From assembly GCF_013364155.1 (NCBI RefSeq), contig NZ_CP054916.1, forward strand, positions 7,408,001-7,472,000: a DNA stretch of 64,000 bases, given 5' to 3'. A model generated the notes under the pieces. The model ran no database searches and was not told the DNA's origin. It saw only the letters and a list, made by a program, of their open reading frames with translations. Positions 1-64,000 of the stretch are shown here, piece by piece; the first letter of the stretch is position 1; each line of letters begins with the position of its first letter. The position numbers were made by a program, and so were the translations under genes. Origin of the DNA: Streptomyces sp. NA02950. Its GTDB lineage: Bacteria; Actinomycetota; Actinomycetes; Streptomycetales; Streptomycetaceae.

Positions 1-35
1 GCTTCTGGGAGATCAGCAAGTCGCCCCGGGACTGA
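1..35 (+). CDS. C-terminal end of an unidentified plus-strand gene
   Basis: Frame 3 from base 3 reads FWEISKSPRD and then TGA at 33-35. Every codon ends in G or C, as in real genes here, and a strong terminator hairpin starts 12 bases later. This suggests the tail of a gene entering from the left. Eleven codons are too few to name the product. Confidence 0.4.
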   Translation, partial: FWEISKSPRD

Positions 36-46
36 GACCCGGGGAT

Positions 47-80
47 CCCGGGGTGCGGACCCAGCCGTCCGCGCCCCGGG
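47..80. terminator. Intrinsic terminator hairpin, convergent
   Basis: A 14-bp stem (47-60 with 67-80, one G-T wobble) surrounds a 6-base loop. It lies between the plus-strand gene ending at 35 and the minus-strand response regulator ending at 139, so it can serve both directions. There is no T-tract, which is common in Streptomyces. Confidence 0.7.
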
Positions 81-138
81 ACCGCCGGTCACGGGACGGT
101 GGGGAACCGGCCCGACGGGCGGGGCCGGCAGCCGCCCG

Positions 139-810
139 CTACTGCGCGCCGGGGCGGACCAGCCCGCTCTCGTAGGCGTAGACGGCCGCCTGGACCCGGT
201 CCCGCAGACCCAGCTTGGTCAGCACATGGCCGACATGGGTCTTCACCGTGGTCTCGCTGACGAACAGATCCGCGGCGATCTCCGCGTTGGACAGCCCCCG
301 GGCCACCAGCTTCAGCACCTCGACCTCGCGCTCGGTGAGGGTGTGCAGGGTGTCCGGCACCGGCTCCTCGCCCGAGGGCAGATGACCGGCGTACTTGTCG
401 AGCAGCCGGCGGGTGATGCTCGGCGCGAGCATCGCCTCACCCGCCGCCACCACCCGGATCGCCTGCACCAGCTCGGTGGCGGGCGCGTCCTTGAGCAGAA
501 AGCCGCTGGCCCCCGCGCGGAGCGCCTCCACCACGTACTCGTCCAGGTCGAAGGTGGTCAGCACCAGCACCTTGGCCGGGCCGTCCCGCCCGGGGCCGGT
601 GATCTGACGGGTCGCCTCCACTCCGTCCATCCGCGGCATCCGGATGTCCATGAGCACCACGTCGGGCTGGAGGGCCCGCACCTGGTCCAGGGCTTGCAGA
701 CCGTCCCCCGCTTCGCCGACGACCGCGAGATCCTGCTCCGCCTCGAGGATCATCCGGAAGCCGGTGCGCAGCAGCGGCTGGTCATCAACCAGTAGGACAC
801 GGATCGCCAC
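139..810 (-). CDS. NarL/FixJ-family response regulator (LuxR-type HTH)
   Basis: A 223-residue two-component response regulator. The N-terminal receiver domain shows the acidic pair D9-D10, the phospho-acceptor D55 (in VVLMDIRMP) and the conserved Lys in the FLLKDAP loop. A linker leads to a LuxR-type helix-turn-helix at about residues 155-215, with the family signature LTEREVEVLKLVARGLSNAE and the recognition helix TVKTHVGHVL. No sensor kinase is adjacent: upstream on the same strand, 27 bp away, is a RecB-type nuclease. The regulator therefore looks orphaned, or its kinase is elsewhere. Target genes cannot be inferred. The family assignment is certain; the role is not. Confidence 0.93.
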   Translation of the reverse strand: MAIRVLLVDDQPLLRTGFRMILEAEQDLAVVGEAGDGLQALDQVRALQPDVVLMDIRMPRMDGVEATRQITGPGRDGPAKVLVLTTFDLDEYVVEALRAGASGFLLKDAPATELVQAIRVVAAGEAMLAPSITRRLLDKYAGHLPSGEEPVPDTLHTLTEREVEVLKLVARGLSNAEIAADLFVSETTVKTHVGHVLTKLGLRDRVQAAVYAYESGLVRPGAQ

Positions 811-837
811 GGGATCTCCTTCGCTCGACCGGCCCTA

Positions 838-1782
838 TTATCCCGAAGCCGTCTCCGGGGACTGAACGGGGATGATCGGCAACGGATAGGGCGGGGGAGT
901 GCCACCGAATTCCGGACAACGGTCCTGGTGGTCGCACCAGCCGCACAGCCGGGTCTGCCGGGGCAGGAAGTCGCCGGTCTCGGTGGCCCGCCGGATCGCC
1001 TCCCACAGGGCCAGCAGCTTGCGCTCCACGGCCCGCAGATCGCCCTCGTCCGGGTCGTACGTCAGCACATCACCGCTGCCCAGGTAGACCAGCTGGAGAC
1101 GGCGCGGCACCGTGCCGCGCAGCCGCCACACCACCAGGGCGTAGAACTTCATCTGGAACAGCGCCTCCGCCGAGTACTGCGGGGCGGGGGCCTTGCCGGT
1201 CTTGTAGTCGACGATCCGGATCTCGCCGGTGGGGGCGATGTCCACCCGGTCGATGATCCCGCGCAGGGTCAGCCCGGACTCCAGCTCGGTCTCCACGAAC
1301 AGCTCCCGCTCGGCGGGCTCCAGCCGGACCGGGTCCTCCAGCGAGAACCACCGCTCCACCAGCCGCTCGGCCCCCGCCAGCCACTCGGCGAGACGCTCCG
1401 GGGCCGGGGCACCCCCGCCGTCCTTGCCTTCGGCGTGCTCATCGCCGCCGCCGGCGTCGTGGGCGTCGTCGTCACGGAACAGCTCCGCCAGCTCCGGCCG
1501 GTCCGCGAGCAGGCGCTCCCACTCGCCCGGCACCATGGCCCGGGCGCGCGGGGCGGTGCGCTCGGCCGCCGGCGCGTCGAAGAGCCTCTCCAGCACGGCG
1601 TGCACCACCGTGCCCCGGGTCGCCGCCGCACTCGGCTTCTCGGGCAGTTTGTCGATCACCCGGAAGCGGTACAGCAAAGGGCACCGCATGAAGTCGGACG
1701 CCCGTGACGGCGACAGCGACGCGGAGCGGTCGGACTGCGGTGGCCCGTCCGTCTGTTCGGCCTTCCCGGTGGTGGTTCCCAT
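838..1782 (-). CDS. RecB-family PD-(D/E)XK exonuclease with Fe-S cysteines
   Basis: About 314 residues from ATG at 1782; an upstream in-frame ATG at 1848 would add 22 residues that look non-conserved. The nuclease core is visible as GIIDRVD followed by IRIVDYKTGKAP, the D and E/DxK pattern of PD-(D/E)XK enzymes. An early SRASDFMRCPLLYRF block and a C-terminal LCGWCDHQDRC block together supply four cysteines in the arrangement that binds a 4Fe-4S cluster in AddB/Cas4-like nucleases. The family processes DNA ends. In actinobacteria this gene sits near trmI and the proteasome genes, as here. Specific substrate unknown. Confidence 0.9.
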   Translation of the reverse strand: MGTTTGKAEQTDGPPQSDRSASLSPSRASDFMRCPLLYRFRVIDKLPEKPSAAATRGTVVHAVLERLFDAPAAERTAPRARAMVPGEWERLLADRPELAELFRDDDAHDAGGGDEHAEGKDGGGAPAPERLAEWLAGAERLVERWFSLEDPVRLEPAERELFVETELESGLTLRGIIDRVDIAPTGEIRIVDYKTGKAPAPQYSAEALFQMKFYALVVWRLRGTVPRRLQLVYLGSGDVLTYDPDEGDLRAVERKLLALWEAIRRATETGDFLPRQTRLCGWCDHQDRCPEFGGTPPPYPLPIIPVQSPETASG

Positions 1783-1911
1783 GGCGAAGACCCTACGGCC
1801 CGCCACCGACAGCCGGACGCATACCATCGACGTCCGAGCCCCTGGCACTGCATGATCGTGGGGACCGTATCAAAAACTGGGTGCGACCGATGCACTCAAC
1901 GAGGGGACACC

Positions 1912-3153
1912 GTGGACAACAGCGGGCAGCCGCAGTCCGACAACGGGGGATCGGACCGGACGACCGAGCCGGAGGCAGGCAAACCGCGGCGCCCACGCGA
2001 GGTGGGCGGCGGGATCCTGATGGGCCGGCCGTTCGGCGTGCCCGTCTATGTCTCTCCCAGCTGGTTCCTGGTCGCCGCCCTCATCACCTGGGTCTTCGGC
2101 GGACAGCTCGAGCGCGTCCTGCCCGAGCTCGGCGCCGCACGCTACCTGGTCTCGCTCTTCTTCGCCGTGGCCTTCTACGCCTCCGTGCTGGTGCACGAAC
2201 TGGCGCACACCGTCGCCGCGCTCCGTTTCAAGCTGCCGGTGCGCCGGATCCAGCTCCAGTTCTTCGGCGGGGTCTCGGAGATCGAGAAGGAGTCCGAGAC
2301 ACCCGGCCGGGAGTTCGTCCTCGCCTTCGTCGGCCCGCTGCTCTCCCTGGTGCTTTCCGGTGTGTTCTACCTCGGCATGCTGCTGGTGGAGCCCGGCACG
2401 GTGCCCGGGGTGCTGCTCGCGGGGCTGATGATCTCCAACCTCATCGTGGCCGCCTTCAATCTGCTGCCCGGCCTGCCGCTGGACGGCGGGCGGATGCTGC
2501 GCGCCGTCGTGTGGAAGCTCAGCGGCAGGCCCATGACCGGCACCGTCGCCGCCGCCTGGAGCGGCCGGGCGCTGGCCGTGGCGGTGCTGGTCGGCCTGCC
2601 GCTGCTCACCCAGGCCGGCGGCCTCGGCGGTGAGCCCGAGGACTTCGGCAGTGTGGACTCGCTCACCGACGCGCTGCTCGCCGCCATACTGGCCGCGATC
2701 ATCTGGACCGGTGCGGGCAACAGTCTGCGGATGGCCCGGCTGCGCGAGCGGCTGCCGGATCTGCGCGCCCGCACGCTCACCCGCCGCGCCGTCCCGGTCG
2801 AGGGCGACACCCCGCTCTCGGAGGCGCTGCGCCGGGCCAACGAGGCCGGGGCCCGCGCCCTGGTCGTGGTGGACGCCCACGGCACCCCGACCGCCGTGGT
2901 GCGCGAGGCGGCCATCGTCGGGATCCCCGAGCACCGCCGCCCCTGGGTCGCGGTCAGCGGCCTGGCCCAGGACCTCAAGGACGGTATGCGCGTCTCCGCC
3001 GAGCTGACCGGCGAGGAGCTGCTGGACACCCTGCGGGCCACCCCCGCCACCGAGTACCTGGTGATCGAGGAGACCGGCGAGATCTACGGGGTGCTGTCCA
3101 CGTCCGACGTCGAGCGCGCCTTCGTCGCCGCCATGGCCCGTACGCCCTCCTGA
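1912..3153 (+). CDS. Site-2 protease family M50 metalloprotease with CBS region
   Basis: Start chosen as GTG at 1912 because GAGGGG lies 5 bases upstream; an in-frame ATG at 1852 has no such signal. This gives 413 residues. The zinc motif HELAH is at about residues 95-99 within a membrane segment, and the second motif NLLPGLPLDGG supplies the zinc-binding Asp. Several hydrophobic segments fit a polytopic intramembrane protease of the Rip3/SpoIVFB type. The C-terminal 130 residues resemble paired CBS domains (GARALVVVDAHGTPTAVV and EYLVIEETGEIYGVLS), probably a ligand-sensing module. The substrate is likely an anti-sigma factor or similar, but this cannot be told from sequence. Confidence 0.92.
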   Translation: MDNSGQPQSDNGGSDRTTEPEAGKPRRPREVGGGILMGRPFGVPVYVSPSWFLVAALITWVFGGQLERVLPELGAARYLVSLFFAVAFYASVLVHELAHTVAALRFKLPVRRIQLQFFGGVSEIEKESETPGREFVLAFVGPLLSLVLSGVFYLGMLLVEPGTVPGVLLAGLMISNLIVAAFNLLPGLPLDGGRMLRAVVWKLSGRPMTGTVAAAWSGRALAVAVLVGLPLLTQAGGLGGEPEDFGSVDSLTDALLAAILAAIIWTGAGNSLRMARLRERLPDLRARTLTRRAVPVEGDTPLSEALRRANEAGARALVVVDAHGTPTAVVREAAIVGIPEHRRPWVAVSGLAQDLKDGMRVSAELTGEELLDTLRATPATEYLVIEETGEIYGVLSTSDVERAFVAAMARTPS

Positions 3154-3236
3154 GGCGCGCTCGCCGCCCGGTGCCGGAGGGAGTGCCCTCATGGCCGCGG
3201 TCACGGCGGGGCCGGGGGGCCCGGTAGGCTGTTCAC

Positions 3237-4193
3237 ATGTCCGAACCGACCGGTGCCGCCCGCCGTCGCGGGCCCTTCCAGGTCGGGGACCAGGTCCAGC
3301 TCACCGACCCCAAGGGACGCCACTACACCTTCACGCTCGAGGCCGGGAAGAACTTCCACACCCACAAGGGTTCCTTCCCCCACGACGAGCTGATCGGCGC
3401 CCCCGAGGGAACCGTCGTGCGCACCACGGGAAACGTCGCGTATCTCGCGCTGCGCCCCCTGCTCCCCGACTATGTCCTGTCCATGCCACGCGGTGCCGCC
3501 GTGGTCTACCCCAAGGACGCGGGGCAGATCCTGGCGATGGCCGACATCTTCCCCGGCGCACGGGTCGTCGAGGCGGGCGTCGGCTCCGGCTCGCTCTCCA
3601 TGTTTCTGCTGCGGGCCATCGGCGACCAGGGCATGCTGCACTCCTACGAGCGCCGGGCCGACTTCGCCGAGATCGCCTCCCAGAACGTCGAGCGCTACTT
3701 CGGCTCCCCGCACCCGGCCTGGCGGCTGACCGTCGGCGACCTCCAGGACAATCTGTCCGACACCGACGTCGACCGCGTCATCCTGGACATGCTCGCCCCC
3801 TGGGAGTGCCTGGAGGCCGTCTCCAAGGCGCTCGTCCCCGGCGGCATCCTGTGCGCCTACGTCGCCACCACCACCCAGCTCGCCCGGACCGTCGAGGCCA
3901 TCCGCGAGCACGGCACCTTCAACGAGCCGTCGGCCTGGGAGACCATGGTCCGCACCTGGCACGTCGAGGGACTGGCGGTACGCCCCGACCACCGGATGAT
4001 CGGGCACACCGGCTTCCTGCTCACCGCCCGCCGTCTCGCGGACGGCGTGGAGCCCCCGCTGCGCCGCCGCCGTCCCGCCAAGGGCGCCTACGGCGAGGAC
4101 TACGCGGGCTGGGGCGCAGGGAAGGAAACGGACACCGCGGGCGGCAAGCAGACCGCCTCCGGGAGCCAGGACACCGCTTCCGGGCGCGGCTGA
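3237..4193 (+). CDS. trmI: tRNA (adenine-58-N1)-methyltransferase TrmI
   Basis: A 318-residue Class I SAM-dependent methyltransferase. It begins with the small beta-barrel (FQVGDQVQLTDPKGRHYTFT) typical of TrmI, followed by YPKDAGQI and the SAM-binding motif I VVEAGVGSGSLS at about residue 105. The acidic motif LDMLAPWE matches motif IV of TrmI enzymes, which make m1A58 in the T-loop of tRNA. The gene lies close upstream of the proteasome ATPase in many actinobacteria, an arrangement retained here with two genes between. The C-terminal 40 residues are low-complexity (Ser/Thr/Gly/Lys) and probably disordered. Confidence 0.95.
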   Translation: MSEPTGAARRRGPFQVGDQVQLTDPKGRHYTFTLEAGKNFHTHKGSFPHDELIGAPEGTVVRTTGNVAYLALRPLLPDYVLSMPRGAAVVYPKDAGQILAMADIFPGARVVEAGVGSGSLSMFLLRAIGDQGMLHSYERRADFAEIASQNVERYFGSPHPAWRLTVGDLQDNLSDTDVDRVILDMLAPWECLEAVSKALVPGGILCAYVATTTQLARTVEAIREHGTFNEPSAWETMVRTWHVEGLAVRPDHRMIGHTGFLLTARRLADGVEPPLRRRRPAKGAYGEDYAGWGAGKETDTAGGKQTASGSQDTASGRG

Positions 4194-4333
4194 CGGCCCC
4201 ACACCGGACCACCCCGCATCAACGCCCCGGCGCGGCCACCGACTTCCCCTCGACGGGGGCGGTGGCCGCGCCGTGTGAGATGTGGCACCATGCGGGGCAC
4301 CCCCCGCCTCCGCTCTCACAGGAGTCATCCCGC

Positions 4334-4912
4334 GTGCAGCCTCTGGGCCCGGATCTCGCGCACACCCACCCCCGTCCGGTGCACTGGCTCGCGACCGCGG
4401 CCGCCGTGGCCGCCGTCGTCGCCGGATCATCGTTCGTCCAGCCGTCGGACGCCAAGGCCACCACCGCGCCGCACGCCGCGGCCGCCAAGGCCCCCGATCC
4501 CCGCGCGGCGCAGTACCCGATGGACTGCGGCGGGGCCCGGCCGGATGTGGTGGACCGGGGCTCGGGGGACCTGGACGGGGACGGACGGCCGGAAACCGTC
4601 GCGGTGGTGCGCTGTCATTCGGCGACCGGTACCCCGCCGAGCGGCGTCTATGTGCTGTCACCCGCGGAACGCGCCGGAAGCGGGGGCGGCAAGGGCACGG
4701 CGCCCCGGATCGTGGCCACGTTCGTGGATCCCGGGGAAGGTATGAGCATCCGGGATTTCGCGGTACGCGGAAAGAAGGTTTCGGCCACCTTGCTGGGATA
4801 CTCCTCCGCGAAGGTCCCGCGGTGCTGCCCGGATCTGCAACGCAAGGTCAACTGGCAGTGGCGGGACGGCAAGTTCGTGCTCGACGCGCTGCCCGTCCCG
4901 GGGAGTGTGTGA
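4334..4912 (+). CDS. Small secreted protein, uncharacterised
   Basis: GTG start at 4334 with AGGAG at 4320-4324, giving 192 residues. After a short His/Pro-rich n-region there is a hydrophobic Ala/Val-rich segment (residues about 18-33) and a plausible signal-peptidase site near SDAKA. The mature part has GDLDGDGRPET, a calcium-binding FG-GAP/VCBS-like loop, and cysteines in MDCGG, VRCHS and RCCPD that could form disulphides outside the cell. It ends 19 bp from the convergent ferredoxin gene. I do not recognise a named family. Confidence 0.8.
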   Translation: MQPLGPDLAHTHPRPVHWLATAAAVAAVVAGSSFVQPSDAKATTAPHAAAAKAPDPRAAQYPMDCGGARPDVVDRGSGDLDGDGRPETVAVVRCHSATGTPPSGVYVLSPAERAGSGGGKGTAPRIVATFVDPGEGMSIRDFAVRGKKVSATLLGYSSAKVPRCCPDLQRKVNWQWRDGKFVLDALPVPGSV

Positions 4913-4931
4913 TCGGTTACGCGGTGTCCCG

Positions 4932-5222
4932 TCACTCCGCGCCGGGGCCGTAGACCTCCACCTTGTCCGCGGTGCGCCGCACATGGATGCAGTCGCCCGG
5001 GCACTCCTTGGCGGAGTCCACCACCTCGGTCAGCAGCTGGAGCGGGACGGGGGCCGTGGCGCCCTTGTCCTGGAGCAGCTCATCGTCGGCGCTCTTGACG
5101 TAGGCTAGACCGTCGATGTCGAGTTCGAAGACCTCGGGCGCGTACTGGGCGCAGATCCCGTCGCCCGTGCACAGGTCCTGGTCAATCCAGACTTCAAGAT
5201 CGCCGAGCTCCTCGTTCCGCAC
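4932..5222 (-). CDS. Ferredoxin (3Fe-4S/4Fe-4S type)
   Basis: Start taken as GTG at 5222, giving 96 residues; the longer upstream open frame is Arg/Thr-rich and looks non-coding. The protein has C18-x5-C24 (DLCTGDGIC) and a distal CPGDC (C74, C78), the spacing of small soluble actinobacterial ferredoxins that usually feed electrons to cytochrome P450s. The acidic composition fits a redox partner. It is transcribed divergently from the proteasome ATPase gene arc. No P450 lies in the window, so the partner is unknown. Confidence 0.88.
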   Translation of the reverse strand: MRNEELGDLEVWIDQDLCTGDGICAQYAPEVFELDIDGLAYVKSADDELLQDKGATAPVPLQLLTEVVDSAKECPGDCIHVRRTADKVEVYGPGAE

Positions 5223-5476
5223 GGTACGTCGCCTGCCGTTCCCTCGATACGTGATTCGTTGACTAAATATCGCCAGCCCTGGCGGGTGTTGACCGTCTCG
5301 ACGATACAACCGCTCGCTTTCCGATGTTGTTGGGTGGGTATTCACCTGGCGTGAGGGAGTGCGCAAGGGTGAAGATCGGACACACGCCGACCGGGTTTGT
5401 GATCTAGGGGTTTCAACCCGCACCGGCCCAGGTAGGGTCAGGAAGCGTCCAGCTCCCCTTGGAGGAGGTGAGGACC
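5223..5476. promoter_or_regulatory. Divergent intergenic region between ferredoxin and arc
   Basis: 254 bp separating two divergent genes, so it must hold promoters in both directions. It is locally AT-richer (around 5250-5340) and contains two TTGAC-type hexamers, at 5259-5264 and 5289-5294, but no matching -10 at standard spacing could be assigned. GGAGGAGGTGAGG at 5461-5473 is the arc ribosome-binding site. Confidence 0.5.
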
Positions 5477-7243
5477 GTGGCAGCCCACGACGACGACATC
5501 AACCGCGGCATCCGGCCGGGGCGGGGGTCTGATGACCCAGCCGGTCAGGTTGCCTATCTCGAGCAGGAAATCGCCGTCCTGCGCCGCAAGCTCGCCGACT
5601 CTCCGCGTCATACGAGGATTCTCGAAGAGCGGATCGTCGAGCTGCAGACCAATCTGGCGGGAGTGTCCGCACAGAACGAGCGGCTCGCGAACACACTCCG
5701 TGAGGCGCGCGACCAGATCGTGGCCCTCAAGGAGGAGGTCGACCGGCTCGCCCAGCCGCCGGCCGGCTTCGGGGCTTTTCTGAAGGCGAACGAGGACGGC
5801 ACGGCGGACATCTTCACCGGGGGCCGCAAGCTCCGGGTGAACGTCAGCCCGAGCGTCGACCTCGACGACCTCAAGCGTGGCCAGGAGGTCATGCTCAACG
5901 AGGCGCTCAACGTGGTCGAGGCCATGGAGTTCGAGCGCGCCGGGGACATCGTCACCCTCAAGGAGGTCCTTGAGGACGGCGAGCGCGCCCTGGTGATCGG
6001 GCACACCGACGAGGAGCGGGTGGTGCGGCTCGCCGAGCCGTTGCTGGAAACCACCATTCGTCCCGGTGACGCCCTGCTGCTCGAGCCCAGGTCCGGCTAT
6101 GTCTACGAGGTCGTGCCCAAGAGCGAGGTCGAGGAACTCGTCCTCGAAGAGGTCCCGGACATCGACTACACGAAGATCGGTGGTCTGGGGAACCAGATCG
6201 AGCTGATCCGCGACGCGGTCGAGCTCCCCTATCTCTACCCCGACCTCTTCAAGGAGCACGAACTGCGGCCGCCCAAGGGCGTGCTGCTGTACGGCCCGCC
6301 CGGCTGCGGCAAGACGCTCATCGCCAAGGCCGTCGCCAACTCCCTTGCCAAGAAGGTCGCCGAGGTGACCGGCAAGCCCGCGGGGAAGAGCTTCTTCCTC
6401 AACATCAAGGGCCCCGAGCTGCTCAACAAGTACGTCGGTGAGACCGAGCGGCACATCCGGTTGGTCTTCCAGCGGGCGCGGGAGAAGGCCAGCGAGGGCA
6501 CACCCGTCATCGTCTTCTTCGACGAGATGGACTCCCTCTTCCGCACCCGTGGCTCCGGTGTCAGCTCGGACGTGGAGAACACCATCGTCCCCCAGTTGCT
6601 CTCGGAGATCGACGGTGTCGAGGGCCTGGAGAACGTGATCGTGATCGGCGCCTCCAACCGAGAGGACATGATCGACCCCGCGATCCTGCGCCCTGGCCGT
6701 CTCGATGTGAAGATCAAGATCGAGCGTCCGGACGCCGAGGCCGCCAAGGACATCTTCTCGAAGTACCTGACGCACACCCTCCCGGTGCACTCGGACGACC
6801 TCGCCGAGCACGGCGGGTCCCCGAAGGCCGCCGTCGCGGGCATGATCCAGTCGGTCGTCGAGCAGATGTACGCGGAATCCGAGGAGAACCGCTTCCTGGA
6901 GGTCACCTACGCCAATGGCGACAAGGAAGTCCTCTACTTCAAGGACTTCAACTCCGGCGCCATGATCCAGAACATTGTGGACCGGGCCAAGAAGATGGCC
7001 ATCAAGGCATTCCTCGACCACAACCAGAAGGGGCTCCGCGTCTCCCACCTGCTCGCCGCCTGTGTGGATGAGTTCAAGGAGAACGAGGACCTGCCCAACA
7101 CCACCAACCCCGACGACTGGGCCCGGATCTCCGGAAAGAAGGGCGAGCGGATCGTCTTCATCCGCACCCTGGTCACCGGAAAGCAGGGCGCGGACACGGG
7201 ACGCTCCATCGACACGGTGGCGAACACCGGTCAGTACCTGTAA
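5477..7243 (+). CDS. arc: Proteasome-associated AAA ATPase Arc/Mpa
   Basis: The hexameric ring ATPase that recognises pupylated proteins, unfolds them and feeds them to the 20S proteasome. GTG at 5477 follows a long GGAGGAGGTGAGG ribosome site and gives 588 residues, the usual Streptomyces length. In order: a Pup-binding coiled coil (about 25-90), two OB folds (about 95-225), then one AAA module with Walker A GPPGCGKT (about 273-280), Walker [11 protein letters not shown] and the second region of homology ending in [17 protein letters not shown]. The C-terminus ends GQYL, with the penultimate-type Tyr that docks into the proteasome alpha ring and opens the gate. A terminator follows, so dop probably has its own promoter. 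Confidence 0.98.
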
Positions 7244-7252
7244 CACCGCTGT

Positions 7253-7300
7253 CCGGCTGCGGATGTCCTGGACGGGGCATCCGCAGCCGGATGCGCTTTT
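7253..7300 (+). terminator. Intrinsic terminator after arc
   Basis: A perfect 13-bp stem (7253-7265 with 7278-7290), a 12-base loop and a downstream CTTTT. It starts 9 bases after the arc stop codon and separates arc from dop, which lies 202 bp further on. Confidence 0.85.
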
Positions 7301-7502
7301 CGGACCGCATTCTTCGTATGAGTCCTACGAGCCCGACCGGAGCAATGACTGAGATGATCTCCGCAGCACCGCAAAGCCGTCCTAGGCTCGTCGGTACCGC
7401 AGTATCGCGGCGTGGGGGATCGGGGGCCGCGCACGGACTAGAAGCGCAGCGGTACTTGAGCGCCGATCCCGCCAGGGGGCGGCGCCGGGCAAGGAGGGCC
7501 GC

Positions 7503-9014
7503 ATGACCGTACGGCGCGTAATGGGAATCGAGACGGAGTACGGGATCTCCGTCCCGGGACACCCCAACGCCAATGCCATGCTCACCTCATCCCAGGTCGT
7601 CAATGCCTACGCGGCGGCGATGCACCGGGCGCGCCGCGCCCGCTGGGACTTCGAGGAGGAGAATCCGCTGCGGGACGCCCGCGGCTTCGACCTCGCGCGT
7701 GAGTCCGCCGACGCAAGCCAGCTCACGGACGAGGACATCGGCCTGGCCAATGTGATCCTCACCAATGGCGCCCGGCTCTACGTCGACCATGCCCACCCGG
7801 AGTACTCCGCCCCCGAGGTCACCAATCCGCGGGACGCGGTGCTCTGGGACAAGGCGGGCGAGCGCATCATGGCCGAGGCCGCCATGCGCGCCGCGGAGCT
7901 GCCCGGCGCCCAGCCCATCCACCTGTACAAGAACAACACCGACAACAAGGGCGCCTCCTACGGCACGCACGAGAACTACCTGATGAAGCGGGAGACCGCG
8001 TTCTCGGACATCGTGCGCCATCTCACGCCCTTCTTCGTCTCCCGCCAGGTGGTCACCGGCGCCGGCCGTGTCGGCCTCGGCCAGGACGGGCATGACCACG
8101 GCTTCCAGCTCAGCCAGCGGGCCGACTACTTCGAGGTCGAGGTGGGGCTGGAGACCACCCTCAAGCGCCCCATCATCAACACCCGCGACGAGCCGCACGC
8201 CGACGCCGAGAAGTACCGCCGACTGCATGTGATCATCGGCGACGCCAATCTCTCCGAGATCTCGACCTACCTCAAGCTGGGCACCACCTCGCTGGTGCTG
8301 TCGATGATCGAGGACAGCTTTATCGCGGTGGACCTCGCCGTGGATCAGCCGGTGCGCACCCTGCACCAGGTTTCCCACGACCCGACTCTGGGCCGTCTTA
8401 TCACTCTGCGTAGCGGACGTACGCTGACCGCCGTACAACTCCAGATGGAGTACTTCGAGCTGGCCCGCAAGTACGTCGAGGACCGCTTCGGCGCCGACGC
8501 CGACGAGCAGACCCGGGATGTGCTGACCCGCTGGGAGGACGTCCTCAACCGGCTCGAGCGCGATCCCATGAGCCTGTCCGGTGAGCTGGACTGGGTCGCC
8601 AAGCGTGAGCTGCTCGAGGGCTACCGGCGGCGCGACGGCCTGGACTGGGACGCCGCCCGGCTCCACCTGGTGGACCTCCAGTACGCCGACGTACGGCCCG
8701 AGAAGGGCCTGTACAACCGCCTGGCGGCGCGCGGCAAGATGAAGCGGCTGCTGGACGACCAGGACGTGGCACGGGCCCAGAACAAGCCCCCGGAGGACAC
8801 CCGCGCCTACTTCCGCGGCCGCTGCCTGGAGCAGTACGCCGACGATGTCGCCGCCGCGTCCTGGGACTCGGTGATCTTCGACCTCCCGGGCCGTGACTCT
8901 CTGCAACGAGTTCCCACCCTCGAGCCGCTGCGCGGCACCCGGAACCACGTCAAGGAGCTGCTGGACCGCTGCCGCACCGCGGAGGACCTGGTCCGGGTGC
9001 TCTCGGGCGGCTGA
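7503..9014 (+). CDS. dop: Pup deamidase/depupylase Dop
   Basis: A 503-residue glutamine-synthetase-fold enzyme that deamidates the C-terminal Gln of Pup to Glu, and also removes Pup from substrates. It starts at ATG 7503 with AAGGAGG six bases upstream. The N-terminal MGIETEYG carries the Mg/ATP-binding glutamates. [14 protein letters not shown] carries the catalytic Asp region shared with PafA, and [21 protein letters not shown] is the block common to both enzymes. It carries the extra Dop-type segment (about residues 40-80) absent from PafA. It lies upstream of pup, whose product ends in GGQ and so needs Dop. Confidence 0.97.
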
Positions 9015-9149
9015 AACGGGCTCCGGCCGGGAATCATCGAGGTGGCCTCCGTGCGTTGTAGCAAGTGGGAGGCCGATGTCGGACCCGGATTGTAGGGTCT
9101 GATCTTGAGACCGATCGAATCAGCGGGCGAACCGAGCGGGGTGAGGGAT

Positions 9150-9368
9150 ATGGCGACCAAGGACACCGGCGGCGGACAGCAGAAGGCGTCGCGCTCGACC
9201 GAAGAGGTCGAGGAGCAGGCGCAGGACGCACAGGCGGCGGAAGACCTCAAGGAACGGCAGGAGAAGCTCTCCGACGACGTCGACTCCGTGCTGGACGAGA
9301 TCGATGACGTGCTCGAGGAGAACGCGGAGGACTTCGTGCGGTCCTTCGTCCAGAAGGGCGGCCAGTAA
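9150..9368 (+). CDS. pup: Prokaryotic ubiquitin-like protein Pup
   Basis: The protein tag for proteasomal degradation. The start is ATG at 9150 behind GTGAGG; an in-frame ATG at 9105 would add 15 atypical residues. This gives 72 residues, the standard size. The chain is highly charged and disordered, with a helix-forming Arc-binding region (about 30-60) and the C-terminal FVQKGGQ. The terminal Gln must be deamidated by Dop before PafA can ligate Pup to substrate lysines. The gene sits 135 bp after dop and 112 bp before prcB. Confidence 0.97.
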
Positions 9369-9380
9369 GGCGCGTGTTCT

Positions 9381-9418
9381 CCGTCCTGCGTCCCCGCGAA
9401 GAGGGGGGCGCAGGACGG
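9381..9418 (+). terminator. Hairpin between pup and prcB
   Basis: A 15-bp stem (9381-9395 with 9404-9418, one G-T wobble) directly after pup and without a T-tract. It could be a partial terminator that makes pup transcripts more abundant than prcBA, which would suit a tag needed in excess. That role is an inference. Confidence 0.6.
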
Positions 9419-9480
9419 ATGACTTCCATGGCCAGGGGTATGGTCCGTGCAGTATTTCAAGATCTGGTGGAAGGAAACGT

Positions 9481-10326
9481 GTGGAAGCCAACACTCGTGA
9501 CACAGGGCGTCTGCCGGCTGCCTTCCTGACGCCCGGCTCCTCGTCTTTCATGGATTTCCTGGGCGCGCACTCGCCCCAGCTGCTTCCGGGGAACCGTCCG
9601 CTCCCCGCGGTGCAGGGCGCCGTCGAGGCCCCGCACGGCACCACGATCGTGGCGGCCAGCTTCCCCGGCGGAGTGGTGCTCGCCGGTGACCGCCGCGCGA
9701 CCATGGGCAATGTGATCGCCCAGCGGGACATCGAGAAGGTCTTCCCCGCCGACGAGTACTCGGCCGTCGGTATCGCGGGCACGGCCGGTATCGCCGTGGA
9801 ACTGGTCAAGCTCTTCCAGCTGGAGCTGGAGCACTTCGAGAAGGTCGAGGGCACCGTCCTCTCCCTGGAGGGCAAGGCCAACCGGCTGTCGACCATGATC
9901 CGCGGCAATCTCGGCATGGCGATGCAGGGCCTGGCCGTCGTCCCGCTCTTCGCGGGCTGGGACGTCGACCGGGAGAAGGGCCGCATCTTCTCCTACGACG
10001 TCACCGGCGGGCGCTCGGAGGAGCACGGCTTCGCGGCCACCGGCTCGGGTTCGATGTTCGCCCGGGGCGCGCTCAAGAAGCTCTACCGCGAGGACCTGAC
10101 GGAGGACCAGGCGGCCACCGCCGTCGTCCAGGCGCTCTACGACGCCGCCGACGACGACTCGGCCACCGGCGGTCCCGACCTGGCCCGGCGCATCTACCCC
10201 CTCGTCACGGTCATCACCGACGACGGCTACAAGAGGTACTCCGACGCAGAGGTGTCCGAGATCGTCCGCGCCATCCACGAGCGGCGGCTCGAAGAGCCGG
10301 ACGGCCCCCGCGCCGCCCTGCTCTGA
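9481..10326 (+). CDS. prcB: 20S proteasome beta subunit PrcB
   Basis: The catalytic N-terminal-nucleophile subunit. GTG at 9481 gives 281 residues, the expected length. An approximately 53-residue propeptide ends in APHG, and autocleavage exposes Thr54 ([11 protein letters not shown]) as the nucleophile. The conserved ADR-type element ([12 protein letters not shown]) and [11 protein letters not shown] follow. Fourteen beta subunits form the two inner rings of the barrel. The stop is 53 bp before prcA, with which it is presumably co-transcribed and co-assembled. Confidence 0.98.
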
Positions 10327-10379
10327 GAGGACGGTTGACCCGGAATGCATTCGCCACTGACAGAAGGGACGGACAGCCG

Positions 10380-11138
10380 GTGACGACGCCGTTCTATGTA
10401 TCTCCTCAGCAGGCCATGGCCGACCGCGCCGAGTACGCCCGCAAGGGCATCGCGCGCGGCCGCAGCGTGGTCGTGCTGCAGTACTCCGACGGCATCCTGT
10501 TCGTCGCCGAGAACCCGTCCCGCGCCCTGCACAAGGTCAGCGAGATCTACGACCGCATCGCCTTCGCCGCGGTCGGCAAGTACAACGAGTTCGAGAACCT
10601 GCGCATCGGCGGTGTCCGCTACGCCGATCTGCGCGGCTACACCTACGACCGTGACGACGTCACGGCCCGTGGTCTGGCCAATGTCTACGCACAGACGCTG
10701 GGCACCATCTTCTCCAGCGCCGCCGAGAAGCCGTACGAGGTCGAGCTGATCGTCGCCGAGGTCGGGGAGGCCCCCGAGGACGACCAGATCTACCGTCTGC
10801 CGCACGACGGCTCCATCGTGGACGAGCACGGCTCGGTCGCGGTGGGTGGCAACGCCGACCAGATCAGCAGCTACCTCGATCAGCGCCACCGCGACGGCAT
10901 GACCCTCGCCGAAGCGCTCAAGCTGGCCGTCGAGTCGCTCGCCCGCGACAACAACGGCGGTGAGCGCAGTCTCACCGCCGAGCAGCTCGAGGTCGCGGTC
11001 CTGGACCGCAAGCGCCCCCAGCAGCGGAAGTTCAAGCGCGTGCTCGGCCGCCAGCTCTCCCGGCTCCTGGAGTCGGAGGACACCGCCGCCGAGGAGGACG
11101 CGTCCGCCTCCTCCGAGACGGACGAGTCCGAGGAGTAA
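10380..11138 (+). CDS. prcA: 20S proteasome alpha subunit PrcA
   Basis: The structural and gating subunit of the outer rings. GTG at 10380, preceded by AGAAGGGA, gives 252 residues beginning [20 protein letters not shown], the conserved actinobacterial N-terminus; an open frame from 10335 adds an unlikely extension. The alpha-type helix H0 region and [20 protein letters not shown] are visible, and no N-terminal Thr nucleophile is present. The C-terminal 25 residues are strongly acidic ([13 protein letters not shown]) and disordered. Arc docks onto this ring through its C-terminal GQYL. Confidence 0.97.
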
Positions 11139-11154
11139 CCACCCCGCCCCACCC

Positions 11155-11184
11155 GCGCCCCGGCGGCCCCAGGCCCCGGGGCGC
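11155..11184. terminator. Intrinsic terminator after prcA
   Basis: A perfect 9-bp GC stem (11155-11163 with 11176-11184) and a 12-base loop, 16 bp past the prcA stop. It lies between convergent prcA and the LacI gene. The remaining 230 bp up to 11415 is GC-rich with no gene that I can support. Confidence 0.65.
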
Positions 11185-11415
11185 GCCGCTGCGTGAGGCC
11201 CCACGGTGGTGGGGGAGCGTGGATCGGCGCGTGTGCCGTGTCTGGGCGCCGCGTGGGGTGGTGACACGCGGCCACCCGCCGCCCGGGCGCCGGGCCCTGC
11301 CCGGTGGGAGCCGCGTGCGTGGACGTCACCCGGGGGGCGCGCGGGCACCTGCGGTTCCGGTGGCGCTCACCGACGTCCAGGGCAACCCCGTGGCACGCCC
11401 CGGGGCCCCGGTGGG

Positions 11416-12495
11416 CTACCGCGGGGGAGGGGCCGTGGAACCTCGGGTGAGGAGGTCCACCGGGAGGGTGGTGTCCTGGGCCGGTTCGCCGTTCAGGACC
11501 GCCATCAGGGCCCGCATCCCCGCCGCCCCCACCGCTTCCGCGGGCAGCCGTACCGTCGTCAGCTCCGGCTCCACCGCGGTGGCCAGCGCCAGGTCGTCGA
11601 AGCCCGTCACGGACACGTCGTCCGGCACCCGCAGCCCCAGCCGCCGGGCCGCCTTGCAGGCGCCCGCCGCCAGGATGTCGTCGTCGCACACCAGTGCCGT
11701 GGGACGCGGGCCCGGGGCGGCCAGGACGCGTTCGGCCGCCCGGCGGCCCTCCTCGACGCTCAGCCCCGCCGGTTCGGCGCTCAGCGTCACACCGTCCGCC
11801 GCGCCCAGCGTCGCCGCGAAGGCGCCGGCGCGTACCCGGAAGGTCCAGGAGTCCACGGTCGCCGCGAGATGGGCGATACGGCGGTGGCCGAGGGCGAGGA
11901 GGTGGCCCGCCACCTGCCGGGCGCCGTCCGCGATGTCGAGGTTGACGGCCGCGGCCGCGTCGGCCGGGTCGCTGTCGAGCATCACCAGCGGCAGCCCGCC
12001 ACCGCGCACCGCCGCCAGCGCGTCGGCCGCCATGGAGGAGGCGATCACACCGTCGAGCGAGGCACGCGCGGAGTCGAACGGGTCCCGGGCGGGGCCGACG
12101 CCCTCGGGGGAGGGATAGAGCACCACCCCGAAGCCGTGGTCGGCGGCGACCCGGGCCGCGCCCGTGTACACCCGGGCGAAGAACTCGGTCGTCAGGGCGG
12201 GCACCACCAGCAGCGCGGTCCGGGTGCGGCCCAGCCGCAGACTGCGCGCCGCGAGGTTGGGCCGGTAGCCCAGTTGGCGTGCCGCGGCGCGCACCGTCTC
12301 CGCGGTGCGCGCGGACACCCGGCCGGACCACTTGTCCCCGAGGACCAGGGAGACCGTCGCCTGGGAGACCCCCGCGACCCGCGCCACGTCCCGGCTGGTG
12401 GCCCGACCCGCCGCCGTGCGGTCCCCGTCCGCCGCGGTGTCACCCGTGCGGCCGGTCCCCGGGACACCTCTCTCAGCGGCCCCGCTCGCCACCAT
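11416..12495 (-). CDS. LacI-family transcriptional repressor
   Basis: Start set at ATG 12495, giving 359 residues; the open frame runs much further upstream but through the divergent MFS gene. A 34-residue N-terminal extension precedes the LacI helix-turn-helix ATSRDVARVAGVSQATVSLVL and its hinge helix (YRPNLAARSL). The periplasmic-binding-like sensor domain follows (TEFFARVYTGAARVA; VPDDVSVTGFDDL). The effector is unknown. It is divergent from an MFS transporter, and a perfect-armed palindrome in the 150-bp gap is the probable operator for both. Confidence 0.93.
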   Translation of the reverse strand: MVASGAAERGVPGTGRTGDTAADGDRTAAGRATSRDVARVAGVSQATVSLVLGDKWSGRVSARTAETVRAAARQLGYRPNLAARSLRLGRTRTALLVVPALTTEFFARVYTGAARVAADHGFGVVLYPSPEGVGPARDPFDSARASLDGVIASSMAADALAAVRGGGLPLVMLDSDPADAAAAVNLDIADGARQVAGHLLALGHRRIAHLAATVDSWTFRVRAGAFAATLGAADGVTLSAEPAGLSVEEGRRAAERVLAAPGPRPTALVCDDDILAAGACKAARRLGLRVPDDVSVTGFDDLALATAVEPELTTVRLPAEAVGAAGMRALMAVLNGEPAQDTTLPVDLLTRGSTAPPPR

Positions 12496-12574
12496 CGCTT
12501 CCGCTTCCCTCCGCCGTCCCGGCGATCCGCGCCGTCCGCGCGTCCGGGAGTGGACCCGCGGCTGGCCGCCATGG

Positions 12575-12601
12575 TACGTATGACGACGGACGTTATACGT
12601 A
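12575..12601. promoter_or_regulatory. Probable LacI-family operator
   Basis: A 27-bp palindrome with arms TACGTATGACG (12575-12585) and CGTTATACGTA (12591-12601), one mismatch per 11-bp arm, around a 5-base centre. It sits mid-way between the divergent lacI-type and MFS genes, is far more AT-rich than its surroundings, and has the size of a LacI-dimer site. Confidence 0.7.
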
Positions 12602-12645
12602 AAACTTGACCATGACCCGCATCGACCACGAGGAGGGCACGGACG

Positions 12646-14037
12646 ATGGCGGCTGGCTACGGGGACCTGCTGCGCACCCGCCATGCGGCGCGGCTGCTCA
12701 CCGGCACGCTCATCGGACGACTGCCGAATGCCACGGCCGCCATCGCGGTGCTGCTGTTCGCGCGTGCGGAGGGCGGCAGTTACGCCCTGGCCGGGGCGCT
12801 GTCGGCCGTCTACGGCGCGGCCAACGCCATCGGCCAGCCACTGCTGGGCCGAGCCGTGGACCGCTTCGGCCAGCCGCGGGTGATGCTGCCCGCCGCGGTG
12901 GCGTCCGCGCTCGGGATGGCGCTGTTCGTCGTGGTAGGGCTCGACCCGCTGCCCGTGGCCTGCGCCGCGATGCTGATCGCGGGCGGCTTCACCCCGCCGC
13001 TGGAGGGCGGGCTGCGGGCGCTGTGGCCGAGCGTGCTGGGGCGCGAGGACCGTATCCACGCCGCCTACGCGCTGGACGCGGTGGCCCAGGAGGTGATGTT
13101 CGCGGTCGGGCCGCTGCTGGTGACCTTGGTGGTCGCCCTGTGGTCGGAGAGGGCCGCGCTGCTGGTCATCAACGCCCTCGGGGTCGCGGGCGCGCTGTCC
13201 GTCGTGGTGTCGCCACCGTCCCGTCGGTGGCGCTCCGCGCCGCGCGAGGCGCACTGGCTGGGCGCGCTGCGTTCACCCGGGCTCCTGGTGCTGCTCGGCT
13301 CGTTCTTCTTCGTCGGACTCGCCCTCGGCGCCATCGCGGTGGCCTCGGTCGCCTACGCCGACGAGCACGGCGGCGGCATGGTCTCCAGCTATCTGCTGTC
13401 CGCGCTCGGCGCGGGTGCGCTGGTCGGTGGGGTGGTCTACGGCGCCCGCCCCTGGGCCGGGTCGCCCGAACGGCGGCTGCTGGGGCTGGTGGCCGCGCTC
13501 GCGCTGGGTTATCTGCCGCTGATGCTGGTGCCCGGTGTGGTGCCGATGACCGTACTCGCCGGGGTGGCGGGTGTGTTTCTGGCTCCGGCGCTGGCCTGCG
13601 CGTTCGTCGTGGTCGACCGGCACGCCCCCGGGGGTACGGTCACCGAGGCGTTCTCCTGGCTGGTGACCACCTTCGTGGTCGGCAGCGCGGTGGGGACGGC
13701 GGTCGCCGGACCGGCGGTCGAGTTCGGCGGTGTGGGTCCCGGATTCGCCGTCCCCGGGATCGCCGGAGCGGCCGGGCTGGTGGTGCTGCTGGCCGCCCGG
13801 CGGCTCCTGGCCGAACCCGGCGCCGAACCCGGCGCCGAGTCCGCCACCGGACCGGACCCCGAACCCGCCACCCGGCCCGCCACCGAACCGGACACCCAGC
13901 ACGCCGCGGCGGCCCGTCCGGACGCGCCTCCCGAGCCGCTTCCCGACGCGTTTCCCCCGGCGCCGGGTTCACCCGCTGCGGAAAATGATCGCAACCGTGC
14001 GGCCGAACCCGGTTTCAGAGCAGGCCATCAGGCGTAA
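12646..14037 (+). CDS. MFS transporter
   Basis: 463 residues with about twelve hydrophobic segments and the MFS loop 2-3 element LLGRAVDRFGQPRV, followed by EDRIHAAYALDAVAQE. The last 85 residues are a hydrophilic Pro/Ala/Glu-rich tail (repeats of GAEPGAE and PATRPATEP), probably cytosolic and disordered. Its substrate is unknown; control by the divergent LacI-type regulator is likely. Although it lies inside the proteasome locus and ends 10 bp before pafA, nothing in the sequence links it to Pup biology. Confidence 0.9.
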   Translation: MAAGYGDLLRTRHAARLLTGTLIGRLPNATAAIAVLLFARAEGGSYALAGALSAVYGAANAIGQPLLGRAVDRFGQPRVMLPAAVASALGMALFVVVGLDPLPVACAAMLIAGGFTPPLEGGLRALWPSVLGREDRIHAAYALDAVAQEVMFAVGPLLVTLVVALWSERAALLVINALGVAGALSVVVSPPSRRWRSAPREAHWLGALRSPGLLVLLGSFFFVGLALGAIAVASVAYADEHGGGMVSSYLLSALGAGALVGGVVYGARPWAGSPERRLLGLVAALALGYLPLMLVPGVVPMTVLAGVAGVFLAPALACAFVVVDRHAPGGTVTEAFSWLVTTFVVGSAVGTAVAGPAVEFGGVGPGFAVPGIAGAAGLVVLLAARRLLAEPGAEPGAESATGPDPEPATRPATEPDTQHAAAARPDAPPEPLPDAFPPAPGSPAAENDRNRAAEPGFRAGHQA

Positions 14038-14046
14038 TGTTCAGTC

Positions 14047-15408
14047 ATGGACCGCCGCATTTTCGGGCTGGAGAACGAGTACGGCGTCACGTGCACATTC
14101 AGGGGACAGCGCCGGCTGTCTCCTGACGAAGTGGCGCGGTACCTCTTCCGCCGTGTTGTCTCCTGGGGCCGCAGCAGCAATGTCTTCCTGCGCAACGGCG
14201 CCCGCCTCTATCTCGACGTGGGCTCGCACCCGGAATACGCAACCCCCGAGTGCGACAACGTGACCGAGCTGGTCACCCACGACAAGGCAGGCGAGCGCAT
14301 TCTCGAGGGTCTGCTCGTGGACGCAGAGCGCCGCCTGCACGAGGAGGGAATCGCGGGCGACGTCTATCTCTTCAAGAACAACACCGACTCGGCGGGCAAC
14401 TCCTACGGCTGCCACGAGAACTATCTGGTGGCCCGCCACGGGGAGTTCTCCCGGCTCGCCGACATTCTCATCCCGTTCCTGGTGACGCGGCAGCTGCTGT
14501 GCGGCGCGGGCAAAGTGCTCCAGACCCCGCGCGGCGCCGTCTACTGCGTCAGTCAGCGGGCCGAGCACATCTGGGAGGGCGTCAGCTCCGCCACCACCCG
14601 CTCCCGGCCGATCATCAACACCCGTGACGAGCCGCACGCCGACGCCGAGCGCTACCGCCGGCTGCATGTCATCGTCGGTGACTCCAACATGTCCGAGACC
14701 ACCATGCTGCTCAAGGTCGGCGCCACCGACCTGGTGCTCCGCATGATCGAGGCGGGCACCGTGATGCGCGACCTGACCCTGGAGAACCCGATCCGGGCCA
14801 TCCGCGAGGTCAGCCACGACATCACCGGTCAGCGCAAGGTCCGGCTGGCCAGCGGGCGCGAGGCGTCCGCGCTGGAGGTCCAGCAGGAGTACTACGAGAA
14901 GGCCGTCGACTTCTGCGAGCGCCGCGGTATCCGCACCGGCACCGTCGAGCGCGTCCTGGAGCTGTGGGGCCGCACCCTGGAGGCGGTGCGCACCGAGGAT
15001 CTGGACCGGATCGCCACCGAAATCGACTGGGTGATGAAGTACAAACTCATCGAGCGGTACCGGGCCAAGAACAACATCACCATGTCCCATCCACGCATCG
15101 CCCAGATAGACCTCGCCTACCACGACATCCACCGCCGCCGGGGGCTCTACTATCTGCTGGAGAAGCGTGGTCAGGCGGCCCGGGTCTGCAACGACCTGAA
15201 AATCTTCGAGGGCAAGTCGGTTCCCCCGCAGACCACTCGCGCACGGCTGCGCGGCGACTTCATCCGCCGGGCCCAGGAACAGCGCCGCGATTTCACCGTG
15301 GACTGGGTGCATCTGAAGCTCAATGACCAGGCGCAGCGCACGGTGCTGTGCAAGGACCCGTTCCGGTCGGTCGACGACCGGGTGGAGAAACTCATCGCCG
15401 GTATGTGA
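14047..15408 (+). CDS. pafA: Pup-protein ligase PafA
   Basis: A 453-residue glutamine-synthetase-fold ligase that joins the Pup C-terminal Glu side chain to substrate lysines using ATP. It starts at ATG 14047, ten bases after the MFS stop. The metal-binding glutamates are in FGLENEYG. The catalytic Asp block is [16 protein letters not shown], and the shared Dop/PafA block [21 protein letters not shown] is present. It lacks the Dop-specific insert. A terminator follows. It may be translated partly by read-through from the MFS gene. Confidence 0.97.
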
Positions 15409-15432
15409 GATGGCGGACGGCTTATGTGCCGC

Positions 15433-15465
15433 GCGGGCCCCGTGCGTTCCTCGGACGGGGCCCGC
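15433..15465 (+). terminator. Intrinsic terminator after pafA
   Basis: A perfect 11-bp GC stem (15433-15443 with 15455-15465) with an 11-base loop, 24 bp after the pafA stop and 58 bp before the next gene. Confidence 0.75.
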
Positions 15466-15522
15466 CGTACGACGTAGAGTGACGCGCATCGTCCATCGCA
15501 AGATCTACGTAACGAGGACTCC

Positions 15523-16518
15523 GTGCGCCGACGCTCCGTACTCCTTGCCGTGCCCGCGGGCCTGCTGACGCTTGCCGGCTGCGGTGACGACAAGTCAGGA
15601 TCCGACAAGGCATCACCGTCCAAGGAGCCCACCAGCCCGACGCCGTCGCCGGCCCCCACCGGCAAGATCGTGAGCGGGCCGGTGCCCCCCATCACCTCCG
15701 GTGAGGACTTCGGTGACAAGCCGAAGATCGCCAAGGGGGCGGGCAAACCCTCCTCGGACCTGGCGGTCAAGACGGTCATCAAGGGGAACGGGCCGACCAC
15801 GGCCAAGAAGGACTTCCTCCAGGTCAACTACCTCGGCCAGATCTGGAGCAGCGCCAAGGTCCTCGACACTTCGTACGACAAGAAGAAGCCCGCCACCTTC
15901 CAGCTGGGCGCCGGCCAGGTCATCCCGGGCTGGGACCAGGCGCTGGTGGAGCGGAAGGTCGGCAGCCGGCTGGAGCTCGCCGTACCGCCCGCCTACGCCT
16001 ACGGCAAGCAGGGCCAGCCGCAGGCGGGCATCAAGGGCACCGACACGCTGGTGTTCGTCATCGACCTCGTCGACCGCTTCAACGGCAAGAGCTCGGCCAA
16101 GGGCGACAAGGTGGCCCAGAGCAATATCGACCTGCCCAAGGTGTCCGCCAACACCGACGGCAAGGCGCCCACCATCACCGTCCCCAAGAAGGCCGCGCCG
16201 AAGAAGCTGGTCTCGGAGTACGTCATCGAGGGCGACGGCCCGAAGGTGAAGAAGACCGACGCGCTGCTCGTCCAGTACAAGGGCGTGCTGTGGAAGAACG
16301 GCAAGCAGTTCGACGCCACCTACAAGCGCGGCGAACTGGCCCAGTTCTCCCTCCAGCAGGTCGTCAAGGGCTGGTCCCAGGGGCTCACCGGCAAGAAGGT
16401 GGGCAGCCGGGTGCTGGTCGTCGTACCGCCCGACCTGGGCTACAAGGACGAGGCCAAGCCGGGCATCCCGGCCAACTCCACGCTGGTCTTCTGCGTCGAC
16501 ATCCTGGCGGTTCTGTAA
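15523..16518 (+). CDS. FKBP-type peptidyl-prolyl isomerase, lipoprotein, two domains
   Basis: GTG start at 15523 with AACGAGGA upstream; 331 residues. The signal peptide ends in the lipobox LAGC (Cys20), so the protein is lipid-anchored outside the membrane. A Ser/Pro/Thr-rich linker leads to two FKBP domains (about 75-180 and 225-331). Each has the family core: VIPGWDQALVERKVGSRLEL then PPAYAYG in the first, and VVKGWSQGLTGKKVGSRVLV then PPDLGYKD in the second. It probably helps fold exported proteins. A cytosolic FKBP follows 39 bp later. Confidence 0.93.
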   Translation: MRRRSVLLAVPAGLLTLAGCGDDKSGSDKASPSKEPTSPTPSPAPTGKIVSGPVPPITSGEDFGDKPKIAKGAGKPSSDLAVKTVIKGNGPTTAKKDFLQVNYLGQIWSSAKVLDTSYDKKKPATFQLGAGQVIPGWDQALVERKVGSRLELAVPPAYAYGKQGQPQAGIKGTDTLVFVIDLVDRFNGKSSAKGDKVAQSNIDLPKVSANTDGKAPTITVPKKAAPKKLVSEYVIEGDGPKVKKTDALLVQYKGVLWKNGKQFDATYKRGELAQFSLQQVVKGWSQGLTGKKVGSRVLVVVPPDLGYKDEAKPGIPANSTLVFCVDILAVL

Positions 16519-16557
16519 GACTGTGCGGGTTGCCCACAACGTGACAGGAGCAATTTC

Positions 16558-16929
16558 GTGAGCATCGAGAAGCCCGAGGTCGATTTCCCGGGTGGCGAGC
16601 CGCCGACCGATCTCCAGATCAAGGACATCTGGGAGGGTGACGGCCCCGTGGCGAAGGCCGGCAGCAACATCGCCGTCCACTACGTCGGCGTGGCCTTCAG
16701 CACCGGCGAGGAGTTCGACGCCAGCTACAACCGCAACACCCCGCTGCGGATCCAGCTCGGTGTCGGACAGGTCATCCCCGGCTGGGACCAGGGTCTCCAG
16801 GGCATGAAGGTCGGCGGACGCCGCCAGCTGATCATCCCGCCGAACCTGGCCTACGGCGACCGCGGTGCCGGTGGCCGGATCAAGCCGGGCGAGACGCTGA
16901 TCTTCGTCTGCGACCTGGTCTCCGCCTGA
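16558..16929 (+). CDS. FKBP-type peptidyl-prolyl cis-trans isomerase, cytosolic
   Basis: A single-domain FKBP of 123 residues starting at GTG 16558 with AGGAG at 16546-16550. The active-site pattern is complete: VHYVGVAFSTGEEFDAS, VIPGWDQGLQGMKVGGRR and PPNLAYGDRGAGG, with the conserved Trp of the FK506/proline pocket. There is no signal peptide, so it acts in the cytosol. It follows the lipoprotein FKBP at short distance and ends in a very strong terminator. Confidence 0.95.
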   Translation: MSIEKPEVDFPGGEPPTDLQIKDIWEGDGPVAKAGSNIAVHYVGVAFSTGEEFDASYNRNTPLRIQLGVGQVIPGWDQGLQGMKVGGRRQLIIPPNLAYGDRGAGGRIKPGETLIFVCDLVSA

Positions 16930-16946
16930 GACCCGGGTGAGCCCCG

Positions 16947-16986
16947 CCGAGGGCCCCTGCCCGCGGGCAGGGGCCCTCGGCTTTTG
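16947..16986 (+). terminator. Strong intrinsic terminator after FKBP gene
   Basis: Two perfect 17-base complementary arms (16947-16963 and 16964-16980) followed by CTTTT. It separates the FKBP genes from pafB. Confidence 0.92.
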
Positions 16987-17043
16987 CCGCGCGTCCCGGT
17001 AGCGGTACGGTCACGGTCGTAGGGTCATAGAGAAAGGGCGTCG

Positions 17044-18021
17044 ATGGCGATTGCCAAGGCCGAGCGGCTGATGAATCTGGCGCTGTGCCTGCTGGGAACC
17101 CGGCGCCCGCTGACCAAACGGGAGTTGCGCGGCTCCATCGAGGCGTACCTGGAGGCGGGCGGCGCCGCGGGCGGCGGCAACGACGACGCCTTCAACCGCA
17201 TGTTCGAGCGCGACAAGGACGATCTGCGCGAACTCGGCCTGGTCATCGAGACGGTGGAGGGCATCGACGGCGAGGTCGGCTATCTCGCCCGCCGTGACAG
17301 CAACCGGCTGCCCCCCATCACCCTGGACGCCGAGGAGGCCGCCGCCCTGGGCCTGGCCGCCAAGGTCTGGCAGCAGGCCCGGCTCGCGGGAGCGGCCAGC
17401 GGCGCCCTCCAGAAGCTGCGCGCCGCCGGGATGCCGGTCGCCGAGGACCCGTACGACACCCAGGCGCACAGCGCGCTGGAGCCGCATATCCCGGTCCACG
17501 AGGCGGCCTTCGAACCGCTCATGCTCGCCTGCCGCGACCGCCGCCCCGTCGTCTTCGACTACCGCAAGTCCAACGCCGCCCGCCCCGAGCAGCGCCAGGT
17601 CGAGCCCTGGGCGCTGGAGTGCTGGCGCGGCCAGTGGTACCTGGCCGGCTGGGACCGCGAGCGGACCGCCGAGCGGGTCTTCCGGCTCTCCCGGATCTGC
17701 GGCCGGGTCCGGCTGCGCACCGGCGCCTTCACCGCCGAGGTGCCCGACCACGTCACCGTGCGCGAGACCGTGGAGACCTGGTCGGGCGAGACCGCCACCG
17801 GCACCGCCCGGATCCGGCTGCGCTCCGGTCACGGCTATCCGCTGCGGGCCAAGGCGCTGTCCACCGCCCCGGCCGGGGACGGCTGGGACGAGCTGGAGAT
17901 CCCGTACGGGCACGGCCTGGACGCCTGGCTGGTGGAGTTCGGCCCGGACGTGGTGGTGCTGGCGCCCGACGAACTGCGGGCGGATGTCGTGGACCGGCTG
18001 CGCGCCGTGGCCAAGGGCTGA
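17044..18021 (+). CDS. pafB: DNA-damage transcriptional regulator subunit PafB (WYL domain)
   Basis: 325 residues with an N-terminal winged-helix region (about 1-75, RPLTKRELRGSIEAYLE, FERDKDDLRELG). A WYL domain follows at about 150-215 (QVEPWALECWRGQWYLAGWD, RVFRLSRI), with the WCX extension at the C-terminus. PafB and PafC together activate the LexA/RecA-independent mycobacterial DNA-damage response, and the WYL domains are thought to sense single-stranded nucleic acid. The names reflect linkage to pafA; no pupylation role is implied. pafC starts 19 bp downstream. Confidence 0.95.
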   Translation: MAIAKAERLMNLALCLLGTRRPLTKRELRGSIEAYLEAGGAAGGGNDDAFNRMFERDKDDLRELGLVIETVEGIDGEVGYLARRDSNRLPPITLDAEEAAALGLAAKVWQQARLAGAASGALQKLRAAGMPVAEDPYDTQAHSALEPHIPVHEAAFEPLMLACRDRRPVVFDYRKSNAARPEQRQVEPWALECWRGQWYLAGWDRERTAERVFRLSRICGRVRLRTGAFTAEVPDHVTVRETVETWSGETATGTARIRLRSGHGYPLRAKALSTAPAGDGWDELEIPYGHGLDAWLVEFGPDVVVLAPDELRADVVDRLRAVAKG

Positions 18022-18040
18022 GGGGACGGACCGACTTCAT

Positions 18041-19012
18041 ATGGCCGGAAACGCCATCGACCAGACCCGCCGGATGCTGTCCCTGGTGACGTATCTGCGC
18101 GAACGCCCCGGCGCCCGCGTCGCCGAGGTCGCCCGGGCCTTCGGCATCAGCGAGGACGAGCTGATCTCCGACCTCGATGTGCTGCCGCTGTGCGGCACCA
18201 GCTTCCGCGGCGGGGACCTGCTGGACATCGACACCGACGGTGAGCGGATCTGGTGGCACAACCCCGATGCCACCGGCACGAGCACCGGCGAACCGCTGCG
18301 GCTGGCCGCCGACGAGGCCACCGCGCTGCTGGTGGCCGCCCGCGCCGTGGCCACCCTCCCCGGACTGCGGGAGAGCGACCGGGACGCGCTGCTGCGGGCC
18401 ACCGCCAAATTGGAGGCCGCCGCGGGTGAGGCGGCCGGGGCCAGCGCCCGGCTCTCGGTCACCTTCGAGTCCGAGGGCGGGGTCTTCGCCGATGTCGACC
18501 GGGCCATCTCCGAGCGGCGACGGCTCTGGCTGCGCTACTACTCACCCGCACGCGACGAGATCACCGAGCGCGAGGTCGACCCGATCCGGCTGTTCGCCGT
18601 CGGCCGCACCTATATGGAGGCGTGGTGCCGGCTCTCCGAGGCGCGGCGCACCTTCCGGCTGGACCGGGTCGTGGAGATCAGACTGCTGGACGACGCCTCC
18701 GACCCGCCCCCGATCGAGCTGCGCGATCTGTCGGAGCTGTCCACCGGGCTGGTGCAGACCGGCGCCGAGGACCCCGAGGTGGTCATCGAGGTGGCTCCCG
18801 GCGGACGCTGGGTCGCCGAGTACTACCCGCACGACAGCGCGGATGAGCTGCCCGACGGCGGTCTGCGGATCACGCTGCGCACCCCCGACCCCGGTTCGCT
18901 GCGGCGGCTGGCACTCCGGCTGGGCAGGGACGGCCGGATCGTCTCCCCGCAGGGGCTCGCGGACAGTGCGCGGGACGCGGCGCAGCGGGCGCTCGCGGCG
19001 TACGGTGAGTGA
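18041..19012 (+). CDS. pafC: DNA-damage transcriptional regulator subunit PafC (WYL domain)
   Basis: Start set at ATG 18041 after AGGGGACGGA; 323 residues. The open frame extends upstream only as an overlap with pafB. The N-terminal winged helix reads RMLSLVTYLRERPGARVAEVARAFG, and the WYL domain reads VDPIRLFAVGRTYMEAWCRLS with RTFRLDRV. It ends with the WCX domain. It is the partner of PafB, with which it forms a co-transcribed heterodimer-like activator. Two small genes follow within 15 bp and 10 bp. Confidence 0.95.
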   Translation: MAGNAIDQTRRMLSLVTYLRERPGARVAEVARAFGISEDELISDLDVLPLCGTSFRGGDLLDIDTDGERIWWHNPDATGTSTGEPLRLAADEATALLVAARAVATLPGLRESDRDALLRATAKLEAAAGEAAGASARLSVTFESEGGVFADVDRAISERRRLWLRYYSPARDEITEREVDPIRLFAVGRTYMEAWCRLSEARRTFRLDRVVEIRLLDDASDPPPIELRDLSELSTGLVQTGAEDPEVVIEVAPGGRWVAEYYPHDSADELPDGGLRITLRTPDPGSLRRLALRLGRDGRIVSPQGLADSARDAAQRALAAYGE

Positions 19013-19025
19013 AGGGACGCACACA

Positions 19026-19268
19026 GTGACCCCTGGGGGGAATCCCGCCTCAGTGATCTTCAAGGCGGCGTGTCCGGAGTGCCGCGGCCGCTTCGAGCTG
19101 GCCGCGGCGGCGCTCCGGCTGGCGATCGGGGCCAGCGACCGCACCACCTTCTACTCCTTCACCTGCCCCGACTGCGGTTCGGCGGTGCGCAAACCGGCCG
19201 GTGAGCGGATCGTGGAGCTGCTCACCGGCGGCGGGGTGCGTACGCTGCGGCTGCACTCCACGGTCTAG
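19026..19268 (+). CDS. Small zinc-ribbon protein
   Basis: 80 residues from GTG 19026 with GAAGGGA at 19011-19017. Two CPxC knuckles, ACPECRGRFEL and FTCPDCGSAV, about 30 residues apart form a typical zinc ribbon. The rest is short and soluble. It starts 13 bp after pafC and is probably part of that operon. Function unknown; nucleic-acid or protein binding is the usual role of such ribbons. Confidence 0.82.
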   Translation: MTPGGNPASVIFKAACPECRGRFELAAAALRLAIGASDRTTFYSFTCPDCGSAVRKPAGERIVELLTGGGVRTLRLHSTV

Positions 19269-19278
19269 GCTCTCCGTC

Positions 19279-19515
19279 ATGCTCTGGCCGATGCTCGCGC
19301 TCTCCCTCGCCTTCTGCGGAATCGCCGTGCTCGCGCTGTGTGCGGTGCGGGTCCACGCGGAGGTACGCAGACTCTCCCGGCAGGTGGCCGAGAGCTCGCG
19401 GCGGATCAGCCGGGCCGCGGAGGACCTGGAGCGGGCGACGGCGCCGCTGGGCTCCCAGGTGGACGCGCTGCGCCGGGGCCGGGAGCGCGCACCGACCGTC
19501 ACCGACCGCGACTGA
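19279..19515 (+). CDS. Small single-pass membrane protein
   Basis: 78 residues from ATG 19279, ten bases after the zinc-ribbon gene. A hydrophobic N-terminal segment (about residues 2-24, ending CAVRVHAEVRRL) anchors it. The rest is an Arg/Glu-rich coiled-coil-like helix (QVAESSRRISRAAEDLERAT). No named family recognised. Its place between pafC and tatA suggests a housekeeping membrane role, but no function can be assigned. Confidence 0.72.
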   Translation: MLWPMLALSLAFCGIAVLALCAVRVHAEVRRLSRQVAESSRRISRAAEDLERATAPLGSQVDALRRGRERAPTVTDRD

Positions 19516-19745
19516 CCGCGCCCGCCGCCCGGGGCGCAGGCACCCTGCTGGCGGCCAGGCGCCCGAGGTAGGCTGGCTGTTCGCGGCCTTGAATACGAGG
19601 CGGAGGGCCGCAACCAGGCGTCCGCACGGGGATTGCCCCGGGTTTACCCGTGCGCGCTACGATCGCTGACAGCACGGCGGCCGGACGCATGTCCGACCAG
19701 TCCGGCAGCCCCACACCAGCCGCCTCGGTGAGAAGGTAGACGCTT

Positions 19746-20039
19746 ATGTTCGGAAGGCTCGGCGCCACCGAGATCATCCTCATCCTTGTCGTCATCGTGC
19801 TGCTGTTCGGCGCGAAGAAGCTCCCCGACATGGCGCGCTCCCTGGGCAAGTCCGCCCGGATCCTCAAGAGCGAGGCCAAGGCGATGAAGTCGGACGGCCA
19901 GCAGCAGCAGAACGCCCCGGCCGACCCGCCCAACCCCGGCCAGGACCAGGGCTCGCACCGCACCATCCAGGCCGCCCCGGGTGATGTCACCAGCTCGCGC
20001 CCGGTCTCCGAGCCGAGCGACCGCACCACGCAGCGCTGA
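19746..20039 (+). CDS. tatA: Twin-arginine translocase subunit TatA
   Basis: 97 residues. A short N-terminal membrane helix preceded by MFGRLGATE ends at [15 protein letters not shown], the TatA hinge and amphipathic helix with the conserved FG and KLP residues. The C-terminal half is disordered (Gln/Pro/Ser-rich). The ribosome site is GAGAAGG, about 8 bases upstream. TatA oligomers form the translocation pore for folded proteins. tatC follows 63 bp downstream. A candidate Tat substrate in this window is the PD40-amidohydrolase at 40886-44299. Confidence 0.97.
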
Positions 20040-20102
20040 CCGAGGGCCACTTGGAGGCGGCCTGAACGGGCCGCCGCAGGACGCACGAGATGAGGACGTG
20101 GG

Positions 20103-21080
20103 TTGCTCAAGTCTGCCCGCAAGAAGGAGAAGGACCCTGAGGGGCGGATGCCCCTCGCGGAGCATCTGCGTGAACTGCGCAACCGGTTGCTGAAGTCGGT
20201 CCTGGCGATCTGTGTGATCACGATCGTCGCGATGTTCTTCTACAAGGACATCGTGGACTTCCTGATGAAACCGGTGCTGGACTCGGTCGGCTGCGGTGGG
20301 GTCACGCTGTCCGAGCTCTCGGCCCATGACGCGGCCCAGAAGTGCGCGTACTTCACCGTGAACGGTCTGCTGTCGCCGTTCACCATCATGCTGAAGGTCT
20401 CCTTCACCACCGGTGTGGTGATCGCCACCCCGGTCTGGCTCTACCAGCTGTGGGCGTTCCTCGCCCCGGGTCTGCACCGCAACGAGAAGAAGTACGGCCT
20501 GTTCTTCGTCGGGCTCGGGGTGCCGCTCTTCGTCGGCGGGGCCTTCTTCGCCTACAAGATCCTGCCGACCAGCGCCAAGGTGCTGCTCAACTTCACGCCC
20601 CAGGGCGCCAACAACCTTCTCCCGCTGGACGACTTCCTCGATCTGCTCGCCCGCATGATCGTGGTCTTCGGACTCGCCTTCGAGCTTCCGCTGCTGCTGA
20701 TCCTGCTGAACTTCACCGGCATCCTCAGCGGCCGCCGGATGATCGGCTGGTGGCGCGCGATGATCATGGGCATCACCGTCTTCGGTGCCATCGCCACCCC
20801 GAGCACCGATCCGATCGGCATGTTCGCCCTGGCCGGGCCGGTCACCGTGCTCTACTTCGGCGCCTGCGGCATCGCGCTGCTCAACGACCGGCGCAAGGCC
20901 CGCCGCGAGGCCGCCGATCCCGACTTCGGCCTGGACGACGACGAGGCGTCGCAGCTGGATCTGACGCCCGAGGCCGTCGGCGGCCCGGAGCGGGTCGGCG
21001 CCAGTGGCTCCCCGGCCGAGCTGACCGGCGACGACGAGCACGGTCCCGCCCGGCGGAACGGCTACGACGACGTCACCTGA
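20103..21080 (+). CDS. tatC: Twin-arginine translocase subunit TatC
   Basis: 325 residues from TTG 20103 (a GTG at 20098 is out of frame), preceded by GATGAGGA. It has six membrane segments. The conserved signal-peptide-binding elements are present: MPLAEHLRELRNRLLKS at the N-terminus and FLAPGLHRNEKK in the first cytosolic loop, including the twin-arginine-recognising acidic residues. The C-terminal 65 residues are an acidic, disordered extension longer than in E. coli TatC, as is usual in Streptomyces. Confidence 0.96.
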   Translation: MLKSARKKEKDPEGRMPLAEHLRELRNRLLKSVLAICVITIVAMFFYKDIVDFLMKPVLDSVGCGGVTLSELSAHDAAQKCAYFTVNGLLSPFTIMLKVSFTTGVVIATPVWLYQLWAFLAPGLHRNEKKYGLFFVGLGVPLFVGGAFFAYKILPTSAKVLLNFTPQGANNLLPLDDFLDLLARMIVVFGLAFELPLLLILLNFTGILSGRRMIGWWRAMIMGITVFGAIATPSTDPIGMFALAGPVTVLYFGACGIALLNDRRKARREAADPDFGLDDDEASQLDLTPEAVGGPERVGASGSPAELTGDDEHGPARRNGYDDVT

Positions 21081-21262
21081 CGCCGCCCGGCCGCCCCCCG
21101 CCGGTCCCGCTCCGGCAGAGCGTGTGGCCCGCCACCCCGCGCGCCGTACGGTGCGGCGGCCCGGCCGCCGTCCGTCTCACCGCGTACGCGGACGGTGAGC
21201 GCGTCCCGCCGCTGGTGACCGCCCGCGCGGCGCCCGGCACGGTACCCCTGCCGGGCGAGTGA
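21081..21262 (+). pseudogene. Probable remnant of a diacylglycerol kinase C-terminus
   Basis: Directly after tatC an open frame without a start signal ends at 21262 (TGA). Its last 35 residues, including VRLTAYADGERVPPL and APGTVPL, look like the C-terminal strands of lipid/diacylglycerol kinases. A kinase gene commonly lies between tatC and the helicase in Streptomyces. The catalytic parts are missing, so this would be a deletion scar. The resemblance is recalled from family knowledge and was not aligned. Confidence 0.4.
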
Positions 21263-21333
21263 CCGGGGCCGGGACAAAGCCCGGATAAAGATCGCGTGCG
21301 CTGTCGGAGGTGGCCGGTAGTCTCGTACGTACG

Positions 21334-24156
21334 ATGACCGACGAGCTATCTCCCGCCGAGCGCTATGCCGCGGCCCGGGTCCGGGCCGCCGAGCAGGCCA
21401 CCGCGCTGGCCCCCTTCCGCGAGATGTACGACTTCGCGCTGGACGACTTCCAGATCGAGGCGTGCAAGGCCCTGGAATCCGGCAAGGGCGTGCTGGTCGC
21501 CGCCCCCACCGGCTCCGGCAAGACCATCGTGGGCGAGTTCGCCGTCCACCTGGCGCTCACCCAGGGCCGCAAGTGCTTCTACACCACGCCCATCAAGGCG
21601 CTGTCGAACCAGAAGTACACCGACCTCGTCAAGCGCTACGGCGCCGACAAGGTCGGCCTGCTCACCGGTGACAACAGCGTCAACTCCGAGGCCCCGGTGG
21701 TCGTCATGACCACCGAGGTGCTGCGCAACATGCTCTACGCGGGCTCGCAGTCGCTGCTCGGGCTGGGCTATGTGGTGATGGACGAGGTCCACTACCTCTC
21801 CGACCGGTTCCGCGGCGCCGTCTGGGAAGAGGTCATCATCCACCTCCCGGAGTCGGTGACCCTGGTGTCACTGTCCGCCACGGTCTCCAACGCCGAGGAG
21901 TTCGGCGACTGGCTGGACACCGTCCGCGGCGACACCGAGGTGATCGTCTCCGAGCACCGCCCGGTGCCGCTGTGGCAGCATGTGCTCGCCGGACGCCGGA
22001 TGTACGACCTCTTCGAGGAGAAGAACGGCCAGGACGGGGACCAGAGCGGCCGTCGCGAGGTCAACCCCGATCTGGTCCGGCTGGCCCGGATGGAGAACAG
22101 CCGCCCCGGCTTCGGCCGCGACAAGCGCCGCGGGCGCTCGATGCGGGAGGCCGACCGGGAGCGCGAGCGCCGTCAGCGCAGCCGGATCTGGACCCCGGGC
22201 AGACCGGAGGTCATCGACCGGCTCGACGCCGAGGGGCTGTTGCCCGCCATCACCTTCATCTTCAGCCGCGCGGGCTGTGAATCGGCCGTCCAGCAGTGCC
22301 TGTACGCCGGACTGCGGCTGAACGACGACGCGGCGCGCGCCCAGGTGCGGTCGATAGTCGAGGAGCGCACCGCCGGCATCCCGGACGAAGACCTCCATGT
22401 CCTGGGGTACTTCGAATGGCTGGAGGGCCTGGAGCGGGGCATCGCCGCGCACCACGCCGGAATGCTCCCCACCTTCAAGGAGGTCGTCGAGGAGCTGTTC
22501 ACCCGCGGGCTGGTCAAGGCGGTCTTCGCCACCGAGACCCTGGCGCTCGGCATCAACATGCCCGCCCGCTCGGTGGTGCTGGAGAAGCTGGTCAAGTGGA
22601 ACGGCGAGCAGCACGCCGACATCACCCCCGGTGAGTACACCCAGTTGACCGGCCGGGCCGGACGGCGCGGCATCGACGTCGAGGGCCATGCGGTGGTGCT
22701 GTGGCAGCGCGCCATGGACCCGGCCGCGCTCGCCGGACTCGCCGGTACCCGCACCTATCCGCTGCGCTCCTCCTTCAAGCCGTCGTACAACATGGCGGTC
22801 AACCTGGTCTCGCAGTTCGGGCGGCACCGCTCGCGCGAGCTGCTGGAGACCTCCTTCGCGCAGTTCCAGGCCGACAAGGCGGTCGTCGGCATCTCCCGCC
22901 AGGTCCAGCGGAACGAGGAGGGCCTCCAGGGCTACCGCGCCTCGATGACCTGCCACCTCGGCGACTTCGACGAATACGCCCGGCTGCGCCGTGAGCTGAA
23001 GGACCGGGAGAGCGAGCTCGCCCGGCAGGGCGTGGCCCAGCGCCGCGCCGCCGCCGCGGTCGCGCTGGAGAAGCTGCGCCCCGGCGATGTCATCCATGTG
23101 CCCACCGGCAAGTTCGCCGGGCTCGCGCTGGTGCTCGACCCCGGGCTGCCCGCCGGGCGCTCCAACGGCCACCGCGGCTTCGAGCACCACGACGGCCCCC
23201 GGCCGCTGGTCCTCACGGCCGAGCGCCAGGTCAAGCGGCTCGCCTCGATCGACTTCCCGGTCCCGGTCGAGCCGCTGGACCGGATGCGGATCCCGCGCTC
23301 GTTCAACCCGCGCAGTCCCCAGTCCCGCCGGGATCTGGCCTCCGCGCTGCGCACCAAGGCCGGTCACCACGATGTGCGCCGCCACCGCAAGGAGCGTTCG
23401 GCCGCCGCCGACGACACCGAGATCGCACGGCTGCGCACCGCCCTGCGCGCCCACCCCTGCCACGGCTGCTCCGACCGCGAGGACCACGCCCGCTGGGGTG
23501 AGCGCTACCACCGGCTGCTGCGTGACACCAAGCAGCTGGAGCGGCGGATCGAGGGCCGGACGAACACCATCGCCCGCACCTTCGACCGGATCTGCGCGCT
23601 CCTGAGCGAGATGGACTATCTGCGGGGTGACGAGGTCACCGACCACGGCAAGCGGCTGGCCCGGCTCTACGGCGAGCTGGATCTGCTCGCCAGCGAGTGC
23701 CTGCGCGACGGCGTCTGGGAGGGCCTGGCCCCCGCCGAGCTGGCCGCGTGCGCCTCGGCCCTCGTCTACGAGGCGCGCGCCGCAGACGACGCGCTGCCGC
23801 CCAAGCTGCCCGCGGGCCGCGCCAAGGAGGCGCTGGGCGAGATGGTGCGCATCTGGGGACGGCTGGACGCCCTGGAGGAGGAGCACCGGATCAACCAGGC
23901 CGAGGGCGTCGGCCAGCGCGAGCCCGATCTCGGGTTCGCCTGGGCCGCCTACCGCTGGGCGTCCGGACACGGTCTCGACGAGCTGCTGCGCGAAATCGAC
24001 ATGCCCGCCGGTGACTTCGTGCGCTGGACCAAGCAAGTGATCGATGTGCTCGGCCAGATCGCGGCCGCCGCCCCCGACGGCACGGTGACGCGCAACGCCC
24101 GCCGGGCGGTCGACGGGCTGCTGCGCGGCGTCGTGGCGTACTCCTCGGTGGGGTGA
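21334..24156 (+). CDS. helY: Ski2/Mtr4-like DEAD/DEAH-box RNA helicase (HelY type)
   Basis: About 940 residues; ATG 21334 (MTDELSPAERYAA) is preferred over a GTG at 21310 that overlaps its own GGAGG. Motif I is APTGSGKT, motif II is DEVH (VVMDEVHYLSDR), motif III is SLSATVSN and motif VI is QLTGRAGRRGID. The central region is extended, and the C-terminal half has helical bundles (DSHCT-like) as in exosome-associated Mtr4. It probably unwinds structured RNA for degradation. Such helicases sit next to tatC in actinobacteria. Confidence 0.94.
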   Translation: MTDELSPAERYAAARVRAAEQATALAPFREMYDFALDDFQIEACKALESGKGVLVAAPTGSGKTIVGEFAVHLALTQGRKCFYTTPIKALSNQKYTDLVKRYGADKVGLLTGDNSVNSEAPVVVMTTEVLRNMLYAGSQSLLGLGYVVMDEVHYLSDRFRGAVWEEVIIHLPESVTLVSLSATVSNAEEFGDWLDTVRGDTEVIVSEHRPVPLWQHVLAGRRMYDLFEEKNGQDGDQSGRREVNPDLVRLARMENSRPGFGRDKRRGRSMREADRERERRQRSRIWTPGRPEVIDRLDAEGLLPAITFIFSRAGCESAVQQCLYAGLRLNDDAARAQVRSIVEERTAGIPDEDLHVLGYFEWLEGLERGIAAHHAGMLPTFKEVVEELFTRGLVKAVFATETLALGINMPARSVVLEKLVKWNGEQHADITPGEYTQLTGRAGRRGIDVEGHAVVLWQRAMDPAALAGLAGTRTYPLRSSFKPSYNMAVNLVSQFGRHRSRELLETSFAQFQADKAVVGISRQVQRNEEGLQGYRASMTCHLGDFDEYARLRRELKDRESELARQGVAQRRAAAAVALEKLRPGDVIHVPTGKFAGLALVLDPGLPAGRSNGHRGFEHHDGPRPLVLTAERQVKRLASIDFPVPVEPLDRMRIPRSFNPRSPQSRRDLASALRTKAGHHDVRRHRKERSAAADDTEIARLRTALRAHPCHGCSDREDHARWGERYHRLLRDTKQLERRIEGRTNTIARTFDRICALLSEMDYLRGDEVTDHGKRLARLYGELDLLASECLRDGVWEGLAPAELAACASALVYEARAADDALPPKLPAGRAKEALGEMVRIWGRLDALEEEHRINQAEGVGQREPDLGFAWAAYRWASGHGLDELLREIDMPAGDFVRWTKQVIDVLGQIAAAAPDGTVTRNARRAVDGLLRGVVAYSSVG

Positions 24157-24205
24157 GTGGTGGGCCGAGTCCGGTCCGGCCGGCCGCTCCTCCGTTGACG
24201 GGCGG

Positions 24206-25468
24206 TCAGGACGGCTCGTAGGTGTAGGACAGGGCGTTGCTGTTCCCGGCCGGAGTGTGCGCCACCACCAGGACGGTGCCGGGCGGCCCGCCCGGGGCGG
24301 CCGCCACCACCTGGGTGTCCGAGATCGCGAAGAACGCGGCGGGGTCGCTCCCGAAGGTCACCGCGTCGGTGTAGGTCAGATTGAGGCCGTTGAGCACCAC
24401 CGAGTCACCGCCGAGGTCCGGCCCCTGGGCGGGGTTGAGGCTGGTGAGCACCGGCGCCCCGAGATAGGTGTAGTAGGGGTTGCCGGTCCCCGTCGTACTG
24501 GTGCCGCCCGGTGTGGTCACGGTGACGGCGACGGTTCCGGTCCCGGCCGGTGCGGTGACGGTCAGCTGGTTGTCCGACACCACCGTGATCCCGGTGGCCG
24601 GATTCCCCCCGAAGCTGACGGCACTGGTCAGCGTCAGCCCGCTGCCGAAGACGGTGACCGTGTTGCTGCCGGTGTCCGGGCCGAAGTGCGGCGCCAGATC
24701 GGTCACGATGGGCGCGGCGACGTAGAAGTACGGCAGCGGATTGCTGATCCCGCCGGGCGTGGTGACGGTGACACTGACCGAACCGGGCGGTCTGGCGGGT
24801 GCGGTGACGGTGATTTGGGTGGGGGTGTTGGTGAGGATGGTGGCGGGGGTGGCGCCGAAGAGGACTTGGGTGGCGCCGCTGAGGTTGGTGCCGTTGAGGG
24901 TGACGGTGTTGCCGCCGGTGGTGGGTCCGGAGGTGGGGTTGAGGCTGGTGAGGGTGGGTGCGGGGGTGGTGATGTAGGTGTAGGGGAGGGGGTTGGTGGT
25001 GCCGCCGGGTGTGGTGGCGGTGACGTTGGTGGTGCCGGTGCCGGGGGGTGCGGTGACGGTGATTTGGGTGGGGGTGTTGGTGAGGATGGTGGCGGGGGTG
25101 GCGCCGAAGAGGACTTGGGTGGCGCCGCTGAGGTTGGTGCCGTTGAGGGTGACGGTGTTGCCGCCCGCGGCCGGCCCGGAGCCGGGGCTGAGACTGGTGA
25201 GCACCGGCGCCGGCACCGACACATAGCTGAAGAACACGTTCTGGGTGCTGGTGCCGCTCGGACCGGTGACCGTGACCTTGACCGTTCCCGTTCCCGGTGG
25301 CGTCTTGGCGGTGATCTGCGTATTGCTCACCACGACCACATTGGTGGCCAGTTGGGAGCCGAACCTGACGACCGAGGCGCCCAGAAAGCCGGTGCCGGTG
25401 ATGGTGACGGTGGTACCTCCCGCCGGTGCACCCTGGTTGGGGCTGACGCTGGTCACTACGGGGGCCAT
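24206..25468 (-). CDS. IPT/TIG repeat protein, five repeats
   Basis: About 420 residues. Two consecutive ATGs (25471 and 25468) follow AAGGAG; the second has the better spacing. The chain is almost entirely five immunoglobulin-like IPT/TIG repeats of about 82 residues, each beginning P-x-(V/L)-TSL-x-P-x-xGP and containing GGxxVTLxG. Repeats 2 and 3 are partly identical at DNA level. There is no signal peptide, membrane helix, lipobox or sorting signal, which is odd for a fold usually found outside the cell. It pairs with a second IPT gene 168 bp upstream on the same strand. Function unknown. Confidence 0.85.
   Translation of the reverse strand: MAPVVTSVSPNQGAPAGGTTVTITGTGFLGASVVRFGSQLATNVVVVSNTQITAKTPPGTGTVKVTVTGPSGTSTQNVFFSYVSVPAPVLTSLSPGSGPAAGGNTVTLNGTNLSGATQVLFGATPATILTNTPTQITVTAPPGTGTTNVTATTPGGTTNPLPYTYITTPAPTLTSLNPTSGPTTGGNTVTLNGTNLSGATQVLFGATPATILTNTPTQITVTAPARPPGSVSVTVTTPGGISNPLPYFYVAAPIVTDLAPHFGPDTGSNTVTVFGSGLTLTSAVSFGGNPATGITVVSDNQLTVTAPAGTGTVAVTVTTPGGTSTTGTGNPYYTYLGAPVLTSLNPAQGPDLGGDSVVLNGLNLTYTDAVTFGSDPAAFFAISDTQVVAAAPGGPPGTVLVVAHTPAGNSNALSYTYEPS
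24797..25165. repeat. Exact 120-bp direct repeat inside the IPT/TIG gene
   Basis: 24797-24916 is identical to 25046-25165, an offset of 249 bp, which is exactly one 83-residue IPT repeat. Both copies lie in repeats 2 and 3. The absence of silent changes points to recent duplication or gene conversion, and allows repeat-number change by recombination. Confidence 0.95.
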
Positions 25469-25635
25469 CATGTTCTCCTTCTCGTGCCGGGCAGGCGACC
25501 GCGCCCTGGCCGACAGGCCGTCGGCCAGGGCGCGGGGCGTCGCCGCTCGCCCGGCGCCGGTGGTGCGGACGGGGGACGGGGGGACGGGCTGGTGGTGCCG
25601 GATCCGGCGCGCGGCGGCGGCCGGTCTGCGGCCGG

Positions 25636-26433
25636 TCAGGTGATGGTGAACGCCTGGGCGTTGGAGGGCCCGCCACAGGTGGTGACGGTGATGGTCCCGG
25701 CGCCGGGGGTCAGCCCCGCGGGCACGATGGCGACCAGCTGGGTGTTGCCGAGGCTGGTGAAGTCGGCGGCGACGGTGTTCGTTCCGTCGTCGAACTCGAC
25801 CGACTGCACATCCACCAGACAGGTGCCGTTGACGGTGATGCTGTCACCCTGGGTGCCCGTGGCGGGCACCACCGAGGTGATGGCCGGGGCGGTGTAGTAC
25901 GAGAACTGGACCGTGTTGCTGACCGGGGTGCTCGAGCCGCCCGCCGTGGTCACGACGACGTTCACCGTGTCGATGCACGGGTTGACCATCGTGTGGGCCG
26001 GAGTGGCGAAGGTGACCTGTGAGTTGGAGCTGAAGGTGGGGGTCGGGGTGACCGCCGTGCCGCCCACCGTGACCCCGGTCCCGGTCAGGAAGTTGTTGCC
26101 GAAGAGCGTGACCGAGGTACCACCGGCCGCCGGACCGCAGGTGGCGCTCACACCGGTGGTGGCCGGCTCGGCGATCAGGAAGAACGGCAGGGCGTTGCTG
26201 GTGACATTGGTGCTGCTGGTCACGCTGACGGACACCTGACCGGCGCACAGCCCCGAGGGAATGGTGCAGGTGACCTGGGTGGCGGTCACGGTCAGTCCGG
26301 TGGTGATGGTCTTCGTACCGAAGTTCACCTTGGTGGTCGTCCCCAGGGCGGTGCCGTTGATCTGGAGCGTGTCGCCGGCCTTGCCCTGGTTGGTGCCGGT
26401 GGTGGTATCCACCAGCGACGTGATGGTTGCCAT
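25636..26433 (-). CDS. IPT/TIG repeat protein, about three repeats
   Basis: 265 residues from ATG 26433, preceded by AAAGGAGG at ideal spacing, one of the strongest ribosome sites in the window. It has three IPT/TIG-like repeats: MATITSLVDTTTGTNQGKAG, then TTGVSATCGPAAGGTSVTL, then PAITSVVPATGTQGDSITV. It carries several cysteines (CTIPSGLC, ATCGPA, NPCID, NGTCL, TTCGG), unlike its neighbour. Again there is no signal peptide. It is probably co-transcribed with the five-repeat gene. The strong ribosome site suggests abundant protein. Family clear, function unknown. Confidence 0.85.
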   Translation of the reverse strand: MATITSLVDTTTGTNQGKAGDTLQINGTALGTTTKVNFGTKTITTGLTVTATQVTCTIPSGLCAGQVSVSVTSSTNVTSNALPFFLIAEPATTGVSATCGPAAGGTSVTLFGNNFLTGTGVTVGGTAVTPTPTFSSNSQVTFATPAHTMVNPCIDTVNVVVTTAGGSSTPVSNTVQFSYYTAPAITSVVPATGTQGDSITVNGTCLVDVQSVEFDDGTNTVAADFTSLGNTQLVAIVPAGLTPGAGTITVTTCGGPSNAQAFTIT

Positions 26434-26905
26434 GATGTTGCCTCCTTTGAAGGGCCGCAGGGGCCCCTCGGCCAGGGGGTGCGGGGTCCCGGGGACACCG
26501 GGGCCCGGGTCGTCCGGGCGGTAGGGGTGAGTGGGCCGCCGGCATGCGCGGTCCACGGCCGCGCCAGGCATCTGGGCGCGGGTGCGAGGGGATGACGGGG
26601 GTTCAGAAGCGATGAGGAGCGAGCACGCTCGGGACCGTCGCGGCCTGCGTCGCGCCGGCGCAACCGGCCGGCCCGGGAACCAGGTGCTGCGTGCCGATCT
26701 CGCTGAGTTGATTAAAGCAATCGGGTGATAGGTGCAACAGGTGCAATCGGGGGCATCTCATCACTCAGCAGAAAATATGCTTTAAAGCCGACACATCTTT
26801 TGCGCGCGGGAGTACGCCCCGCCCCCGTGCCCCAGCCAACAGCCGCAGAGCGCCGGGTGCTGCCGTACACGCCGATGGCCCCGGCCGGGTGTCCTCACCC
26901 TTGGG
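26434..26905. other. Non-coding stretch between IPT gene and IS30 element
   Basis: No convincing gene. The stretch from about 26700 to 26805 is markedly AT-rich for this genome, with TTGATTAAAG, AAAATATGCTTTAAAG and a repeated GGTGCAA. It is the best place for the promoter of the minus-strand IPT genes, or for the control region of a gene displaced by the IS. Confidence 0.55.
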
Positions 26906-26926
26906 TTCTAGGAGTCGTTGCAACAC
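26906..26926. repeat. Left terminal inverted repeat of the IS30 element
   Basis: It begins TTCTAGGAGTCGTTGCAAC and pairs with 28173-28193 with one mismatch. Confidence 0.92.
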
Positions 26927-26944
26927 CCCAGCTCAAGGGGTGGC

Positions 26945-28159
26945 ATGGACTTCGAGATCCGTGAGGACCGGCAGCCGCAGGGACCCAGGAAGCTCACTCG
27001 TGAGCGGGAGGCATACTTCCGGCTCATGCAGCAGGGCGTGAGCAACACGGAAGCGTGCCGGATTGTCGGGATCAACCGGCGGACCGGGAAACGCTGGCGC
27101 TACGGACGCGGCGCGTCCGGCAGCAACAAGGCGGCCCCACCGATCAACTCGGTGGGGCCGCCTTCTGCGCCGTCGCGGTACCTGTGCGAGGCCGACCGGA
27201 TCCACATCGCCGACCGGCTGCGTGAGAAGGCGACGGTCCGGGCGATCGCGGCCGAGCTGGGCCGCAGTCCGTCCACGATCAGCCGGGAGATCCGCCGCAA
27301 CCGGCACCCGGGCAGCGGTCAGTACCGGCCCTACGCGGCCCAGGCCCGCGCGGATGCCCGCCGGCCCCGCCCCAAGCGCCGGAAGATCAGCGAGAACCCC
27401 GAGCTGCGGGCCGCCGTCCAGGCGATGCTGGACGAGAAGTGGAGCCCGGAGCAGGTATGCCACGCTCTGCGGGCACAGTTCCCCGACCGGCCGGAGATGC
27501 ACGTGGTCCACGAGACCGTCTACCAGGCCCTTTACGTCCAGGGCAGAGGCCGGCTACGGCGCGAGCTCGCCGGCACCCTGCGCTCGGGGCGGGCCCGCCG
27601 CAAGCCGCAGAAGCAGGCCAACTGCCGCCAGCCGCGGTTCACCACCCCGATGGTGATGATCAGCGAACGGCCCGCCGAGGCCGAGGACCGGGCCCTGCCC
27701 GGCCACTGGGAAGGCGACCTGATCATCGGCAAGGACGGGAAGTCCGCGATCGGCACCCTGGTGGAACGCGCGACCCGCTACGCCATGCTCCTGCATCTGC
27801 CCGGCGACCACGGCGCCGAGGCCGTCCTGGGAGCGCTGACAACCACAGTCCAGACCCTGCCCGCCCAGCTGAAACGGTCCCTGACCTGGGACCAGGGCAG
27901 CGAGATGGCCCGCCACGGCGAGTTCACCCTCGCCACCGACATCCCGGTCTACTTCTGCGACCCCGCCAGCCCCTGGCAGCGCGGCTCGAACGAGAACACC
28001 AACGGACTGCTCCGTCAGTACTTCCCCAAGGGCACCGACCTGTCCGCCCACGGCCCCGAGCACCTGGCCGCCGTCGCCGACCAGCTCAACCGCCGCCCAC
28101 GCAAAACGCTCGGCTGGGAAACCCCAGCCGAGCGCCTGCATAAACTGCTCGCGGCCTGA
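26945..28159 (+). CDS. IS30-family transposase
   Basis: 404 residues from ATG 26945 with AAGGGG upstream; a TTG at 26918 inside the terminal repeat is the alternative. The N-terminal helix-turn-helix reads MQQGVSNTEACRIVGINRRT, and a second HTH_38-type element reads ATVRAIAAELGRSPSTISRE. The DDE catalytic domain has D in GHWEGDLIIGKDGKSAIGT, D in TWDQGSEMA and E in SPWQRGSNENTNGLLRQYFP, the hallmarks of IS30. The frame is intact, so it is probably active. Confidence 0.96.
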   Translation: MDFEIREDRQPQGPRKLTREREAYFRLMQQGVSNTEACRIVGINRRTGKRWRYGRGASGSNKAAPPINSVGPPSAPSRYLCEADRIHIADRLREKATVRAIAAELGRSPSTISREIRRNRHPGSGQYRPYAAQARADARRPRPKRRKISENPELRAAVQAMLDEKWSPEQVCHALRAQFPDRPEMHVVHETVYQALYVQGRGRLRRELAGTLRSGRARRKPQKQANCRQPRFTTPMVMISERPAEAEDRALPGHWEGDLIIGKDGKSAIGTLVERATRYAMLLHLPGDHGAEAVLGALTTTVQTLPAQLKRSLTWDQGSEMARHGEFTLATDIPVYFCDPASPWQRGSNENTNGLLRQYFPKGTDLSAHGPEHLAAVADQLNRRPRKTLGWETPAERLHKLLAA

Positions 28160-28172
28160 TCAACACGACCAC

Positions 28173-28193
28173 GTGTTGCAACGACCCCTAGAA
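28173..28193. repeat. Right terminal inverted repeat of the IS30 element
   Basis: It reads GTGTTGCAACGACCCCTAG at its inner end and is complementary to 26906-26926 with one mismatch. Confidence 0.92.
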
Positions 28194-28259
28194 ACCGCCA
28201 CCCGGCCGGGGCCATCGCACGGTTCCGTCGGCGCGGTGTGCCGCGCCGCGCCCCGGGCG

Positions 28260-29129
28260 CTACGCCGCGGCCTCCTGCTCGGCCTCCACCTGCTGGTTCC
28301 ACTCCCGCTTGGACGCCTGCCAGCCGTCCTCGTTGTGGCCGCGCCGCCAGTAGCCGGAGATCGACAGCCACTCGCGCGGAACCTGCCGCTCCAGGCGCAG
28401 ATGACGGCGGATCTCCTTCACGAAACCCGCCTCGCCGTGGACGAAGGCGTGGACCTGGCCCGGCGGGAACTCCAGCGAGCGCACGGCCTCCACCAGCGCC
28501 TGGCCCACCGGCGCTCCGCCCCGGTGCAGCCAGACGATGTCGGCCCCCTCCGGCAGGATGAGCTTGTGCTCCTCCTCCGGACCCGCGACCTCCACGAAGG
28601 CGCGCACCGGAGCGCGGTCCGCGCCACCGGGTCCGCCCGGCTGTCCGGCGAGCCGCTCCAGCGCGGTGGCGATCGCGGGCAGCGCGCTCTCGTCCCCCGC
28701 GAGCAGATGCCAGTCCGCGTCCGCGCTCGGCGCGTACGCACCGCCCGGGCCCAGCAGGTGGATCTCCTGGCCGGGCTCGGCCTGCCGCGCCCAGGGCCCG
28801 GCCAGCCCCTCGTCGCCGTGGACCACGAAGTCGAGGGCCAGCTCGCGCGCCGCCGGGTCCCAGGTGCGCACCGTGTAGGTACGCGTCACCGGCCACTGGT
28901 CGCGCGGGAAGTCGGCCCGGATCCGCTCGATGTCGAACGGCTCGGGATAGCTGACACCCGGAGCCGGGAAGAGCAGCTTGACGTAGTGGTCGGTCCACTC
29001 GCCCGCAGAGAACGCGGCCAGGCCGTCACCGCCCAGCACCACCCGCACCATATGCGGGGTGAGCTGCTCGGTGCGCACCACATGGGCCTGGTGGGGTCGC
29101 GGACTCCTGCGGGCCGGACGGTCTGCCAT
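28260..29129 (-). CDS. Siderophore-interacting protein (FAD ferric-siderophore reductase)
   Basis: 289 residues. The N-terminal FAD-binding barrel contains RTYTVRTWD, the RxYTxR flavin motif. A NAD(P)H-binding half follows with HLLAGDESALPAIATAL, and the typical C-terminal region is LSISGYWRRGHNEDGWQASK. It reduces ferric siderophores in the cytosol to release iron. It starts at ATG 29129 behind GGGGAGA. An iron-box palindrome 26 bp upstream indicates repression by DmdR/IdeR under iron sufficiency. Confidence 0.95.
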   Translation of the reverse strand: MADRPARRSPRPHQAHVVRTEQLTPHMVRVVLGGDGLAAFSAGEWTDHYVKLLFPAPGVSYPEPFDIERIRADFPRDQWPVTRTYTVRTWDPAARELALDFVVHGDEGLAGPWARQAEPGQEIHLLGPGGAYAPSADADWHLLAGDESALPAIATALERLAGQPGGPGGADRAPVRAFVEVAGPEEEHKLILPEGADIVWLHRGGAPVGQALVEAVRSLEFPPGQVHAFVHGEAGFVKEIRRHLRLERQVPREWLSISGYWRRGHNEDGWQASKREWNQQVEAEQEAAA

Positions 29130-29154
29130 GGCGATCTCCCCTGATCAACAAGAG

Positions 29155-29173
29155 TTAGGGTTACCTAACCTAA
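29155..29173. promoter_or_regulatory. Iron box (IdeR/DmdR/DtxR-type operator)
   Basis: TTAGGGTTACCTAACCTAA is a 19-bp near-palindrome matching the actinobacterial consensus TTAGGTTAGGCTAACCTAA closely when read on the minus strand. It sits just upstream of the siderophore-interacting protein start and within 5 bp of the end of the exonuclease gene. Confidence 0.9.
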
Positions 29174-29177
29174 CAGC

Positions 29178-30104
29178 TCATCCCTCAAGGGTGGACAGAA
29201 GGCGACGCAAAGATCCGCCCAAACCCCAGCGCTCCTCCAGCGCGCCGAGCGCCCCCGGATCGCGCGGCCGCCGCGGCAGCGCGGGGTCGAAGGCGGGCAG
29301 GGGCACGTCCTGGGCCACCCGCACCACCTTCGGGGCCACCGCGACATACGCCCGGGCCTCGTCCAGCCGCTTGCGCTGCGAGGGGGTCAGCTTCGAGGCC
29401 GGGTCGTCCACGGCGGCCATGATCCCGGCCAGATCGCCATGGGCGGCGAGCAGCTTGGCCGCGGTCTTCTCGCCGATGCCGGGCACCCCCGGCAGTCCGT
29501 CGCTCGGGTCGCCGCGCAGCAGCGCCAGATCCGCGTACCCCGGGCCGTCCACGCCGTACTTCTCGCGCAGCATCGCCTCGTCCACCAGCTGGAGGGTGCC
29601 CACCCCCTTGACCGGATAGAGCACCCGCGCCTGCCGCCCGTCGTCGACCAGCTGGAACAGATCGCGGTCGCCGGTGACGATGTCGACCGGTCCGGTGGCC
29701 CGGCCCGCGAGCGTGCCGATCACATCGTCGGCCTCGTACTCCGCGGCGCCCACCCGTGCGATGCCCACCGCGTCCAGCACCGCGTCGATCACCGGGACCT
29801 GCGGGGAGAGGGTGTCCGGCACCTCCTCCTGGTCCACCCCGGCCCCCTCGGGGGCCTCCCCGGCCACCCGGTGCGCCTTGTAGGTGGGGATCAGGGCGAC
29901 CCGCCAGCCGGGCCGCCAGTCGAAGTCCATGCAGGCCACCAGGTCGTCCGGCCGGTGGTCCTGCACCAGCCGGGCGATGAAGTCGAGCAGACCGCGCACG
30001 GCGTTCACCGGAGTCCCGTCCGGAGATCTGACCGAATCCGGCACTCCGAAATAGGCTCGGAAGTAGAGAGAGGCGGTATCGAGAAGCATCAGGCGTCGCG
30101 TCAC
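29178..30104 (-). CDS. 5'-3' exonuclease (PIN/FEN-like)
   Basis: 308 residues from GTG 30104 (VTRRLMLLDTASLYFRAYFG); an ATG at 30113 is the alternative. A stand-alone version of the DNA polymerase I 5'-nuclease domain. The metal-binding acidic residues are in LMLLDTASL, ACMDFDWRP, EYEADDVIGTLA and VTGDRDLFQL. The helix-hairpin-helix is GDPSDGLPGVPGIGEKTAAKLL. It probably removes RNA primers or flaps. It is divergent from the betaine importer operon. Confidence 0.94.
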   Translation of the reverse strand: MTRRLMLLDTASLYFRAYFGVPDSVRSPDGTPVNAVRGLLDFIARLVQDHRPDDLVACMDFDWRPGWRVALIPTYKAHRVAGEAPEGAGVDQEEVPDTLSPQVPVIDAVLDAVGIARVGAAEYEADDVIGTLAGRATGPVDIVTGDRDLFQLVDDGRQARVLYPVKGVGTLQLVDEAMLREKYGVDGPGYADLALLRGDPSDGLPGVPGIGEKTAAKLLAAHGDLAGIMAAVDDPASKLTPSQRKRLDEARAYVAVAPKVVRVAQDVPLPAFDPALPRRPRDPGALGALEERWGLGGSLRRLLSTLEG

Positions 30105-30268
30105 GCCTCGCATGATGCCGTACCCCACGGACATGAACGCATGGAGAGTGTGAAGTGGGCCACCGCAGGGTTTACGCCGACCGGATCGGGGCAGGCGCGC
30201 CCGCGGAACAAATTCATTCAACGATTCAACTACTGCAAGGGGCATGCGGTCCGATATCGCGTCGCTCC

Positions 30269-30302
30269 ACGACCCGCCGGCGGGGGTGGCGGGTCGTTTT
30301 TT
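30269..30302 (+). terminator. Intrinsic terminator in the leader of the betaine importer operon
   Basis: A perfect 10-bp stem (30269-30278 with 30288-30297), a 9-base loop and six Ts ending at 30302, only 21 bases before the GTG start at 30324. The upstream neighbour is on the other strand, so no plus-strand gene needs terminating here. It is best read as a transcriptional attenuator. Confidence 0.75.
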
Positions 30303-30323
30303 GGTGCTACCTGAGAGGTGTAC

Positions 30324-31472
30324 GTGTCCAAGCTGCGAGCTGAACGCCTGTACAAGGTGTTCGGCAGACGACCCGATGAGGCGGTGTCGAAACTCGAGGG
30401 CGGCACCGACCGTGAGACCTTGCGTGCGGAGGGTACGACGGCGGCGGTCGTCGACGCCTCCTTCGACGTCGAGGCGGGCCAGATATTCGTCGTCATGGGT
30501 CTGTCCGGATCTGGTAAGTCCACCCTGCTGCGCATGCTCAACGGACTCCTGGAGCCGACCGCGGGACGCGTGCACTTCGACGGCCACGATCTGACCGCAC
30601 TCGACCCGCGCGATCTGCGCCAGGTGCGCTCCCACAAGATCAGCATGGTCTTCCAGCACTTCGCCCTCTTCCCGCACCGCAGTGTGCTGGAGAACGCCGC
30701 TTACGGCCTGGAGGTCCAGGGCGTACCGGGCAAGGAGCGGTTCAAGCGCGCCGCCGAGGCGCTGGAGATGGTGGGGCTCGGCGGCTGGGAGCGGTCCTGG
30801 CCCGACGAGCTGTCCGGCGGTATGCAGCAGCGCGTCGGCCTCGCCCGCGCCCTGGCCACCGACGCCGATCTGCTGCTGATGGACGAGTCCTTCAGCGCGC
30901 TCGACCCGCTGATCCGCCGCGATATGCAGGACCAGCTGCTCCAGCTCCAGAGGCGGCTCAAGAAGACGATCGTCTTCATCACCCACGACCTCAACGAGGC
31001 CATGCGGCTCGGTGACCGCATCGCCGTCATGCGCGACGGCCGGATCGTCCAGATCGGCAGCGCCGAGGACATCCTGGTCTCCCCGGCCAACGACTACGTC
31101 GCCTCCTTCATCCAGGACGTCGACCGCAGCCGGGTGCTCACCGCCGGAGCGATCATGACCGAGCCCGGCGAGGTGCTGGGCACCACCACCGATGACGGCA
31201 CCACGCTCCGCACCGAGCGGGACGTACTGGACGCCGCCCCCGCCACCGTCACCGCGGACACCCCGATCATCGAGCTGTTCACGCCCTGCTCCCGCAGCGG
31301 TGTGGCGGTCGCCGTGACCGACGACGACGGCTCGCTCGTCGGTGTCGTCTCCCGCGCCCGGCTGCTCGCCGTCCTCGGCGACGGCGACGACGGTCCCGAC
31401 GGTGCGAACCCACCGGCACCCGGCGAACCGGACGCTCCCGCGTCCGTGAAGAAGGTGATCTCCGGTGCCTAG
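30324..31472 (+). CDS. Glycine betaine/proline-type ABC importer, ATP-binding subunit
   Basis: 382 residues from GTG 30324, five bases after GAGAGG. ProV/OpuAA family: Walker A GLSGSGKST, signature LSGGMQQRVGLARAL, Walker B LLLMDESFSALDP, and switch His in FITHDLNE. The long N-terminal region before Walker A is typical of osmoprotectant importers. A CBS domain near the C-terminus (ATVTADTPIIELF, GVAVAVTDDDGSLVGVVSRARL) usually senses ionic strength or nucleotides such as c-di-AMP. Its stop overlaps the permease start by 8 bases, so the two are translationally coupled. Confidence 0.95.
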   Translation: MSKLRAERLYKVFGRRPDEAVSKLEGGTDRETLRAEGTTAAVVDASFDVEAGQIFVVMGLSGSGKSTLLRMLNGLLEPTAGRVHFDGHDLTALDPRDLRQVRSHKISMVFQHFALFPHRSVLENAAYGLEVQGVPGKERFKRAAEALEMVGLGGWERSWPDELSGGMQQRVGLARALATDADLLLMDESFSALDPLIRRDMQDQLLQLQRRLKKTIVFITHDLNEAMRLGDRIAVMRDGRIVQIGSAEDILVSPANDYVASFIQDVDRSRVLTAGAIMTEPGEVLGTTTDDGTTLRTERDVLDAAPATVTADTPIIELFTPCSRSGVAVAVTDDDGSLVGVVSRARLLAVLGDGDDGPDGANPPAPGEPDAPASVKKVISGA

Positions 31473-34086
31473 GATTCCGCTCGGCGACTGGATCAATTCC
31501 GGCGTCAACTGGCTCCGCGACAACCTGAGCTGGCTCTTCGACTTCATCACCTCCGTCGTGCAGGGCATGTACGACGTGGTGAACTCGGTGCTCAGCGCCC
31601 CCGAGCCGCTGCTGATGGCGGGCATCCTCGCGGTGCTCGCCTGGTGGCTGCGCGGCCTGCTGCCCGCCGTCCTCGCCTTCGCGGGCTTCGCGCTCATCGA
31701 TTCGATCGAGCTGTGGGACGAGGCGATGAACACCCTCGCGCTGGTGCTGGTCGCCGGTGTGATCACCATCGTGTTCGCGGTGCCGCTGGGCATCTGGGCC
31801 TCCCGCAACCGCACCGTGAGCGCGGCGATCCGCCCGGTGCTGGACTTCATGCAGACGATGCCCGCCTTCGTCTATCTGATCCCCGGCATCTTCTTCTTCG
31901 GCCTCGGGGTGGTCCCCGGTGTCGTCGCGACCATCATCTTCTCGATGCCCCCGGGCGTCCGGATGACGGAACTGGGCATCCGCCAGGTGGATGCCGAGCT
32001 GGTCGAGGCGGCCGACGCGTTCGGCACCCATCCGCGCCGCACCCTGCTCCGCATCCAGCTGCCGCTCGCCCTGCCCACCATCATGGCGGGCATCAACCAG
32101 GTGATCATGCTGGCGCTGTCCATGGTCGTCATCGCCGGTATGGTCGGCGCCGCGGGCCTCGGAGCCACCGTCTTCCAGGCGATCAGCTCCGTCGATGTGG
32201 CGATGGGCTTCGAGGGCGGCATCGCGGTGGTCATCCTGGCCATGTACCTGGACCGGATGACAAGCGCGCTCAACCAGCGCGTCTCCCCGCTCGCCCGCCG
32301 CGCGCTGGCCAAGGAGCGGGCCAAGGGACTCCGCGGTGCGAAGGTGCTCCACTGGCGGCCCGCGACCTCGGTCGCCATGGTCGGCGTGGTGGTCCTGGCC
32401 CTGGTCGCCGGCGGGATGAAGATGTTCGGCGGCAACGAGGCCGGTCCCACCGTCACCGCCGACGTCGGCAAGGGCCAGTCGATCAACATCGGCTACATCA
32501 ACTGGGACGAGGGCATCGCCTCCACCTTCCTGTGGAAGGAGCTGCTGGAGCAGCGCGGCTTCAAGCCCAAGGTGCAGTCGTACGACGTCGGCGCCCTGTG
32601 GACCGGTATGGCCGCGGGCAACGTCGACCTCCAGACCGACGCCTGGCTGCCCGCCACCCACGCGGCGTACTGGTCGAAGTACAAGAACAAGCTGGAGAAG
32701 CTCGGCTCCTGGTACGACAAGACCTCGCTGGAGGTCGCGGTGCCGTCGTACGTCAAGGGCGTGAAGTCTCTCGAGGACCTCAAGAGCAAGTCCTCCACCT
32801 TCCAGAAGAAGATCATCGGCATTGAGCCCGGCGCCGGTGAGATGAAGCTGATGCAGAACAAGGTCATTCCGGAGTACGGGCTCAAGAACTACACCCTGGT
32901 CAAGGGCTCCACCGCGGCGATGCTGACCCAGCTGGAGCGCTCGTACGCCAAGAAGGAGCCGATCGCGGTCACCCTGTGGTCCCCCCACTGGGCGTACGAC
33001 AAGTACAAGCTCACCAAGCTCAAGGACCCCAAGGGCGCCTTCGGCAAGGGCGATCACCTCGACGCCATCGCGCGCAAGGGCTTCTCGAAGGAGAACCCGC
33101 AGGTCGCGAAGTGGATGAAGCACTTCAAGCTGAGCGAGAAGCAGCTCGGCAGCCTGGAGTCGGCGATCCAGGACGCGGGCAAGGGCAAGGAACAGGAGGG
33201 CGTGCGCGCCTGGCTGAAGAAGAACCCCGGCATGGTCAACAAGCTCGCTCCGGTGCCCGGCGGTGGCGGCGACCAGAAGGGCAAGGACGCCGGTGCCGCG
33301 CCCAAGATCGGCTACTTCCCGTGGGACGAGGACATCGCCACCACCTATCTGTGGAAGAACGTCCTGGAGCGGCGCGGCTACAAGCCGGAGATCAATCAGT
33401 ACGACGTCGGGTCGATGTTCACCGGTATGAGCAGCGGGCAGGTCGACGTCGAATTCGACGGCTGGCTGCCGGTCGCGCAGAAGCCGTACTGGGACCGGTA
33501 CAAGAAGAATCTCGTCGATGTCGGGGCGTGGTACGACAAGACCTCGCTCGAGATCGCCGTGCCCTCCTACGTCAAGGACGTGAAGTCCCTGGCGGACCTC
33601 AAGGGCAAGTCCGGCCTCTTCAAGGGCAGGATCGTCGGCATCGAGCCGGGCACCGGCGAGATGAAGCTGCTCAAGGGCAAGGTCCTCAAGCAGTACGGCC
33701 TGGACAAGGAGTACGAGGTCACAGGCGGCTCCTCCCCGGCGATGCTGGCGCAGCTCCAGCGCTCGTACGCCAAGAAGGAGCCGGTGGCCGTCGTCCTGTG
33801 GTCCCCGCACTGGGCGTACGACAAGTACAAGCTCACCAAGCTGGCGGACCCGAAGAAGGCGTTCGGGGCCAACAACCAGCTGCACACCCTCGCCAACAAG
33901 TCCTTCCCGCAGAAGTACCCGGAGTTCAACGGGTGGCTGAAGAAGTGGCACATGAGCGAGAAGGAGCTGGCGAGCCTTGAGGCGGCCGTGCAGGACGCGG
34001 GCAAGGGCAACGAGGAGAAGGGTGTCCAGAAGTGGATGGACGCCCACCCCGGCATCGTGGACCAGATGGCGCCGGTGACTTCCTGA
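31465..34086 (+). CDS. Betaine-type ABC importer: permease fused to two substrate-binding domains
   Basis: 873 residues. The N-terminal permease half (about 1-285) has membrane segments and the EAA loop ELVEAADAFGTHPRRTLLRIQLPLA. Another membrane helix (about 300-320) precedes substrate-binding domain 1 (about 335-590) and domain 2 (about 612-873). Both are OpuAC/ProX-like, with the aromatic residues of the betaine cage in GYINWDEG/GYFPWDED, DAWLPATHAAYW/DGWLPVAQKPYW and LWSPHWAYDKYKLTKL. The domains are clearly tandem duplicates. Fused permease-receptor proteins are known (OpuABC), usually with one receptor; two per chain would give four per transporter dimer. Confidence 0.94.
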   Translation: MPRIPLGDWINSGVNWLRDNLSWLFDFITSVVQGMYDVVNSVLSAPEPLLMAGILAVLAWWLRGLLPAVLAFAGFALIDSIELWDEAMNTLALVLVAGVITIVFAVPLGIWASRNRTVSAAIRPVLDFMQTMPAFVYLIPGIFFFGLGVVPGVVATIIFSMPPGVRMTELGIRQVDAELVEAADAFGTHPRRTLLRIQLPLALPTIMAGINQVIMLALSMVVIAGMVGAAGLGATVFQAISSVDVAMGFEGGIAVVILAMYLDRMTSALNQRVSPLARRALAKERAKGLRGAKVLHWRPATSVAMVGVVVLALVAGGMKMFGGNEAGPTVTADVGKGQSINIGYINWDEGIASTFLWKELLEQRGFKPKVQSYDVGALWTGMAAGNVDLQTDAWLPATHAAYWSKYKNKLEKLGSWYDKTSLEVAVPSYVKGVKSLEDLKSKSSTFQKKIIGIEPGAGEMKLMQNKVIPEYGLKNYTLVKGSTAAMLTQLERSYAKKEPIAVTLWSPHWAYDKYKLTKLKDPKGAFGKGDHLDAIARKGFSKENPQVAKWMKHFKLSEKQLGSLESAIQDAGKGKEQEGVRAWLKKNPGMVNKLAPVPGGGGDQKGKDAGAAPKIGYFPWDEDIATTYLWKNVLERRGYKPEINQYDVGSMFTGMSSGQVDVEFDGWLPVAQKPYWDRYKKNLVDVGAWYDKTSLEIAVPSYVKDVKSLADLKGKSGLFKGRIVGIEPGTGEMKLLKGKVLKQYGLDKEYEVTGGSSPAMLAQLQRSYAKKEPVAVVLWSPHWAYDKYKLTKLADPKKAFGANNQLHTLANKSFPQKYPEFNGWLKKWHMSEKELASLEAAVQDAGKGNEEKGVQKWMDAHPGIVDQMAPVTS

Positions 34087-34112
34087 CCCACCGCGTCACC
34101 GCCACGACCGCC

Positions 34113-34156
34113 CGCCGCCGCGGTCCGGAGCTTCCCCGCTCCGGGCCGCGGCGGCG
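34113..34156 (+). terminator. Intrinsic terminator after the importer operon
   Basis: A 19-bp stem (34113-34131 with 34138-34156, one wobble) with a 6-base loop, 27 bp after the permease stop. Confidence 0.85.
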
Positions 34157-34220
34157 GCGTACCGGCCGCTGCCGTCCGCTCGGCGGGTGCGAAGTGGCCC
34201 GGGGGCGGTGGGAAATTCGG

Positions 34221-34250
34221 ATGACGGCCCCGGGGAAGCGGCCCTAGGGT
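34221..34250 (+). promoter_or_regulatory. Probable vegetative promoter of the Y-RNA/TROVE locus
   Basis: ATGACG at 34221-34226 and TAGGGT at 34245-34250 are separated by 18 bases, a fair match to Streptomyces vegetative promoters (TTGAC and TAGRRT). Transcription would start near 34257, just before the structured RNA. Confidence 0.45.
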
Positions 34251-34256
34251 CGTACC

Positions 34257-34365
34257 CGTGAACGCACCTCCCGGTGCGAAGACGACGGTTACTTCGGTCG
34301 ATTTGGGTTCGATTCCTGAAACACTCCGCCCCGCGCGGAGTGGGAAACTCCGTCGTCGCCTCTGA
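34257..34365 (+). ncRNA. Probable Y-RNA-like (YrlA-type) transcript with tRNA-like T-arm
   Basis: Upstream of the Ro/TROVE gene. A perfect 8-bp stem (34281-34288 with 34350-34357) closes a domain. Inside it are a T-arm mimic, stem 34302-34307/34315-34320 around the 7-base loop TTCGATT (34308-34314), and a perfect 8-bp hairpin 34322-34329/34335-34342. GGTTCGATTCC is the diagnostic tRNA T-loop sequence, yet there is no acceptor stem or CCA, so it is not a tRNA. Bacterial Y RNAs of the YrlA class carry such a tRNA-like module and are encoded beside Ro genes. The ends are approximate. Confidence 0.6.
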
Positions 34366-34514
34366 TCTCGGGAGACGCGCGCACACCTGCGCCGGCGCCC
34401 GGTGCGCGGGCAGCGGTTACTTCCCTTCCGCGAAAACACCGCCGCCACCTCGATCCCGGGCGCCGCCGCCGAGTCCGTGCGCGGTCTCCTCCTGTGCTCA
34501 CTCGGGGGAGAAGC

Positions 34515-36125
34515 ATGAGCAAGTTCAACCGCGCCGCGCGGCGCACCGCCACGGCGACCACCTCCGAGGGCGGCGCCGCCGTCACGCGCGACACCAAGTC
34601 CGAACTGGTGCTGCTCGCCGTGGTCAACATGGTCGGTGAGCAGACCTTCTACGAGTCCTCCGACGACCGCGACAACCGCTTCCGCGGTCTGGTCCGCGCC
34701 GTCGCCGTCGAGGACGCCGACTGGACGGCCCGCTTCATCACCTGGCTGCGCGCCGAGGCCCAGCTGCGCAGCGCCTCGCTCGTCGCCGCCGCCGAGGCCG
34801 TCAAGGCGCGCCTGGAGGCCGGGCTGCACGGCGACAGCCGCCGCCTCGTGGACGCCGCGTGTCTGCGCGCCGACGAGCCCGGCGAACTGCTCGCCTACTG
34901 GACGGCCACCTTCGGCCGTGCCGTGCCCAAGCCCGTCAAGCGCGGTCTGGCCGACGCCGCCCGCCGCCTCTACACCGAGCGCGCCCTGCTGAAGTACGAC
35001 ACCGCGAGCCACGGCTTCCGCTTCGCGGATGTCCTGGAGCTGGTGCACGCCGCCCCGGACCCGGACAAGCCGTGGCAGGGCGAGCTCTTCCGGCACGCCG
35101 TCGACCGCCGCCACCAGAAGGACGCGGCGGCGCCGCCGGTCTCGCTGCGCATGCTGCGCGCCCGCGCCCGGCTGATGGCGCTGCCGCAGTGGGAGCGCCG
35201 CGCGGTGCTGGAGCGGCCGGACGCCGCCGAGGCGCTGGCCGCCGCGGGGATGACCTGGGAGGCGCTGGCGGGCTGGCTCCAGGGGCCGATGGACGCGGTG
35301 GCCTGGCAGGCGGTGCTGCCGTCCATGGGCTACATGGCGCTGCTGCGGAACCTGCGCAACTTCGACCAGGCGGGCGGGACCGGGCTGCCGGACGAGGTCG
35401 CCGAGCGGGTCGCCGCCCGGCTGGCCGACCCCGCCGAGGTCGCCCGCTCCCGCCAGTTCCCGTACCGCTTCCTGTCCGCCTACCGGGCCGCGCCGTCGCT
35501 GCGCTGGGGCCACGCGCTGGACAAGGCGCTGACGGCCGCCACGACGTCCGTGCCGAAGCTGCCCGGCCGCACCCTGGTGCTCGTGGACACCTCGGCCTCG
35601 ATGCTGAGCACGGTCTCCGGCCGCTCCCAGGTGCGCCACGTGGACGTCGGCGCGCTGTTCGGGGTGGCGCTGGCCCACCGCGGCTGCCAGGTGGACCTGG
35701 TGGGCTTCGCCTCGGGGCACTTCACCCACCGGCCGGCCACGGGCGGTTCGGCGCTGCGCGGGATCGAGGAGTTCTGCGCGCGCGTCGGCGAGGTGGGCCA
35801 CGGCACCGAACTCGCCGCGGCGCTGCGGAACACCTACCGCGACCACGACCGGGTGGTCGTCATCTCGGACATGCAGACGTTCCCGTTCGCCGCCGACGGC
35901 CCCTCCGTCCCGGCCTCGGAGGCCGTCCCCGCGCGGGTGCCGGTGTTCGGCGTCGACACCACCGGGTACGCGGCCTCCTCCATCGACACCCGGCGGCCCG
36001 GCCGGTACGAGATCGGCGGCTTCAGCGACAAGCTGTTCACCATGGTGGGACTGCTGTCGGAGCAGGGCGGTGGCGCCGGCCGGCCGGTCTGGCCGTGGGA
36101 GGAGCGGAGGCCCGCGGCGGCCTGA
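34515..36125 (+). CDS. Ro60-like TROVE-domain RNA-binding protein
   Basis: 536 residues from ATG 34515 behind GGGGGAGAA. The N-terminal two-thirds is the TROVE ring of helical repeats (FRGLVRAVAVEDADWTARFI, LRSASLVAAAEAVKARLEAG, MGYMALLRNLRNFDQAG). The C-terminal von Willebrand A domain has the metal-site motif DTSASM at about residue 357 and ISDMQTFPF. Ro proteins bind misfolded RNAs in the ring and Y RNA on the outside. In bacteria (Rsr) they work with nucleases such as PNPase in RNA decay and stress survival. A candidate Y RNA lies directly upstream. Confidence 0.95.
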   Translation: MSKFNRAARRTATATTSEGGAAVTRDTKSELVLLAVVNMVGEQTFYESSDDRDNRFRGLVRAVAVEDADWTARFITWLRAEAQLRSASLVAAAEAVKARLEAGLHGDSRRLVDAACLRADEPGELLAYWTATFGRAVPKPVKRGLADAARRLYTERALLKYDTASHGFRFADVLELVHAAPDPDKPWQGELFRHAVDRRHQKDAAAPPVSLRMLRARARLMALPQWERRAVLERPDAAEALAAAGMTWEALAGWLQGPMDAVAWQAVLPSMGYMALLRNLRNFDQAGGTGLPDEVAERVAARLADPAEVARSRQFPYRFLSAYRAAPSLRWGHALDKALTAATTSVPKLPGRTLVLVDTSASMLSTVSGRSQVRHVDVGALFGVALAHRGCQVDLVGFASGHFTHRPATGGSALRGIEEFCARVGEVGHGTELAAALRNTYRDHDRVVVISDMQTFPFAADGPSVPASEAVPARVPVFGVDTTGYAASSIDTRRPGRYEIGGFSDKLFTMVGLLSEQGGGAGRPVWPWEERRPAAA

Positions 36126-37215
<1,090 letters not shown>

Positions 37216-37323
37216 GGCTCCGTCTCGTCGGTCCTGACCGGAGCCGGTGCCCCTGCTTGCGGTCATCCGAGGGCCGGAGCGGCATCGGCTGCTCTCGGTT
37301 CGAGCGCGCCGTACGGTGGAGCG

Positions 37324-38061
37324 ATGAGCCCTCGCACCCCCGTACGGCGTGTGGTGTCCCTCGTGCCCTCGCTCACCGAGGCGGTCGCCGCCACCGCCCC
37401 GGAGCTGCTGGCCGGGGTGACCGACTGGTGCGCCCATCCGCCCGGCCTCGGCGCGGAGCGGATCGGTGGCACCAAGAACCCCGACACCGACCGGATCGCC
37501 GCCCTCGCACCCGATCTGGTCATCGCCAACGAGGAGGAGAACCGCGCCCCCGACCTCGACGCGCTGCGTGCCGCCGGTCTGGAGGTGATGGTCACCGAAG
37601 TACGCACCCTGGACCAGGCGTTCGGCGAACTGGACCGGGTCCTGGTGCGCGGCTGCGGACTGCCGCGCCCCGGCTGGCTGGACGAGGCCGAGGCGGCCTG
37701 GGCGGACGTACGGCCCACCGGGCCGGAGCGGCGCGCGGTCGTCCCGGTGTGGCGGCGGCCGTGGATGGTGCTGGGCCGGGACACCTTCGCCGGGGACGTC
37801 CTCGCCCGGCTGGGAGTGCGGCACCTCTACAGCGGACACGACGAGCGCTATCCCCGCGTTCCCGTCGACGAGTTGACGGCGCGGGGCGCGGATCTGGTGG
37901 TGCTGCCGGACGAGCCGTACCGCTTCACGGCCGAGGACGGGCCGGAGGCGTTCCCCGGCCTGCCCGCGGCCCTGGTCAGCGGCCGTCATCTCACCTGGTA
38001 CGGGCCTTCGTTGGCGGAGGCGCCCGCGGTGCTCAACGCGGCCCTGGCGTCGGCGTCCTGA
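37324..38061 (+). CDS. Helical-backbone metal receptor (BtuF/TroA-like), cytosolic
   Basis: 245 residues. It resembles the substrate-binding proteins of cobalamin and iron-siderophore importers: RVVSLVPSLTEAVAAT, LGAERIGGTKNPDTDRIAAL and APDLVIANEEENR. It has no signal peptide or lipobox, and no transporter genes are next to it, so it is probably a soluble cytosolic relative. The last 76 bases overlap the 3' end of the convergent TDT transporter gene. The ligand is unknown. Confidence 0.88.
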   Translation: MSPRTPVRRVVSLVPSLTEAVAATAPELLAGVTDWCAHPPGLGAERIGGTKNPDTDRIAALAPDLVIANEEENRAPDLDALRAAGLEVMVTEVRTLDQAFGELDRVLVRGCGLPRPGWLDEAEAAWADVRPTGPERRAVVPVWRRPWMVLGRDTFAGDVLARLGVRHLYSGHDERYPRVPVDELTARGADLVVLPDEPYRFTAEDGPEAFPGLPAALVSGRHLTWYGPSLAEAPAVLNAALASAS

Positions 38062-39203
38062 GGCCCGGACGGCGGAAGCGAAGGCGGCGGAGGCGCGAGC
38101 AGGGTGCCGCGCGCCACCCCGACCGCCGTACGCGTCCAGACCACCGCCCACGCCGCCACCAGAAAGCCGTACAGCCCCACCGACAGCCAGCCGAACGCGT
38201 GCAGCCCGGTGTGGCGGGACAGCGCTGCCGCCCCCGTGACACAGGTGCCGACCGGGAAGGTGAACCCCCACCACGTCATCGCGAACGGCATTCCGCGCCG
38301 TACGGCCCGCACCACCAGCGCCCCGGCCAGCGCCAGCCACAGCAGCGCGAACCCCATCACCGGCACGCCGTACGCCACCGAGGCGAACCGCGCGGCTACC
38401 TCCGGGGCCCCGCTGTACCCCGCGGACCGCAGGGCGTCGGCCAGTGCGCCCGCGGCCGTCGTGGACTGGCCGAGCGGCCCCAGGACGAGGAAGAGCGCGG
38501 GCGTCTGCGCCGCGGGAAGCGGTCCGTGGCAAAGGAGGCGGGCGAACACCAGCGGCAGCATCAGCAGCGTCGCCAGCAGACTCGCGCCCATCAGCGCACC
38601 GCTCACCACCAGCATGGCCTCCCGCCACTGCCCGGCGGGCAGATGCGGCACCAGGGGCGGGCCGAGCGCCGCCGACACCATCGGCGCCACCACGGGCAGC
38701 AGCCACACCGGGGAGGCGTCCGCGGGGCCGATCCGGTGCCGGGTCACCATCAGGCACGGAATCCCGGCCGCGACCACCAGGCCCAGCAGCGTTCCGGCCG
38801 TCCACAGCACCGCGTCCAGCGCGACCGACGCGGTGACGCCGATGACATCCGACCCCACCGTCAGCGTCCCGCCGCCGACCGCGAGCAGCGCCATCGCCAG
38901 ACAGCCGTAGAAGGGCGCGACCGCCGGGTCGAGCAGATGGGCGCGGGCCCGGTCGCGATGGCGGGCCCAGTGCACCGTACGGGCCACCAGCACGGCGGCC
39001 AGCATCAGCACCGACAGCGCCCACACCGGGCGGCAGACGTCCCGCAGCCACGGAACACCCACCGGCAGACCGGCGCCCGCACCGGCCACGATCGCGGTGC
39101 CCATCACCGTGGCGTACCAGTTGGGACCCAGGTGGCGTACGGATGCCCGGGGCGGTTCGGCCACGGCGGCGGGGAGGGGGCGGGCAGGCGCGAGAGTGAC
39201 CAT
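37986..39203 (-). CDS. TDT-family (TehA/Mae1-like) transporter
   Basis: 405 residues from ATG 39203, with ten hydrophobic segments. Family features include the N-terminal LGPNWYATVMGTAIVAGAG and the late AMTWWGFTFPVGTCVTGAAAL. The family exports tellurite, dicarboxylates or sulfite or acts as an anion channel; the substrate is unknown. The 3' end overlaps the convergent BtuF-like gene by 76 bases. It is divergent from a LysR-type gene 70 bp away, its likely regulator. Confidence 0.9.
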   Translation of the reverse strand: MVTLAPARPLPAAVAEPPRASVRHLGPNWYATVMGTAIVAGAGAGLPVGVPWLRDVCRPVWALSVLMLAAVLVARTVHWARHRDRARAHLLDPAVAPFYGCLAMALLAVGGGTLTVGSDVIGVTASVALDAVLWTAGTLLGLVVAAGIPCLMVTRHRIGPADASPVWLLPVVAPMVSAALGPPLVPHLPAGQWREAMLVVSGALMGASLLATLLMLPLVFARLLCHGPLPAAQTPALFLVLGPLGQSTTAAGALADALRSAGYSGAPEVAARFASVAYGVPVMGFALLWLALAGALVVRAVRRGMPFAMTWWGFTFPVGTCVTGAAALSRHTGLHAFGWLSVGLYGFLVAAWAVVWTRTAVGVARGTLLAPPPPSLPPSGPQDADARAALSTAGASANEGPYQVR

Positions 39204-39260
39204 GCCCGCAGCCTCGCGCGCCCCGCCCGCCGCCACCAGACACCGCCTTCCTATGAGGGC

Positions 39261-39275
39261 ATAAACTGAACTTAT
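39261..39275. promoter_or_regulatory. Candidate LysR-type operator (T-N11-A)
   Basis: ATAAACTGAACTTAT is a 15-bp imperfect palindrome (ATAA-N7-TTAT) in the 70-bp gap between the divergent LysR and TDT genes. It overlaps the LysR ATG, as expected for an autoregulated LysR gene. Confidence 0.55.
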
Positions 39276-40284
39276 GGGCGAGGGACGGAACGGCGACGCG
39301 GCGCCCGCCACGGGACAAAACGGCGGCGCGGCGGCTCCCACGGGGCACGGCGGCGAGGCGGCGGAGGCCGCGCCGGTATCCCACCGCGTCCCCGACCTCG
39401 GCGCGCTGGAGCTGCTGCTCGCCGTCGCCCGCCTGGGCAGCCTCGGCCGCGCCGCCCGCGAGCTCGGCATCACCCAGCCCGCCGCCAGCAGCCGGATCCG
39501 GGCCATGGAACGGCAGTTGGGCGTCGCCCTCGTCGACCGCTCACCGCGCGGATCCCGGCTCACCGAGGCCGGGGCGCTGGTCACCGACTGGGCGCGGCGG
39601 GTGGTGGAGGCCGCCGAGGCCTTCGACGCGGGCGTCCACGCCCTGCGCGACCGCCGTGACTCCCGGCTGCGGGTGGCCTCCAGCATGACCATCGCCGAAT
39701 ACCTGCTGCCCGGCTGGCTGATAGCGCTGCGCACCCTGCGCCCGGACACCGCCGTCTCCCTGCTCGCCGGGAACACGGCGGCGGTCGCCGGACGGCTGCT
39801 GGGCGAGGAGGCGGACATCGGCTTCGTCGAGGGCCTCGATGTGCCCGGCGGGCTGGACGGCGTGGTCATCGGCCACGACCGCCTCGCCGTCGTCACCGCC
39901 CCGGCCCACCCCTGGGCACGCCGCCGCGCCCCGGTCAGCCCCGCCGAACTCGCCGCCACCCCGCTCGTCCTGCGTGAGCGCGGCTCCGGCACCCGGCAGG
40001 TCCTGGACGCGGCCCTCGCGGACCACGGCGGTCTGGCGGCCCCGCTGCTGGAGCTCGCCTCCACCACGGCGGTCAAGGCGGCGGCGGTGAGCGGCGCCGG
40101 CCCCGCCGTGCTCAGCCGGCTGGCCGTGCACGAGGAGCTGGCGGCCCGGCGGCTGGTGGAGGTCGCCGTGGCGGACGTACGGCTGCGTCGCGACCTGCGC
40201 GCGGTGTGGCCCGCCGGACACCGCCCCACCGGCCCGGCCCGCGACCTCCTGGGGCTGACCCGGCCGACGGGTGCGAGCCGCTGA
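39274..40284 (+). CDS. LysR-family transcriptional regulator
   Basis: 336 residues from ATG 39274; no ribosome site is visible, so the message may be leaderless. A 40-residue Gly/Ala-rich N-terminal extension precedes the LysR helix-turn-helix (ALELLLAVARLGSLGRAARE, LGITQPAASSRIRAMERQLG). The effector-binding domain follows (LRVASSMTIAEYLLPGWLIAL). By position it controls the divergent TDT transporter. CysB/Cbl-like regulators of sulfite or anion exporters have this arrangement, but the effector cannot be read from sequence. Confidence 0.93.
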   Translation: MGEGRNGDAAPATGQNGGAAAPTGHGGEAAEAAPVSHRVPDLGALELLLAVARLGSLGRAARELGITQPAASSRIRAMERQLGVALVDRSPRGSRLTEAGALVTDWARRVVEAAEAFDAGVHALRDRRDSRLRVASSMTIAEYLLPGWLIALRTLRPDTAVSLLAGNTAAVAGRLLGEEADIGFVEGLDVPGGLDGVVIGHDRLAVVTAPAHPWARRRAPVSPAELAATPLVLRERGSGTRQVLDAALADHGGLAAPLLELASTTAVKAAAVSGAGPAVLSRLAVHEELAARRLVEVAVADVRLRRDLRAVWPAGHRPTGPARDLLGLTRPTGASR

Positions 40285-40383
40285 ACGGCGCCGAAGGGAG
40301 CTGAGCGGAGCCGACGTGAGCCGCACGGCCGAATGGCTGAACGGCGGCGGGCCGGGCGGGCCCGCCACGGGCACAGTGGAGGA

Positions 40384-40809
40384 ATGAACGCAGACGACAG
40401 CGGCGCTCTGGCCCGGGGCCGCGTGGCGACCCGGCTTCCGGCCCAGGACCTGGAGCGGGCGCGGCGCTTCTACGCCGAGAAGCTCGGCCTGGAGCCCGTC
40501 GACGAACGTCCCGGCGGGCTGCTGTACCGCTGCGGCGGCGTGGACTTCGCGGTGTTCCAGTCGACGGGGGCCTCACCCGGCACCTTCACCCAGATGGGCT
40601 GGGAGGTCGAGGACATCGAGGCGGCCGTGGCCGAGCTCAGCGGGCGCGGTGTGGTGTTCGAGGAGGTGGACGCGCCCGGGTTCCGTACGAAGGGCGGGAT
40701 CGCCGATATCGAGGGGAACTACCCGAGCAAGGGCGCCCGGGGGGAACGCGCCGTGTGGTTCCGGGACAGCGAGGGAAACCTGATGGGCATCGGCCAGCCG
40801 GTGTTCTGA
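40384..40809 (+). CDS. VOC-family (glyoxalase/bleomycin-resistance) protein
   Basis: 141 residues from ATG 40384 with GGAGG just upstream. Two beta-alpha-beta-beta-beta repeats: VATRLPAQDLERARRFYAEKL and QMGWEVEDIEAAVAEL, ending WFRDSEGNLMGIGQP. Metal-ligand positions are only partly conserved, so catalytic activity is uncertain. The function could be a glyoxalase-like enzyme, a dioxygenase or a drug-binding protein. Confidence 0.9.
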   Translation: MNADDSGALARGRVATRLPAQDLERARRFYAEKLGLEPVDERPGGLLYRCGGVDFAVFQSTGASPGTFTQMGWEVEDIEAAVAELSGRGVVFEEVDAPGFRTKGGIADIEGNYPSKGARGERAVWFRDSEGNLMGIGQPVF

Positions 40810-40831
40810 TCGACGGCAGGTGTGCCGAGTG

Positions 40832-40866
40832 GAGCGGCGCCGGGCCCGAAGAACCCGGCGCCGCTC
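40832..40866. terminator. Bidirectional intrinsic terminator
   Basis: A perfect 13-bp stem (40832-40844 with 40854-40866) and 9-base loop between the convergent VOC gene and the amidohydrolase gene. Confidence 0.88.
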
Positions 40867-40885
40867 AAGATCCCCGTTCAGCCGT

Positions 40886-43800
40886 TCAGCCGTGCAGCTC
40901 GCAGCAGGTGTCGCGGCGCAGCTGCCGTCCCACCTCCAGCCAGCGGTCGGCCGCCTCGCCGCGCAGCGTCCGCGCGGGCGCCGGGAAGGACTCGACCAGC
41001 TCCCGGCTCTGGAACGGAATCCCACCGCGCAGCACCGCCACGGTCCGCACCAGGGAGTCGAAGTCGGTGAAGGGATCGCCGTCCACGACCGTCAGGTCCG
41101 CCAGCTTCCCGACCTCCAGGGTGCCCAGATCGCGTTCGGCGCCGAACGTCCGCGCGGGCAGCACGGTCGCCGTCCGCAGCGCCTCCGCGGGCGAGAGCCC
41201 GTACCGGTGCAGCGCCCGCAGCGCCAGGTGCAGATGGAGCCCCACCGGCACCAGCGGCTGGTCCGTACCCAGCGCGACCACCCCGCCCGCCTCCAGGATC
41301 CCGCGGTAGACACCGATCTCCGTGCGCAGGGTGGCGAGTTGGGCGTCGGTCGGCGGTGTCCCGGCGAGCTGCCGGACCAGCGCGGTGTCCCAGGGCGGCA
41401 TCAGCCGGGTCACCCGTTCGTCCCGCGCCAGCGAGGGATCCGCGCCGACCAGCGGCGAGGCCGTGAACGGGGTGGCGATGAGCCGGAAGTCCGACGTCGC
41501 CGTGTAGACCTCGGTCAGATCCTGGTACGCCCGCCCGGTCGCCGTCGTAGCATGCCCGTACTCCAGCCGCTGAGTGGCCTGGAGATGGGTCGTCAGATCC
41601 TGGCCGAGCTGGATACCGGGGGTGCACAGATGGCTTCCGGTGCGCACCCCGAGCCGCTCGTGCGCGAACCGCGCGGCCTCCTCCATCACCCAACCCGGCG
41701 CCCTGACATACGTCTTGACGAAGTCCCAGTCGAGCGCGGCAGCGCGCTCCAGCGAGCGGCGCAGCCCGTCCCGGGTGCGATGCGCCCGGCCCATGCTGTA
41801 CGCCACCCGCGGCCCGTCCAGCAGCTCACCGGTGGCCAGCAGCCGCGGCCCGGCCAGGGCGCCCGCCGCCACCGCCTCCCGCAGCCGCGCCTGCTCGTAC
41901 GCGAAGCCGCCGAGGGAGACCGCCGTGGTGATGCCGTAGGCGAGCTGGAGCGCGGTCTGCCGGCCGCCATAGGTGTACTGCCAGGGGTGGGTGTGCGCGT
42001 CCCAGAGGCCCGGCAGCACGGTGCGGGACGAGGCGTCGACCCGGCGCTTGGCCACCCGCCCGCCGCGGTGCGGCTCCACGGCGGCGATCCGCCCGCCGCG
42101 CACCACGATGTCCACGTCCTCGCGGACCGTGCCGCCACCGCCCGTACCGTCCCAGAACCGCCCGGCGTGCACCACGGTGTCGGCCGGGCGCGGTCGCCGC
42201 CGGTCCAAGGGCACCCGCACCGTACGGACCGCACCCGACGCGACGTCCAGCAGCCGCAGCCGCCCCGCCGACAGATACAGCAGCCGGCGTGAGTCCCCGG
42301 ACCATGACGGGTGGTCGGCGGCCTCGTCGGTCAGCCGCCGCGGCGCGCCGTCGGGGGTGCCGTCGGGCCGCACCGGCAGCAGCCACAGCGCGGACTCGGC
42401 GATGAGCGCCATATGGCGGCCGTCGGGGGACCAGACGGGCCCGGAGTCATAGCGGTCCGAGACCGAGGTGTGGGCCGCCACCGCGTGCAGCTTCGCCGCG
42501 CCGCTGCGCGCGTCGACGACCCGGATCAGGTTGTAGCCCTCGCGGAAGCGCTGGTTCAGACGGTTGCGATCGCACAGCGCGATATACCGGCCGTCCGGGG
42601 ACCAGCTCGGCCGCCCCGGCAGCCCGCCCGCGCCCAGTGGCGCGGCGAGCACCCGCTCCGTATCGGCCGCGAGATCGCGCAGGACCAGGTTTCCCGACAT
42701 GTCGACACAGGCGAGCCGCTTGCCGTCGGGGGACAGCGCGGGATGTACCCGGCCCCCGGAGGCGAGCACGGTCTCCGCACCGGAGCCGAGGTCACGGCGG
42801 CGCACGGCGAGCAGCCCGTCGCGGTCGTCGGCGAACACCAGCGCGCGCCCGTCGGACGTCCAGGTGGGCGCCAGCAGATAGCGGGTGGGCGCGGCCCGTA
42901 CGACCCGCTTCGGAGCCCGGCCGCCGGAGATGTCCGCGACCCAGAGGGAGTTGAGCGCGGCGAAGGCCACCCGGCGGCCGTCCGGGGACAGCGCGGGCAG
43001 ATGGAACCCGCGCACCGGCCGCGCGCCGCCGCCGTCGAAGTCGTAGGACTTGACGCGGTAGCGGGGCCGGTCCACGGGGAGGGTGGCGCGGAAGGGTATG
43101 TCTTTGGCCGCGGCGCGCTTCCCGGAGTCGTTCGACCCGCCTTCGGACGCGCTTTCGGACGCGCTTTCGGACTCGCCGGAGCCTCCGGACCCGCCGGGGC
43201 GCACCAGTTGGAACCGCCCGTCCACGGTCAGCAGCAGTTCCTCCTTGGAGGCCCAGCGCGGCGGTACGGGATGCGGCTGGCCCTCCAGGGCGACCGGCTC
43301 CCCGTCCACCACCAGGGTGCAGGAGGCGTTCGGCGCGGGGGTGGTCCGCAGATAGGCGAGCCGCCCGCCCGACGAGAGGGCGGGCGTCATCACCTGAACG
43401 CCGGTGGCCGTCTCGGTGCGTTCCACCCGCACCGGACCGGTGCCGTCGGCCCGTACGGAGGCCATCGTACGGGCGTCCAGAACGCTTCCCACGGGCACCC
43501 CGCCGGGCACCCCGCGGACGAACAGCACCCGTTCGCCGTCCGCGGACCACGTCGGGTCGAAGTCCTCCCAGGCGCCGTCCTGGAGCGGGCCCTCCTGACC
43601 GGGCAGCCCGGTGAGCCGGGTGAGTTCGCCGCCGGCCAGGTCCAGCACCCACACCCGGTACGGGCTGCCCTTCACCGGGTCGCCGCCGCGCTCGGAGGCG
43701 AAGGCGATACGGGTACCGTCGGGCGACCAGGCCGGACCGCGGTCGTCCCAGGGGCCGTCCGTCCGCTGTCGCACCTCCGTACCGTCGGGGCGCAGCGTCC

Positions 43801-44299
43801 ATATGTGGAATCCGCCGCCCTTGTAGGCGCACACGGCCAGCAGCTTGCCGTCGGGGGAGAAGACGGGCCGGGTGGGTTCGAGGTCGGGCGGGGTGAGCGG
43901 GGTGGCGTCGCCGCCGTCCCGGGGCACGGACCACAGGACGTTCTGCACCTCGGCGACGAGGCGTTGGCCGGAGGGCGCGAGTGTCGCGGCGCCGTTGGTG
44001 GCAGCGGTGAAGGAGAGCGAGGCGCGCCGCGTCTGATGGGCGGCCCGCGCCCCGACGGCGGCGGCCGCCTCGGCGGGGAGCGCGGTGACGGCGGCGGCGG
44101 TGGCGGTGCCCGCGGCGGCCTGGAGGAACCGCCGGCGGGAGAAGGGGGAGAGCGGGGCGTCCGGGATCTCCGGGGCGTCCGCGGATTCTGACAGGCCGGG
44201 GTCGGCGGGATCACCGGGGTCGGCGGGACCACCGGGGTCGGCGGGACCACCGGGGTCGGCAAGAGCGTCAACAACGCCTGGGGCGTCTGGAGTGTCCAA
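40886..44299 (-). CDS. Tat-exported amidohydrolase with N-terminal PD40 beta-propeller
   Basis: 1137 residues from TTG 44299, four bases after AGGAGG. A 54-residue Asp/Pro/Gly-rich stretch precedes the twin-arginine signal SRRRFLQAAAGTATA. A TolB/WD40-like propeller of PD40 repeats follows (PVFSPDGKLLAV, PAWSPDGTRIAF, PALSPDGRRVAF, PSWSPDGRYIAL). The C-terminal amidohydrolase has the metal motif DAHTHPW, a mid-chain Lys/His region and ALGTDQPL with the catalytic Asp. It is probably a secreted zinc hydrolase of the imidazolonepropionase/prolidase type. Export would need the TatA/TatC encoded at 19.7-21.1 kb. Confidence 0.9.
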   Translation of the reverse strand: MDTPDAPGVVDALADPGGPADPGGPADPGDPADPGLSESADAPEIPDAPLSPFSRRRFLQAAAGTATAAAVTALPAEAAAAVGARAAHQTRRASLSFTAATNGAATLAPSGQRLVAEVQNVLWSVPRDGGDATPLTPPDLEPTRPVFSPDGKLLAVCAYKGGGFHIWTLRPDGTEVRQRTDGPWDDRGPAWSPDGTRIAFASERGGDPVKGSPYRVWVLDLAGGELTRLTGLPGQEGPLQDGAWEDFDPTWSADGERVLFVRGVPGGVPVGSVLDARTMASVRADGTGPVRVERTETATGVQVMTPALSSGGRLAYLRTTPAPNASCTLVVDGEPVALEGQPHPVPPRWASKEELLLTVDGRFQLVRPGGSGGSGESESASESASEGGSNDSGKRAAAKDIPFRATLPVDRPRYRVKSYDFDGGGARPVRGFHLPALSPDGRRVAFAALNSLWVADISGGRAPKRVVRAAPTRYLLAPTWTSDGRALVFADDRDGLLAVRRRDLGSGAETVLASGGRVHPALSPDGKRLACVDMSGNLVLRDLAADTERVLAAPLGAGGLPGRPSWSPDGRYIALCDRNRLNQRFREGYNLIRVVDARSGAAKLHAVAAHTSVSDRYDSGPVWSPDGRHMALIAESALWLLPVRPDGTPDGAPRRLTDEAADHPSWSGDSRRLLYLSAGRLRLLDVASGAVRTVRVPLDRRRPRPADTVVHAGRFWDGTGGGGTVREDVDIVVRGGRIAAVEPHRGGRVAKRRVDASSRTVLPGLWDAHTHPWQYTYGGRQTALQLAYGITTAVSLGGFAYEQARLREAVAAGALAGPRLLATGELLDGPRVAYSMGRAHRTRDGLRRSLERAAALDWDFVKTYVRAPGWVMEEAARFAHERLGVRTGSHLCTPGIQLGQDLTTHLQATQRLEYGHATTATGRAYQDLTEVYTATSDFRLIATPFTASPLVGADPSLARDERVTRLMPPWDTALVRQLAGTPPTDAQLATLRTEIGVYRGILEAGGVVALGTDQPLVPVGLHLHLALRALHRYGLSPAEALRTATVLPARTFGAERDLGTLEVGKLADLTVVDGDPFTDFDSLVRTVAVLRGGIPFQSRELVESFPAPARTLRGEAADRWLEVGRQLRRDTCCELHG
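44198..44260. repeat. 18-bp tandem repeat in the amidohydrolase N-terminus
   Basis: Three and a half copies of an 18-bp unit (GGGGTCGGCGGGACCACC on the plus strand) encode a repeated ADPGGP peptide ahead of the Tat signal. The reading frame is kept whatever the copy number. Confidence 0.9.
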
Positions 44300-44551
44300 C
44301 GGTCCTCCTGGAACACGGGGGTTGCACGGGTCAGGAGTTAACAAACGGCAGACAAGCGCTTGATCGTTGCACACCCCACGGGTTCGTGGTCAACACCTTG
44401 CTGCCAACAGCCTTGGCTTGAGCGTCCGGTAAAGGGAGAGTGGGCTTCCGTTCCCTGCCCCGGCTCGAGGTTTCCTCGACCTGGACTCCACAACCTCTCA
44501 AGAACCGCTCAAGCAGAACTCCAACTCTCAACCCCAGGAGGACGAGACCGT

Positions 44552-45493
44552 ATGCCAACAGGCGGCACCACCTACCGCACCGACCCACTGCCCACCCCGG
44601 ACGGTGCGCGCATCGCGACGTACACCTGGCTGCCGGAGGGCCGAGCGCCGCGCGCGATCGTCCAGATCGCCCACGGCGCCGCCGAACACGCCCAGCGCTA
44701 CGACCGGTTCGCCCGCTTCCTGAGCGGGCACGGCTACGCCGTCGTGGCCTCGGACCACCGCGGCCACGGAGCCACAGCGGCGTCCACGGGCGGCCTCGGG
44801 GTCGCCGGTGAGGAGGGCGACAGCTGGCGGGCGATCGTCTCGGACCTGCGCGCGATCGGCGACCGCGCCCGCGCCGAGCACCCCGGGCTGCCGCTGGTGC
44901 TCTTCGGCCACAGCATGGGTTCGATGCTGGCACGCGACTGCGCCCAGGAGTACGGCGCGGAACTGGCCGGGCTGGTTCTCTCGGGGACCTTCCGCGCCCT
45001 CCCGGGTGCCGAGATCGAGGACGCGATGGCGCGGATCGGGGAGGAGGTCGCGACCGGCGGCCGTACCGCGCTGTCCACCTTCACCCCCTCCCTCTTCGCG
45101 TCGTTCAACGACCCGTACGAGTTCGGCACGGGCTTCGAATGGCTCTCACGGGACGCGGCGGAGGTGGCGGCGTACGCCGCGGACGACCTGTGCGGCTTCC
45201 CGTTCAGCGCCGGTCTGGCCCTGGACTGGGTCCGCGCGGTGCGCAAGATCAACGACCCGCGCCAGCAGGCCCGGATCCCGGCCGACCTGCCGGTGCACCT
45301 GGCGGTGGGCACCGAGGACCCCTGCAACCAGCGCATGACCCTCGTCTACGAACTGCTCGAGGACTTCCGCTACATCGGTACGCGGGATCTGAGCTGGCGG
45401 GGATACCACGGGGCCCGGCACGAGATCCTCAACGAGACGAACCGGGACGAGGTGCAGGCGGACCTGCTGGGCTGGCTGGAGAAGCACATCTGA
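44552..45493 (+). CDS. Alpha/beta hydrolase, monoacylglycerol-lipase-like
   Basis: 313 residues from ATG 44552 with CAGGAGGA ten bases upstream. Serine-aminopeptidase/Hydrolase_4 family: oxyanion region IVQIAHGAAEHAQRYDRFA, nucleophile elbow GHSMGS, Asp in AVGTEDPCNQ and His in GYHGARHEILNE. It is a probable lysophospholipase or monoacylglycerol lipase acting in the cytosol. It is divergent from the amidohydrolase gene; the 250 bp between them holds both promoters. Confidence 0.93.
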   Translation: MPTGGTTYRTDPLPTPDGARIATYTWLPEGRAPRAIVQIAHGAAEHAQRYDRFARFLSGHGYAVVASDHRGHGATAASTGGLGVAGEEGDSWRAIVSDLRAIGDRARAEHPGLPLVLFGHSMGSMLARDCAQEYGAELAGLVLSGTFRALPGAEIEDAMARIGEEVATGGRTALSTFTPSLFASFNDPYEFGTGFEWLSRDAAEVAAYAADDLCGFPFSAGLALDWVRAVRKINDPRQQARIPADLPVHLAVGTEDPCNQRMTLVYELLEDFRYIGTRDLSWRGYHGARHEILNETNRDEVQADLLGWLEKHI

Positions 45494-45560
45494 GGAGGCG
45501 GGAGCACGCGAGTCGGCCTCACCGGACCCGCTTCACCCGACCCGCTTCACCGGACCCGCT

Positions 45561-46472
45561 TCACCGGACCAGGAAGCCTGAGATGCGCTGCCGGAGCGAG
45601 CCGGGGTCCAGCCCCTGACCGGCGAGATGCTCGTCGATGGTGCCGTAGCGGCGCAGCTCGCGCCGTCCGATGCCGAGCCCGAGCACCCGGTGCGGCCGAT
45701 CGGCGAGGGCGTCGTTGACGGCGGTGGTCGAGGTGCCGGCGAGATACGGCTCGACGAGCACGACCTCCGCTCCTGCGCCCGCCCCGGCGCCCCTCCCGAC
45801 GGCGGCGCGCAGCGAGCGCTCGTCGAGGGGGCGGACGGTCGTGGCGTACAGCACGGTCACATCCAGCCCCTCGACGGCGGCGAGCACGTTGTCGAGCATC
45901 GGCCCGACCGCGATCACCACGCCGCCGCGCCCCTCCCGAACGGTCAGGAGACGGCCGGGTGCGACGGGGCGCGGCGCGGCGTTGGTGTGGGCCGACAGCC
46001 GGACGTAGACCGGGTCGTCCGCCGCGGCGGCGTGCCGCAGCAGGGACTCGGCCTCGTCGGGGTGGCCGGGCACATGCATGGTCCAGCCGTCGAGGGTGTC
46101 CAGCAGGGCGATGTCCCCGGGCGACATATGGGTGAAGCCGCCCGCGGGCCAGTCGTAGGAACCGGCCGCGCTCACCAGCACCCCGCCCGTGCCCTGGTGC
46201 CCGAAGTCCAGCTTGAGCTGCTCGAAGGGGCGCTCGACCAGAAAGCTGGCGAACGTGTGCAGAATCGGCCGCATCCCGGTCAGCGCCAGCCCACCGCCCA
46301 CCCCGACCAGCAGCTGCTCCCGGATGCCCACGTTGATCACACGATCGGGATGAGCACGCTGGGCGCCAGCGAAGTCGGCCATGCCGATCTCGGCGAGCAC
46401 GACGGCCAGCCGGGGGTCGTCGTCGAGCAGACGGGAGACGGTGGAGGCGAAGCGCTCACGCATGGTGTCCAT
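45561..46472 (-). CDS. Transketolase, C-terminal half (split enzyme)
   Basis: 303 residues from ATG 46472 with GAAAGGA upstream. It contains the pyrimidine-binding domain (RVINVGIREQLLVGVGGGLAL, with the Glu that activates thiamine diphosphate) and the C-terminal regulatory domain (VVLVEPYLAGTSTTAVNDAL). Together with the N-terminal half encoded 62 bp upstream it would make a complete two-subunit transketolase-like enzyme. Split forms of this kind may be specialised rather than pentose-phosphate enzymes. Confidence 0.92.
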   Translation of the reverse strand: MDTMRERFASTVSRLLDDDPRLAVVLAEIGMADFAGAQRAHPDRVINVGIREQLLVGVGGGLALTGMRPILHTFASFLVERPFEQLKLDFGHQGTGGVLVSAAGSYDWPAGGFTHMSPGDIALLDTLDGWTMHVPGHPDEAESLLRHAAAADDPVYVRLSAHTNAAPRPVAPGRLLTVREGRGGVVIAVGPMLDNVLAAVEGLDVTVLYATTVRPLDERSLRAAVGRGAGAGAGAEVVLVEPYLAGTSTTAVNDALADRPHRVLGLGIGRRELRRYGTIDEHLAGQGLDPGSLRQRISGFLVR

Positions 46473-46534
46473 GACACGGGGTCCTTTCACATCGAAAACC
46501 GAGAAGATGGCTGGTGCGGGAGGTCGGGCGGGGT

Positions 46535-47254
46535 TCAGCTCCTTGGCTCGACCCGGTGCTTGGCCTCCACCCGGGCGACGACGGCGTGCGGCCGCCCCGG
46601 GTGCGGTGCGGTGTATGCCTCGTACAGCGCCTGGTGATCACGCCCGTCCACGGTGGTCGTGGACCATCCCTCGGTCGCGAAGCGGGAGGCGATACCGCCG
46701 GGCCAGCCGTGGGTGGCGGATGCGTTGTCGATCACGAGCGTGTGCAGCCGCTCCAGGCCGACCGCCCCGGCGTACGCGATCGCCTCGTGATTGCTGCCCT
46801 CGTCCAGCTCCGCGTCGCCGATGAGCACCCACACCGCGGGCCCGGTGCGCCCCTGCGCCCGCAGCCCGAGCGCGGTCCCCACCGCCAGCGGCAGCCCGTG
46901 CCCGAGCGACCCGCTGCCGATCTCGGCACCGGGCACCAGCAGCCGGTCCGGATGGTGCCCGAGCGGGGAGTCATAGGACCCGAAGCCCGGCAGCAGCGAC
47001 TCGCTGAAGAACCCCTTGGCGGCGAGCACCGCGTAGTACGCCATCGGCCCGTGCCCCTTGGAGAGGAGGAACCGGTCACGCTCGGGGTCATCCACGCCCT
47101 CCGGCGAGACGTGCAGCACCCGGTCGTAGAGCACCCAGAGCGCGTCCAGCGTGGAGGTGGCCGCCGGACCGTGCTTCTCGTCGCCGGTCATCAGGCCCAT
47201 CAGCCGCTGAAGATCGGTGTAAGCGTATGCGCTGTGAACTGCGGTAGAGGTCAT
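46535..47254 (-). CDS. Transketolase, N-terminal half (split enzyme)
   Basis: 239 residues from ATG 47254; an open frame from 47275 is possible. It has the thiamine-diphosphate/Mg motif GDAELDEGSNHEAIAYAG, the substrate-site histidines in LLSKGHGPMAYYAV, and GSLGHGLPLAVGTALG. It is transcribed first, then the C-terminal half. A SoxR-type palindrome lies 15 bp upstream of its start and a soxR gene is divergent, so redox-cycling stress control is likely. Supply of NADPH precursors is a plausible purpose but is inferred. Confidence 0.93.
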   Translation of the reverse strand: MTSTAVHSAYAYTDLQRLMGLMTGDEKHGPAATSTLDALWVLYDRVLHVSPEGVDDPERDRFLLSKGHGPMAYYAVLAAKGFFSESLLPGFGSYDSPLGHHPDRLLVPGAEIGSGSLGHGLPLAVGTALGLRAQGRTGPAVWVLIGDAELDEGSNHEAIAYAGAVGLERLHTLVIDNASATHGWPGGIASRFATEGWSTTTVDGRDHQALYEAYTAPHPGRPHAVVARVEAKHRVEPRS

Positions 47255-47268
47255 GGGAAGAGCGTGCA

Positions 47269-47288
47269 ACTTCAAGTGGACTTGAAGT
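47269..47288. promoter_or_regulatory. SoxR/MerR-type operator
   Basis: ACTTCAAGTGGACTTGAAGT is a perfect 8-bp-arm inverted repeat around TGGA. On the minus strand it overlaps TTGACT as a -35, fitting the long-spacer promoters that MerR-family proteins act on. It lies between divergent soxR and the transketolase genes. Confidence 0.82.
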
Positions 47289-47349
47289 CAAGCGCGCAGG
47301 GATCACGGTAACGGCGCCGCTCCGAGGCTGCCCCTGGAACGGCCCGGCG

Positions 47350-47382
47350 CCGACCCCGGGCCGACCCCGGGCCGACCCCGGG
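47350..47382. repeat. Three tandem copies of an 11-bp unit upstream of soxR
   Basis: CCGACCCCGGG is repeated three times without change at 47350-47382, some 33 bp before the soxR start. The role is unknown; it could be slippage-prone filler or part of the leader. Confidence 0.9.
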
Positions 47383-47414
47383 CCCGCCCTGGAACCGTCT
47401 TAGGATCGACCGCC

Positions 47415-47888
47415 ATGACGTCGACCTCCGACCTCCTCACCATCGGTGAACTGGCCGCCCGCAGCGGCCTGGCCACCTCGGCCCTGCGCTACTACGAGGA
47501 ACTCGGCCTGATCCACTCCCAGCGCACCACCGGCCGCCAGCGCCGCTTCGCCCGCTCCACCCTTCGGCGCGTCGCCTTCATCCGGGCCGCCCAGCAGGTC
47601 GGCCTCTCCCTCGACGAAACCCGCGCCGCCCTCGACCGCCTCCCCGCCGACCGCGCCCCCAACGCCACCCAGTGGAACGCCGTCGCGCGCACCTGGTCCC
47701 ACCGCATCGACCAGCAGATCGCCGACCTGGAACGGCTGAAGCGCAGACTCACCGGCTGCATCGGCTGTGGCTGTCTGTCCCTGCGCAAATGCTCCCTCTA
47801 CAACCCCTCCGACACCGCCTCCACCCACGGCCCAGGTGCCCGCTACCTCCTCGGCGACGAATTGCCACCATCCGACCACCCAGCGTGA
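47415..47888 (+). CDS. soxR: Redox-sensing activator SoxR (MerR family, 2Fe-2S)
   Basis: 157 residues. The MerR winged helix-turn-helix is [20 protein letters not shown] with YYEELGLI. A dimerisation helix leads to [12 protein letters not shown], which places C115, C118, C120 and C126 in the exact C-x2-C-x-C-x5-C pattern that holds the SoxR 2Fe-2S cluster. In Streptomyces SoxR responds to redox-active metabolites. A matching operator lies 127 bp upstream, in front of the divergent split transketolase. Confidence 0.96.
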
Positions 47889-48045
47889 CCCTTGCTGGGT
47901 ACGCCCACCCCGCCACCCCCGCCGAGCCGCCGCCCACCTGGCGGAGATCCATCGCCTGTCCCCGGGTGGCAGCGACCACCCCCTGAAGTGCGGTATTGTT
48001 CTCGTGCGCGGTCGGCGAGGGCGAGATCCCATGCCGAACAAGCAC

Positions 48046-48122
<77 letters not shown>

Positions 48123-48139
48123 GCGTTTTTGCAGGTCGG

Positions 48140-48173
48140 AGGCCGTTTCCGCGGGTAGCGGAAGCGGCCTTTG
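48140..48173 (+). terminator. Intrinsic terminator after tRNA-Pro
   Basis: A 13-bp stem (48140-48152 with 48158-48170, one wobble), a 5-base loop and TTT, 17 bp after the tRNA. Confidence 0.85.
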
Positions 48174-48869
48174 TCGTTCCCGGACTGGGAGCGATGGGGA
48201 GCCCTCTGGGAGCCCTCGTGCTCCCAACTCGCAGATGGGTCAATCCCGTCCGGTTTGTCCGTCGCCCGATCCGGTCGACCTGTCGCGCGGTACCGCGCCA
48301 CCGGGCGCCGTCGTCAACCGTAGGTCGCCGAGGTCACCCCGCCGGTATGGATGCTCTCGCCATCGAGAGGCATAAGAACCCCTTGACGGTTTCCGACCTC
48401 CTTTCGGAGTGGGAGCCCGGCTTCCTGCTCCCCATGCGGCAGGGGAGGCCCGACCACGCTGGCGACGCTGGGCAGCCCGTCTTGGCAGGCCCGTGATCAC
48501 TCGGGCTCTCCGGTCGCCTGATGCTTGCCGCGCCAAGGTGGGGCAAAGCCCCTTTGCGCTGGGCGGCGGACGGGGCACTCCCAGGGCGTGAGCGCGGTAG
48601 TCGGCTCTGTAGCGCCGTAGTGAGACATCCGGGAGAGGCTTCAGGGGAGGCAAAATAGTGTGCCAAGCAATTCCGATGAGAGGTCGATGGGGTGGCGTCA
48701 GGACGCATCACTTGCACGGTGGGGCGTTCGTGCGTTCTTGCTGACTGAGGGGTGGGCGCAGTTGGGGAAGTAGGTATGGCATGTGGTGGAGTTCCGGCGG
48801 TGTGTCGGTGGGTGTGTCGCACGAGCCCGCGCTCGCTACGGCTGAGCCCCTGCGCTGACCGCAAAAAGC

Positions 48870-49010
48870 TTCGGGCATCCGGTGCTCTCGATGTGGCAGA
48901 CCGGCATCGTCTACTACGGGCTGAACCTAGTGGACTACATGCACCGAAAGGTCGACGAGGCACGGGGCGGCGTCGACGAGAGCTGGGACCCAAGGGCAAC
49001 GGTTCCGTTC
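48870..49010 (+). pseudogene. Fragment resembling the C-terminus of an SMI1/KNR4-family protein
   Basis: In one frame this reads FGHPVLSMWQTGIVYYGLNL, then VDYMHRKVDEA and later WDPRATVPFW. The pattern (VLS-x-x-QT-x-I-x-YYG-x-x-L-x-DY) is like the tail of SMI1/KNR4 domains, which are common as immunity proteins for polymorphic toxins. There is no start or upstream domain, and the frame then degenerates. The resemblance is from memory and not aligned. Confidence 0.35.
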
Positions 49011-49153
49011 TGGCGACCTCGCCTGATCCTCTACGTCTGCGCGGAGCGTCGACCGAGCCATACTCCAAGCTCTTCCCTCAACTTCGTAAGCTGCGCTGGG
49101 ACTTCGTTTCGCTCTTCTTGCGGACCTGACATACTATCAAGTCGTGATCGGCA

Positions 49154-52100
49154 GTGCGTGGGGGTGCAACATTGACGCAGGAGCAGTTCGGCTGGCTCTC
49201 GGAAGCCATATCGACCTTCGGTGCGTCGTGCAAGGACATGGTGAACGGACCGGGCGACCCCGAGGCGTCCATCCGCCCGCCGATGCAGAAGCTCCTAGAG
49301 ACTGTGGGCAGTCACGATGCCTTGGACGGCGTTCTGTGGCACTCGGAAACGCCCCTGCGTGATGTAGGTGTGCGCCCCGACTATGCGGTCGAGGTACACG
49401 GCGACATCGTCGGTTACATCGAGGTCAAGCGCCCCGGTCATCCTGTTGATCCGGAGAAGTTCACGGGGCGTAACAAGAAGCAGTGGGAGCGACTGCGCGA
49501 CCTGCCGAACGTGCTCTACACCAACGGCACGGAGTGGCGGCTTTTCCGCACCGGGGAGCAGATCGGCACTCCGGTCGTCTTCGAGGGCGACTTGGCCAGT
49601 GCAGGACGGTCGTTAACCGCCCGTGAGCCTGCAGCGTTCAACAGCCTCCTGCGGACCTTCCTGCACTGGGTTCCCGAGCCAATCCGCCAAGCCTCCGCTC
49701 TGGTTCGGCGCACTGCGCCGCTGTGCCGCCTCCTGCGCGCGGCGGTCCTGGAGCAACTGGAGTTCGAGGGGCGGTATGCGGCGGAGGGCGCGCGTCCTGA
49801 GGAGTTGCGGTTCACGGGGCTGAAGAACGACTGGCGCAAGCTGCTCTTTCCGACGGCCGATGATGCCACCTTCGCCGACGGTTATGCCCAGGCAGTGACT
49901 TTCGCTCTGCTGCTGGCACGCACCGAGGACATCTCCTTGAAGGGGGTGGGGCTGCATGAGGTCGGTCGGCGGCTGGATGCCGGACATGCCTTGATGGGCA
50001 AAGCCCTTCAGCTCCTCACCGACAACATCACGGTGAGCTTCGAGGTCAGCCTCGATCTGCTGATTCAGGTGATTGACGCGGTTGACTGGGCGGCGATTCG
50101 TAAGGGCCGGCGGGATGCATATCTGCACCTGTACGAGTCGTTCCTGGAGGTGTACGACGAGAAGCTGCGGCAGAAGAGCGGCTCGTACTACACCCCGCGC
50201 GAAGTGGTTGAGGAGATGGTGCGCCTCACCGAGGACGTGCTGCGTACCCGCTTGGGCCTCTCGGACGGATATGCGGACGAGAGCGTGCGCATCGTCGATC
50301 CAGCGATGGGGACGGGCACCTACCTTCACACGGTCATTGAGCATGTCGCCGCGTGGGCGGCGGAGAACATCGGCCCTGGTGCAACGCCGGATGCGATAGG
50401 TGATCTGGCGAAGCGTCTGATTGGGTTCGAGCTGCAGATGGGGCCCTTTGCTGTCGCCGAGCTGCGGACGTCGGATCTACTTAAGCGGCATCAAGCGGTC
50501 GCACCGCCGGATGGGATGAAGCTGTTCGTCACCGATACGTTGGACGACCCTTATCTGGCCGAGGAAACCCTCGCCTCGACGTATGGGGTGATCTCGGAGT
50601 CCCGTAAACGGGCGAACCGGGTGAAGGCCAGCACGCCAGTCACCGTGGCGATCGGCAACCCTCCCTACGACGACAAGGCCAAGGGCCGCGGCGGCTGGGT
50701 CGAGAAGGGCACACCCGCGCAGGGCGTGGCTCCCATCGAGGCTTTCAAGTGGCCTGGCAACGGGCGCTATGAGCACGTGCTGAAGAACCTCTACGTCTAC
50801 TTCTGGCGCTGGGCGACGTGGAAGGTCTTCGACGCCCATCCACAGGATCAGCAGGGAGTCGTCTGCTTCATTACGCCCTCTGGCTTCACCACTGGGCCCG
50901 GCGGGCGTGGCATGCGGGACTACCTGCGGCGCACCTGTGACGAGGGCTGGATCATCGACCTGTCTCCAGAAGGGCACCGCCCGGATGTGGCCAGCCGGAT
51001 TTTCCCGGGTGTCGCCCAGCCGCTGGCCATCTGCGTTTTTGTCCGCAGTAAAGACACCGACCCTGAGCGACCCGCCCGTATCCATTACCGCGCCGTACAC
51101 GGCAAGCGAGGCGTCAAGTACCGCCAGCTCAAGGAGATCCGACTGGACGACGACGGCTGGCAGGACACGCACTCGGATGCCATCCGCCCCTTCCGTCCCA
51201 CCACTGAGACGGGGTGGGAGGATTACCCTGCTCTCCACGATCTCTTCTGCTGGGGGAGCCTGGGCATCACTGCCAATCGGTCCTGGGTCAACGGCCCCAG
51301 CAGGCAGGTGCTTGAGAAGCGATGGGCGCGTCTGATCCACGAAAACGATCCGGCCAAGAAGGCGGAGCTGCTCAAGGAGACAAGGGACCGTTCGCTGCAC
51401 GCCAGCAGGGATCCGTTGCCCGGGCAGCCTAAGCACACCCAGGAGCTCGCGGACGAAACAGACCTGGCACCTGACCTGGTGCGTATCGCCATGCGAAGCT
51501 TCGACCGGCAGTGGCTGATCTCTGATAGCCGTGTCATCGACTTCGCCCGGCCTGCATTGTGGGAAGCCATGCAGCCAGATCAGCTCTTCCTGAACCAGCA
51601 GTCCTCGCACGAGATCGAAACCGGGCCGGCGATCGTCGCTACCTCCCTGCTCCCTGACACCCACCATTTCAACGGCCGTGGTGGCAAGGTCATGCCGATC
51701 CTCCATCCGGACGGTACCCCCAACGTGCATCCACGCCTCCTCGCGTACCTCGCCGCCGAACTTGGCCTTGACCACGTCACGGTGCACGATCTGGCTGCAT
51801 ACGCGGCGGCTGTTGCCGGGCACGCCGGGTTCACCAAGCGGTTCACCGAGGAGCTCCTCACCCCGGGCGTGCGGCTGCCGCTCACCCGCGATTCCGCCCT
51901 GTGGTACGAAGCGGTGCAACTGGGCAAACGCCTCTTGTGGGCCTCGACGTACGGGGAGCGCTATGTCGATCCAGAAGATGGCCGACCGGCCGGAGACGTC
52001 CTCTTTCCGCTAGGCGATGCGCGTCGGCTCCGTTACGACCAGCACATAGGGGCGGAAGTCCCCGCCGAAATCCGGTACGCCGAGTTGACCGGCACCCTGC

Positions 52101-52474
52101 ACTTGGGCGGCGGGCACGTCAGCCCTGTCCCCGCCGAGGTATGGAACTACGACGTCGGCGGCATGCAGATCGTCAAGAAATGGTTCGGCTACCGAAAAGC
52201 CAACCCCAACAGCCGCAAGACCAGCCCCTTGGACGACCTGCATGTCGAGTCCTGGCCAGCTGACTGGTCGCGGGAGCTCAGAGAACTGCTCTCCGTGCTG
52301 CGCCGACTTGTTGACCTCGCGCCCACCCAGCAGGGCCTGCTGGACCGCGTCCTCGCCGCTCCCACTATTACTACAATCGACCTTGAGAAGGTCGGCATCC
52401 TGCCGGTCGCCGACAAGGCCCGCAAACCTCACCGCCGAGTCGTACTCCCCACTGAGGCCGGCGAGGAGGCGTAG
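49154..52474 (+). CDS. Single-chain restriction-modification enzyme (type ISP/IIG-like)
   Basis: Up to 1106 residues (GTG 49154; TTG 49172 is an alternative). The N-terminal domain has PDYAVEVHGDIVGYIEVKRPG, a PD-(D/E)XK nuclease signature. A helical connector leads to the gamma-type adenine methylase: QKSGSYYTPREVV, SAM motif VDPAMGTGTYL (about residue 382) and catalytic NPPY (about residue 501). The last 400 residues are likely the DNA-recognition part. No helicase motifs are seen between nuclease and methylase, unlike LlaGI-type ISP enzymes of about 1500 residues, so it is closer in layout to type IIG. No partner methylase or specificity gene is nearby. Confidence 0.9.
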   Translation: MRGGATLTQEQFGWLSEAISTFGASCKDMVNGPGDPEASIRPPMQKLLETVGSHDALDGVLWHSETPLRDVGVRPDYAVEVHGDIVGYIEVKRPGHPVDPEKFTGRNKKQWERLRDLPNVLYTNGTEWRLFRTGEQIGTPVVFEGDLASAGRSLTAREPAAFNSLLRTFLHWVPEPIRQASALVRRTAPLCRLLRAAVLEQLEFEGRYAAEGARPEELRFTGLKNDWRKLLFPTADDATFADGYAQAVTFALLLARTEDISLKGVGLHEVGRRLDAGHALMGKALQLLTDNITVSFEVSLDLLIQVIDAVDWAAIRKGRRDAYLHLYESFLEVYDEKLRQKSGSYYTPREVVEEMVRLTEDVLRTRLGLSDGYADESVRIVDPAMGTGTYLHTVIEHVAAWAAENIGPGATPDAIGDLAKRLIGFELQMGPFAVAELRTSDLLKRHQAVAPPDGMKLFVTDTLDDPYLAEETLASTYGVISESRKRANRVKASTPVTVAIGNPPYDDKAKGRGGWVEKGTPAQGVAPIEAFKWPGNGRYEHVLKNLYVYFWRWATWKVFDAHPQDQQGVVCFITPSGFTTGPGGRGMRDYLRRTCDEGWIIDLSPEGHRPDVASRIFPGVAQPLAICVFVRSKDTDPERPARIHYRAVHGKRGVKYRQLKEIRLDDDGWQDTHSDAIRPFRPTTETGWEDYPALHDLFCWGSLGITANRSWVNGPSRQVLEKRWARLIHENDPAKKAELLKETRDRSLHASRDPLPGQPKHTQELADETDLAPDLVRIAMRSFDRQWLISDSRVIDFARPALWEAMQPDQLFLNQQSSHEIETGPAIVATSLLPDTHHFNGRGGKVMPILHPDGTPNVHPRLLAYLAAELGLDHVTVHDLAAYAAAVAGHAGFTKRFTEELLTPGVRLPLTRDSALWYEAVQLGKRLLWASTYGERYVDPEDGRPAGDVLFPLGDARRLRYDQHIGAEVPAEIRYAELTGTLHLGGGHVSPVPAEVWNYDVGGMQIVKKWFGYRKANPNSRKTSPLDDLHVESWPADWSRELRELLSVLRRLVDLAPTQQGLLDRVLAAPTITTIDLEKVGILPVADKARKPHRRVVLPTEAGEEA

Positions 52475-52481
52475 AGCCTGG

Positions 52482-52871
52482 TCAGTGGGCACAGCGCTCC
52501 ACGTATGCCACCGCCTCCGTCACGCTCCATGCCCCGTCGGCGAGTTGGCGGAGCGCGTGTAGTTCTGCACCGAGAGAGGGTGTGCGTCGCTGGAGGGCGT
52601 CGGCGAAGACGCTCACCTCGGCCAGGCGCGCCGAGAGCACGGCGCACTCGGCTTCGAAGTGCACTGCCCGTCCGCGCGGCGTGATGGCCAGGCGCTCACC
52701 CCGGGTCTCCACCAGTCCCATCCAGCTGAGAGTTCGCACGTCGTCCGCGATGCTCGCTTCTTCGAGGTCTCGGACAGCCACCGCCATGGGATCCGTATCG
52801 GGGTGTGGAACCTCGGCGAGCATGAGGTGTTGCAGAAGTTGAAGCTGCGAAGGGGAGAGAGCTGAGTGCAC
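52482..52871 (-). CDS. Small winged-helix-like protein, uncharacterised
   Basis: 129 residues from GTG 52871; no clear ribosome site. The first 75 residues look like a winged helix (LSPSQLQLLQHLMLAEVPH, DVRTLSWMGLVETRGERLAI, TPRGRAVHFEAE), as in MarR/PadR-like DNA-binding proteins. The rest is helical. It is convergent with the restriction-modification gene, 7 bp apart. It could be a regulator for that system, but nothing shows it. Confidence 0.65.
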   Translation of the reverse strand: MHSALSPSQLQLLQHLMLAEVPHPDTDPMAVAVRDLEEASIADDVRTLSWMGLVETRGERLAITPRGRAVHFEAECAVLSARLAEVSVFADALQRRTPSLGAELHALRQLADGAWSVTEAVAYVERCAH

Positions 52872-53480
52872 GGTTGCATGTCTAGCAGCACAGGGGGTCA
52901 GTCCCGTGCATCAGGGCCGAGTTCGACCCAACTTCCACCTGAATCAGATCAGTATCCCCGGGTTGCTCGGGGCTCTGTGCGCACGGCCCGTCTGTGAAGG
53001 CGCCGCCCACCAACGGCTACCCGCCTGCGCTCGTGCCCCCCTTCTTTTGCTGTGAAGAGGGCGCGCCTTGGACCGCAGGCGCTCTGCGCGATCGGATGGA
53101 GCGGGCGGGCCGCTCTTGACCAGGCAGGGAAGTTCCGTCCCCGCTGCTGCAGCCAAGATCGGAAGTCGCCTCTGGTGCCTGCGCCGAGAGGTCGGCTTCG
53201 CCGACTGGCTGCAACACCCTGGGTGTTGCAGCCGTCTGTGACCGGACAGCCCGGACACCTCCCGCGCGGGGGCCGGCATTACAGTGATTGCGTCGAACAA
53301 GACCTCCGCTACTTCTGGGCTGGGAGGGAACTCAATCCGGGGGCACGGCGTCGGCGGTGTGGCGGGGGCGTGCCGCACGACGGACAGCATGGACACTTCC
53401 AGATCCGTGCTCTTCCCGAGGGTTGCACAGGCAGGAATGATGGGTCTGACCGATCCGGCTAGAGCCATGGAGTAGAATGC
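52872..53480. other. Non-coding stretch with a perfect palindrome
   Basis: No supported gene in 609 bp; the open frames on either strand have poor composition and no ribosome sites. The main feature is the 27-bp palindrome at 53207-53233. Confidence 0.55.
53207..53233. repeat. 27-bp perfect palindrome upstream of the acetyltransferase gene
   Basis: Arms GGCTGCAACACCC and GGGTGTTGCAGCC are exactly complementary around a single T. It lies 248 bp before the acetyltransferase start. The size suits a dimeric repressor, or it could form a hairpin in RNA. Confidence 0.85.
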
Positions 53481-54782
53481 ATGACCGAGCGGACTATCCA
53501 CCTTGTCGCTGATGCAAGCAGTCGGGATACCCGGAAGTTCCGAGTCCGGGCATTACGCTGGTTCGCCACCGTTCAGCTCGACCGAGATAACTACGTCGAT
53601 GCCGAATCCTCACGGGGCAGCGAACCAACTTTACCTGCGGACTACATCGAGGCAGTCAACAGGGCGCGCTATGCGGCGATAGACCGCATTCGATATGACG
53701 GTTACCAAGGCTCCTTTTACTTCGGGAACGGTCCTCGCTGGATCGATTTGTGCGCTAGGTTCCGAGACGTCGAGGCTACGGTCGAAGCATTGCGCGCTGC
53801 TGAGCTCGAACACAATTACAGCGGATTACACGTACTCGCCGACCGCCTCGCATTACCCGTCGATGAATGGCTCGGTCCTGGTGAGCGAGAGCTGATCCGC
53901 GGAGTCGACTTCGATTCACCCCCCGGGGTGTTCTTGAAGTTCCTGCGAGCCAAGGCAACGAAGTGCGGTCTGCGCCTCAACGGTCGGGCGACGGCTGGCA
54001 GTGTGTGGGTTCGCCCCACACTGTCAGCGGCTCAGAAACAGATTCGTGAGATGTTCCCCGAGCAATATCCGGGGTGGGTGGACCGCTGGACTGGTTACGT
54101 CGAGTCGGATGATGCACCCTTCCGGCCTTGGGTGGGAGGTAGTGGCGAGGATCTTAGCCGCGGCGCGATACCAGTCCAATTCCAGCAGTTGGAGACCGCG
54201 AGTAGCCATGAGTGCCCCTGCGGCATGCGACTTCGGGATACGGGGGATGATGACAACGTCCACCGCGTGCATCATGTGGCTTGGGCGCTAGGCGTGCGGG
54301 TGTCGAAGGGGCTTGACTGGTGGGGTGACCTGGCAATTGTCACAACGCAGTCACCCATTTCGTGGCGGAAGTTGGCCCACCAAGTGGCGCGTATGCCGCA
54401 GAGGGAGTATAACTACGACTTCCCGTCGTGGTCCCACTTAGGTGAGCCTGAAGCGACTACGGACAACTATCGCGCATATCTGTTAAAAGTGGACGAGTGC
54501 ATCATCGGCTACGTGGCCGCCCACGACACCAACGAGCACCGCCGTTGGGATCTCATCGACGGTTCCACGTGCAGGGATGCGGACGCCACCCTGCGCCCCC
54601 GAATTATCTTGATTTGGGTAGCAGATAGCTATCGACACCGTGGCATTGGTGCCACGCTCGTACAGGCACTCGCCACTGACTTTGGATGCAAGGTCGCGGA
54701 TGTGTCCTGGTCGACTCCCGTAAGCGCCGCGGGCCAGCGCCTTGCTCGCCGACTCTCACCCGATGGCATCTGGGTCAGCTGA
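53481..54782 (+). CDS. ESCO/Eco1-like zinc-finger GNAT acetyltransferase
   Basis: 433 residues from ATG 53481, eight bases after GGAG. Residues 1-235 match nothing I recognise. Residues 243-280 read HECPCGMRLRD and then VHRVHHVAWALGVRVSKGLD, much like the C-C-H-H zinc finger of cohesin acetyltransferases, with H261-x3-H265 but C245-x-C247 instead of C-x2-C. A GNAT fold follows with IGYVAAHD, IILIWVADSYRHRGIGATLV (acetyl-CoA loop R-x-x-G-x-G) and VSWSTPVSAAGQRLARRL, like the ESCO FSDPTPDG-FA element. Codon use is less GC-biased than in the core genes, suggesting transfer. The substrate is unknown. Confidence 0.75.
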   Translation: MTERTIHLVADASSRDTRKFRVRALRWFATVQLDRDNYVDAESSRGSEPTLPADYIEAVNRARYAAIDRIRYDGYQGSFYFGNGPRWIDLCARFRDVEATVEALRAAELEHNYSGLHVLADRLALPVDEWLGPGERELIRGVDFDSPPGVFLKFLRAKATKCGLRLNGRATAGSVWVRPTLSAAQKQIREMFPEQYPGWVDRWTGYVESDDAPFRPWVGGSGEDLSRGAIPVQFQQLETASSHECPCGMRLRDTGDDDNVHRVHHVAWALGVRVSKGLDWWGDLAIVTTQSPISWRKLAHQVARMPQREYNYDFPSWSHLGEPEATTDNYRAYLLKVDECIIGYVAAHDTNEHRRWDLIDGSTCRDADATLRPRIILIWVADSYRHRGIGATLVQALATDFGCKVADVSWSTPVSAAGQRLARRLSPDGIWVS

Positions 54783-54788
54783 ACAGTC

Positions 54789-54815
54789 CTGCAACACTCC
54801 GGAGTGATTGCGCAG
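54789..54815. repeat. Imperfect palindrome after the acetyltransferase gene
   Basis: CTGCAACACTCC (54789-54800) faces GGAGTGATTGCGCAG (54801-54815). It is inverted except for an extra base and one change, and shares CTGCAACAC with the palindrome at 53207. It starts 7 bases after the stop, so it may also act as a terminator. Confidence 0.6.
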
Positions 54816-55049
54816 ATCAACCCAGGAAGAGGCGCTGAGCTGTGGCGGAGCCGAAACGAGGCAGACCAGTAACGCAAAGTGCGTCGTGCCCGACTTATGG
54901 AGTTCTGCTGACGAGATCGCCGCAGAGCTCGGCCGCGTCCACTAGTACAGATTGTCGACTCAGGTAAATCGCCCAAGAGCAGGGAGGGTTGAACGCCCCG
55001 TGCTACGGTCCGAACACTCAGGGACTGCCCCGCACTGCGAGGGATTCTC

Positions 55050-55469
55050 ATGACGCACACGCCCCCCGCCTGGCCCGTCTCCGTCAAAGGCGTCGCCCTG
55101 GACGTGCGCGGTCGGGTGCTGCTGCTGAAGAACGAACGTGACGAGTGGGAGCTGCCCGGCGGCCGACTGGAGGCAGCAGATATCAGCCCCGAGTGCACGG
55201 TGGAGCGCGAACTGCAGGAAGAGTCCGGTTGGAGGGTCAAGGCGGGGCCGCTGCTGGACGTCTGGATCTACCAGCCGCTTCCGCAGACCCGCCCGGAACG
55301 ACGCGTCCTGATCGTCACCTATGGCTGCACGGTCCTCACGCCGGAAGTGGACCCGGTGCTCAGCCATGAGCACCAGCAGATCGGACTGTTCACGGAGGCC
55401 GAGGTCCCGGAACTCACCATGCCCGAGGGGTATAAGGAGTCCATCGCCACTTGGTACGGGCGGATGTAA
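55050..55469 (+). CDS. NUDIX hydrolase
   Basis: 139 residues from ATG 55050 with GAGGG upstream. The NUDIX box is present as WELPGGRLEAADIS, then ECTVERELQEESGW, with the metal-binding glutamates intact (RELQEES) but one or two extra residues before REL compared with the usual GX5EX7REUXEEXGU spacing. It would hydrolyse a nucleoside diphosphate linked to another group. It lies directly before a truncated HTH regulator, a common NUDIX-regulator pairing. Confidence 0.9.
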   Translation: MTHTPPAWPVSVKGVALDVRGRVLLLKNERDEWELPGGRLEAADISPECTVERELQEESGWRVKAGPLLDVWIYQPLPQTRPERRVLIVTYGCTVLTPEVDPVLSHEHQQIGLFTEAEVPELTMPEGYKESIATWYGRM

Positions 55470-55475
55470 CAGGCC

Positions 55476-55985
55476 GTGGCCGCCCCCGAATGTTTGCCGG
55501 CGTCCCGTCCCTCGGCTCAGCACGTGGTGTGGCACTGGGTCACCCCGCAGGCCAGCACTATCTTGGGCAGCGGCGATTTCGGTGCGATCCTGCGCTTCCA
55601 TCGAACCGTCCACGGCCTGACCCAAACCGAACTGGGAGACCTTCTCGGCTACGACAAGACCTGCATCTCGGTCCTTGAACTCCGGAAGAAGACCTTGGGT
55701 GATGTGGGTTCCCTCCCCCGTGTCTCCGAGCAGTTGCGGCTGCTACCGCACATCCTGGGTGTCACCGATCCGGCTGACACCGACCACCGGGCGATGGTTC
55801 AGTTCGGACAGTCCACGGTCCGCCTCGCCGAAATCGCCCGCCAGAGCGGTCACGCCTCCGCAGCCGTCGTCGAACGGTGGCCGCTGGTCGCCCGTCTCGA
55901 AGCGCGGCTCGAAGACGGGCACACCGAACGGGAGGTCCTGCATCTGCTCGCCCACGCCCGGGTCGGCCTCGGCGTCGCCCTCGGA
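55476..55985 (+). pseudogene. Truncated helix-turn-helix (XRE-type) regulator
   Basis: It begins with GTG 55476, six bases after the NUDIX stop. The XRE helix-turn-helix is clear (FGAILRFHRTVHGLTQTELG, DLLGYDKTCISVLELRKK), and an about 80-residue helical segment ends at LLAHARVGLGVALGE. From about 55986 the frame runs on for 126 codons through sequence that reads as a real protein only on the other strand. The original regulator thus lost its C-terminal part. The N-terminal DNA-binding domain might still be made. Confidence 0.65.
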
Positions 55986-56002
55986 GAAACGTTCTGCCTG
56001 AG

Positions 56003-56305
56003 GAGTGACCGGCATGCTGTGGGTAGTGGGTGTAGCGCTCGGCGGAGATGGAGGAGATCATCTGGCCGGTCGTCGTGCTTGATGGGCACCGCGTCCTCGG
56101 CGTACGCGGCCTTGAAGTCGACGCCGGGGAGGAACGGGTGGCTATCGGTGTCCCGGAATGCGGCGATGACTTCGGGGGTGCGTAGGTGCGTAGGCGCGTT
56201 GGCTGCTTCCCCTTCGCCGAAGGCGACTTGGTCGCCCAGCCATGCGGCAGTGGCCTGCTCGCCAGAAGGCGCTCCGAGGCGGTTGAAAGCGAAGGCCGAC
56301 CGTGA
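56003..56305 (-). pseudogene. Gene fragment of unknown family
   Basis: On the minus strand one frame reads AFNRLGAPSGEQATAAWLGD, then VAFGEGEAANAPTHLRTPEV and AFRDTDSHPFLPGVDFKAAY, with the codon bias of a real gene. It has no start signal and runs into the reversed regulator remnant near 56000. It is immediately downstream of the helical-repeat gene of the lanthipeptide cluster. I do not recognise the family. Confidence 0.5.
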
Positions 56306-57454
56306 TCATTTTTGCCCAGTTGGACAATCCGCTCTGGATGTGGGCGCGGCTATGTACAGGTAGCGAGCGCTTTTCCGGATCGTGCGGTCGCTCGTCCGCA
56401 GCGCCATGGCGAGTTGGTTACGCAGCTCGTCAGGGAGCTTTCCAGCTCCGAGTGCGCACACGTCCACGATGTCGCGGCAACTCTTCTGCTGTGCCTCAGT
56501 GGCGAGAGCGGTGAACAAGGGGTGGGTCAGGTTCTCGCGGGCGGCATATCCATCGTTCAGTGTTGTCGCACGGCGGTGCAGTTCGTCGACGACGCGGTGC
56601 GCGACGGGCTCCTCGTCGCTGCCGATGATATCCAAGATCGTCAGTCCGAGGCGTGCGTCGAAGACGGCCATGCCGAGTTCGGGCTCCAGCTCGGCGTAGA
56701 TGTCTGCCAGGCCGTGCGGGTGGCGGTCGGCCGGCTGCCTGGCGGCGCGACGCCATAGCGCGATGAGGCACGCTGTCACGGCTTGCTCCCATGGTTGGCC
56801 GGGAGCGGTGTCTTCAAGGAGAGCTGCGGCGCGGGCGAGGTCGCCTGCGACAAGGGCGGCGAGGACCGCGACTTGTCGTCCATCGAGCATCCGGTTGCCC
56901 ACGCCGCGGTGTTCCTTGATGTGGGCAAGCGCCTCGTCCCAGCGTCCCTTGGTGGTGAGGGTTCGCGTGCCATCGGCGAGGAGGACCGCCCACAGCCAAG
57001 CTCGGACCTGGTTGCGGTCTTCCGGTGTCGCGGTGAGGTGCGCGGGGAGGGCGACGGTATCGAATTGTGCGGCCGTGCCCGTGCTGACGGCTTCGTACAG
57101 GGTGAGGAGGCGTTGTCGGCCGTCGTCGGTCTTCCCTGCGCGGATCTGCAAGCGGGCCAGGTTGACGACGGGTTCCAGTCCTCGGATGGCGCTCTTTCCG
57201 GGCAGGGGGCAGGCGTGCAGGTAGGCGTTGGCGTGCTGGTAACACAGATCCCGAGCGAGTTCGGGAATGTTGAGGTCGGATGCGATGAGAGCCGACTGGT
57301 TGTAGACGGTCGAGGCGATTCCTGGGTCGGACTGGCGCGCTGCGGTGTCGGCAAGGTCGACCAGGGCGTGCACGCGTTCGGGCAGCGGTCGGCAGGCGGG
57401 ACGGGGGCGGGCGACGAGCGGGAAGCGCTGGGCGATAGGTCCGTTTGGGTCCAT
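56306..57454 (-). CDS. Helical-repeat protein of the lanthipeptide cluster, uncharacterised
   Basis: 382 residues, all-helical and Ala/Leu-rich, with repeated helix pairs like tetratricopeptide repeats (VHALVDLADTAARQSDPGIA, ARLQIRAGKTDDGRQRLLTL, AALVAGDLARAAALLEDTAP). There is no signal peptide or helix-turn-helix. It is the last same-strand gene of the lanthipeptide set, 37 bp after the thiopeptide-type maturation gene, so it is probably co-transcribed. It resembles the TPR-like C-terminal halves of Streptomyces XRE regulators without the DNA-binding part. Function unknown; a scaffold or regulator is possible. Confidence 0.75.
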   Translation of the reverse strand: MDPNGPIAQRFPLVARPRPACRPLPERVHALVDLADTAARQSDPGIASTVYNQSALIASDLNIPELARDLCYQHANAYLHACPLPGKSAIRGLEPVVNLARLQIRAGKTDDGRQRLLTLYEAVSTGTAAQFDTVALPAHLTATPEDRNQVRAWLWAVLLADGTRTLTTKGRWDEALAHIKEHRGVGNRMLDGRQVAVLAALVAGDLARAAALLEDTAPGQPWEQAVTACLIALWRRAARQPADRHPHGLADIYAELEPELGMAVFDARLGLTILDIIGSDEEPVAHRVVDELHRRATTLNDGYAARENLTHPLFTALATEAQQKSCRDIVDVCALGAGKLPDELRNQLAMALRTSDRTIRKSARYLYIAAPTSRADCPTGQK

Positions 57455-57491
57455 GGGTCCCCGGTGGTAGGAGGAGCGGGGATGACGCGGT

Positions 57492-58373
57492 TCAGTGGGG
57501 TGCCGAGGGCGGGCCGCTGGCGGTGGCGGTCGTGTCGGTGTTCACCGCGCCGACGCCGTCTTCTGCGGTGGGGTCGGGGCCGAATATGACGGTCGTGGCG
57601 GTGGCTGCGAGGGCGGCCTGAGTGGCGTAGGGCAGGCCGATCCGGTTCCAGGCGAAGATCACGTGGTGGGCCAGGATGTTGCGCAGTCCGCGGTGCAGTG
57701 CTCCTGAGGCGGCGAGGTGGGCCAGCTCCTGCCCGGCGGCGGCGTAGGCGCAGGCCCATCCCGCGGCATGGGCCAGGGGCCCGCCCTCGCTCATCTGGTC
57801 TTCCGCGTCCACGGTGATCAGCCGGTGCACGGCGGCTTGCAGTCGGTCGGAGCTCCTCTGGTCGGAGGTGGTGGGCAGTGCTCGGTGGGCGGCAACCCGC
57901 GCCCAGACATCGCCCTGCTCGTACCAGTCCAGGCCGGCAGAACGCATCAGGATGCTGCCCAGCATGAGGGACATCTCCCGACGGTGTCCGTTTTTGGCTC
58001 CGCCCCCGCCCTGGAGGTAGGTCAGGAGGCCACGGCTGTCGCGGTGGAAGAGGCGGTGGGCCGCTGCCATACCTTCGACTCCGCCGAAGGCGTGCACTTC
58101 GGGTTCATAGATGGCCGGTGTCCAGTCGGCGATGTGCCCTGCGGCTGTCAGAGCGTCCAGCTCCCGGCCGATGCGGTCGTGTTCGGTGTCGGGGCCGGGC
58201 AGGTAGCGCACCCGCCAGCACGGGATTTTACGGATGAGGAACCACGTGTTGATCGCGCCTTCGTCCTCGGCAGTGCACAGGAGGGGGGTGAGGCGGGTCA
58301 GAGCGGTGTGCTCGGCTCGGCTCCAGTCGGGGAAGGCGATGTTGACCTGGTGCCACGCGGGCGAGTTGTCCAT
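57492..58373 (-). CDS. Thiopeptide-type bacteriocin biosynthesis protein (LanB C-domain-like)
   Basis: 293 residues. It opens WHQVNIAFPDWSRAEHTALT and has WFLIRKIPCWRVRYLPGPDT and YEPEVHAFGGVEGMAAAHRL, the marks of the stand-alone family related to the glutamate-elimination domain of LanB dehydratases. That domain removes glutamate from glutamylated Ser/Thr to give dehydroamino acids, or in other clusters forms rings. The LanB here already has its own such domain, so this is a second copy with a probable extra step. It starts 18 bp after lanC. Confidence 0.9.
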   Translation of the reverse strand: MDNSPAWHQVNIAFPDWSRAEHTALTRLTPLLCTAEDEGAINTWFLIRKIPCWRVRYLPGPDTEHDRIGRELDALTAAGHIADWTPAIYEPEVHAFGGVEGMAAAHRLFHRDSRGLLTYLQGGGGAKNGHRREMSLMLGSILMRSAGLDWYEQGDVWARVAAHRALPTTSDQRSSDRLQAAVHRLITVDAEDQMSEGGPLAHAAGWACAYAAAGQELAHLAASGALHRGLRNILAHHVIFAWNRIGLPYATQAALAATATTVIFGPDPTAEDGVGAVNTDTTATASGPPSAPH

Positions 58374-58391
58374 CAGACGTCTCCAGGATGA

Positions 58392-59621
58392 TCAAGCCAG
58401 AGCGAGAAAGGTGTCCCAGTGCGATGCGGGTGCGATTCCGGTACCTATGGTGTGCAGGGCGAGGGCCGCTCCAGCGGCTCCATCGAGCAGTTCGGGATCG
58501 TGGTCGGGCCGGCCGAGCGCGACGATCAGACGGTCGGCCAAGTGCGGCAGCTCTGCAGTGATCGCGGGGTTCCTCGTCTGGTCGGCCATCCGCCACGCGG
58601 CGTGGAGCAGTCCGGCCGTTCCGTGGCACAGCCCGATCTCGGGGAGCAGCTCCAGTTGGATCGGGTCGCGCAGGGCCGCAAGAATGGCGTTCTCGGCGGC
58701 CTGTACGCGTGTTGGCTCGCCCAATGCCAGGCCAGCCAACTGGTGTGCGCGGGCGGTGCCGCTGACGCCGTAGCACCAGGAGGGCCGGGGCCGCAGAGCC
58801 GGATCGATATGTCCGCCGGTCGCCTGTTCGATTGAGATGAGACCCGGCCACCAGGGTCCAGTGTCGTCCTGCTGGCGCCACTGGTCGGTCCACGCGCAGA
58901 TCCGCCTGATCGCCTCCGGTGCCCCGGGGACGGGGAGGCCGCGCAGCAGAGCTAGCGAGAGCAGGGCGAGGACGGAGCCGATGCCGTGGGCCAGCCCGAA
59001 GTTCCCGTGTCCTCCGGGGAAGGCCGGGTTCGACTCGCCGCTGGGGGACACGTCGGTCCACCACGGGGGGAGGTCGCCTTCCTCGGGAAGGGGATCGGTC
59101 AGGCGCACCAGGTAGGCCAGCACATCGGCGGTGATCTCGTGGTGCGGTTGGCGTACGAGATGGTAGGCGCCCAGCCCAGCGAGCCCGCGGATCAGGTCGA
59201 ACTCTTGCATGGCGGGGCGTTCGCCTCGGCCAATGCGGGCGTGAGCGTGGGCCAGGCGCCGACGGGTGACTGCGATGGTGGCTTCGTTCAGTTTCTCCAG
59301 CGCGTTCCGGTACCGGCCGGTGGAGCCTGCGGCGGCATGCAGGACGAAGGCCAGGGCCGGAGCCCCGAGGTAGAGGCTGGCGTTGGAGGCGGCGGTCAGG
59401 TCCTCGGAGGCTGCCCGGGATATCCAGGTGTGCGCGGTGATCCAGTCGCCGTGGCCGGTGTGGGCTCGTTCGATGTGGAGCAGGGCGATGCCCGCTGCGC
59501 CGCCGGCCAGCGATTGCGGCCACGCTCGCCCACTGGATGCTGCGGCCCAGGCGGTGTGCGGGTCGGTCAGCGCCGCGACGATGGTGTCGGCGGCGGCCAG
59601 CGCCTGCGGTATCGGTCTCAT
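58392..59621 (-). CDS. lanC: Lanthionine synthetase C (LanC cyclase)
   Basis: 409 residues from ATG 59621, whose ATG overlaps the LanB stop (ATGA), so the two are translationally coupled. An alpha-alpha toroid with the zinc ligands C283 (SWCYGVSG) and C332-H333 (GLCHGTAGL), and the catalytic-site His212 in GLAHGIG. It adds cysteine thiols to dehydroalanine and dehydrobutyrine to form lanthionine rings in the precursor encoded at 62752-62943. Confidence 0.95.
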   Translation of the reverse strand: MRPIPQALAAADTIVAALTDPHTAWAAASSGRAWPQSLAGGAAGIALLHIERAHTGHGDWITAHTWISRAASEDLTAASNASLYLGAPALAFVLHAAAGSTGRYRNALEKLNEATIAVTRRRLAHAHARIGRGERPAMQEFDLIRGLAGLGAYHLVRQPHHEITADVLAYLVRLTDPLPEEGDLPPWWTDVSPSGESNPAFPGGHGNFGLAHGIGSVLALLSLALLRGLPVPGAPEAIRRICAWTDQWRQQDDTGPWWPGLISIEQATGGHIDPALRPRPSWCYGVSGTARAHQLAGLALGEPTRVQAAENAILAALRDPIQLELLPEIGLCHGTAGLLHAAWRMADQTRNPAITAELPHLADRLIVALGRPDHDPELLDGAAGAALALHTIGTGIAPASHWDTFLALA

Positions 59622-62600
59622 GAGCCGCTTCTCCCTCGTGCTGTCCAGCTCAACGCTGCGGCGCGGGCCAGGTGCAGGCACTGGCGTTCTGCGTCCAGGT
59701 CGAGTCCGGATATGCGGGTGTGGTGCAGATGCAGCAGTTCGGGCAGCAGAGTGGTCGCGCGGGCCGTGCTCGCCGTGTCGAGCACGGCCTTGTAGGCGGC
59801 CAGCGCTTCGCGCCGCTGGGCCCAGCGGGCGACGATCCGCTCGCCGCCAGGCTGCCGGGCCAGATGCCCGTGGCCGTGGGGGTTCCCCAGGGTGACCGCC
59901 TGGTCGTACAGGGCCCGGGCGGGAGCTGTGCTGGTGGTCCGGGCGTGGTCGATCAGCCAGGTCATCGCTTCGGCGGGGTTCCCAATAAGGCTGGTCGTGA
60001 GGTCGAGCAGGCTGGCGGCGGTCAGGGCCCGTGTATCGGGACTGCCTTTCGTCACGCTGCAAGCGATCTGTGCGACGGCAGCCTCCGAGTCCGCCGCGAA
60101 GTACGCCTCGACGGCGTCGATCGCCAGGGTGCCTCCGAAGCGGGCGGTCTCGGGGAAATCGGTGTCCCACTGCACCCGGGAGATCAGCCCGGCCTGGCGC
60201 AGTCTCCGGGCCCAGGCACCGATCGCTGCGGGGGTACTCGTGGCGCGGTCGGTCGGCACGACCAGGCGCAGCCGCAAATGGTCGTCGGGGTCGCGGTAGG
60301 GCAGGAACCACCACCGCGCTCTACTGTCCAGTTCGGTGAGCAGGCCCGGAAGATGGCGGGTGAGAATGCTGCCGAAGCGGTCGGGGCGGCCGTAGAGCTT
60401 GATGAGGAAACGCCCATCGCAACCGGGGAGGTGACCATGCTCGCGCCCGACGCTCTGCCCGCCGTCCAGCCACTGCGGTGCTCGTTGCGGCTCGCCGCCC
60501 ACGGCGAGAGGGATGACGAGCTCGTGGGCGCGCCCGCCGATCCATCCCGCATCAGCGGCCGTTTCCGCACGGAGTACGGCGGCGCCGTCGCGCTGCACCT
60601 GCGCGCGCAGCAGCGCCCGGTGCGCAGGCTCGGTCAGGTCCAGGCGGATGCGCTGGTCACCGTCCCCGGCATAGACCGTGCTCGGAGCAGCCACCTGGTC
60701 CCGCCATGCGGCCAGGGAACGGTCCCACTGGGCCCCGTCTGCCTCGCGGGCGGCCAGTTCAGCGGCCGTGAGCAGCCAGCGCGCCGGGGACAGGATCGTT
60801 CGTCGGTAACGCAGCGCGGGGAGGAAAGGCAGGTTCGTCGCGGCTCCCCAGTCAAAGGTCGTGCACGGGACGCTCATCGCGTTGGTGACCTCGGTGAGGA
60901 ACCGGACCAGCGGATGCGTGCGGTGAACCGGCTCCACTGCATTGAGGGTCACGAACTCAAGCGGCCGGTGCCGGGTCCGCGAGATCAGGTAGAGGCGTTG
61001 CGCGTCCGCGGTGACGACGATGTCTTCCAGGAGCACCCTCCCGTTGTCGTCGTGGTCGTGGCACTCGCCAACGGCAAGGACGGCGGGCATCGCCCGGGGA
61101 GCTCGCGCGACGTTCTCGGTGTCCACATGCAGCGGGGGTGCGGAGATCTGTACGGTCAGGGCACCCTCGGTCGCGGCGGACGCGGCCGCATACGCCTTCG
61201 CCATCCGCTCGCGGTCACCGGGGCCGAGGAGGCCCAGGAACCTGCCGGTCACCGTTCCGGCGGTGCGCGATACTCCGGTGATCGCGAGCGTGAACTCCCC
61301 GGCTCCCAGCGCCCGGGTGCTGGAGGCGTGGACGCGCACGGTCAGTTCTGTGGTCGGCTGGACACGCATGTCGGAGCCTGCTGTGGTGAGGTCGGCGATC
61401 ATGGCGTCGTCCAGAACGATCTCGTGCTGGCGTCGCAGCGCCGCGTTCTGCGCAAGCGCCAGCAGTTTCATATCCCGCTCGGCCAACGGGCCGCTCTCCG
61501 GGGCGGGTGGCCCGCCGAGGAAGCCGGCCGGATAGCCCAGGCCGGTATCGCCGTCCACGGCGTCCAGGATCGGTACTAGAGCGCGCGGGCCGTAGCGTTC
61601 CAGGAAGCGGCTGTGCCAGCTCGCCCAGGCGCGGCTGAGGAAGGGGTGGTGGGCCAGCCGTACCAGTGCCGTCGCCGCCCGCGCGGCCTCGGTGGCGACC
61701 GCATACGGGATCGTCACCTCTCCCTCGAGCCGCAGATCGACACCGAGCGCGGGCCCGGAACAGGAGCTGAGGCTCTGCATCGCGTTGGTGAGCTGGGCGC
61801 GCTGCTCTCGCGCTCGGGTGGCGGTGGTGTTGTGCCGGGCCAGAGCGTCGGCTATCTGGCGTAGCTGTGCAGTGGTGTTGGCGACCGTGGCAATGTTCTC
61901 GGCCTCCGCTGCGTCGAGTGCATTCAGGAGACGACCCAGCGCATCTGTTGTTGTGATCGGGCAGCGCAGGTTCGTGAGCAGGAGGCGCTGGGCAGTTAGG
62001 TCCGCCAGCAGCTTGTCGATGACCTCCGCAGGCACGTGGGGGAAGTCGGCGCTGAGCTTGGACGCGAGGTCCTGCGCCCGGATAGGGCGGCGTGCCGCGT
62101 CCATGGCCGACATGACGGGTGTGGTGGCGCGGACCCGGACGTGGGCCGGGGGACCGCCGGAGCTGCCGCCCCCGCGGTGTTCGAGAATCAGGTGGCCGTC
62201 CTTCTCGACCGCCAGCGCGTGGGCCTGGACCGTCAGGCGCGGCAGGAGCGCGGGGTCGGTTTCCAGCCGTTCGATCACCGCGGTCAGCCACGCAGCGTCT
62301 GGCTTGGCGACGGCCCGGTGTCCGGTGCCGATGTGCACCGTCGGCACGTCAGCGATCCGGGCAGGCGCCACCCCGGCGAACAGGCCGAACGGTGTGGCCC
62401 GGCTTGAAGCGCGCAGCAGGTAACGCATGACGGCCAGGACCGCCTTCCGCACGGCGGGCTCGGGCATCTTCCTTCCGTCGCAGATCTCCCAGACGCTGCG
62501 GGCCAGCACGGGACTTGCCTGCTCTAAGGCGGCTGCGAAGCCGGGCATCTGCAACAGCCGCTCCAGCCACAACCGCCAGGACGCCACACCTCCGGTCGGA

Positions 62601-62710
62601 TCGGGCCATGACCGGACCTGGTGCCCCGGCGGCCAGGCCACGGCCCGCAGCATCGCTGCATCGACGTACTCGTACACCCGCACCCCCATCGGAGTGCGGT
62701 GTCCGGCCAA
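59618..62710 (-). CDS. lanB: Class I lantibiotic dehydratase LanB, full length
   Basis: About 1030 residues. The start is uncertain: TTG 62710 lies in a hairpin loop, and ATG 62689 (MGVRVYEYVDAAML) is the alternative. The N-terminal glutamylation domain is complete (RYLLRASSRATPFGLFAGVA, FLSRAWASWHSRFLERYG, VLLEDIVVTADAQRLYLISR). The C-terminal elimination domain begins at about residue 765 (FLIKLYGRPDRFGSILTRHL, WWFLPYRDPDDHLRLRLVVP). It uses glutamyl-tRNA to dehydrate Ser/Thr of the precursor. It overlaps lanC by 4 bases. Confidence 0.95.
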   Translation of the reverse strand: MAGHRTPMGVRVYEYVDAAMLRAVAWPPGHQVRSWPDPTGGVASWRLWLERLLQMPGFAAALEQASPVLARSVWEICDGRKMPEPAVRKAVLAVMRYLLRASSRATPFGLFAGVAPARIADVPTVHIGTGHRAVAKPDAAWLTAVIERLETDPALLPRLTVQAHALAVEKDGHLILEHRGGGSSGGPPAHVRVRATTPVMSAMDAARRPIRAQDLASKLSADFPHVPAEVIDKLLADLTAQRLLLTNLRCPITTTDALGRLLNALDAAEAENIATVANTTAQLRQIADALARHNTTATRAREQRAQLTNAMQSLSSCSGPALGVDLRLEGEVTIPYAVATEAARAATALVRLAHHPFLSRAWASWHSRFLERYGPRALVPILDAVDGDTGLGYPAGFLGGPPAPESGPLAERDMKLLALAQNAALRRQHEIVLDDAMIADLTTAGSDMRVQPTTELTVRVHASSTRALGAGEFTLAITGVSRTAGTVTGRFLGLLGPGDRERMAKAYAAASAATEGALTVQISAPPLHVDTENVARAPRAMPAVLAVGECHDHDDNGRVLLEDIVVTADAQRLYLISRTRHRPLEFVTLNAVEPVHRTHPLVRFLTEVTNAMSVPCTTFDWGAATNLPFLPALRYRRTILSPARWLLTAAELAAREADGAQWDRSLAAWRDQVAAPSTVYAGDGDQRIRLDLTEPAHRALLRAQVQRDGAAVLRAETAADAGWIGGRAHELVIPLAVGGEPQRAPQWLDGGQSVGREHGHLPGCDGRFLIKLYGRPDRFGSILTRHLPGLLTELDSRARWWFLPYRDPDDHLRLRLVVPTDRATSTPAAIGAWARRLRQAGLISRVQWDTDFPETARFGGTLAIDAVEAYFAADSEAAVAQIACSVTKGSPDTRALTAASLLDLTTSLIGNPAEAMTWLIDHARTTSTAPARALYDQAVTLGNPHGHGHLARQPGGERIVARWAQRREALAAYKAVLDTASTARATTLLPELLHLHHTRISGLDLDAERQCLHLARAAALSWTARGRSGS

Positions 62711-62727
62711 AGCCAGCCGGACACCGC
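62696..62727 (-). terminator. Hairpin between precursor gene and lanB
   Basis: A perfect 12-bp stem (62696-62707 with 62716-62727) and an 8-base loop, lying 24 bp after the precursor stop. There is no T-tract. It probably limits read-through into lanB or stabilises the precursor message, as hairpins after lanA genes often do. It covers the TTG that would start the longest LanB frame. Confidence 0.75.
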
Positions 62728-62751
62728 GGTTCAGGACTCCGGACGGCCTGG

Positions 62752-62943
62752 CTACGGGCAGGTCGTCGAGCAGGCGGACTGGCAGGTCTGGCCGCAGCCG
62801 TCGTCGGTCATCCGGATGAGCCTGTCGGCCGAAGGACCGGACTCGACGATGGAGACATCCAGGTCCCAGCCCTCGAAATCCCCCTCATGGCTCGTTACCG
62901 GCGGGGCCGACGGCGCCGCCGCGTCCTCGAACTGGACGGACAC
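62752..62943 (-). CDS. FxLD-type lanthipeptide precursor
   Basis: 63 residues from GTG 62943, five bases after GGGAGG. The leader has the family motif as WDLDVSIVESG (residues 26-36), with Trp where the FxLD name implies Phe. The core begins near MTDDG and ends CGQTCQSACSTTCP, with Cys50, 54, 58 and 62 and dehydratable T53, S56, S59, T60 and T61. LanB and LanC would convert this to several lanthionine rings. It is flanked by the methyltransferase and LanB on the same strand. No exporter or protease is in the window. Confidence 0.93.
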   Translation of the reverse strand: MSVQFEDAAAPSAPPVTSHEGDFEGWDLDVSIVESGPSADRLIRMTDDGCGQTCQSACSTTCP

Positions 62944-63015
62944 AAAAACCTCCCTGATGAGTTGGGTGGTGCGCACTTCCCCGCCTCCCCGCGACGATGT
63001 CGCAGGGCGCGGAGC

Positions 63016-64000
63016 CTACGACCAGGAAATCTCGACGGCTCCGAGCTGTTTCGCCACAATTCCCTGGGACGGCTTGGCCGTGCCGGAGGGCATCGGCCGG
63101 TACCGAATGCGGGCCGCGCCGCGCCGCTGATGCTCGGATGCCCAACGGCGTAGCAAATCGATGTAGCGCGCCGCGACTGCCTCCGCATCAGGCCCGTGGG
63201 CGAAGACGCCGCTCTCGAAACCGCCTGTCTCCTGATTCGGCCGTTTGGTGCGGTATGCGAAGCTCCCGCCGACGACCAGCGCGGGCACCCCGCGCGTCAC
63301 CGACAGCGCGAAGACGCCCTGCTCGACGAGGTCTTTGCTGCCGTGCAGCATCGCCATCTCAGGCGTGCTTGTCGCCAGGAAGAGCTCCAGCTCGTCCGGC
63401 AGGTCGAAGGCCGCACCGGACCACACCTCCAGTCCAGGCGAGCGCACGGCGGCGGCCAAGCCATTGATGTCGAAGTCTTGCCTCTGGTCATCGACGCGCA
63501 GCCCGATGCCGTCGGCAACCCGGATGAGTCGCTCGGTGTAGGCGCCGGCTCCCTGCATTGCCACGAAGCCGCACAGCCGGTAGCTGTCGCTGACCAGGCC
63601 CTCATCGGCGCGGTCGAACGCGATCGAGCGGGTGAGCCCCCGCATACGCAGCGGGACGACGATCCTGCCGTGCTCGGAGAGCTGGTCCAGCCACGCCGAC
63701 GGGATATCCCACGCCCCGGCTGTGACGATGATGCGGTCGAACGGCGCATGCTCGGGTACGCCAGCGTCGGCGTCGGACTGCACCACCTCGACCTGTTCGT
63801 ATCCCGCCGCGTCCAGGCAAGTGCGGGCGCGCTCGACAATCTCCGCATCGATGTCCACTGAGACCACCGCCCCGGTGTCGCCGACAAGTTCGGCGATGAG
63901 CGCAGCGTTGTAGCCGCCTGAGCCGACTTCGAGGACCCGCATGCCAGGTTCGATCTCGGCCTGCTCCAGCATCACCACTTGGATATGGGTGGCCGACAGA
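63016..64000 (-). CDS. FxLD-system methyltransferase (isoaspartyl methyltransferase-like), 5' end missing
   Basis: At least 328 residues; the frame stays open to the window end and begins within the conserved block (LSATHIQVVMLEQAEIEPGM). SAM motif I is RVLEVGSGGYNAALIAELVG, and VVSVDIDAEIVERAR and FDRIIVTAGAWDIPSAWLDQ follow, as in protein-L-isoaspartate O-methyltransferase. The C-terminal 150 residues are the extra domain found in lanthipeptide-linked versions. Such enzymes methylate an Asp of the peptide, which then forms aspartimide or isoaspartate; here the likely target is an Asp of the core (D40, D47 or D48). It is the first gene seen of the cluster. Confidence 0.92.
   Translation of the reverse strand, partial: LSATHIQVVMLEQAEIEPGMRVLEVGSGGYNAALIAELVGDTGAVVSVDIDAEIVERARTCLDAAGYEQVEVVQSDADAGVPEHAPFDRIIVTAGAWDIPSAWLDQLSEHGRIVVPLRMRGLTRSIAFDRADEGLVSDSYRLCGFVAMQGAGAYTERLIRVADGIGLRVDDQRQDFDINGLAAAVRSPGLEVWSGAAFDLPDELELFLATSTPEMAMLHGSKDLVEQGVFALSVTRGVPALVVGGSFAYRTKRPNQETGGFESGVFAHGPDAEAVAARYIDLLRRWASEHQRRGAARIRYRPMPSGTAKPSQGIVAKQLGAVEISWS

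Follow-up and report, generated by a model that had tools for sequence, protein, structure and literature searches.

The segment at positions 34260-34470 of the window (the whole 64,000-nucleotide stretch of Streptomyces sp. NA02950 DNA analysed here) very probably encodes two tandem Y RNAs, likely served by a single promoter that they share with rsr, the Ro60/TROVE gene that follows them. Ro60 is a human autoantigen, and proteins of its family rely on Y RNAs in the quality control of RNA. The best reading of the pair is that both are genuine Y RNAs predicted to be bound by Rsr, one of a reduced YrlA type and the other minimal. Comparative analysis of related loci shows that both RNAs have in common a two-part handle, built from their paired ends and consisting of a lower stem that carries a bulge and a small mismatch and an upper stem topped by TTACTTC, and that this handle is conserved and covarying.

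The two RNA units of the rsr locus

The 428 bases that separate the end of a transporter ORF (34086) from the TROVE start (34515) carry two tandem RNA units, both on the + strand (Table 1). A preliminary description of this DNA had placed a Ro protein at 34515, which holds: from that ATG, the product scores 45.3 bits against PF05731 (cut-off 23) and matches the TROVE proteins of PDB 9l5y/9kop with an E value of 2.8e-19. Its VWA-like half reaches 23.5 bits against VWA_2, under the cut-off of 27, and a MIDAS-type motif, DTSAS, was recognised by eye. No rtcB gene adjoins rsr, the RtcB genes of this genome being located at 4.14 and 9.18 Mb and the window at 7.41-7.47 Mb.

Table 1. Coordinates of the features at the rsr locus (positions in the window).
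Feature	Position	Strand	Evidence or remark
Promoter-like element: TGACGG (34222-34227), 17-nt spacer, TAGGGT (34245-34250)	34222..34250	+	Conserved columns; putative function
Predicted Y RNA 1, reduced tRNA-like type, complete unit	34264..34379	+	R1 58.4 bits, E 7e-10; R2 51.0 bits, E 8.5e-11
Y RNA 1 lower stem, 5' strand (presumed Ro-binding)	34268..34278	+	Pairs with 34363-34374
Y RNA 1 upper stem, 5' strand, GACGACGG	34281..34288	+	Pairs with CCGTCGTC, 8/8 pairs
Conserved TTACTTC element 3' of Y RNA 1 upper stem	34289..34295	+	Columns largely invariant in A1-A3
T-arm mimic, 7-nt loop TTCGATT at 34308-34314	34302..34320	+	Loop in 13/13 aligned units
8-bp hairpin 3' of T-arm, CACTCCGC (34322-34329) / GCGGAGTG (34335-34342)	34322..34342	+	8/8 pairs
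Y RNA 1 upper stem, 3' strand, CCGTCGTC	34350..34357	+	Pairs with 34281-34288
Y RNA 1 lower stem, 3' strand, TGATCTCGGGAG	34363..34374	+	Pairs with 34268-34278
Predicted Y RNA 2, minimal type, without tRNA-like module	34392..34467	+	R2 53.7 bits, E 1.8e-11
rsr, Ro60/TROVE protein, 536 aa	34515..36125	+	Start ATG 34515, protein encoded at 34515-36122; PF05731 and PDB matches

Upstream of the first unit, the preliminary description had also noted a -10/-35 pair. An automatic consensus scan of the locus found no promoter, but the element is supported by its conserved columns, with TG and TA...T invariant in 13/13 aligned loci and a spacing of 16-17. This conserved TGAC...TAnnnT would start transcription shortly 5' of unit 1. 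A scan of 34080-34530 detected no terminator-like site and, taken together with the promoter-like start, the lack of such a site before rsr makes a single transcript, later processed, likely. A ~20 bp, GC-rich, near-perfect hairpin directly 3' of the transporter ORF (34112-34157) was not listed by the terminator scan because it has no T-run; in a permissive Rfam search it gave weak matches to miRNA families. The transporter ORF itself (31465-34086, 873 aa) reads by eye as a permease fused to two similar tandem substrate-binding domains, on the basis of IGY..WDE.IA.T.LWK repeats.

The closing stem, the T-arm mimic and the 8-bp hairpin of the preliminary description are all present in unit 1 at the coordinates given there, the T-arm with a 6-pair stem (34302-34307/34315-34320, two of the pairs being G-U). 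That description does not name the lower stem, and its interval, 34221-34365, stops short of the 3' terminus of the RNA. The lower stem runs from 34268-34274/34367-34374, with one bulged base, to 34277-34278/34363-34364, so that a single-nucleotide bulge and a 2x2 mismatch interrupt it; the matching helix covaries in alignments A1 and A2 (below). Past the upper stem, GGTTACTTC is common to both window units.

The T-loop sequence GTTCGATTC (34307-34315) is kept in 13/13 aligned window-type units, where it follows the pattern GTTC[GA]A.TC; the stems and T-loop are indeed retained upstream of orthologous TROVE genes. The T-stem is missing from the single-sequence minimum-energy fold of Y RNA 1, and its changes among relatives are one-sided. 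The 8-bp hairpin was found in 9/13 aligned window-type units, with 3/6 predicted consensus pairs changed on both sides, partly in doubtfully aligned rows (L009, L010). It starts 1 nt past the T-stem and is possibly the remnant of a closed acceptor arm. As for a D-arm, the window match has deletions at the corresponding columns of covariance model R2, and none that relatives keep was seen by eye; GGAGTGGGAAACTCC (34337-34351) was considered as a D-arm and dropped, since by eye it is not conserved among relatives.

The unit that the preliminary description had missed, Y RNA 2, presents the same handle as unit 1 closed by a short loop. Its lower stem (34393-34406/34451-34465) has one bulge and one mismatch inside, and its upper stem (34409-34416/34439-34446) one mismatch. 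Folding separates the two: Y RNA 2 folds well (z -3.36, 0/200 shuffles as good), while the folding energy of Y RNA 1 is weak (z -1.77, 12/200 shuffles as good; z -2.06 and 4/200 for the interval of the preliminary description).

Covariation and distribution of the units

To follow the units in relatives, loci were fetched by protein, a choice independent of the RNA: the best 80 of 233 places encoding relatives were taken, which gives 81 loci with the window. A motif scan returned 154 unit candidates in 79/81 of them, some overlapping or truncated. Three alignments were prepared: A1, with 47 minimal units (70 found, 49 without near-copies, two truncated ones dropped); A2, with 33 long units (58 initially and 41 once near-copies were removed, from which 8 were excluded by eye because their heads differ); and A3, with 13 window-type units.

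In A1, 93.7% of cells pair, compared with 88.0% in shuffles, and 38 cells are changed on both sides, where shuffles give 6.6 and slid controls no more than 18. In A2, 96.9% of cells pair and both-sided change occurs at 21/34 pairs, amounting to 123 changed cells, where shuffles give 30.4 and slid controls no more than 31; in both alignments the shuffles overstate significance, since the sequences are related, and the slid controls preserve that relatedness. Compensatory changes across the TROVE loci are thus many in A1 and A2. A3 presents both-sided change at 5/30 predicted pairs, its sequences being too similar for more.

Two covariance models were built, R1 from A1 (with window unit 2 among its sequences) and R2 from A2 (which has no window sequence); Y RNA 1 is absent from the training alignments of both. 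On the window, R1 recovered the two units at 69.5 bits (Y RNA 2, a member of its own training set) and 58.4 bits (Y RNA 1), the next best match scoring 14.7; R2 recovered 34392-34467 and 34264-34379 at 53.7 and 51.0 bits, followed by 15.2. Over the 9.77 Mb of the genome, R1 at E <= 0.01 found only the two window units among the 150 of 17232 first-look candidates that were scored. R2 gave two more matches, both partial, one of which is a tandem tRNA-Asn pair.

Over the window and the 80 loci, R2 gave 180 matches at E <= 0.001, every one on the rsr strand; three in the tRNA array of L026 were discounted, leaving 177. A unit upstream of rsr and on its strand is present in 80/81 loci, window included, and at least two units in 74/81; in these counts a match is built in for loci that supplied sequences to A1 and A2. 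Six loci have a single unit (L003, L015, L025, L052, L057, L072), and in L003, a member of the window clade, only the second unit was seen. The exception, L029, has no R2 match at E <= 0.001, and its match to rsr starts only at residue 70. In L026 (87-2218), from a metagenome-assembled genome, an array of 21 tRNA matches is directly followed by the Y RNAs and rsr. The proposal that the RNA partners the adjacent Ro protein is supported by this recurrence at rsr and by the covarying helices.

We then turned to genomes sampled across the class and the genus, samples that may overlap the loci above. The class sample has 296 genomes, our own included, 37 with TROVE. With a cut-off set after the table was seen (full length, >=47 bits), R2 matches 37/37 TROVE genomes and 1/259 others (G269; Fisher p 2e-46). 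The stricter R1 matches 25/37 and 0/259, respectively. At E <= 0.001, R2 matches 76/296 genomes, 39 of them without TROVE; 38 of the latter have only partial matches (scoring up to 47.6 bits) or full-length ones below 32 bits. We take these weak matches to be neighbouring tRNAs, as read out in our own genome and the L026 array only.

In the genus sample (150 genomes, some shared with the class sample), TROVE was found in 80 genomes, an R1 match in 78 and both in 76 (p 5e-35), that is, R1 matches in 76/80 TROVE genomes and 2/70 others. The two genomes with an R1 match and no TROVE match, L136 and L137, have Y RNA units beside a piece of rsr (best pieces of 69 and 109 residues). Of the four genomes with TROVE and no R1 match, L139 and L140 have R2 matches, and L138 and L141, where rsr is present, matched neither model; such absences are soft, as the scans scored only the best first-look candidates, 10 to 31 per genome (150 in our own).

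These results bear on the idea that the segment consists of ordinary GC-rich hairpins with a chance T-loop and no function. The unremarkable single-sequence fold of RNA 1 (z -1.77) and the lack of an Rfam match would suit it. The conservation results contradict it, with compensatory change far above both shuffled and slid controls and a presence that follows rsr in the 296- and 150-genome samples, so that we find it scarcely credible.

A more serious alternative is that the units form a cis-acting leader, in which Rsr would bind its own mRNA and control its translation or decay, with no free Y RNA produced. Their position before rsr, on its strand, in 80/81 loci is consistent with such a leader, as is the absence of terminator-like sites in 34080-34530. 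Against it, the tandem copies and their differing heads are more fitting for trans-acting RNAs. In a Nocardia locus (L081), moreover, five R2 matches in a row (639-1414, two of them weak) end 1.6 kb upstream of rsr, whose match starts at 3001.

Further evidence comes from 14 fetched places with a match not beside TROVE (weaker matches of this kind occur as well, e.g. in G111, G198, G242 and G275). In 11/14, from eleven genomes, the units lie between metK and priA (L115, L116, L118, L119, L121, L129-L134), as identified by Pfam on two and tblastn on all eleven; four of these places (L119, L129, L132, L134) have two R2 matches each, and one metK-priA unit belongs to G269, the genome without a TROVE match. 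Of the other places, L117 is beside an amino-acid permease and L120 between two MFS genes; near the L135 unit, MetK, PriA and Rsr were not found. The metK locus of our own genome (L142) has no unit. Units away from rsr argue for action in trans, and we regard a purely cis-acting leader as unlikely. The reading as trans-acting Y RNAs is preferred, and the units may have a dual role, in cis and in trans.

tRNA-like heads and their reduced form in the window

The class assignment of the preliminary description, YrlA, applies to unit 1 in part, the T-arm being present, the D-arm absent and RF02553 giving no match. At gathering score, Rfam reported no Y RNA in the window or in 15 loci, and a permissive search of 34000-34700 (E <= 10) matched neither RF02553 (YrlA) nor Y_RNA. 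The one RF02553 match in our own genome, at 38.5 bits, was rejected as a YrlA since it reads as a tandem tRNA-Asn pair. This pair (L082 1501-1613; C1:6407346-6407458 of our own genome) is scored by both RF02553 and R2; two neighbouring tRNAs resemble one permuted tRNA, and such pairs could give rise to false YrlA annotations.

In relatives, a permissive RF02553 search matched 5/7 loci, all below the gathering score of 69 bits: L044 at 54.9, L016 at 47.8, L020 at 47.3, L070 at 34.4 and 32.1, and L030 at 31.0 bits, with no match in L042 or L026. In L044, the T-arm, closed acceptor arm and D-arm are in register with the model, which stops at the upper stem.

We collected 122 heads, defined as segments with a T-loop at most 70 bases past the handle. 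In 105/122, the seven bases next to the T-loop pair at 6 or 7/7 positions with a nearby strand, as in a closed acceptor arm. When these heads were rotated at the loop of that arm, ARAGORN called 101/105 a tRNA in one or more of 180 joining registers (in just one for one of the modules), the exceptions being L007, the second unit of L031 and a single unit from each of L018 and L021. It called 0/105 in native order (one trial each) and 0/105 in each of three shuffled sets at the same registers. Its anticodon calls on the rotated modules were disregarded, as they vary with the joining register. The loop of the relatives is thus often a circularly permuted tRNA.

Window unit 1, like most of its clade (L002, L004-L006, L008-L014), belongs to the remaining 17 segments, which fail the acceptor criterion; its hairpin has only 5/7 pairs under the adjacency criterion, for which reason it was left out of the ARAGORN test. 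L011-L014 present the T-arm alone, and window unit 1 the T-arm plus hairpin. The heads of this clade may reflect a step-wise loss of the permuted tRNA, and that of RNA 1 resembles an eroded version of the circularly permuted tRNA of its relatives.

One might instead see in RNA 1 a decayed tRNA gene, or a tRNA-derived element, that happens to lie beside rsr and is no Y RNA. Its T-loop and acceptor-arm-like hairpin would agree with this, and so would the acceptance by ARAGORN of the relatives' heads once rotated (101/105). Yet none of the 105 is accepted in native order, no tRNA is found by ARAGORN at the window locus, and the part kept in all unit types, even those without a tRNA module, is the non-tRNA handle. 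We judge this origin highly improbable and retain the reading as a Y RNA with a reduced head.

A further tRNA-like element appears in relatives. In 42/122 heads, from 39/81 loci, the hairpin right 3' of the handle resembles an anticodon loop (>=3 Watson-Crick pairs, 7-base loop, T at tRNA position 33, purine at 37, A at 38), compared with a mean of 0.49 and a maximum of 4 in 500 shuffles; many of the species carrying it are close kin, so that 42 mimics do not equal 42 events. Carriers include L016, L030, L044, L070 and L079, and the window has no such mimic. The stems vary with pairing kept (CCA/TGG 28, CCG/CGG 4, TCGA/TCGA 4, CGCT/AGCG 2, four others once), and the loop is mostly C-U-N-N-U-A-A. 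T36-A37-A38, the frame read by t6A enzymes, is present in 32/42 mimics, with the triplets CAT (12), GAT (10), GCT (4), CTT (4), GTT (1) and GGT (1); among the remaining 10 no triplet occurs twice, making 16 overall. The arms listed for YrlA in the cited part of PMC8394870 are the D, T and acceptor arms, the anticodon arm not being among them.

Proposed roles and relation to known Y RNAs

Mechanistically, by comparison with known Y RNAs, the handle would be the Rsr site, matching the role of the lower stem in the Y RNAs reviewed in PMC4726728; its binding would stabilise the RNA and let the RNA gate the ring. The T-loop of RNA 1 should be a substrate for T-arm enzymes such as TruB, and may tether a second protein, which by analogy with RYPER would be PNPase. 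RNA 2, being headless, would gate the ring without a tether. Rsr would thus get a 'tether' RNA (RNA 1) and a 'lid' RNA (RNA 2), a split suggested by analogy only.

The 3' strand ACUUGA of the relatives resembles hY1. Vertebrate Y RNAs (hY1-hY5) likewise have an end stem with bulges, which in their case is the Ro60 site (PMC4726728); these RNAs differ in that window 34000-34700 has no Rfam Y_RNA match at E <= 10, and bacterial RNAs are described as not homologous with the vertebrate Y RNA clades in the cited part of PMC4726728.

Among bacterial systems, binding of Yrl RNAs by Rsr is reported for Salmonella and M. smegmatis, and the Y RNA-bound Rsr with its PNPase tether is established in Deinococcus (PMC4726728, PMC7790460, PMC8394870). 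YrlA (RF02553; Salmonella rsr-yrlBA-rtcBA, M. smegmatis) likewise lies beside rsr with its ends paired into a stem, and its permuted tRNA-like insert is also present in the relatives of the window. The structure 6CU1, which is Salmonella YrlA (PMC8394870), superposes on tRNA via circular permutation (PMC11472068). The Salmonella rsr operon has two RNAs, yrlB and yrlA, as does the window (PMC7790460). Unlike YrlA, however, window RNA 1 has only the T-arm and hairpin, with no D-arm and no Rfam match, and unlike the Salmonella arrangement both window RNAs precede rsr, which has no rtcB beside it. With the RYPER complex of Deinococcus radiodurans (Rsr-Y RNA-PNPase), likened here by mechanism, we would expect the same scheme, the end stem on Rsr and the head tethering PNPase (PMC4726728, PMC7790460).

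Our search found no literature joining Streptomyces, Y RNA and Ro60; the founding YrlA papers (Chen 2014, Wang 2018, Sim and Wolin 2018, Sim 2020) lie outside its scope. By title, papers on Streptomyces and Ro60 deal with autoantigen epitopes, cancer antigens and lupus treatment only, and 'TROVE domain' with Streptomyces returned a mycobacterial review only, as far as its cited part goes. The bacterial Ro60 work named in the cited parts of the literature found covers a few species.

The present analysis adds two predicted Y RNA genes next to rsr in Streptomyces and two covariance models that detect units where the Rfam model stays below its cut-off. More broadly and quite tentatively, Actinobacteria could possess a modular family of Y RNAs, encoded by several genes, whose handle carries nothing, a lone T-arm or a permuted tRNA, often with an anticodon-loop hairpin of differing anticodons. 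Acting in trans, also from metK-priA, such RNAs might imitate tRNAs and thereby bring tRNA-specific nucleases or modification enzymes to Rsr, or act as decoys for them, and the window pair would be this disguise pared back. Nature offers here a graded series, from complete tRNA mimics to handles without a head, that lets the roles of handle and head be separated.
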